Of a stretch of 24,087 nt of DNA, positions 1 through 24,087 are shown in pieces (position 1 is the stretch's first letter; each line of letters begins with the position of its first letter). Source of the stretch: a virus; IMG/VR virus record IMGVR_UViG_3300036832_001153, positions 1 through 24,087 of that record; one strand, 5' to 3'. The position numbers and the translations under genes were made by a program. The notes beneath the pieces are model-generated. The model did no database searches and was not told the DNA's origin. It worked only from the letters and a program-made list of their open reading frames with translations.

Positions 1-153
1 GTGTCCAAGGACCATTGGGCAAAAAAACGGAGCGCATTGGGGGCGGGCGGCATCGGCATTGGAGTGGGTAGGCATTTCATTGAGCATTGCGACGAGTGAG
101 TGTGCGTGTCATTGCCTCCCCCCTGGCGCGGCATTGGGGGTGTGTGCGCATAC

Positions 154-396
154 GGGGCTGACCGGCTTGGCTCCCTGGTGTGTGGGTGGCCAGCGGTGCC
201 GGGGCTGACCGGCTTGACTCCCGGTGTGCGTGCCCACGAGCGCCCCCTGTGTGCCCTCGTGTGCTCACCAGCCGGGGCTGACCGGCTTGTGTCCCTCAAC
301 CGTGCTGACCGGCTTGAGCGGCTGCGTGCGTTGCTCTGCGTGCACTGGAGAACGGGGCTGACCGGGTTGACGCCCTCAACCGTGCTGACCGGCTTG
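154..396 (+). repeat. Six direct copies of GGGGCTGACCGGCTTG
   Basis: Copies start at 154, 201, 274, 301, 354 and 381. Those at 154, 201 and 274 are identical; 354 has GGGTTG instead of GGCTTG; 301 and 381 begin CGTG instead of GGGG. The spacings (47, 73, 27, 53, 27) are not all multiples of three, so the copies fall in two reading frames and conservation is at DNA level, not protein level. The pair 274/301 is repeated as 354/381, an 80-bp offset. Further copies lie at 5527 and, inverted, at 11921. The role is unknown; a phage-protein binding site or stoperator-like element is a guess. Confidence 0.85.
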
Positions 397-420
397 ACCC
401 GGGTGGTACAGGCGTATCGT
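394..420 (+). promoter_or_regulatory. Candidate promoter for a leaderless HNH/terminase transcript
   Basis: TTGACC (394-399) and TATCGT (415-420) resemble -35 and TANNNT -10 boxes, with a short 15-base spacer. The -10 ends eight bases before the GTG at 429, and no Shine-Dalgarno sequence is visible, which fits a leaderless mRNA as is common in actinobacteria. The -35 overlaps the end of the last leader repeat (381-396), so a protein bound to the repeat could control it. Confidence 0.4.
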
Positions 421-428
421 GGCGTGGT

Positions 429-716
429 GTGAGAACCGGGCCATCGCCGTACAGCCGCCGCTACCGGGCTGAGCGGGCCCGGCTGCTCGCCGATCACCCG
501 CTCTGCCACTTGCGGCTCGTCTGCGACGGCGCCACCGCGAACAGCGCCGACCATGACCCACCTCTTGCGCTGCACCGCCACCAACCCGGGTCCGGGTGTT
601 GTCACCTCTTGCCGGCTTGCCTGCCCTGCCAGAAGGTGCAGGGCCGGGACATCGCTGCACTCGTGCGTGCCGGTATCACCACACCGCCACTCCCGGCGCC
701 GTCGAGGGCATGGTGA
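429..716 (+). CDS. HNH endonuclease next to the terminase
   Basis: The 95-residue protein has the zinc-knuckle and HNH layout of small phage endonucleases encoded next to terminase: Cys26 and Cys32, then A-D-H (His42) followed by D-P-P-L, then the L-P-A-C-L-P-C block with Cys64 and Cys67. Family members are thought to nick or cut DNA during packaging at cos-type ends, together with terminase and portal. The middle Asn usually seen in N-L-x-P-A-C is His59 here, and the Asn/His after the second Cys is Gln68, so activity is less certain than for a textbook member. The start is GTG, probably leaderless, eight bases after a TANNNT box. It overlaps the next gene by seven bases. Confidence 0.75.
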   Translation: MRTGPSPYSRRYRAERARLLADHPLCHLRLVCDGATANSADHDPPLALHRHQPGSGCCHLLPACLPCQKVQGRDIAALVRAGITTPPLPAPSRAW

Positions 717-913
717 CCAAACTGGGCATACCCCGGCGCTTGGGTCAACAGCTCTGTCAGGCATGGGGCTTGAACCCCGAACTCGTCGAGTCCATCGCCA
801 TCACCATCACCGCCGACAATCTGCCCAAAGTGGCGGTCGTCATGCTGGCTGATGAGCGCGTCGAGCGGGTCCTGCGGCGCTATGAGCTGATCGAGGACAC
901 CACCCGTGAGTGA
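710..913 (+). CDS. Small conserved phage protein, function unknown
   Basis: This 67-residue protein (ATG at 710, inside the end of the HNH gene; stop overlapping the next gene) starts M-V-T-K-L-G-I-P and has a central I-A-I-T-I-T-A-D beta-like stretch followed by an L-A-D-E-R-V-E-R helix. Short proteins of this shape, with an alternating hydrophobic strand after 'leg/ipr' N-termini, occur in other actinophages in the terminase neighbourhood; I know no function for them. Overlaps on both sides imply translational coupling to HNH and small terminase, so a role in packaging is a contextual guess. A longer frame opens upstream but would overlap nearly half of the HNH gene. Confidence 0.65.
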   Translation: MVTKLGIPRRLGQQLCQAWGLNPELVESIAITITADNLPKVAVVMLADERVERVLRRYELIEDTTRE

Positions 914-1445
914 TTGGCCAGAAGCCCACGACTTCGACTTGGCTGAGGCCCAACCGTGGGATCGCCAGCGCGACGAACCAACGAATCAGTACGCCGCCTT
1001 CCGCATCTACCGGGACTTGCCCCCATACCAGCGCACGCTGGGCGCGGTCAGCCAACAGATCGACGTGAACGAGTCCACGACCCGGCGTTGGGCTGAGCAG
1101 TGGTCCTGGCGCCTACGGGTGGAGGAATGGGACGACGCGTGCCACCGCATCGAGGACGGCGAGCGACTCGAAGCCATCCGTTCGATGCACTCCGCACACC
1201 GCCGGGCTGGACGCGCCATCTTCTCCAAGGCGATTCAGGCCATGACGCTGTTACGGCCCGAGGAGATGCCGCCGAGCGTGATCGCCCGCTTGCTCGATCT
1301 CGGCGCCAAACTCGAGCGCTCCACCCTCGTCGTGTCGGTGGAGGAGCTGCAAGGCGTCGAGGAGTACGTCGACACCGAGGACCCGTGGGAGCGCATTGCC
1401 GCCGAACTCGACCCGCACAACAGCGCCGCCGAACTCCCTGAATAG
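906..1445 (+). CDS. terS: Terminase small subunit (DNA-recognition), probable
   Basis: The 179-residue product has a helix-turn-helix at about residues 46-70 (T-L-G-A-V-S-Q-Q-I-D-V-N-E-S-T-T-R-R-W), followed by the Trp-rich W-S-W-R-L-R-V-E-E-W-D. The same arrangement is seen in actinophage small terminase-like proteins that bind the packaging site and load the large subunit. A helical oligomerisation region and an acidic C-terminus follow. The start is GTG, with GAGGA at 893-897 eight bases upstream; it overlaps the preceding gene and is itself overlapped by the large terminase. The call rests on HTH layout and position; sequence identity in this family is low. Confidence 0.7.
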   Translation: MSDWPEAHDFDLAEAQPWDRQRDEPTNQYAAFRIYRDLPPYQRTLGAVSQQIDVNESTTRRWAEQWSWRLRVEEWDDACHRIEDGERLEAIRSMHSAHRRAGRAIFSKAIQAMTLLRPEEMPPSVIARLLDLGAKLERSTLVVSVEELQGVEEYVDTEDPWERIAAELDPHNSAAELPE

Positions 1446-2862
1446 CCAGCCCCGCTGGGGAACGCCCCGGCAGCTTGACCGGCCAACGCGGGGAGGACTC
1501 GACCGACAAGTCGCGCAGCTGATCGGCTGGCGGTTCTTTCCCTGGCAGTCTCACGTCGCCGATGTCGGCGGCGAGTACGACCCGCTTACCAAGATTCCCT
1601 GTTACCGAACGGTGGGCGTGGCGGTGTCGCGCCAGAACGGCAAGACCACGCTCGTCTGTTCACGAATCGCCCGCCAACTCATTCCGCCCCGGCAAACGGT
1701 GGCGTACACGGCCCAGGACCGCGGGCTTGCCCGCACCAAGTGGGACGAACACGTCGAGCTGTTGATGAGCACGCCGTTTGCCGAACGCGTCGCTCGGGTA
1801 GACCGCACCAACCATCGCGAGATGCTGGTGATGGAGAACGGCTCGCGCTACATGCCGGTGACCCCGACCGGCAAGAAGGCCGGGCGCTCATTGAGCATCG
1901 ACTTGGCCGTGGTGGACGAGGCGCACGCGCACGAGGGCATGGGCGTGATCTCGGCCATCCAACCGGCGATGTCGGCCCGCCCCCACGCGCAGATATGGCT
2001 GCTCTCCAACGCCGGGAACTCGCGCTCGACGTTGTGGCGCCACTACACCGACATCGGGCGCATCGAGTCGGACAACCCGGCGTCGACAATGGCCTGGTTC
2101 GAGTACGCCGGGGCGCCCGATGCCGACGTGTTCGACCGCCAAAGTTGGGGCGAGGCCAACCCCAGTCTCGGGCTGACCGGGGGCGTGCTCGAAACGGCAC
2201 TGAGCGACGGGGCCCTGACGATGGAGCGCGACGTGTTCATGCGCGAGCACCTGAACGTGTGGATGGACTCGGCGGCTATCGCCGGGATCGACGCGCTGAC
2301 GTGGGCCGCCTGTCGTCGTGACGATGTCACGCCGGGCGCTCAGGTCGCCTTCGGGCTCGACTTCACCCCCGAACGCGATCGCGGCGCCTTGGTCGTCTGC
2401 GGCGAGGTGACCACCGACAGCGGCGAAGTCCTGACCCCGGTGGAGCTGATCGAATCCGGCTCGGACCTCGAGCGCCTCATCAGCCGCGCCGCCGAAGTGG
2501 CGAACGCCTGGGACGGGCTCATCACCATCGACCGGGGCTCACCGGCTTCATCGGCCATTCCGGCCCTGGAGCGTCTCACCCAGCGCGACGACGGACTCAG
2601 CCACCGGGTCCGGTTGATTCCGCTGACCGAGCTGGTGCGGGCGTGTGGGGACTTCCACGACGCGGCCATTGACGCCCGCATCTCACACCGGGGCGACTAC
2701 CGACTGACCGATGCCGTCACGAGCGCCACCAAGCGCCAAGTGGGCGACGCGTGGTGTTGGCAACGGCGCGGGCACGCTGACATCTCACCGCTCGTCGCGG
2801 CGACGTTGGCGCGCTGGGGTGTGGTCGCGGCGCCGGAGCCGTTGGTGCCCGCCGTGTACTGA
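1396..2862 (+). CDS. terL: Terminase large subunit (packaging ATPase/nuclease)
   Basis: This is the motor ATPase that pumps DNA into the prohead through the portal and cuts the concatemer. Visible motifs: Walker A S-R-Q-N-G-K-T at residues 78-84, Walker B A-V-V-D-E-A-H at 171-177, coupling motif L-L-S-N-A-G-N at 202-208, and an RNase H-like nuclease domain with acidic residues at Asp322 (F-G-L-D-F-T), Asp379 (T-I-D-R-G) and Asp462 (H-A-D-I-S-P-L). The length of 488 is normal for the family. The start is uncertain: TTG at 1396 gives a 50-base overlap with terS, whereas an in-frame CTG at 1438 gives an overlap of eight; no ATG or GTG precedes the conserved region. It is followed by an inverted repeat at 2866-2879. 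Confidence 0.93.
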   Translation: MPPNSTRTTAPPNSLNSQPRWGTPRQLDRPTRGGLDRQVAQLIGWRFFPWQSHVADVGGEYDPLTKIPCYRTVGVAVSRQNGKTTLVCSRIARQLIPPRQTVAYTAQDRGLARTKWDEHVELLMSTPFAERVARVDRTNHREMLVMENGSRYMPVTPTGKKAGRSLSIDLAVVDEAHAHEGMGVISAIQPAMSARPHAQIWLLSNAGNSRSTLWRHYTDIGRIESDNPASTMAWFEYAGAPDADVFDRQSWGEANPSLGLTGGVLETALSDGALTMERDVFMREHLNVWMDSAAIAGIDALTWAACRRDDVTPGAQVAFGLDFTPERDRGALVVCGEVTTDSGEVLTPVELIESGSDLERLISRAAEVANAWDGLITIDRGSPASSAIPALERLTQRDDGLSHRVRLIPLTELVRACGDFHDAAIDARISHRGDYRLTDAVTSATKRQVGDAWCWQRRGHADISPLVAATLARWGVVAAPEPLVPAVY

Positions 2863-2905
2863 CGTGATAGTCGTCTATCTCTGGTGTGCTCGAGACGGTT
2901 AGCCT
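2863..2905 (+). promoter_or_regulatory. GATAG-N4-CTATC inverted repeat with a -10-like box before the portal gene
   Basis: GATAGTCGTCTATC at 2866-2879 is a perfect 5-bp inverted repeat with a 4-base loop, immediately after the terL stop. TAGCCT at 2900-2905 fits a TANNNT -10 box, nine bases before the portal ATG, with no Shine-Dalgarno sequence; this suggests a leaderless portal transcript. No good -35 is visible, so the inverted repeat may bind an activator or repressor. The same element recurs at 17751 (inverted) and, imperfectly, at 5451. Confidence 0.45.
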
Positions 2906-2914
2906 GGGACCCCG

Positions 2915-4222
2915 ATGGCGTCCTACTTGACTGACTCGGGCTTGATGGTGACCGACCGACGCCACACTCGGAGCAACGACGACCCCCGCAGTTGGCCCCC
3001 CAACGACAACGGCCCCGGCGTGAACGACCCGCCGAGCACCGTCGGCCCGACCAGTAGCGAGGGCTTCGGCAACGATCACGTCATGTACCCCGCCGACACC
3101 GGGCCCCCGGCGACGACCGACATCATCCGCACGCCGCCGGTCATGCCCTGGTCCGGTTGGCCCGTCGAGTGGCAGACCCCGCTTTGGGGCCAAGCAGTCG
3201 GGCTCGGCGGCATTATGAACCGGGTATCGACGGTGTTCGGCGCCATCGACCTGAACTCGTCGCTGCTCTCGACCATGCCGCCGTACCGGATGATCGGCGA
3301 CACCGTCGTCCCGGCGTTGCCCTGGATGCTCAACCCCCAACCCGAGGTCTACACCGGCTGGACTGAGGCGATGAAACAGGTCGTCATGTCGTACTTCAAC
3401 GGCGAGGCGTTCTTGTGGGCCACCAACCGTTACCCGGACAACTCCGTGCGCAACTGGGTCATGCTCGATCCCCGGTGGGTCGATGTCGAGATGATGGGCC
3501 AGATTCGCCGCTACTTCATGCGTGACGTGGACATCACCGAGGACGTGCTGCACCTGCGTTACACGAGCTGGCCCGGCGACCCGCACGGGCACGGCCCGCT
3601 CGAAGCGCTGGCGCTCAACCTGTTCGGCGTCGCCGCATTGGAGCGCTATCAGTCCAACTTGGCCACCCGGGGCGGCATCCCGTGGGGTGCGCTCACGGCG
3701 CCGGGCAATCTCAACCCGACTCAGGCGGACCAACTCCGTGATCGTTTCGTCTCGGCCCGGCTCTCGTCGATGGGCGCGCCGGCGGTTCTGTCCGGCGGCG
3801 TGACGCTCACGCCGTTCTCCATTTCGCCCAAGGACATGGCGCTGCTCGAACTGCGCCAGTACGACGAGTCCCGGATCGCCGTGTTGCTCTGCGTGCCGCC
3901 GATGCTGTTGGGCCTACCCAGCGGCGACAACTCGATGACGTACCGCAACGCCGAAGGCATCTACGACTTCCACTGGCGGGCCTATCTGCGGCCCAAGGCG
4001 GCGACGATCATGGAGGCCGTTTCCGGCTGGGCCCTCGGACCTGGGCAACGCCTCGAAGTCAACCGCGACGAGTACGTGCGCCCGGCGTTTGCCGATCGCG
4101 TGGTCGGCTACAACACCCTGTTCAACATCTTCGACCCGGTGACCGGCGAACGCGCCATCTCCATCGCCGAGATTCGCGCCGCCGAGCGCCTGTCCGAAGA
4201 TGTCCAACTGGGGGCCCGGTGA
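2915..4222 (+). CDS. HK97-family portal protein
   Basis: The 435-residue protein is the dodecameric ring at the capsid vertex through which DNA enters and to which the connector and tail attach. The central part matches the HK97/SPP1-type portal layout: W-V-M-L-D-P-R-W-V-D-V-E (about 182-193), H-L-R-Y-T-S-W-P-G-D (213-222), P-L-E-A-L-A-L-N (about 228-235), then the Y-D-E-S-R-I-A-V-L-L-C-V-P-P-M-L-L-G-L (about 313-331) stretch typical of portal stem and wing, and D-F-H-W-R-A-Y-L-R-P near the C-terminus. About 70 N-terminal residues are polar, Pro-rich and probably disordered. It begins directly downstream of the 2866 inverted repeat. Its stop overlaps the next gene. Confidence 0.92.
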   Translation: MASYLTDSGLMVTDRRHTRSNDDPRSWPPNDNGPGVNDPPSTVGPTSSEGFGNDHVMYPADTGPPATTDIIRTPPVMPWSGWPVEWQTPLWGQAVGLGGIMNRVSTVFGAIDLNSSLLSTMPPYRMIGDTVVPALPWMLNPQPEVYTGWTEAMKQVVMSYFNGEAFLWATNRYPDNSVRNWVMLDPRWVDVEMMGQIRRYFMRDVDITEDVLHLRYTSWPGDPHGHGPLEALALNLFGVAALERYQSNLATRGGIPWGALTAPGNLNPTQADQLRDRFVSARLSSMGAPAVLSGGVTLTPFSISPKDMALLELRQYDESRIAVLLCVPPMLLGLPSGDNSMTYRNAEGIYDFHWRAYLRPKAATIMEAVSGWALGPGQRLEVNRDEYVRPAFADRVVGYNTLFNIFDPVTGERAISIAEIRAAERLSEDVQLGAR

Positions 4223-4515
4223 GCGACGAGGACGAGGTCGCCACGCTGCTGGCACAGGTCGTCATGTTCGACAGCGATGCTCCTCCTCCACCAGAGGAAC
4301 TGGCGCTGAACGACGCAGTCCTCGGCCACCTGTCGGACCGTCCAGCCCGGTCAACCCCGGCATCGGACCCCGACGTGGTCGAGGCCCTGCGGCTGAGCTA
4401 CGCCATCGCCGCCGCACTCGCCGAGTTGGGCGCACCCACCCCCGACTACCCGGCGCCGGTCGCCAACGCCGTCCGCATCCTCACCGAAGCCCTACTCGGA
4501 GGCGAACCAACATGA
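4219..4515 (+). CDS. Small acidic protein between portal and protease, unknown
   Basis: The 98-residue product starts at a GTG overlapping the portal stop (GTGA) and ends overlapping the protease start (ATGA), so it is a coupled gene of the head operon. It is acidic and Pro-rich in the first half (a P-P-P-P-E-E-L run), then helical, with A-I-A-A-A-L-A-E-L-G-A-P and a P-V-A-N-A-V-R-I-L-T-E-A-L-L stretch. I do not recognise a family. Its position between portal and protease would suit a small head-assembly or chaperone role, which is inference only. Confidence 0.65.
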   Translation: MSDEDEVATLLAQVVMFDSDAPPPPEELALNDAVLGHLSDRPARSTPASDPDVVEALRLSYAIAAALAELGAPTPDYPAPVANAVRILTEALLGGEPT

Positions 4516-5273
4516 GCACCCAGCCCACCTTCATCCGAGCGTTCCCGGTGGCCGTCGAGCGCACCGGCCCGCACCAACTCACCGGGCGTCTCGTGCCCTA
4601 CGGGCAGGTGGCTTACGTGGCCGACCAACTGCCCAACGGCGAGTTCGAGGTGTACCAGGAGGGCTTCCGCTCCGGCGCCTTCAAGCGACAGGTGTCCAGT
4701 CCCGAGCCCGGGGTGGTGCGCAAGATCGGGCTCATCCACCGCCACGACGGCGGGCTCGGGTTCTTGGGGCCATTCGTGGCGCTACGCGAGGCGGCGGACG
4801 GGCTCTACGGCGACGTGCGGATTCTGCCCACCAAGGCCGACGACGTGGAAGCGTTGCTCGAAGAAGGCGTCAACGAACTCTCGGTCGAGTTCCGGCTGCA
4901 CAAGTCCGACCACACCCAGATCGACGAGAGCGGCGTGCGCTGGCGCACCGGGGTCCATCTCGACCAGGTGGCGCTCGAGCCCCAAGGCGCCTACTCCAAC
5001 GCGCAAGTGCTGGCGTACCGCAGCGAGATCGACGACGAGCAGAAGGCGCAGGCGCAAGCCGAAGCCGAGCGCAAAGCCGCCGAGGAGGAAGCCGCCGCCA
5101 AAGCCGCCGAAGAACAGGCGAGCAAGGAACGCGCCGAGAAGGAAGCCCAAGAGGCCGTCGAGCGCAAGCGGCGGTGGGAGGAACTCGCCGCCCGGGTGGA
5201 CGACGAACGGGCCAAACAAGCGCAATACCTACGCGACTACGGGGTCACGCAGCTCCCGGGGCACCCACGATGA
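4512..5273 (+). CDS. Prohead maturation protease with coiled-coil scaffold-like tail
   Basis: The first 165 residues match the HK97 gp4-type (U35) serine protease that cleaves scaffold and capsid N-termini in the prohead: G-R-L-V-P-Y-G at 25-31, the catalytic His region L-I-H-R-H-D-G at 74-80, the Ser region E-L-S-V-E-F at 122-127 (Ser124), and the third acidic residue probably Glu156 (V-A-L-E-P-Q-G-A-Y). From about residue 172 to the end (253) the chain is Ala/Glu/Lys-rich and almost purely coiled coil, ending Y-L-R-D-Y-G-V-T. Such tails in fused protease-scaffold proteins hold the capsid subunits during assembly and are then digested. ATG at 4512 was chosen because it overlaps the preceding stop and begins the conserved domain; the frame stays open further upstream. 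Confidence 0.9.
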   Translation: MSTQPTFIRAFPVAVERTGPHQLTGRLVPYGQVAYVADQLPNGEFEVYQEGFRSGAFKRQVSSPEPGVVRKIGLIHRHDGGLGFLGPFVALREAADGLYGDVRILPTKADDVEALLEEGVNELSVEFRLHKSDHTQIDESGVRWRTGVHLDQVALEPQGAYSNAQVLAYRSEIDDEQKAQAQAEAERKAAEEEAAAKAAEEQASKERAEKEAQEAVERKRRWEELAARVDDERAKQAQYLRDYGVTQLPGHPR

Positions 5274-5452
5274 CCCGGCTCCGCGGTTATACGCCGGTGC
5301 TGGCGCTCCTCGCCGGGCTGGCGGCGGTGGTGCTCGGACTCATTGCGATCTTCCAAGCGCAGCCCGCCAGCGACACGATTGATCTGCTCGGATGGGCCGC
5401 GTTCTCCGGCGGCGTCGGCGTGGCGCTGTTGTGTCTCCCGCCGCTGCCCTGA
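5270..5452 (+). CDS. Small two-helix membrane protein in the head operon
   Basis: The 60-residue product begins at an ATG overlapping the protease stop (ATGA) and has two clear membrane segments, about residues 8-28 (P-V-L-A-L-L-A-G-L-A-A-V-V-L-G-L) and 38-58 (L-L-G-W-A-A-F-S-G-G-V-G-V-A-L-L-C-L), separated by a short loop with Q-A-Q-P-A-S-D. The N-terminus is positively charged (M-T-R-L-R). Size and topology resemble small holins or superinfection-exclusion proteins, but the location between protease and capsid is unusual for a lysis gene. I do not recognise a family. A GATAG-type inverted repeat overlaps its stop codon. Confidence 0.65.
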   Translation: MTRLRGYTPVLALLAGLAAVVLGLIAIFQAQPASDTIDLLGWAAFSGGVGVALLCLPPLP

Positions 5453-5464
5453 TAGCCGTCTAGC
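5451..5464 (+). repeat. Imperfect copy of the GATAG-N4-CTATC inverted repeat
   Basis: GATAGCCGTCTAGC matches the element at 2866-2879 at 12 of 14 positions. As with the other copies it sits on a stop codon at an operon boundary, here the end of the small membrane protein gene. Confidence 0.5.
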
Positions 5465-5526
5465 ACGCCGCCGATCCCCCGCCTCGGGATACAGCGACAG
5501 GGGACCAGCGGCACCAACAAGCTATC

Positions 5527-5542
5527 GGGGCTGACCGGCTTG
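5527..5542 (+). repeat. Exact copy of GGGGCTGACCGGCTTG upstream of the capsid gene
   Basis: This copy is identical to those at 154, 201 and 274. It lies in the 285-base gap between the head-assembly genes and the capsid gene, 11 bases upstream of a candidate -35 box. Position and identity suggest a shared regulatory or packaging function. Confidence 0.8.
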
Positions 5543-5553
5543 AACCGGGGTCA

Positions 5554-5584
5554 TTGACGAGACACGCCCGGGTGTGCCTACTCT
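5554..5584 (+). promoter_or_regulatory. Candidate capsid-operon promoter
   Basis: TTGACG at 5554-5559 and TACTCT at 5579-5584 (TANNNT form) are separated by 19 bases, slightly long. Transcription would begin near 5591, giving a leader of roughly 145 bases to the preferred capsid start at 5738. It lies directly downstream of the 16-bp repeat copy. The gap 5453-5737 holds nothing else I can name. Confidence 0.35.
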
Positions 5585-5737
5585 GGTTGCCCTGAGCAGT
5601 CGGTGACAGACTCGCCGCCTTTTGACAGACCGAGCGATTGGTGCCCGCCCGGTGTCGTGAGGCCCGACCCGCCCGATGCGAACCCCACCATCATTCGGGT
5701 TCTGGCATCGCTAGGCCCACGTCACCGGGAGGCACCG

Positions 5738-7012
5738 ATGCCCCACGCACTTGTCGAGCAGTACATCAATGAGCGCGACCAGCTGGTCAACACCGTGTCC
5801 GTGCTCAAGAACGCCACGCTGGACCGGGGTGGTGACCCGAGCAGCCAGGACCTCGAACTGATGGGCAAGTCCTACGAGCGCATCGACAAGCTCGACGAAC
5901 TCATCAAGATTCTCGGCGAGGACAAGACGATGGACGCCGACACCCGGGACAAGTTGCTTGCCCCGACGCCGAGCACGTCGCTGGGCGGCATCAAGTACCG
6001 CAGCGGCGGCGAGATGGTCTGGGACTGTCTGCACGCCAACTATGGCTCGCAGCACGACCACGAGGACCAGGAGGCGAAGCGCCGCTGGGACACCGTAATG
6101 AAGCGCGCCGCTGAGCACATGGGCACCAGCGCCGCCGAAACCACGCCGGTCGCCGGTGGCATCGGAGGGCTCTACGTGGTCCCCGTCGTCGGGCCGGTCA
6201 TCGACCTCTACCCCAGCGGTCAGCCGTTTCTCACGGCCATCGGCAAGCAACCGGCGCCAAACGCGTTGAACTTCACGCGTCCGCGCCTGGTCGACGACAA
6301 CTTCACCACCGGGGCAGCCGTGCAAACGCTGGAGAAGGCCGAGCTGGTCAGCAAGAAGTTCGATGTCAAGACCGACGCGCTCACGCTCGACACGGTCGGC
6401 GGTTACCTGAACATCAGCCAGCAACTCATGTCGCTGCAATCGAGCGGGTGGAACATCATCGTCGGTCAGCTGCAAAAGCGCGTGGCGTATCAGGGTGAAG
6501 CCGGGGCGCTCACCGAACTGGCCAAGACCACCGCCCACATTCCGCTGGCTGCCGGGGCCGATTCAGCCACAGTCATCGCCGCGCTGTTCGACGCCGCCGC
6601 CCTGGTGTACGAGAACACCAAGGAACTGCCGACGTGGATCGCCTACGGGCCGCAGGGCTGGGCCATGCTGGGCTCGCTCTGTGACGCCGCCGGGCGCCCG
6701 CTGTTCCCGTTCCTCGGAGCAACCAACGCCGCCGGGTCTGCCGCGCTGAGCGACTTCAACCTGGGGCCGTTGGGCTTGCAGCAGATCGTGACGCCAGGCA
6801 TCGCGACCACCGACCTGTTCATGGGCAACACGGTGGCGATGGAGGCGTACTCGTACTCGTTCCCGATCCTCGAAGCCATCGAGCCCGCCTTGATGGGTCG
6901 CCAGGTCGCCGTCGCAGAGGCGCTCTGCTTCTACCGGCCCACGACCAAGGAAGCCGGGCCCTCCGACACGCCGCCCGCCGAAGCCAACGGCGCGGTCCGC
7001 ATCGGCGTCTGA
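5738..7012 (+). CDS. HK97-fold major capsid protein
   Basis: The 424-residue protein forms the icosahedral shell. The first 75 residues are a charged helical coiled coil (L-V-E-Q-Y-I-N-E-R-D-Q-L, then Y-E-R-I-D-K-L-D-E-L-I-K-I-L), equivalent to the HK97 delta domain that the protease removes. The rest shows HK97-fold features: G-G-L-Y-V-V-P-V-V-G-P-V-I-D-L-Y, N-F-T-R-P-R-L-V-D, then A-L-T-L-D-T-V-G-G-Y-L-N-I-S-Q-Q-L (E-loop and P-domain area), and a C-terminal V-A-M-E-A-Y-S-Y-S-F-P-I-L region. ATG at 5738 has GGGAGG at 5728-5733, so I prefer it. A GTG at 5603 would add 45 Pro-rich residues without a ribosome site. A strong hairpin follows. Confidence 0.93.
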   Translation: MPHALVEQYINERDQLVNTVSVLKNATLDRGGDPSSQDLELMGKSYERIDKLDELIKILGEDKTMDADTRDKLLAPTPSTSLGGIKYRSGGEMVWDCLHANYGSQHDHEDQEAKRRWDTVMKRAAEHMGTSAAETTPVAGGIGGLYVVPVVGPVIDLYPSGQPFLTAIGKQPAPNALNFTRPRLVDDNFTTGAAVQTLEKAELVSKKFDVKTDALTLDTVGGYLNISQQLMSLQSSGWNIIVGQLQKRVAYQGEAGALTELAKTTAHIPLAAGADSATVIAALFDAAALVYENTKELPTWIAYGPQGWAMLGSLCDAAGRPLFPFLGATNAAGSAALSDFNLGPLGLQQIVTPGIATTDLFMGNTVAMEAYSYSFPILEAIEPALMGRQVAVAEALCFYRPTTKEAGPSDTPPAEANGAVRIGV

Positions 7013-7020
7013 GAAGTAGT

Positions 7021-7070
7021 CGGGGGCGGTGGCTCTCTCGGTGCATGGCAGCTCCGGCCCACCGCCCCCG
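7021..7070 (+). terminator. 12-bp perfect GC-rich inverted repeat after the capsid gene
   Basis: CGGGGGCGGTGG at 7021-7032 pairs perfectly with CCACCGCCCCCG at 7059-7070 across a 26-base loop, beginning eight bases after the capsid stop. There is no T-run, so it is not a standard intrinsic terminator. More likely it is a partial terminator or an RNA-stabilising structure that sets a higher capsid mRNA level relative to downstream genes. The inverted repeat is certain; the function is inferred. Confidence 0.55.
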
Positions 7071-7101
7071 GCCCGCTCGATCACCACAGGAGGACTGAAC
7101 G

Positions 7102-7548
7102 ATGAGCATGACCCCGACCACCGAGACGACAACAAGGCGAGCCGCCTTGTGGGCTGCCAGCTACTACGACGCCAGCATCCCGCCTGACTTGCTGGGACCC
7201 CCGGAGGCACCCGTCCTCGACGCGCTCGACCCAGACACCATCACCGTCGGGCCCCCGCCCACGCCGCTGGTCATCACCGGCAGCAACTTCAACGCCAACT
7301 CGAAGGTCTGGGCCGACGAGGAAGCCCAGTTGACCACGTTCGTCAGCGATACCGAGCTGACCTACAACGCCGAGGCCGACCGGGAGGGAACGCAGACCAT
7401 CACCGTGCGGCACGGCGGGCTCAGCTCCGATGCCATCGAACTCACCGTCGCCGCCGATGAGGGGCGGAGCGTCGAGTCACCGGCGCCGGAGCCCGACCCC
7501 GACGACGAGCCCGACCCCGAGGACGAGCCCGGCGACGAGGAGGACTGA
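7102..7548 (+). CDS. Ig-like (IPT/TIG) domain head or decoration protein
   Basis: The 148-residue protein has a strong AGGAGG at 7088-7093. After about 40 flexible residues there is one IPT/TIG immunoglobulin-like domain, about 52-116: P-L-V-I-T-G-S-N-F-N-A-N-S-K-V-W, then T-T-F-V-S-D-T-E-L-T-Y, then G-T-Q-T-I-T-V-R-H-G-G-L-S-S. The end is an acidic tail of repeated D/E/P (residues 128-148). Ig-like domains are common add-ons on phage capsid and tail surfaces, where they may help adsorb to host surfaces. Its position directly after the capsid gene suggests a capsid decoration protein. Which structure carries it cannot be read from sequence. Confidence 0.75.
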   Translation: MSMTPTTETTTRRAALWAASYYDASIPPDLLGPPEAPVLDALDPDTITVGPPPTPLVITGSNFNANSKVWADEEAQLTTFVSDTELTYNAEADREGTQTITVRHGGLSSDAIELTVAADEGRSVESPAPEPDPDDEPDPEDEPGDEED

Positions 7549-7549
7549 G

Positions 7550-7876
7550 TTGGGTTCTTACGCCACCGTCGACGAGCTGGCCGAGGCGCTGGAGATTCGG
7601 GTCACCGATCAGAATCACCAACTGCTCGACGACTGCCTCGACGCCGCCGCCACCGAGATCAACCACTTCCTCGACGGCAACCCGCTGACTGACCCGCCGC
7701 CGGGCATCATCATCCGCACCAACGTCAACCGGGCCGTCGAGTGGTACAAGGCTCCCGCGACGTACAACGGCGGGGTCGGCACGACCGAAGTCGGCACACT
7801 CACCGCCCCGCAGTCGGGCTTCGAGCGCCACTCTGCCGCCCTGTTGCCGCTCAAGGCGAGCTGGGGCATCGCATGA
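7550..7876 (+). CDS. Head-tail connector (adaptor) protein
   Basis: The 108-residue protein begins S-Y-A-T-V-D-E-L-A-E-A-L and continues with D-D-C-L-D-A-A-A-T-E-I-N-H-F-L-D-G, then a helix N-R-A-V-E-W-Y-K. This all-helical pattern is that of gp6/gp15-type adaptors that bind under the portal ring. The start is TTG at 7550, two bases after the preceding stop, preceded by GAGGAGGA in the acidic tail codons of the upstream gene; no other in-frame start lies near the conserved N-terminus. The stop overlaps the next ATG (ATGA). Confidence 0.8.
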   Translation: MGSYATVDELAEALEIRVTDQNHQLLDDCLDAAATEINHFLDGNPLTDPPPGIIIRTNVNRAVEWYKAPATYNGGVGTTEVGTLTAPQSGFERHSAALLPLKASWGIA

Positions 7877-8250
7877 ACCTGTTGGAAGTGCGCGACAAGT
7901 TGGGAGCGGTGCTCGCACCCATCGACGACGACGACCCGAACGTGCTCACGTCCCTGGTGGACGCCATCGAACCCCCGGCCCTCATGTTGGGCTGGAACGA
8001 ACCGTGGCTCGAGCCCGAGGGCATGTGCTTCAACACCGGGCATGTGGTCGTGACCTGCGTGGCGGCGCGCCTCTCCCCCGGCGAAGGCATCGCCAAGCTC
8101 GAAGAACTGGTCGCTTACACGTTGCGGCGCCTACGCACCGACACCGAGAGCTGGGCGCTGACCAACGTGAGCGGGCCCCGGGTGTTCCTGATCGCCAAGA
8201 CCAACTACCTCGCGTGCCGCATCGCGTTGCGCGTGAGCATCTCGGAGTAG
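7873..8250 (+). CDS. Tail terminator / head-tail completion protein, probable
   Basis: The 125-residue protein starts at an ATG overlapping the connector stop. An N-terminal helix (L-L-E-V-R-D-K-L-G-A-V-L) is followed by strands with P-P-A-L-M-L-G-W, G-H-V-V-V-T-C-V-A-A-R and R-I-A-L-R-V-S-I. The alternation of one helix and a beta sheet, the size and the position between adaptor and neck/tail tube genes match gpU-like tail terminators, which cap the tail tube and join it to the head. Identity is inferred from layout; a head stopper role is the alternative. Confidence 0.6.
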   Translation: MNLLEVRDKLGAVLAPIDDDDPNVLTSLVDAIEPPALMLGWNEPWLEPEGMCFNTGHVVVTCVAARLSPGEGIAKLEELVAYTLRRLRTDTESWALTNVSGPRVFLIAKTNYLACRIALRVSISE

Positions 8251-8254
8251 CGCG

Positions 8255-8668
8255 ATGCCCGACGGAACCGGCGTCGAGATGGTGGGGCTGGCTGAGGCCA
8301 ACGCCGCCATCAAGCAGTGGGCGAACAGCCAGCTCCCGCTCGACTTCATCATCGGCACCCGCTCGTTCGCCGACTCGGTGGCCACTGAGGTAGCAGCAAG
8401 AGTCCCGGTGCTGACCGGCGCGCTCGCCGGGTCAGTGGTGGGCGTCAGCGACGACAAGAGCAGCGGCGTCGGCATGGGCAACGACGACGACGTGCCCTAC
8501 GCCAGATGGATCGAGTTCGGCGGCAGCCGCGGGCGGGACTTGGTGCCGCAAGGGCGCTACGTCTATCCAACGATTCAGAGCGCCATGTCCCAGCTCGCCG
8601 ACGCCGCCGGGACCACGGCCAAGACCTCCATCGCCAAGTACCCGTGGCCGAGCCCGAGCCCAGCATGA
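8255..8668 (+). CDS. HK97 gp10-like neck/tail completion protein
   Basis: The 137-residue product has the hallmarks of this family: A-A-R-V-P-V-L-T-G-A-L-A-G-S-V (about 48-62), then a beta hairpin leading to V-P-Y-A-R-W-I-E-F-G-G-S-R-G (about 80-93) and G-R-Y-V-Y-P-T-I-Q-S-A. The 'P-x-x-T-G-x-L' and 'Y-A-x-x-x-E-F-G' motifs are typical of gp10-like proteins that complete the neck between connector and tail. GGAG at 8244-8247 precedes the ATG by seven bases. Confidence 0.82.
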   Translation: MPDGTGVEMVGLAEANAAIKQWANSQLPLDFIIGTRSFADSVATEVAARVPVLTGALAGSVVGVSDDKSSGVGMGNDDDVPYARWIEFGGSRGRDLVPQGRYVYPTIQSAMSQLADAAGTTAKTSIAKYPWPSPSPA

Positions 8669-8706
8669 GAGACATCTATCAAACAGAGAAGGGAACCCAC
8701 CCATGA
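8665..8706 (+). CDS. 13-codon micro-ORF bridging neck and tail tube genes
   Basis: An ATG overlapping the neck stop (ATGA at 8665-8668) opens a frame of 13 codons, M-R-D-I-Y-Q-T-E-K-G-T-H-P, whose TGA overlaps the tail tube ATG (ATGA at 8703-8706). The tail tube ribosome site (AGAAGGGA) lies inside it. It may serve only to keep ribosomes moving between the genes; it may also be chance. Confidence 0.25.
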   Translation: MRDIYQTEKGTHP

Positions 8707-9197
8707 CCGCACCTGTCGTATCGGCTGGCAAGCCGTTCACACTCACCGGGGCCTACGTCGAGCTGTCCGGCACCGACTTCACCTGTCTCACCAACCACCT
8801 CGTCATCAAGCCGGACGTGACCAAGGAAACGGCCAAGTCCATTTGCGGCTCGGTCGACTACGTGGGGCAGATCAAGTGGCTGTTCGGGCTGACCCTCTAC
8901 CAGTCGTTCGAGGATGCCACCGCCACCTACCAAGTGCTCGACGCGGCGGTCAAGGCCGGCGTTGCGGTGCCGTTCGTCGTGCGCCCGTACCCCGGCCCGG
9001 CGGGTCCGGCGAACCCAGAGTTCACCGGCATGGTCAACCCTGAGCCGTTCACCATCTTCGACTCCGACGCCGGGGCGCTCGTCACCACCGACATCGAGTG
9101 GACCTGTCTCGAGGAACCAACGGTCACCAACACCGTTGGCGGCGGCACGCAGAGCGCCGCGCAGAAGCCTGCCGAGAAAGTCGACGCCAACAGCTGA
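8703..9197 (+). CDS. Major tail protein (tail tube)
   Basis: The 164-residue protein is called from its position after the neck genes and before the frameshifted chaperone, and from its fold-like sequence: a strand-rich N-terminus (F-T-L-T-G-A-Y-V-E-L-S-G-T-D-F), then a long helix-strand section Y-V-G-Q-I-K-W-L-F-G-L-T-L-Y-Q-S-F-E, then V-P-F-V-V-R-P-Y-P-G-P and a C-terminal D-I-E-W-T-C-L-E strand. W/F-x-x-x-L and 'Y-Q..E' patterns occur in actinophage tail tube proteins. GAGAAGGGA at 8686-8694 is the ribosome site. The stop codon lies inside a degenerate copy of the 16-bp repeat. Confidence 0.85.
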   Translation: MTAPVVSAGKPFTLTGAYVELSGTDFTCLTNHLVIKPDVTKETAKSICGSVDYVGQIKWLFGLTLYQSFEDATATYQVLDAAVKAGVAVPFVVRPYPGPAGPANPEFTGMVNPEPFTIFDSDAGALVTTDIEWTCLEEPTVTNTVGGGTQSAAQKPAEKVDANS

Positions 9198-9213
9198 CCG
9201 GCTTAACTCCCGG
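9192..9213 (+). repeat. Degenerate copy of the 16-bp repeat across the tail tube stop codon
   Basis: AGCTGACCGGCTTAACTCCC resembles the 201 copy including its flank (CTGACCGGCTTGACTCCC at 204-221). The TGA in CTGACC is the tail tube stop (9195-9197). The following gap to 9251 otherwise carries only the ribosome site of the next gene (AGGAGG). Confidence 0.5.
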
Positions 9214-9251
9214 GTCCCCACCGACCACCCGACCAAACAGGAGGACCACCG

Positions 9252-9578
9252 ATGACGATTGACCCCAGCCTTCTCCCGCCCGACGAAGATGCCGGGCTCC
9301 CGCTTGACGAGCCCGAGATCGTCACCGTTGGGGCGCGTGGGTTCCGCGTCCGAGCCAACGACATCCGAGCGCTCAAGAAGGCCACCGGGCTCACGCTGGG
9401 CGACCTGCTCAACGGCGACGATATGGCCGATCAGACGCAAGCGATGGCGTTCCTGGCCCTGCGCCGCAAACACCCCGACGAGGACCCGGGGGAGCTTTGG
9501 GAGAGGGCCGGGGACATTGATGTCGAGTTTGACGCCGAGCCACCGACGCCGGACCCTACCGCCGCGCCGTCCTCCTGA
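9252..9578 (+). CDS. Tail assembly chaperone, upstream part (G-type)
   Basis: The 108-residue product occupies the lambda G position between tail tube and tape measure. It has a basic helical core (F-R-V-R-A-N-D-I-R-A-L-K-K-A-T-G-L-T-L-G-D-L-L) and an acidic Pro-rich end (D-A-E-P-P-T-P-D-P-T-A-A-P). These chaperones coat the tape measure while the tube polymerises. CAGGAGGA at 9238-9245 is the ribosome site. An overlapping -1 frame (9533-9715) encodes the expected T-type extension. Confidence 0.85.
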   Translation: MTIDPSLLPPDEDAGLPLDEPEIVTVGARGFRVRANDIRALKKATGLTLGDLLNGDDMADQTQAMAFLALRRKHPDEDPGELWERAGDIDVEFDAEPPTPDPTAAPSS

Positions 9579-9715
9579 ATGTGGCGAGCATGTGCCGCTA
9601 CTGGCGCATGACGCCCGACGAGGTCGACGCGCTCGACGACGATATGTACCACGCCATGCGCGAGTTCATGGACCTCGAACGCGCTGAGATAGCCCGGCAG
9701 AACAGGCGCCGCTGA
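9533..9715 (+). CDS. Tail assembly chaperone extension in the -1 frame (T-type)
   Basis: The -1 frame relative to the G-type gene is open from 9533, after a TGA at 9530-9532, to the stop at 9713-9715. It encodes R-R-A-V-L-L-N-V-A-S-M-C-R-Y-W-R-M-T-P-D-E-V-D-A-L-D-D-D followed by an acidic/basic helix. That is the conserved T-domain pattern of actinophages, and it begins before the G stop, so fusion by a programmed -1 frameshift between 9533 and 9575 is likely. I see no classical X-XXY-YYZ heptamer there. Separate initiation at GTG 9581, two bases after the G stop, is possible but would lose the R-R-A-V-L-L-N-V part. Confidence 0.75.
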   Translation, partial: RRATDAGPYRRAVLLNVASMCRYWRMTPDEVDALDDDMYHAMREFMDLERAEIARQNRRR

Positions 9716-12033
9716 TGCCACCCGGCGGTCCATCGGTCCTCGTCCGCTTCCTGTCCGACATGACCGGGCTGAAGAAGGGCATTGACGACACCGCCACGCA
9801 GAGCGAGTCGGCGGGCACCCGGATTCACGGCGCCTTCTCCACCGTCATCGGGCAGTTGAACCAGACCGGCATCCTCGGGCCTTTCGGCGCCTCGCTCGAA
9901 ACGGCCAATCAGGGCCTCGACAAGATGTCGACAAAGACCGGCAGCATGGGCACCAAACTGATGGGGCTCGGCGGCGTCGCGTTGGGCGCCGGGCTGGCGC
10001 TACAAGCGGCGGGCTCCAAGGAACAAGCGGCGACCCAACAACTCTCGGCCAGCATCGACGCCACCGGGCACTCGTATGACACCTACACCACCAAGATCGA
10101 CGCCGCCGTCAAGCACCAAGAGACGTTCGGCAACACCGCCGCCGAAACCAAAGGCGCCCTGCAAAAGCTCACACAGGCCACCGGCGACCCCACCAAAGCG
10201 CTGGAGATGCTCGGTACTGCCTCCGACCTCGCCGCGGCCAAGCACGAGAGTCTGGGCCAGGCGGCGGGACAGATGGGCAAGATATACAACGGCGCCACCA
10301 GGACCCTCAAAGAGTTCGGGGTCAGTGCCGAGAAGGCGTCCACGTCGCAGAACCTCCTCAAAGGCGCCCAGAAGGCGGCGACGAGCGCGGACGAGGGCGT
10401 GCAAAAGGCGCTCAAGGCGCAGACCGAGCTGCACGAGAAGCTGGCCGGGAAAACCAAGCTCACCGCCGGTGAGATCGTCTCGCTCCAAAAGGCCAACGAC
10501 AACGTCGCTACCGCGTCGGACAAGGCGAAAGCGGCCCACGAGCGGCTCGACACCGCACAGAAGAACGTCAAGACATCGGCGCAAGTCGGCACGGACATGA
10601 TCGGCAAGCTGGGCGACAAGCTCAAGGGTCAAGCGTCAGCCGGGGCCGACACCTTCGGCGGGAAGATCAAGAGCATGAGGGCCAAAGTCGAGGACGCCGT
10701 CTCGACCTTCGGGCAGAAGTACGGCCCGGCCATCACCATCGCCGGAGCGGCGACGACTGGGTTCGGCTCCGCGCTCGAAGTCGGCAAGGCAGCGATGGCG
10801 GCGTACAAGGCCATGACTGCCGAGGGCGCGGTGCAAATGGCCATCTTCAACGCGGTGATGGACGCCAACGTCTTTATCCTCATCGCCATCGCCGTCGCCG
10901 CGCTCGTCGCCGGGTTCATCCTGCTTTACAAGCACTCACAACTGGTGCGCGAGATCGTGGCCGACATCGGCAAGTTTGGCAAGGACGCGTTCAAGGGGCT
11001 CGAAGCGGCGTTCCACGCCGTCGTCGACGCCGCCAAAAAGGTGTTCAACTGGATCAAAGAGAACTGGCCTCTGCTCGCTGAGATATTGCTGGCGTTAACC
11101 AGCCCCCTCGGCTTGGTGATTGCCGTGTTCATCAGGTTTCACGATCAGATCATCGGCTTCTTCACCAAACTGCCGGGCGAAATACTCGCCGCGCTCGGCG
11201 CGCTCGGGGGCCTGTTGACCCAAGTGGGGACAGACATCATCAACGGGCTCTGGCAAGGCATCCAAACGGCCTGGAACGCCGGGGTGGGCTGGATCACCGG
11301 GCTCGGACAATCCATCCTCGGCGCCGTCGGCGCTCTGGGGAACCTGTTGCTCAATGTGGGCGAGGACGTGATCCACGGCTTGCTCGCCGGGCTGCAATGG
11401 GTCTGGAACACCGAAGTCAACGGCTGGCTCAACATCGGTCAGAAGATCATCGGCGCCATCGGCAATCTCGGGGGCCTGCTGCTCGAAGTTGGCAAGTCGG
11501 TCATCCACGGGCTCCTCGACGGACTCAAGTGGGTGTGGGACCACGAGGTCACCGGCTGGCTCAACATCGGGCAGAAGATCAAGGGCGCCATCGGGACGTT
11601 GGGCGCCCTGCTGTTCGACGTGGGCAAGTCGATCATCAACGGTCTGTGGGACGGCATGAAGAATATGTGGAACAACGTGAGCGGCTGGGTCGGCGGACTG
11701 GGCTCCAAGATCGCCGGGCTCAAGGGCCCGCTCGAGTACGACCGCAAGCTCCTCGTTCCCGCCGGGCACGCCATCATGGCCGGGCTCGACGAGGGCCTGC
11801 GCGCTGGCATGAGGACAGTGCAACAAACGCTGGGCGACTTCACCGCCAGCATCGGCGCCCCGGTCATCGTCGGCGGTGGCGGACAAGTGATAGGCAACTA
11901 TCAGCAACGCGCCGGCGGCTCAACCCGGTCAGCCCCGGCCATCGTGATCGAGCGCGCCGAGTTTCGCGAGACGCTCGACGTTGACTCGTTCATGCGCCGG
12001 GCTGCCTGGGCAATCACGACCGAGTCGCTATGA
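9715..12033 (+). CDS. Tape measure protein
   Basis: The 772-residue protein is the longest in the window. It sets tail length and is delivered into the host envelope with DNA. Features: Gly/Ala-rich hydrophobic stretch at about 82-100; long Ala/Lys helical region 110-320; strong membrane segment at about 386-406 (V-F-I-L-I-A-I-A-V-A-A-L-V-A-G-F); second hydrophobic block near 455-475; four 44-residue tandem repeats at 490-665; and a C-terminal L-V-P-A-G-H-A-I-M-A-G-L-D-E-G-L motif common in actinobacterial phage tape measures. The ATG overlaps the chaperone stop by one base. I see no lysozyme or peptidase domain. Its last part carries an inverted copy of the 16-bp repeat. Confidence 0.93.
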   Translation: MPPGGPSVLVRFLSDMTGLKKGIDDTATQSESAGTRIHGAFSTVIGQLNQTGILGPFGASLETANQGLDKMSTKTGSMGTKLMGLGGVALGAGLALQAAGSKEQAATQQLSASIDATGHSYDTYTTKIDAAVKHQETFGNTAAETKGALQKLTQATGDPTKALEMLGTASDLAAAKHESLGQAAGQMGKIYNGATRTLKEFGVSAEKASTSQNLLKGAQKAATSADEGVQKALKAQTELHEKLAGKTKLTAGEIVSLQKANDNVATASDKAKAAHERLDTAQKNVKTSAQVGTDMIGKLGDKLKGQASAGADTFGGKIKSMRAKVEDAVSTFGQKYGPAITIAGAATTGFGSALEVGKAAMAAYKAMTAEGAVQMAIFNAVMDANVFILIAIAVAALVAGFILLYKHSQLVREIVADIGKFGKDAFKGLEAAFHAVVDAAKKVFNWIKENWPLLAEILLALTSPLGLVIAVFIRFHDQIIGFFTKLPGEILAALGALGGLLTQVGTDIINGLWQGIQTAWNAGVGWITGLGQSILGAVGALGNLLLNVGEDVIHGLLAGLQWVWNTEVNGWLNIGQKIIGAIGNLGGLLLEVGKSVIHGLLDGLKWVWDHEVTGWLNIGQKIKGAIGTLGALLFDVGKSIINGLWDGMKNMWNNVSGWVGGLGSKIAGLKGPLEYDRKLLVPAGHAIMAGLDEGLRAGMRTVQQTLGDFTASIGAPVIVGGGGQVIGNYQQRAGGSTRSAPAIVIERAEFRETLDVDSFMRRAAWAITTESL
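11182..11709 (+). repeat. Four tandem 132-bp (44-residue) repeats in the tape measure gene
   Basis: Units start at 11182, 11314, 11446 and 11578. Each encodes I-x-G-A-x-G-x-L-G-x-L-L, then V-G-x-x-x-I-x-G-L-x-x-G, and ends near W-L-N-I-G-Q-K. Units 2 and 3 are the most alike. The pattern is amphipathic with Gly at regular positions, as in tape measure sections thought to associate with membrane. Unit gain or loss would change tail length in steps. Confidence 0.85.
11921..11936 (-). repeat. Inverted exact copy of the leader repeat variant
   Basis: CAACCCGGTCAGCCCC is the exact reverse complement of the copy at 354-369 (16 of 16). It lies in a Gly/Ser-rich, probably flexible part of the tape measure (G-G-S-T-R-S-A-P), where codon choice is relatively free. 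Confidence 0.7.
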
Positions 12034-12917
12034 GCCCGTGCGTCCGCAAAGCGTGGCTCGTCCTGGGCAACCAGAGCATCCAGCTCGAGGACCGGGCGGC
12101 GGGCTATCTGCTGTCATCGCTCGACCTCGGTTACGGCTCACCCCGGGTCGTCGACAACAACCGGCCCGACGCTGACGGCGTCGACGACCGCACGCAGTTC
12201 CAAGGCGGACGAGTCGTATCAGCCGATCTGACCGCTCTCACCGACCTTGGCGCAAGGGTTGACGAGGTCGCCTTGTCCTTTGGCCCGTACATGCAGGCGA
12301 GCCAGCGCCCGGTCCTGCACTACGTCCTTGACGCCGGGTCGAACCCCGAGCGCACCTTGACGCTGCGCCCTGACGGTTACGCCTTCAAGATCGAGGACAC
12401 CGGCGAGCGCGACATCCATCTGCAATGGGTCGCCCCCGACCCCATTGCCTACGACCCGATCTCGAAGCTGGCGACGGCGTGGGCCGGAGCGACGGTGCAA
12501 CACGGGCGCCAATATCCCCTGAGCTTTCCCCGCACCTACGCGTCGGGACCGGGCGGTGTGCGCGTGGACGCCGTATTCAGTGTGACCGGGGACTACCCCG
12601 CGCAGCCAGTCATCCGCATCTACGGGCCGATCACCAACCCGCGGGTGCTTTTCGCCCCTAATGGCGGCGGGTTGGGACCCCAAATCCCGCTGAAATACCA
12701 AATCGGCGGGGGCCAACACGTCACCGTCGACACGAAGGCGCACACGGTCTATCTGGGCGAGGACTCGACGGCGTCGCTGTTGTCGGCGGTGGATTGGGTG
12801 AATCTGTGGTGGCCCGTCCTCACCCCGCAAATCTCGCCGATCACCATGATCTTGCAAGGAACGAACACGACCGGCCTGTCCCAAGCTCAGGCGACGTGGA
12901 CCGAGGGGTATCTGTGA
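12030..12917 (+). CDS. Distal tail protein (Dit-like)
   Basis: The 295-residue product follows the tape measure with an ATGA overlap, the usual place for the distal tail protein that caps the tube and anchors the hub. The N-terminal third has the beta-rich start of Dit proteins (L-V-L-G-N-Q-S-I-Q-L-E-D, then L-D-L-G-Y-G-S-P-R-V-V-D). The middle shows the family's strand-turn pattern R-D-I-H-L-Q-W-V-A-P-D-P-I-A-Y-D-P, which resembles the 'v.....a.dP..y' segment of phage tail family proteins. A galectin-like second half follows (P-V-I-R-I-Y-G-P-I-T-N-P). Start and stop overlap both neighbours. Confidence 0.8.
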   Translation: MSPCVRKAWLVLGNQSIQLEDRAAGYLLSSLDLGYGSPRVVDNNRPDADGVDDRTQFQGGRVVSADLTALTDLGARVDEVALSFGPYMQASQRPVLHYVLDAGSNPERTLTLRPDGYAFKIEDTGERDIHLQWVAPDPIAYDPISKLATAWAGATVQHGRQYPLSFPRTYASGPGGVRVDAVFSVTGDYPAQPVIRIYGPITNPRVLFAPNGGGLGPQIPLKYQIGGGQHVTVDTKAHTVYLGEDSTASLLSAVDWVNLWWPVLTPQISPITMILQGTNTTGLSQAQATWTEGYL

Positions 12918-14200
12918 GCGCGCCCATTCCCTACGGGCGCGGCCGGTGGCGCGTGTCGGTGCATCGCCGCTCGTTCCAAAACGAACCGTTGAACTCCACC
13001 ATCATCGCTGACATACACGACGCCCGAGGGCGACGGTTGGAAAAGACACTCAACGCGCCTGCCCGGTTTACGTTCACCGTGGACGGGCGCTCCGACACGG
13101 CGAAGCTCGTGCGGGAAATGCAAACGGACATCGTGGCGTGGCGTTGGGACGAGGCGGGCGGCGGGGATTGGCCGGTCTTTCGCGGCGTCGTGGCCCAGGG
13201 CGAGGACCAACTGACCGAGCAGTCGCACACGGTCACGTTTACCTGCCACGACTACCTGGGCATGGTGGCGCGGCGCTACCTCACCAGCGCGGTCAACTAC
13301 ACCCAGTTCGACCAAGATCGAATCGTCGTCGACCTGTTGGCACGAGCGGTCAATCTTCAAGCGGCCAACGGGACAATCTTTTATCCCGCCTCGTTCCTGC
13401 CGCTTGGCATCGCCCGCGTGAACAGCGACGGGTCGGATCGGCCCGCGCTCTCGACCCAACTACGAGATCGCAACTACACGGCGCAATCGAATGTCGGTCA
13501 ACTGATCGACGATCTGGCCAAGTGTGCGCCCCTGGTCGGTACGTCCAGTGCACCAACATCGTTTGATTACGACGTGTTGCCCTCGGGGAATATCAACGGT
13601 CCCAACCTTGACCAATGGGACAACCTGCGCCTGTTCTACCCGGCGCAGGGGGTCACGAACCCGTTGGTTCTCGAATACGGGTCCACGGTATCGACGGTCA
13701 CCCGGTCGGCCAACAGTGCCGATTATGCCAACTACGTCCGCATCGTCGGCAACGCCCCCGATGCCACGTCCCCGCCCTACTTCTCCGAGCGATGGAACGC
13801 CGATGCCCTCAGCGGGATCGTGGGCGCGGTCGGGTTGTGGCAGAACAGCGACAACGCCCCGGACGTGTCCATCCAATCGACGTTGGACCAAAAGGCACAG
13901 GGGGACCTCAACACGTCGGGCGTGTTGGTGCCGTCGTATTCGTTGGGACTACGCCCGGGCACCTATCACCACGGTCTGTTCCGCATGGGCGACACGGTCA
14001 GCCTCGTTATCCAATCGGGACGCCTCAACGTGTTTACCGACGCCACGGGCGGCGGCGGCGTGCGCGTGGTGGGGATCAGTTACGACATCGGCGACGACGG
14101 CGACGAGAACGTGGTCCTTACCGCCGGACGACCGCCAACCACTCTGGCCGACCTGCTCCGCGCCGGAACGGCTGACATTGACGCCCTCTCGAGAAGGTAG
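12914..14200 (+). CDS. Tail hub / ReqiPepy6 Gp37-like minor tail protein
   Basis: The 428-residue protein starts at GTG 12914, overlapping the Dit stop (GTGA). Its layout matches Gp37-like tail-tip proteins of actinophages: basic start with I-I-A-D-I-H-D-A-R-G-R-R-L-E-K, strand region F-R-G-V-V-A-Q-G-E-D-Q-L, then T-F-T-C-H-D-Y-L-G-M-V-A-R-R-Y-L (about 108-123), a long beta-rich middle, and a C-terminal G-D-T-V-S-L-V-I-Q-S-G-R-L and V-R-V-V-G-I-S-Y-D-I-G-D-D-G strand pair. 'Y-L-G-M' and the final 'I-x-x-D-D' strand are typical of siphovirus hub domains. It probably forms the tail tip between Dit and the fibres. Confidence 0.8.
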   Translation: MSAPIPYGRGRWRVSVHRRSFQNEPLNSTIIADIHDARGRRLEKTLNAPARFTFTVDGRSDTAKLVREMQTDIVAWRWDEAGGGDWPVFRGVVAQGEDQLTEQSHTVTFTCHDYLGMVARRYLTSAVNYTQFDQDRIVVDLLARAVNLQAANGTIFYPASFLPLGIARVNSDGSDRPALSTQLRDRNYTAQSNVGQLIDDLAKCAPLVGTSSAPTSFDYDVLPSGNINGPNLDQWDNLRLFYPAQGVTNPLVLEYGSTVSTVTRSANSADYANYVRIVGNAPDATSPPYFSERWNADALSGIVGAVGLWQNSDNAPDVSIQSTLDQKAQGDLNTSGVLVPSYSLGLRPGTYHHGLFRMGDTVSLVIQSGRLNVFTDATGGGGVRVVGISYDIGDDGDENVVLTAGRPPTTLADLLRAGTADIDALSRR

Positions 14201-14208
14201 GAGAGAAC

Positions 14209-15111
14209 ATGGCAAAACACACCCCGCTATGGCAACAGGTCCCGACCTACCCCGCCCAGCTCGACCGCTCGTTGTTGGCGGCGTTGTGGCCGACCGGCGC
14301 CGTAACAGGCGGCGTAGCAACGACGGTCGCCAACACTATGGACGTGTCGGTGGCGCCGGGGTCCGCCGCCGTCCCGCTGGCGACCGGGCAGGGGACGGCG
14401 TTATGTGTGTGGGACGCCGCCGAACTGGTGGCCCCGCGGGTTCCCGCCGCGCCCGCTTCGGGACAATCCCGTGTCGACCTCATTATCGTGCAGGTGCGGG
14501 ACCCCGACCTCGACGGCGGAGACAACAACGATTTCATCATTACGTCGGTGACCGGCGTACCGGCGGCGTCGAACCCGGCTGTCCCCGCCACGCCCGCCAA
14601 CGCGTTGTTGCTCTACAGATTGATCGTGCCCGGGGGAGTGGCGAACCTCAACACGGCGGCGTTGCTCGACTTCCGCCCGTCAAGCATTTTGGCCGTGAAC
14701 AAGGCGCCCGGTTGCCAGGTGTCGCAAAACGCGAGCATCACCGTGACCTCATACGGCGCCGTCCCGTGGGACACGGTCGCCTATGACCCGTCCGGCATGT
14801 ACGCGGTGGGTACTGGCATTTTCACTATCAAGACAGACGGGCGCTACGCCCTGAACATGGCTCTCCGATCGGACCGCGCTGTTTCGTGGTCCATTGGCGC
14901 TGACGTAGACCCGGGCACGGGCACCTTCACGGCATGGACTCAAGCAAGCACCACGACGCCAGGAACCAATAACTCGGCCATCTACGCGCCGGGCTCCGTG
15001 GGGCTGCGAGCCGGAAGCAGGGTCCGCTTCATATGCAGCGGGACCCCGGCCAACACTGTCGGCGGGTCACCGTTCAACTTTGCCAGCGTCTCATACCAGC
15101 AGCCGTTCTAA
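14209..15111 (+). CDS. Minor tail / fibre protein with C1q-like head domain
   Basis: The 300-residue protein has AGGAGAG at 14199-14205. The N-terminal half is an attachment module often seen in actinophage fibre proteins: L-D-R-S-L-L-A-A-L-W-P at about 18-28, then V-A-P-G-S-A-A-V-P and L-C-V-W-D-A-A-E, and R-V-D-L-I-I-V-Q-V-R-D. From about 168 it changes to a jelly-roll-like C-terminus: N-A-S-I-T-V-T-S-Y-G-A-V, Y-A-V-G-T-G-I-F-T-I-K-T-D-G-R-Y-A-L and a final F-N-F-A-S-V-S-Y strand. This resembles C1q/TNF-type trimeric heads used for receptor binding. Host surface recognition is inferred. Confidence 0.75.
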   Translation: MAKHTPLWQQVPTYPAQLDRSLLAALWPTGAVTGGVATTVANTMDVSVAPGSAAVPLATGQGTALCVWDAAELVAPRVPAAPASGQSRVDLIIVQVRDPDLDGGDNNDFIITSVTGVPAASNPAVPATPANALLLYRLIVPGGVANLNTAALLDFRPSSILAVNKAPGCQVSQNASITVTSYGAVPWDTVAYDPSGMYAVGTGIFTIKTDGRYALNMALRSDRAVSWSIGADVDPGTGTFTAWTQASTTTPGTNNSAIYAPGSVGLRAGSRVRFICSGTPANTVGGSPFNFASVSYQQPF

Positions 15112-15123
15112 GAAAGGACAACG

Positions 15124-15474
15124 ATGAGCTACAAGGCACAGTGGGACCTCAGTAGCGACACCGGCTTCGTCAACCGAAGTCGAGCCTGTCTGAACGAACA
15201 GGCACTTATCTTCAAGGATGCGGCGGACGCGATGTTCAAGGCATTGGCCAATGTGATTCTGCGCAACGACGATCCGGCTGTCACGTCGTCATTCATCACC
15301 ATCCTGGCCGGGTCCCCCGGGTTTGCCGACACGGCGGACCCCGAAGGCGATGGCACGGTTGATGACACGCTCATCGACGACGAGATGCTGCTCTCGAATG
15401 TCCAAACCCAATGGCCCACCGTGGCCGCGTTGTTCTTCGACGCCGAAGGCAACCCGATTGGAGGAACACCATGA
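15124..15474 (+). CDS. Small tail-region protein, unknown
   Basis: The 116-residue product (ribosome site AAGAAAGGA) begins with a helical section, A-C-L-N-E-Q-A-L-I-F-K-D-A-A-D-A-M-F-K-A-L-A, continues with a D/G-rich T-A-D-P-E-G-D-G-T-V-D-D linker and ends with Q-T-Q-W-P-T-V-A-A-L-F-F-D. Short proteins of this general form sit between fibre and lysis genes in other actinophages; I know no function. Its end overlaps the next gene (ATGA), and GGAGG inside its last codons serves that gene. Confidence 0.65.
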   Translation: MSYKAQWDLSSDTGFVNRSRACLNEQALIFKDAADAMFKALANVILRNDDPAVTSSFITILAGSPGFADTADPEGDGTVDDTLIDDEMLLSNVQTQWPTVAALFFDAEGNPIGGTP

Positions 15475-15590
15475 CCGACACCGAACGCCGTATACCCGAC
15501 CCGACACCCGAGCCCGACGAGGAACCGGCGCACGACGGCGCCGAAGGCGACGGCGACGACCGACTGGGCGAACGGCACGATGACGCTTAG
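15471..15590 (+). CDS. 39-residue acidic protein between tail and lysis genes
   Basis: ATG at 15471 overlaps the preceding stop and is preceded by GGAGG at 15459-15463. The product is very acidic and disordered (P-D-P-T-P-E-P-D-E-E-P, then D-G-A-E-G-D-G-D-D). The endolysin ATG lies inside its last codons (15580). The good ribosome site and overlaps on both sides argue for a real, translated gene; its function is unknown. Confidence 0.55.
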   Translation: MTDTERRIPDPTPEPDEEPAHDGAEGDGDDRLGERHDDA

Positions 15591-16386
15591 ACGAGAGTGG
15601 ATCGGATCGCCCAACTACTCAAGCCGGGGTGGCTCCCGGGTGAGATTGGTCGTGCTGCACACCGCCGAAGGCGCGCTCACGTACCAGTCCCTCGGCTCGT
15701 TCTTCTCAAACCCAGCCTCCGGCGTCTCGAGCCACACCGGCATCGACGACACGCCCGGCGTCATCGGTGAGTACGTGCGGCGGGACCTCAAAGCCTGGAC
15801 CCAGGGCAACGCCAACCCGTACTCGGTGGCCGCCGAACTGTGTGCGTTCGCAGAGTGGTCGACGGCAGAATGGGATCGACACCCGGCCATGTTGCTCAAC
15901 ACGGCGCAGTGGGTGGCCGAAGAATGTGCGGCGTTCAACGTCCCGGTCAGACGCTTGAGCGCGGCGCAGGCCCAAGGCGGCGAGGCCGGGGTGTGTCAAC
16001 ACGTCGACCTCGGCGCTGCGGGCGGTAACCATTGGGACTGCGGGCCCGGGTTCCCGATGGACGACGTACTCAACATGGCCCGGGGCTCGAGCAGCCCGGC
16101 GCCGACGAAACGAAAGGGGCGAAACATGATCGCCAAAACAGCATCAGGCAACGGTTACTGGACCGCCACCTACGACGGCGGCATCAACACCTTCGGGGAC
16201 GCTGAGTTCAAGGGAGCGGCCAACGACCCCGACGCGGGCGGACCCGGGCAGCCACACTTGCAGCCCGGCGCCGAGATCGTGGGCATCGAGGGACACGGCG
16301 ACGACGGCTATTGGTTGCTTGCGTCGGACGGCTCGGTGTTCGCTTACGGCTCGGCGCAGTTCCACGGGCGCCCCGACCGGGTCTGA
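15580..16386 (+). CDS. Endolysin: N-acetylmuramoyl-L-alanine amidase with wall-binding repeats
   Basis: The 268-residue enzyme cleaves the amide bond between muramic acid and the stem peptide to release progeny. Residues 1-165 match the Amidase_2 zinc fold: V-V-L-H-T-A-E-G (His27), S-H-T-G-I-D, then V-C-Q-H-V-D-L-G (His141) and N-H-W-D-C-G-P-G-F (Cys154 or Asp153); the probable zinc ligands are His27, His141 and Cys154. A P-A-P-T-K-R-K linker leads to two repeats, G-Y-W-T-A-T-Y-D-G-G-I-N-T-F-G-D-A-E-F (192-210) and G-Y-W-L-L-A-S-D-G-S-V-F-A-Y-G-S-A-Q-F (243-261), like the surface repeats of actinobacterial secreted proteins; these probably bind the host wall. An internal start at codon 183 is possible. 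No signal peptide, so export relies on a holin. Confidence 0.92.
   Translation: MTLRREWIGSPNYSSRGGSRVRLVVLHTAEGALTYQSLGSFFSNPASGVSSHTGIDDTPGVIGEYVRRDLKAWTQGNANPYSVAAELCAFAEWSTAEWDRHPAMLLNTAQWVAEECAAFNVPVRRLSAAQAQGGEAGVCQHVDLGAAGGNHWDCGPGFPMDDVLNMARGSSSPAPTKRKGRNMIAKTASGNGYWTATYDGGINTFGDAEFKGAANDPDAGGPGQPHLQPGAEIVGIEGHGDDGYWLLASDGSVFAYGSAQFHGRPDRV
16113..16128 (+). promoter_or_regulatory. Possible internal translation start for the lysin binding domain
   Basis: AAAGGGG at 16113-16119 lies six bases before an in-frame ATG at 16126 (Met183), exactly at the end of the linker. Initiation here would give an 86-residue product made only of the binding repeats. Several phage lysins are known to make their binding domain separately this way. 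The site is seen; its use is inferred. Confidence 0.4.
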
Positions 16387-16392
16387 CCGGCC

Positions 16393-16761
16393 ATGCCCCC
16401 GGGCAAGTACGACCTCAGCCTCTATCGGGGCGATACGGGCGAATGGCGATTCGTTCTGTGGGAGGACCCCGAGATGACGATCCCGGTCGATCTCACCGGC
16501 GTCATGGCCAAGTCGGAGATACGAGACAAGTCAGGCGGGACGCTCATCGTCGACCTCGGCTGCACCGTCATACCGCCCAACAGCGTCGACGTTGTCCTTG
16601 CCGCCGCTGATTCTCTCGAATGTCCCTCCAAGGGCGTCTGGGACCTACAGCTCACCTACGCCGACAGTTCGGTGCACACCGTCATCGGCGGGGACGTGAC
16701 AACGACAGCTGACGTGACGGACTCTGTGCCAGCCCCGGCAACGGAAGCCACGCGGCGATGA
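16393..16761 (+). CDS. BppU-N-like baseplate/fibre-associated protein
   Basis: The 122-residue protein starts [16 protein letters not shown], continues [18 protein letters not shown], and ends [21 protein letters not shown]. The 'x-R-G-D-T/S ... D-L-T-G ... I-R ... G-x-W-D-L-Q' pattern is that of the Ig-like N-terminal domain found in BppU and in small phage fibre adaptor proteins. It overlaps the collagen-like gene (ATGA), and the two probably work together at the tail tip. It follows the lysin by six bases with no clear ribosome site. Confidence 0.7.
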
Positions 16762-17108
16762 GCACCATCGTTGTCGACGATGGCGGCAGCACCGTTGTCG
16801 TCGAGTGCCCCGACACCGCGCCCTCAGTCATCGAGATACCCGGCACCGGCCCACCCGGACCACCTGGTCCTCCTGGTGACCCCGGAGCACCCGGAGCACC
16901 CGGAGCGACTGGTCCTCAAGGTCCGATGGGATACACCGGACCCGTTGGTTCTCCTGGTCCTCCTGGGGCCGACTCGACGGTGCCGGGTCCCCCTGGCGCC
17001 ACTGGTCCTCCGGGTCCACCGGGCGAGACGTGGGTGGAGATGACGCAAGCCGACTACGACGCCTTGCCGACCAAGGACCCGGCGACGCTCTACATCATCA
17101 ACGGCTGA
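16758..17108 (+). CDS. Collagen-like tail fibre protein
   Basis: The 116-residue product has a short beta-rich head (1-27), then about 20 Gly-X-Y triplets from residue 31 to 89 with one break (A-D-S-T-V-P at 71-76). Many triplets are G-P-P, which favour a stable triple helix, so the protein is probably a trimeric rod. The C-terminus [10 protein letters not shown] followed by L-Y-I-I-N-G is a small module often found at the ends of phage collagen-like or minor tail proteins. It overlaps both neighbours. Its codons in the triplet region are highly repetitive, which makes the stretch prone to length change. Confidence 0.88.
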
Positions 17109-17515
17109 TGCCACTCCTCAACGCGGCGGGGATGCTCTATCTCAACGGGGCAGTGAAAGCCGTGAGGCTCGGCGTCGTTCCGATATGGGACAACAGCACG
17201 GGGCCGTGGATCGACAGCATCGACCCACCGAGCGGCATATCGCCTCCGACGACAGAGCCCGTCGACATCTACGGCTCGAGGTTCAGCGCTGGCTCGTGGG
17301 TCTGGTGGGTCCCATCCACCAACCCGAATGGTGCGGCGTTCGGGAGCGCCGTCACGTTTCGCGACTCCACCTATCTTTCATCAACGCTGCACCATCTCAA
17401 TCCCAACGTGAACTATCTGGTGTGGGTGAGCACGGGGACCACGCAAACGTCCGGCCCGTTGTCGAACCGAGTGCTGTTCCCTGTCTACGACATGCCGAGC
17501 TTGAACCCCAACTGA
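17108..17515 (+). CDS. IPT/TIG-like minor tail protein
   Basis: The 135-residue protein starts at an ATG overlapping the collagen-like stop by one base. It opens P-L-L-N-A-A-G-M-L-Y-L-N-G-A, then has a TIG-type Ig fold: I-D-S-I-D-P-P-S-G (about 36-44), V-D-I-Y-G-S-R-F-S-A-G-S, and N-Y-L-V-W-V-S-T-G-T. A second Ig-like protein in the genome (see 7102) suggests recurrent use of this fold on the particle. It probably sits at the tail tip with the collagen-like rod. Confidence 0.7.
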   Translation: MPLLNAAGMLYLNGAVKAVRLGVVPIWDNSTGPWIDSIDPPSGISPPTTEPVDIYGSRFSAGSWVWWVPSTNPNGAAFGSAVTFRDSTYLSSTLHHLNPNVNYLVWVSTGTTQTSGPLSNRVLFPVYDMPSLNPN

Positions 17516-17755
17516 ATGAGCCACCGCCCGATCGGGCCCGATCATGTGGCGTTCGTGCTCGCCATCGCCCTGGCCCTGTCGGCGTCGCTCATCCTGATCG
17601 GCACCATCGTCCAGATATTGCACGGCACGCCCGAAGTCAGGCTCTCCGAGAACGCCACGCAGATACTCATCGCGTCCGTATCGGGGCTGACCGGCGTGCT
17701 CGGCGGCTACATGGGCTATCGGCTCGGCAAACGCGACGACGATGAGGACCGATAG
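17516..17755 (+). CDS. Two-helix membrane protein, holin candidate
   Basis: The 79-residue product has two membrane segments, about 11-35 (V-A-F-V-L-A-I-A-L-A-L-S-A-S-L-I-L-I-G) and 48-70 (I-L-I-A-S-V-S-G-L-T-G-V-L-G-G-Y-M-G-Y), and a charged tail K-R-D-D-D-E-D-R. Size, topology and charged C-terminus fit a small holin that opens the membrane for the endolysin, and it is the last gene of the tail/lysis operon. It is separated from the lysin by three tail-type genes, and a second two-helix protein exists at 5270, so the assignment is not exclusive. The ATG directly abuts the preceding stop. Confidence 0.7.
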   Translation: MSHRPIGPDHVAFVLAIALALSASLILIGTIVQILHGTPEVRLSENATQILIASVSGLTGVLGGYMGYRLGKRDDDEDR

Positions 17756-17767
17756 ACGACTATCACG
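17751..17767. repeat. GATAG-N4-CTATC inverted repeat between convergent genes
   Basis: GATAGACGACTATC at 17751-17764 is the exact reverse complement of 2866-2879, and the match extends to TAGACGACTATCACG (17753-17767). It overlaps both stop codons of the convergent holin (17753-17755) and minus-strand gene (17763-17765). It has no T-run, so a protein-binding site or weak two-way terminator are both possible. Confidence 0.6.
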
Positions 17768-17960
17768 AGCGCACCCGGCCCACGCTGGTCGCCCGTACCA
17801 ACTTGGCGACAGCTCGCCCCCCAGCTGCCCGCGTAGCTGGATGCTCGCCACCATCGCCCATCTCGCCGCGAGCATCGGAATCGAGCTGCCCTTCGAGGGC
17901 GTAGTCGGTCAAGGCTTCGGCCTCAGCTTGCGTCAGCTCGATTCGCACCATGCGCCTCAT
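17763..17960 (-). CDS. Last gene of the integrase operon, small helical protein
   Basis: The 65-residue product starts M-R-R-M-V-R-I-E-L-T-Q-A-E-A-E-A-L-T-D-Y-A-L-E-G and ends basic (A-V-A-K-L-V-R-A-T). The 'I-E-L-T-x-x-E-A-x-A-L' opening is a common pattern in small phage proteins of unknown function. Its ATG shares one base with the preceding stop (TGATG), so it is translated by coupling. A longer frame begins at 18026, inside the upstream gene, but the overlap start fits the operon better. Confidence 0.6.
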   Translation of the reverse strand: MRRMVRIELTQAEAEALTDYALEGQLDSDARGEMGDGGEHPATRAAGGRAVAKLVRATSVGRVRS

Positions 17961-18385
17961 CACGGCGCTACACCCTCGCAATGGCGCCGGAACGTCTTGA
18001 GTTCGGGGTCGTAGCGATACCAGCACATGAACGGCTCCGTCTCGACGCTCAGCTCATCGGCGGGCTGATCGTCAACGCCGGTCGGGCGCCCGCAATGGCG
18101 ACAGGTGCCGCCGTCGATGCACGCCTCGCAGAGTCGGAGCACGGCGCGCCACGGCGTCATGCCTCCGCAAGCATCCCAGTGGTCCGGCATGAGGAGCTGA
18201 CCGGCTTCATCGGACCGCTCAGGCCAATGGGCGCTGGCCACCCAGACGATCGGCCCTTCCTCACCCGGGTCGGGCTCAACGACACGAATCTCGAACCCAT
18301 CGGCCCCCGTGCGTCCGATGAGCTGCGTGGCGGCGGCAACCCTGCCATCCTCGACGGCGTCCAGCGCCCCCCCATCAGTGCTCAT
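17960..18385 (-). CDS. Cys/His-rich putative zinc-binding phage protein
   Basis: The 141-residue protein has clustered Cys: C-G-G-M-T-P-W, then R-L-C-E-A-C-I-D-G-G-T-C-R-H-C-G-R-P-T (about 85-103), and a C-terminal F-M-C-W-Y-R-Y-D-P-E-L-K-T-F-R-R-H-C-E-G. I recall the same 'C-R/x-H-C-x-R-P-T ... C-W-Y-x-x-D-P-E-L-x-T-F-R-R-x-C' pattern in other actinophages and actinobacteria, without known function. Zinc binding is likely. It begins at an ATG that overlaps the end of the preceding 52-residue gene. Confidence 0.75.
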   Translation of the reverse strand: MSTDGGALDAVEDGRVAAATQLIGRTGADGFEIRVVEPDPGEEGPIVWVASAHWPERSDEAGQLLMPDHWDACGGMTPWRAVLRLCEACIDGGTCRHCGRPTGVDDQPADELSVETEPFMCWYRYDPELKTFRRHCEGVAP

Positions 18386-18533
18386 GTTCGGCGAAGTCCC
18401 GACGCAGGTCCGCCAACGAGTCGATCACCGTGTCGATGCGACCGTTGAGCGCATCGAGCCGAGCGTTCAACGCGGCGGCGAGGACCCGAATCTCGTTGCT
18501 GATCTCTCGAATCTCACTCTGGCGGGGGCTCAC
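18375..18533 (-). CDS. 52-residue coiled-coil protein
   Basis: A short gene starting at GTG 18533, overlapping the upstream stop (GTGA), with the strong ribosome site AGGAGGG on the minus strand at 18537-18543. The product is one amphipathic helix: I-R-E-I-S-N-E-I-R-V-L-A-A-A-L-N-A-R-L-D, then G-R-I-D-T-V-I-D-S-L-A-D-L-R-R-D-F-A. The heptad pattern predicts a coiled coil, so it probably dimerises or binds another protein. Its end overlaps the next gene by 11 bases. Confidence 0.7.
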   Translation of the reverse strand: MSPRQSEIREISNEIRVLAAALNARLDALNGRIDTVIDSLADLRRDFAEHEH

Positions 18534-18877
18534 GAAACCCTCCTCAGTTTGGGCTTGCCCGGCTTGACCCGGGTGTTCTGGCGGGCACGGCGCAGATACT
18601 CCTTGCGCACGAGCACTTTAGCGCCCTCGCCCTTGGGCAATGCGTAGCCCTCCGGCGTCCGGTAGGCCCGCTCCACGAGGTCGCCGGTCACGTTGCTCCA
18701 CACGTCGTAACGGATCGTCCCGCAACGCAGACACCGGAACTGCATGATGGTGGTGGAACGGGTCGCCGTGCGCCAGCGTCTCGGCGCCTCCCCGTTGTAG
18801 GGGATGTTGTCCCAGGCATGGAGCAGGGTCCGGCACTCGATCCACTGCGGCAGTTGGTCCCTCAAGTCGTTGCTCAT
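18530..18877 (-). CDS. Zinc-ribbon-like conserved phage protein
   Basis: The 115-residue product has C-R-T-L-L-H-A-W-D-N-I-P (about 15-26), then Q-F-R-C-L-R-C-G-T-I-R-Y-D (46-58), and later R-A-Y-R-T-P-E-G-Y-A-L-P, ending in a basic tail (R-R-A-R-Q-N-T-R-V-K-P-G-K-P-K). The paired C-x2-C with the upstream Cys/His fits a small zinc ribbon, and the basic tail suggests nucleic acid contact. From memory, proteins with 'C-R-x-x-x-H-x-W ... R-C-x-x-C-x-x-x-R-x-D ... Y-x-x-P-x-G-Y' occur in several actinophages, function unknown. Confidence 0.75.
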   Translation of the reverse strand: MSNDLRDQLPQWIECRTLLHAWDNIPYNGEAPRRWRTATRSTTIMQFRCLRCGTIRYDVWSNVTGDLVERAYRTPEGYALPKGEGAKVLVRKEYLRRARQNTRVKPGKPKLRRVS

Positions 18878-19056
18878 GTCTCCTCCGTTCGTTCAATGTG
18901 CTCAGCAAGAAGTCCAGCAACCAAGCCGACATCAGCGGCCAGATAGTGAAGCGAAGTGTGCAACGCTTCGCCTTGTAGCCAGTTCTCCAACTCCGCTGCT
19001 TTGGCTCGCAGCACGCGCACCGCCAACCCGGCGGGCATCTGTCCGGTGCTCATCAT
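18874..19056 (-). CDS. Small helical protein of the integrase operon
   Basis: The 60-residue product starts at tandem ATGATG, overlapping the zinc-finger gene's stop, with GAGAGGA upstream on the minus strand. It is helical: L-A-V-R-V-L-R-A-K-A-A-E-L-E-N-W-L, then L-H-Y-L-A-A-D-V-G-L-V-A-G-L-L-A-E-H. No family is recognised. Its stop overlaps the next gene (ATGA). Confidence 0.6.
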   Translation of the reverse strand: MMSTGQMPAGLAVRVLRAKAAELENWLQGEALHTSLHYLAADVGLVAGLLAEHIERTEET

Positions 19057-19460
19057 CAGAACATCCTCTCTTTCGCCTTTGCCTTCGCTGGCTTCTGACC
19101 CGGCGACTTGATCTTGCCGGTGTGGACCCGAGCGACGTGCATATTCAACCCTCGACTTCCACTGAACGGCCCGGCGTCACATTGCTCGCAGGACACCGGC
19201 TCGGCTGCCGTTGGCGTTGTGCCGTGGCTCAACGTCATGTGCGAGCGGTAACCGCTCTTGCTGGCATACGGACCGGCACCGCACTCCGGGCAGACCAGAC
19301 CGGGCGAGTTGCCATTGGTCCCGACCAGCTCCACGTTCGCCGCGTCGCCGTACATGGCGATGAGGATGTTGACCTGCTTCAACTTGGAGCGGGCCGACTT
19401 GGCCTCCTCGATGACGCCGAGCAGCCGGTCCCTCTCACGTAACAGTTCACCGACATTCAC
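19056..19460 (-). CDS. Two-finger C2H2-type zinc protein
   Basis: The 134-residue protein has a coiled-coil-like start (L-L-R-E-R-D-R-L-L-G-V-I-E-E-A-K-S-A-R), then two tandem C2H2-type fingers of identical spacing: C-P-E-C ... H-M-T-L-S-H and C-E-Q-C ... H-V-A-R-V-H, each C-x2-C-x12-H-x4-H. The end is Lys-rich (P-G-Q-K-P-A-K-A-K-A-K). It probably binds DNA or RNA as a dimer. It starts at GTG, overlapping the integrase stop (GTGA), so it is made together with integrase. A role in recombination directionality or int regulation is possible but not shown. Confidence 0.8.
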   Translation of the reverse strand: MNVGELLRERDRLLGVIEEAKSARSKLKQVNILIAMYGDAANVELVGTNGNSPGLVCPECGAGPYASKSGYRSHMTLSHGTTPTAAEPVSCEQCDAGPFSGSRGLNMHVARVHTGKIKSPGQKPAKAKAKERMF

Positions 19461-20587
19461 TGTGCTGCCTCCCTCTTGAACAGTTCCTCCATCGGACCGA
19501 CAGCCGCACTCACAGTGGGACGAATCTCGTGCCCGTACACCTGGTCGATCATCCGCATGTTCTTGTGCCGCAGAATCCGGCGCACGTCCTCACGATGCAC
19601 CCCGGCGTCGAGCAAGAGCGAGCCCGCCGTGTGGCGGTACTCGTGCGGCGTCCACTTCCCCAACCCCGCCGCCTCGCATATCCGCTTGTTGATCTTGCGG
19701 AGCGCACCGTGGCTCGTCGGCGTGCCCACCCGACTGGCAAACACCATGTCGTTGTCGGGCCAGGGCTTGCTTGCTTTGAGGCGCTCTTGGGCCTGGCGAA
19801 CCTTGTGAGCCCGCAACGCGTCGAGCACGAGCCCCGGTGCCTCAAGCGTCTGCTTGGACTCCTCGGTCTTGGTGTCGCCCACCATGCCGTCCGCTCCGAG
19901 CGAGCCGTTGACGTAAATGGTCGCTTCCTCGAAGTCGACATCGGCCCATCGCAACCCAAGCAGCTCGCCGGGGCGCAGCCCCAACATGAGCGCCGTCACG
20001 AACAAGGCTTCAAGCCGTTCGCCGCGCACGGCGGCGAGCATCGCCCGGGCCTCGTCGAGCGTCATCGACTCCCGCTTCTGAATCGACGGCTGGATTCCGG
20101 CAGGCATGATCGCGAGCCGAGCCACGTTCTTGTCGACCCGCTCCTCGACGCCCGCCTGATCGAGCATCTGGCACAGAACGCCGCGCACCCCCTTGATCGT
20201 CGCCCGGGACAGACCGGCGTGCGCCATCCCCTTGAGCAACCACATGACATCGGTGACCCGCAGCTCACTCAGGCGCCGCTTGCCGATGGCCGGGATCACG
20301 TAGAACTCGAGCATCTGGCGTTTCCAGGCGAGCGTCCGAGCCCTGATGTCACCCGTCTCCACCCGGGCCTGCTCGACCTCGTTGAGCCATTCCTTTGCAT
20401 AGGCGGTGACGGTGACCTCGCCGCCGGCGCGGGGCGGGCGGAACTCTTTGAGCTTGCGGATCGCCTCCTGTTGATTGGCGGCGTTCATGCGCTTGATCCG
20501 CCCATCGGGCAGTCTCACCTTCACCCGCCAGCGCCCGGTGGCGCTCTCCTTATAGACCGAGCCTTCGCCCGCTCCTCGACGTGCCAT
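19457..20587 (-). CDS. int: Tyrosine-type phage integrase
   Basis: The 376-residue recombinase catalyses attP x attB integration. An N-terminal AP2-like arm-binding domain (G-S-V-Y-K-E-S-A-T-G-R-W-R-V-K-V-R, residues 9-25) is followed by a SAM-like core-binding domain (58-150) and a catalytic domain with Arg205 (L-G-L-R-P-G-E-L-L-G-L-R), Lys240 or Lys245 in the hairpin, His315 and Arg318 (T-P-H-E-Y-R-H-T), His341 (L-R-H-K-N) and nucleophile Tyr351 (V-Y-G-H). All expected residues are present. I chose ATG at 20587, which has GAAAGGGA just upstream; that site overlaps a GGGACCCA motif. It leads the minus-strand operon and lies next to attP. Confidence 0.95.
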   Translation of the reverse strand: MARRGAGEGSVYKESATGRWRVKVRLPDGRIKRMNAANQQEAIRKLKEFRPPRAGGEVTVTAYAKEWLNEVEQARVETGDIRARTLAWKRQMLEFYVIPAIGKRRLSELRVTDVMWLLKGMAHAGLSRATIKGVRGVLCQMLDQAGVEERVDKNVARLAIMPAGIQPSIQKRESMTLDEARAMLAAVRGERLEALFVTALMLGLRPGELLGLRWADVDFEEATIYVNGSLGADGMVGDTKTEESKQTLEAPGLVLDALRAHKVRQAQERLKASKPWPDNDMVFASRVGTPTSHGALRKINKRICEAAGLGKWTPHEYRHTAGSLLLDAGVHREDVRRILRHKNMRMIDQVYGHEIRPTVSAAVGPMEELFKREAAQ

Positions 20588-20626
20588 TGGGTCCCTTTCT
20601 TGCACTCGCGGCCACTTGGTGTTAGG

Positions 20627-20734
20627 TGGCGCTCGATGACATTATCAGGGGGGACCCAAGGGGACCTGCGAGATGGCGCTTAGTGCGTTGACCTGGCGTT
20701 TTGTGGCGCTCCCTTATGGCTCGACATAGCGCCA
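20627..20734. promoter_or_regulatory. Cluster of TGGCGCT motifs upstream of integrase
   Basis: TGGCGCT at 20627, 20674 and 20704, TGGCGTT at 20694, and the inverse AGCGCCA at 20728 lie within 108 bases of non-coding DNA. The 20704 and 20728 copies form an inverted pair. Three related copies spaced by 10 bases lie upstream of the repressor gene (21711-21737). They are candidate operators shared by integrase and immunity promoters. Confidence 0.55.
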
Positions 20735-20751
20735 TTTCGGGGACAAAACCG

Positions 20752-20846
20752 CAGGTCAGAGGCCCCTTTCATTCGCTTGGTCCCCGTCTCTGGCAGTCAA
20801 GTTGTCGTGGGTTCGAGTCCCATCGCCTCCACCAGGTCAGAGGCCC
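20752..20846 (+). repeat. 14-bp direct repeat flanking the attP core
   Basis: CAGGTCAGAGGCCC occurs at 20752-20765 and 20833-20846, 81 bases apart, both followed by a short T-rich stretch. The second copy begins at the CA of the tRNA CCA end. The pair brackets the core, so it could be a protein-binding arm or the trace of an earlier insertion or duplication. Confidence 0.7.
20791..20834 (+). other. attP core: 3' end of a tRNA gene, alanine-like
   Basis: T-stem GTGGG (20807-20811), loop TTCGAGT (20812-20818), CCCAT (20819-20823), acceptor strand CGCCTCC (20824-20830), discriminator A and CCA (20832-20834). No matching 5' half (acceptor strand, D-arm) lies upstream, so this is a partial tRNA: the part a phage carries to restore the host gene after integration. 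T at position 70 (G3-U70 pairing possible) and A73 are the alanine identity bases, so tRNA-Ala is the best guess. The exact core limits need the host sequence; similarity probably starts near 20805. Confidence 0.8.
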
Positions 20847-20851
20847 TTTTT
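20825..20851 (+). terminator. Weak hairpin plus T5 after the attP core
   Basis: GCCTC (20825-20829) pairs with GAGGC (20840-20844) over a 10-base loop, followed by CC and TTTTT (20847-20851). It could end plus-strand transcription after an integrated tRNA gene, as tRNA terminators do. The stem is short. Confidence 0.35.
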
Positions 20852-20862
20852 AGCGAGGCGGG

Positions 20863-21210
20863 CTACTCGGGGAGGGACCCACGGAGGGACCCAAACCAGG
20901 TCATTGGGTCCCCGAGGTCCACTTCTGGGTCCCCGGGCAGCGTCTCGAGGCGCTCCACGAAGGCCGAGACGATCCGACAATCGCGCTCATCGAACGCCGG
21001 CTCAGCCGGGTATGGCAGGCGCTCGGTGAGCAGCATCACCGATAGGGCTTTCTGCTGAAGCAGTGAGAGGCCAATCACCCGGGCGCACAGTTCGATGAGC
21101 TGTTCGGGCTCAACATCGTCGGCGCGCTGGCGACGGGCGATCCAGGCACGCCGATCCGCCTCGAACGCCAACCAACGGGTTGCACGTTCGCGCAAGAGTT
21201 CATCGGTCAT
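20863..21210 (-). CDS. Small protein between attP and repressor, unknown
   Basis: The 115-residue product starts R-E-R-A-T-R-W-L-A-F-E-A-D-R-R-A-W-I-A-R-R-Q-R, is helical and basic at first, then has L-I-E-L-C-A-R-V-I-G-L-S-L-L-Q-Q-K-A-L and a D/E/P-rich end. GGAGG lies about ten bases before the ATG on the minus strand. I recognise no family. Its last 20 codons overlap four GGGACCCA/TGGGTCCC sites, so this end of the gene may be constrained as DNA. It lies in the same direction as the repressor, 62 bases downstream of it, and may be co-transcribed as an immunity-region gene. Confidence 0.55.
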   Translation of the reverse strand: MTDELLRERATRWLAFEADRRAWIARRQRADDVEPEQLIELCARVIGLSLLQQKALSVMLLTERLPYPAEPAFDERDCRIVSAFVERLETLPGDPEVDLGDPMTWFGSLRGSLPE

Positions 21211-21272
21211 TCCCTAAAACCTCCAACCCCATTCCCAGAAACCAACCACCGTTTAGCGCGATCGTCTGAGAG

Positions 21273-21638
21273 TTAGCTGGGTCCGCCGCCGCCCAGCCAT
21301 TCGTACAACTGGATCAGCGTCGCCTTTCGTGATGACGAGAGCCAGCGGTCCCGCCTGATTGCCGCCACGACATCGTTGGCCACCGTGTCGCTCCTCGTCG
21401 GCGCCGGGAGCCCGGCGGACTCGAGCATCTCAGCCAGGTCGGCGCCGAGCGCCTCGCACAAGCTGATGACCGTGTCACGCCCCGGATGGTGCCCCCGGGC
21501 CCCCGTCTCGATGGTGGCAATGTGACCGGCGCTGATCCCTGACGCCCGGGCCAGCTCAGCTTGGCTCAGCCCGGCTTCGAGCCGGTGTTCCTTGAGCAAG
21601 CGCCCAAAAGCGGTAGGTCCCGAATCAGGCATCGCCAC
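21273..21638 (-). CDS. Cro/CI-type (XRE) repressor, probable
   Basis: The 121-residue protein has a standard XRE helix-turn-helix: F-G-R-L-L-K-E-H-R-L-E-A-G-L-S-Q-A-E-L-A-R-A (about 11-32), S-G-I-S-A-G-H-I-A-T-I-E-T-G-A-R-G, and V-I-S-L-C-E-A-L-G-A-D. The C-terminal helix region R-K-A-T-L-I-Q-L-Y-E-W-L-G-G may dimerise. There is no LexA-like peptidase domain, so induction by RecA cleavage is unlikely. GTG at 21638 has AGGA six bases upstream; ATG at 21632 is the alternative. It is divergent from the excisionase-like gene, typical of a genetic switch. Confidence 0.82.
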   Translation of the reverse strand: MAMPDSGPTAFGRLLKEHRLEAGLSQAELARASGISAGHIATIETGARGHHPGRDTVISLCEALGADLAEMLESAGLPAPTRSDTVANDVVAAIRRDRWLSSSRKATLIQLYEWLGGGGPS

Positions 21639-21856
21639 GGAAAGTCCTAGCAGCGGTTGCGCGGCGACGCTCTCACCTGCCCTCGCGCTCCCCGGCCCAC
21701 CCCGCGGCGTAACGCCACCATGCGCCATAAAGCGCCAGCGTACACGGCGGTCCCGGGCTGAACAGGGCCGATCAGAAAGGCGCTTGCAGACGCTCGGTGG
21801 CGGTGCTACCGATGACCTCCTCGAAACACACCTAGTTGCTCTCAGGGAGCAAACAC
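21639..21856. promoter_or_regulatory. Repressor/excisionase divergent control region with three phased operators
   Basis: This non-coding gap between divergent genes contains AACGCCA (21711-21717), TGCGCCA (21721-21727) and AGCGCCA (21731-21737), spaced exactly 10 bases; on the minus strand they read TGGCGCT, TGGCGCA, TGGCGTT. The same motif clusters upstream of integrase, which makes this region the likely repressor target. I could not pick reliable promoter boxes in either direction. Confidence 0.55.
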
Positions 21857-22066
21857 ATGACGCCAAGGACTGAATCGCCCAAGCGGGTCGACCCCAGCCG
21901 GTTCCTCACCACCGCCGAAGTGCTCGCCCGGTATCACATCTCGCGGCGCACCCTCGATCGCATCGCCGCCCGGGATGAAGCGCCCGTCTACAACCGCCCG
22001 GGTTCTCGTATGCGCTACTGGGACCCCGACGACCTCGACGCCCTCTGGCAGCCCGTTGAGCGGTGA
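21857..22066 (+). CDS. Excisionase-like helix-turn-helix protein
   Basis: The 69-residue product has a MerR/HTH_17-type winged helix: R-F-L-T-T-A-E-V-L-A-R-Y-H-I-S-R-R-T-L-D-R (about 15-35), then the wing N-R-P-G-S-R-M-R-Y-W-D-P-D-D-L-D-A-L-W. Proteins of this form are phage excisionases or small DNA-binding early regulators. Position as first gene divergent from the repressor and near attP supports excisionase. CAGGGAG at 21843-21849 precedes the chosen ATG. Its stop overlaps the nuclease gene (GTGA). A host-type DNA-binding role is the alternative. Confidence 0.75.
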   Translation: MTPRTESPKRVDPSRFLTTAEVLARYHISRRTLDRIAARDEAPVYNRPGSRMRYWDPDDLDALWQPVER

Positions 22067-22440
22067 CGCCGACCCAGCTCTCGCTGCGGCACCTACGGAC
22101 CGAAGGCTGGCTCGTCGATGTCTGCGAGCGATGGGTGCCGTCGTTCACCGGGGTCGGCGGCAACCGGCGCGACCTGTTCGGGCTCATTGACTTGGTCGCC
22201 CTGCGCGGCGCCGAAACGATCGGTGTGCAAACGACCTCGCACGCCAACTTCAACTCTCGGCTGAACAAGATCAACGACGACGAGCACCGCCCGGCGCTCG
22301 ACGCGCTCAAAGCCGCCGGATGGTCAGTCGTCGTCCACGGCTGGCGCAAGTCCACCCGAGACGGTCACGCCTGTCACCACGGCGGGCGAGCCCGGTGTGG
22401 TTGCCGGTGGACGCTGCATCGTCTCGTCGCCGTGCCATGA
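22063..22440 (+). CDS. PD-(D/E)XK-like nuclease (resolvase-like)
   Basis: The 125-residue protein has N-R-R-D-L-F-G-L-I-D-L-V-A-L (35-48, Asp37 and Asp43) followed by I-G-V-Q-T-T-S (53-59) and R-L-N-K-I. This is the layout of small phage Holliday-junction-resolvase-like nucleases, in which the 'D ... E-x-K' core appears as 'D ... Q-x-T'. Gln56 replaces the usual Glu, and the usual Lys is Thr58, so the active site is a variant. A Cys/His-rich end (H-A-C-H-H-G-G-R-A-R-C-G-C-R-W) may bind zinc. It is coupled to the excisionase-like gene and to the next gene by overlaps, and probably acts in replication or recombination. Confidence 0.7.
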   Translation: MTPTQLSLRHLRTEGWLVDVCERWVPSFTGVGGNRRDLFGLIDLVALRGAETIGVQTTSHANFNSRLNKINDDEHRPALDALKAAGWSVVVHGWRKSTRDGHACHHGGRARCGCRWTLHRLVAVP

Positions 22441-22661
22441 ACTACGAGCGGGCGTGCAACGTGACGGGGCCCTGGACCGCGTTGTCATCGGCGTATGAGC
22501 GCCAAGTCCATTGCAACCGGGTGCAAGGGCACGAGGGGACCAAACACCGCGAGTACGACCCGCGCACGTTCAAGGTCATCGCCGAGTGGGAGACGCCGAG
22601 CGAACCGGACCCGCGCCAACGCCGCAAGAAAGAGGAGCAGCCCTCACATGGCAGCAAATGA
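22437..22661 (+). CDS. Small Cys/His phage protein, unknown
   Basis: The 74-residue product starts at an ATG overlapping the nuclease stop (ATGA). It contains C-N-V-T-G-P-W and Y-E-R-Q-V-H-C-N-R-V-Q-G-H-E-G-T-K-H-R, the 'C-x4-G-H-x-G-x-H' type pattern seen in many small phage proteins of unknown function, then a charged tail. GAGGAG within its last codons (22632-22637) serves the next gene, whose start lies inside this one. Confidence 0.6.
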   Translation: MNYERACNVTGPWTALSSAYERQVHCNRVQGHEGTKHREYDPRTFKVIAEWETPSEPDPRQRRKKEEQPSHGSK

Positions 22662-23067
22662 CCTGACGATCACGTTCACCGAAGAACTGGTGGTGCTGAC
22701 GTGTTGGTGCGGCATCAATCATGCGGTGCCTCGCAATCTGCGGGCGTTCCAAGAACGCCAGCACCGAGACGGCGAAAAGGTCACGCCGATCTGGTGCCCA
22801 CTCGGTCATACGCATCAGCCCGCCGGTGAGGGCAAGGCGGCGCAGCTCGCCCGCGAACTCGAGCGGACCGAACGCCGGGCTCGAGCCCGCCTCGATGCGC
22901 TCGAAGCCGAACGCCGCTCCCACTCGGCCACCAAGGGCCAACTGACCAAGACCAGGAAGCGCATCGGCAAAGGCGTGTGCCCCTGTTGTAACCGGCACTT
23001 CAGCAACGTCCAGCGACACATGGAGCGCCAACACCCCGAGCTGAGCGAACCGCTCTCACCGGCATGA
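22648..23067 (+). CDS. Multi-Cys zinc-binding protein with coiled coil and C-terminal finger
   Basis: The 139-residue protein has an N-terminal zinc-ribbon-like half (L-T-C-W-C-G-I-N-H-A-V-P, then I-W-C-P-L-G-H-T-H), a central coiled coil (A-Q-L-A-R-E-L-E-R-T-E-R-R-A-R-A-R-L-D-A), and a finger C-P-C-C-N-R-H-F ... R-H-M-E-R-Q-H-P after the conserved S-A-T-K-G-Q-L-T-K-T-R-K-R. I recall this three-part design in many actinophage early regions, always uncharacterised. Nucleic acid binding is likely. GAGGAG precedes its ATG by ten bases; its stop overlaps the next ATG. Confidence 0.78.
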   Translation: MAANDLTITFTEELVVLTCWCGINHAVPRNLRAFQERQHRDGEKVTPIWCPLGHTHQPAGEGKAAQLARELERTERRARARLDALEAERRSHSATKGQLTKTRKRIGKGVCPCCNRHFSNVQRHMERQHPELSEPLSPA

Positions 23068-24087
23068 TCGGCGCGCCGTACCAAACCCACTCCGGCACTT
23101 CGCACGACGCCGCCGTCGAGATCGAACCGCACGCCGCGAATCTCCGTGAGCGCGTGTTCCGGTGGTTGCGCGACACCGGCCCCGCCACCGACGAGATGAT
23201 TCAGGATTTTCTCGCCATGCCTGCGAGCACCGAGCGCCCGCGTCGGATCGAACTGATGCAAGCCGGGCTCGTCTATGACACCGGGCAACGCGCCCAGACG
23301 CGCTCGAACCGATGGGCTGTCCTCTGGGCCGCCTGCGGAACCGTCTACCGCTACACCGCCCCCGCCAAAGGAGCCGCCATGACCTCCATCCCGCTCGACG
23401 ACTTGCCGGTCGTGAACGACGCTCGGCGCGATCAATGGGGTCGGTACTTGGTGGTGCCGCCGAATGGTGGGAGGCCCGTGGGCTACACCCGGGTCACCAC
23501 CGTCGCCAAGACCTTCGACTCCGGCGGTGGGCTCGCCCCGTGGAAAGCGGCCATGACGGCGCAGGGGCTCATCATGCGGCGCGGACTGCGAGCCCAGTGG
23601 GAAGCCCTGATGGCTGAGGCCGGGGGCGATCCCTGGTATCGCAACGATCGGACCAAAGCCGCCTGTAAAAAGCTGGTAGAGGATTGCGCGGCGGTCGGCG
23701 GCGCCAACGACCGGCGTGAGATGGGCTCGGCCCTGCACGCCATCTCGGCGTTGATCGACAACGGGCACGCGCCGGCCCATCTCACCGAGGAAACCGAAGC
23801 GGACATGAAGGCGTATCACGCCGGGCTCGCCGCCGCGGGTGTGAGCATCGTGCCCGGGCAAGTCGAGCTGACAGTGGTGCTAGACGACTATCACGTCGCC
23901 GGAACCTTCGACCGGCTCGTCAACGTGTCGGGCTTCGCCCTCCCCCTGATTGCCGATCTCAAAACCGGGGAGGACCTCAGCTACTCGTTCCAGTCCATCG
24001 CCGTGCAACTCGCCGCCTACAGCCGCGCCAACGATCTCTATTTGCAGGGCCCGGCCAAGGACGGCAGCGAGGACACGCGTGAGCCCA
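23064..24087 (+). CDS. Winged-helix domain fused to RecB/Cas4-like exonuclease (partial)
   Basis: A single open frame of at least 341 codons runs off the window. Residues 1-105 form a winged helix: T-H-S-G-T-S-H-D-A-A, L-R-E-R-V-F-R-W-L-R-D-T-G-P-A-T-D-E-M-I-Q, R-P-R-R-I-E-L-M-Q-A-G-L-V, normally a stand-alone phage protein of about 100 residues. From Met106 it is a PD-(D/E)XK exonuclease: M-G-S-A-L-H-A (His225), V-E-L-T-V (Glu268), G-T-F-D-R-L (Asp283), A-D-L-K-T-G (Asp298, Lys300) and Q-L-A-A-Y (Gln315, Tyr319). Such exonucleases act in phage recombination or replication. AAAGGAG at 23367-23373 precedes Met106 (23379), so two products may be made from one frame. Confidence 0.82.
   Translation, partial: MIGAPYQTHSGTSHDAAVEIEPHAANLRERVFRWLRDTGPATDEMIQDFLAMPASTERPRRIELMQAGLVYDTGQRAQTRSNRWAVLWAACGTVYRYTAPAKGAAMTSIPLDDLPVVNDARRDQWGRYLVVPPNGGRPVGYTRVTTVAKTFDSGGGLAPWKAAMTAQGLIMRRGLRAQWEALMAEAGGDPWYRNDRTKAACKKLVEDCAAVGGANDRREMGSALHAISALIDNGHAPAHLTEETEADMKAYHAGLAAAGVSIVPGQVELTVVLDDYHVAGTFDRLVNVSGFALPLIADLKTGEDLSYSFQSIAVQLAAYSRANDLYLQGPAKDGSEDTREP

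Follow-up and report, generated by a model that had tools for sequence, protein, structure and literature searches.

A dispersed 16-bp repeat in the packaging-operon leader of an uncultured temperate phage, shared with two more distant phages and possibly a protein-binding DNA site

The stretch analysed here, called the window, is the linear IMG/VR record IMGVR_UViG_3300036832_001153 over its 24,087 bases (65.9% G+C), a fragment of a temperate phage. Its genes encode an HNH protein, TerS (phrog_6299), TerL, portal, protease, capsid, major tail protein, tape measure (assigned by eye), amidase, integrase, an XRE-type repressor and a phrog_466 exonuclease. For the capsid gene, ATG 5738, behind GGGAGG, is the more likely start, since the alignment of one relative begins there. 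Near the integrase gene, positions 20808-20835 resemble the 3' end of a tRNA (GGTTCGAGTCCCATCGCCTCCACCA) and are likely to represent the attP core.

The leader directly preceding HNH-TerS-TerL (154-396) contains six copies of a 16-mer, GGGGCTGACCGGCTTG, and single copies follow at 5527, 9192 and 11921 in permissive spots, namely an intergenic gap, a stop codon and a variable tape-measure linker (Table 1). These nine copies, four of them exact and five variant, had been listed in an earlier note on this DNA and all hold up, including the one over the tail-tube stop and the minus-strand copy of the 354 variant. In the 16-mer register (9190-9205) the 9192 copy has four mismatches; it is judged genuine because 9193-9213 matches the copy at 204 through the right flank (GCTGACCGGCTT[A/G]ACTCCCGG). 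Positions 273-317 and 353-397 form a local 45-bp duplication (91% identical) that encloses four of the six leader copies, which are therefore not all independent. Start codons lie 33 bp beyond the copy at 381 (GTG 429) and 46 bp beyond that at 9190 (ATG 9252). The earlier note's view that selection acts on DNA is borne out: the leader copies fall in two reading frames (positions modulo 3 of 1, 0, 1, 1, 0 and 0), eight of the nine window copies are non-coding or lie across a stop codon, and in two other phages clusters of the motif precede the packaging operon, which also points to DNA rather than peptide. A coding repeat (a GLTGLT peptide) was rejected because the leader copies use two frames.

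Table 1. Copies of the repeat in the window and in the two further carriers
Phage	Feature	Position	Strand	Evidence
Window	Leader copy 1, exact GGGGCTGACCGGCTTG	154..169	+	25.3 bits, matrix from the other phages
Window	Leader copy 2, exact; flanks CCGGG...CCCGG are inverted arms	201..216	+	30.1 bits
Window	Leader copy 3, exact	274..289	+	24.2 bits
Window	Leader copy 4, variant CGTGCTGACCGGCTTG, two mismatches	301..316	+	17.6 bits
Window	Leader copy 5, variant GGGGCTGACCGGGTTG, one mismatch	354..369	+	29.3 bits
Window	Leader copy 6, variant CGTGCTGACCGGCTTG, two mismatches	381..396	+	20.4 bits
Window	Exact copy, gap before capsid gene, about 195 bp upstream of ATG 5738	5527..5542	+	28.2 bits
Window	Degenerate copy over stop codon (9195-9197) of tail-tube gene; core 9193-9206	9190..9213	+	Alignment with 204 copy
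Window	Copy of 354 variant; variable linker near end of tape measure gene	11921..11936	-	26.5 bits; linker alignment
G003 (IMGVR_3300036785_000212, 33 kb)	Copies in non-coding stretch after HNH	426-1417		
G003	Copies in leader ahead of ParB-like, ABC, TerS and TerL genes	7715-7973		
G005 (IMGVR_3300036791_000971, 39 kb)	Copies in leader matching that of G003	28426-28643		
G005	Copies beside HNH	34764, 34858		
G005	Copy 2 nt past stop of holin-like gene	3549		

An exact-match scan of IMG/VR gave two further multi-copy contigs, G003 and G005, in which 25 copies were counted, all non-coding or at gene ends. The repeat is thus real, mostly non-coding and shared with two phages at corresponding leader positions; in all three, copies concentrate around HNH and the terminase-operon leader, with a conserved core and diverging flanks. 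Individual copies turn over while the location stays: G003 and G005, although their terminases are 83% identical, differ in how many copies they have and in how these are ordered and oriented. Orientation is mixed in G003 (10:7), whereas eight of the nine window copies are alike. Several copies span or directly trail stop codons (window 9193, G003 426, G005 34858 and 3549). The TerS families differ, with phrog_6299 in the window and phrog_83 (Terminase_4) in G003, yet the motif is the same. The HNH proteins of the window and G003 have no detectable similarity, for which reason an HNH-specific site was rejected. Genes found in common between the window and both carriers are tail genes, an amidase and a phrog_466 exonuclease; no regulator was found among them, but as the window is a fragment a regulator could lie beyond its ends. 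Locus L014 (1670-1860 and 1987-2029), in the interval that separates HNH from the VWA/AAA operon of G003, has tandem CAGGGTCCAGGGTCCGA repeats followed by a strong terminator with a 19-bp stem and a T tract on the minus strand.

The recurrence is far above chance, as the earlier note had estimated. Allowing up to three mismatches to the 16-mer, the window holds 17 sites, whereas dinucleotide shuffles give an expectation of 0.71 and none of 100 reaches 17. A matrix trained on the 25 copies from G003 and G005 only, with no window copies, recovers eight of the nine window copies at 17.6-30.1 bits, the exception being the copy at 9193, whose left end is degenerate. At 14 bits or above, this matrix finds 13 window sites where the rate in 1.37 Mb of related-phage DNA predicts 0.21, some of the extra sites being look-alikes within conserved codons. 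Two of these were rejected as copies and are best read as chance, one at 2534 in TerL codons (DRGSPA..., conserved in six of six relatives) and one at 17683 in a holin-like SGLTGVLGG, the amino acids of which are conserved in relatives. Sites near 4343, 18193 and 18551 were left out of the copy count.

Taken over all three phages, the element reads (A)CGGG-GCTGACCGG-SYTGA-CCCG(T) by consensus and CACGGGAG-CCTGACCGGSTTGA-CTCCCGTG in a variant form; its core is an imperfect 9-bp direct repeat (GCTGACCGG / SYTGACYCG) within inverted CGGG...CCCG arms. Complementarity of the arms exceeds that of DNA drawn at random from the genome (P ≤ 0.005), yet it is no better than that of arms shuffled within the same phage (P = 0.50, 0.70 and 0.25). 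The dyad is therefore a feature of the consensus and not a covarying stem. Leader RNA from the window (z = +1.1) and G005 (z = 0.07) folds like its shuffles, whereas one G003 stretch folds well (z = -3.6) because of an inverted pair of copies there. A search of Rfam with the element gave zero matches.

The motif search in relatives that the earlier note had proposed gave a divided answer. The motif is absent from the six nearest terminase relatives of the window (TerL identity 73-78%), but two phages of this group that are less closely related carry it. Close relatives can thus have the same head and packaging genes and lack the motif. It is likewise absent from relatives with TerS 62-65% identical to that of the window, from TerL relatives of G003, from other amidase or exonuclease relatives within the stretches examined, and from about 90 other related loci. 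Four pattern scans of IMG/VR yielded zero additional multi-copy carriers, matches beyond the two being lone ones, and isolated phages and plasmids gave no convincing similarity. A host chromosomal repeat was rejected, the genome-collection scan having returned one chance match, in Exiguobacterium. Matches to a scan for pairs of cores were also set aside, since they were mostly arrays from unrelated phages that repeat every 9 bp and were picked up because the core itself has an internal 9-bp period.

Repeat arrays near HNH and terminase genes recur with different sequences in some lineages. Locus L006 has seven copies of TGGCTAATCA (508-602 and 757-772), starting right after HNH; the last lies within the TerS gene, in a part likely to encode a helix-turn-helix, in a pac-like arrangement. 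L024 (5600-6150 and 344-409) has many GGGCCCG-containing repeats in the non-coding gap between HNH and TerS, and three tandem GTCTCACCAGTGAGAC-like palindromes. No repeat array was seen near HNH/terminase in L002-L004. Two other repeats were observed among the loci: CATTGACATTC in L049 and L067 (IMGVR_3300036828_000346), a candidate phage-specific motif with seven dispersed copies in L049, and AACCCCTGTAG in L062 (9373-11743), where six of the seven copies form pairs 24 bp apart at intervals of about 450 bp.

A second, separate palindrome, TGATAGNNNNCTATCA, with the pattern TG[AC]TAGNNNNCTA[TG]CA, is dispersed through the window at 2865, 5450, 11888, 17750 and 23878, and more weakly at 8666. 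There are 13 copies in L003, and the pattern is repeated in L046, L048, L050, L094 and G005 (3370, 28667 and 36030). It sits at gene ends and in gaps, and its centres vary slightly between related phages. This palindrome is likely to comprise operator or stoperator sites of phage repressors, and it is a better stoperator candidate than the 16-bp repeat. The suggestion that the repeat is the target of the repressor encoded at 21273-21638 fares poorly by comparison, with no copy near that gene. The two elements are neighbours at 5527 and 5450, at 11921 and 11888, and at 28644 and 28667 in G005; the association is suggestive, but was noticed post hoc and both elements prefer gaps. In L016 (3309-3328), after the late genes of G005, two DnaA-box-like sequences (TTGTCCACA and TTATCCACG) adjoin a perfect stoperator-like palindrome.

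Dispersed intergenic motifs that are specific to particular phages form a documented class (PMC4351075, PMC7302621, PMC3203893), and the analogy that the earlier note had drawn to dispersed actinophage sites is apt. Cluster O mycobacteriophages contain dispersed, group-specific 17-bp palindromes (PMC4351075), and Microbacterium clusters EC, EG and EI dispersed group-specific motifs, in each case of function not established; in cluster EC an asymmetric 18-bp motif occurs 12 times, with some copies between the terminase and portal genes (PMC7302621). The present repeat resembles these in being short, specific to a phage group and present in about 5 to 35 copies, most of which are intergenic while some lie within genes. 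It differs in its sequence, in the dominance of one leader array and in having a 9-bp direct repeat in inverted arms. Moreover, it is common to phages with different head and packaging modules and not to the closest relatives, whereas conservation among close members is typical of the Cluster O, EC and EG-type motifs, as a trait and not as a strict definition. Stoperators of the Cluster A phages L5 and Bxb1 are repressor-bound 13-bp sites in 24-34 copies (PMC3029335), similarly asymmetric, dispersed and mostly intergenic, and resembled by the window copies in lying mostly in one orientation; here, in contrast, a leader array dominates, orientation is mixed in G003 and a separate palindrome looks more like a repressor site. 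Start-associated sequences of Clusters K and EF lie 3-7 bp before the start codons of non-structural genes (PMC3203893, PMC7302621). They share with the repeat a short conserved repeated word, GGG...CCC outer symmetry and restriction to phage groups, but the copies described here are tens to hundreds of bp away from start codons and occupy the structural half. The repeat is thus filed under the dispersed intergenic motifs of actinobacteriophages, a known broad kind.

The reading best supported, with a probability of roughly 0.45 and so held tentatively, is that a putative DNA-binding protein recognises the repeat as a phage-specific site on double-stranded DNA, perhaps in control of the late operon. 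It is favoured because the copies are mostly non-coding and frame-independent, the same sequence stands beside different protein modules and there is no RNA covariation. A phage or host protein would bind the element, with sites arrayed in the leader of the packaging and late operon and placed singly at a few later gene boundaries, and the bound protein might regulate late transcription, either by activation or by silencing in the prophage. Counting against this are the mixed orientation in G003, the lack of a regulator among the shared genes, the close relatives without the motif and the absence of promoter-like matches associated with the copies. The earlier idea that the terminal TTGA doubles as a -35 box finds no backing, as there is no promoter-like site in 1-5800 and no -10 hexamer at the right distance (16-18 bp).

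The main rival, though on balance unlikely, is that the element is a small palindromic repeat, REP- or MITE-like, which spreads selfishly or duplicates passively and has no regulatory role. Placement in non-coding DNA, gene ends and linkers, with several copies across or right after stop codons, would suit such an element, as would the rearranged arrays of G003 and G005, the local duplication in the window leader and the scattered carriers. Against this, no mobilising enzyme was recognised, and the copies concentrate at the HNH and terminase leader of three phages with the core kept while flanks diverge. A more elaborate form of the binding-site reading is doubtful: the motif and its putative binding protein may form an exchangeable late-operon control module, the same recognition sequence having been acquired by phages with different head and packaging genes. 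Its specificity would be swapped rapidly, since some relatives have other arrays at a similar place (TGGCTAATCA in L006, GGGCCCG in L024).

The R sites of lambda cosB are about 16 bp long, repeated and near the terminase genes. Comparable packaging sites near a cos end, bound by the small terminase or the HNH protein, would account for leader copies directly ahead of HNH-TerS-TerL and for the other arrays between HNH and TerS in L006 and L024. Nevertheless, two facts make a cos site specific to the terminase unlikely: the small terminases of the carriers are of different families, and copies (5527, 9192, 11921 and G005 3549) lie far from terminase genes. The HNH proteins likewise have no detectable similarity, and relatives with similar TerS do without the motif. 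Replication-origin iterons for a phage or host initiator are less probable still. Clustered direct copies in a long non-coding stretch, and further tandem repeats beside the G003 cluster, are what an origin might contain, but the spacing is irregular, the sequence G+C-rich, the orientation mixed and single copies dispersed, and no replication initiator gene adjoins the arrays. Least probable is an RNA element of the late leader, such as a nut/boxB-like antitermination hairpin or an attenuator. In its favour, the arms flank a conserved loop, most window copies point in the direction of late transcription and one stretch of G003 folds well. Against it, covariation between the arms is absent, the other two leaders fold like shuffles, G003 has copies in both orientations and Rfam holds no match.

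If the repeat is indeed a regulator's site, it would mark the late-operon control region across a group of uncultured phages, with the leader array as a ready-made probe with which to find the protein. Set side by side, carriers and non-carriers show the speed at which such a set of sites is gained and lost among otherwise similar phages.
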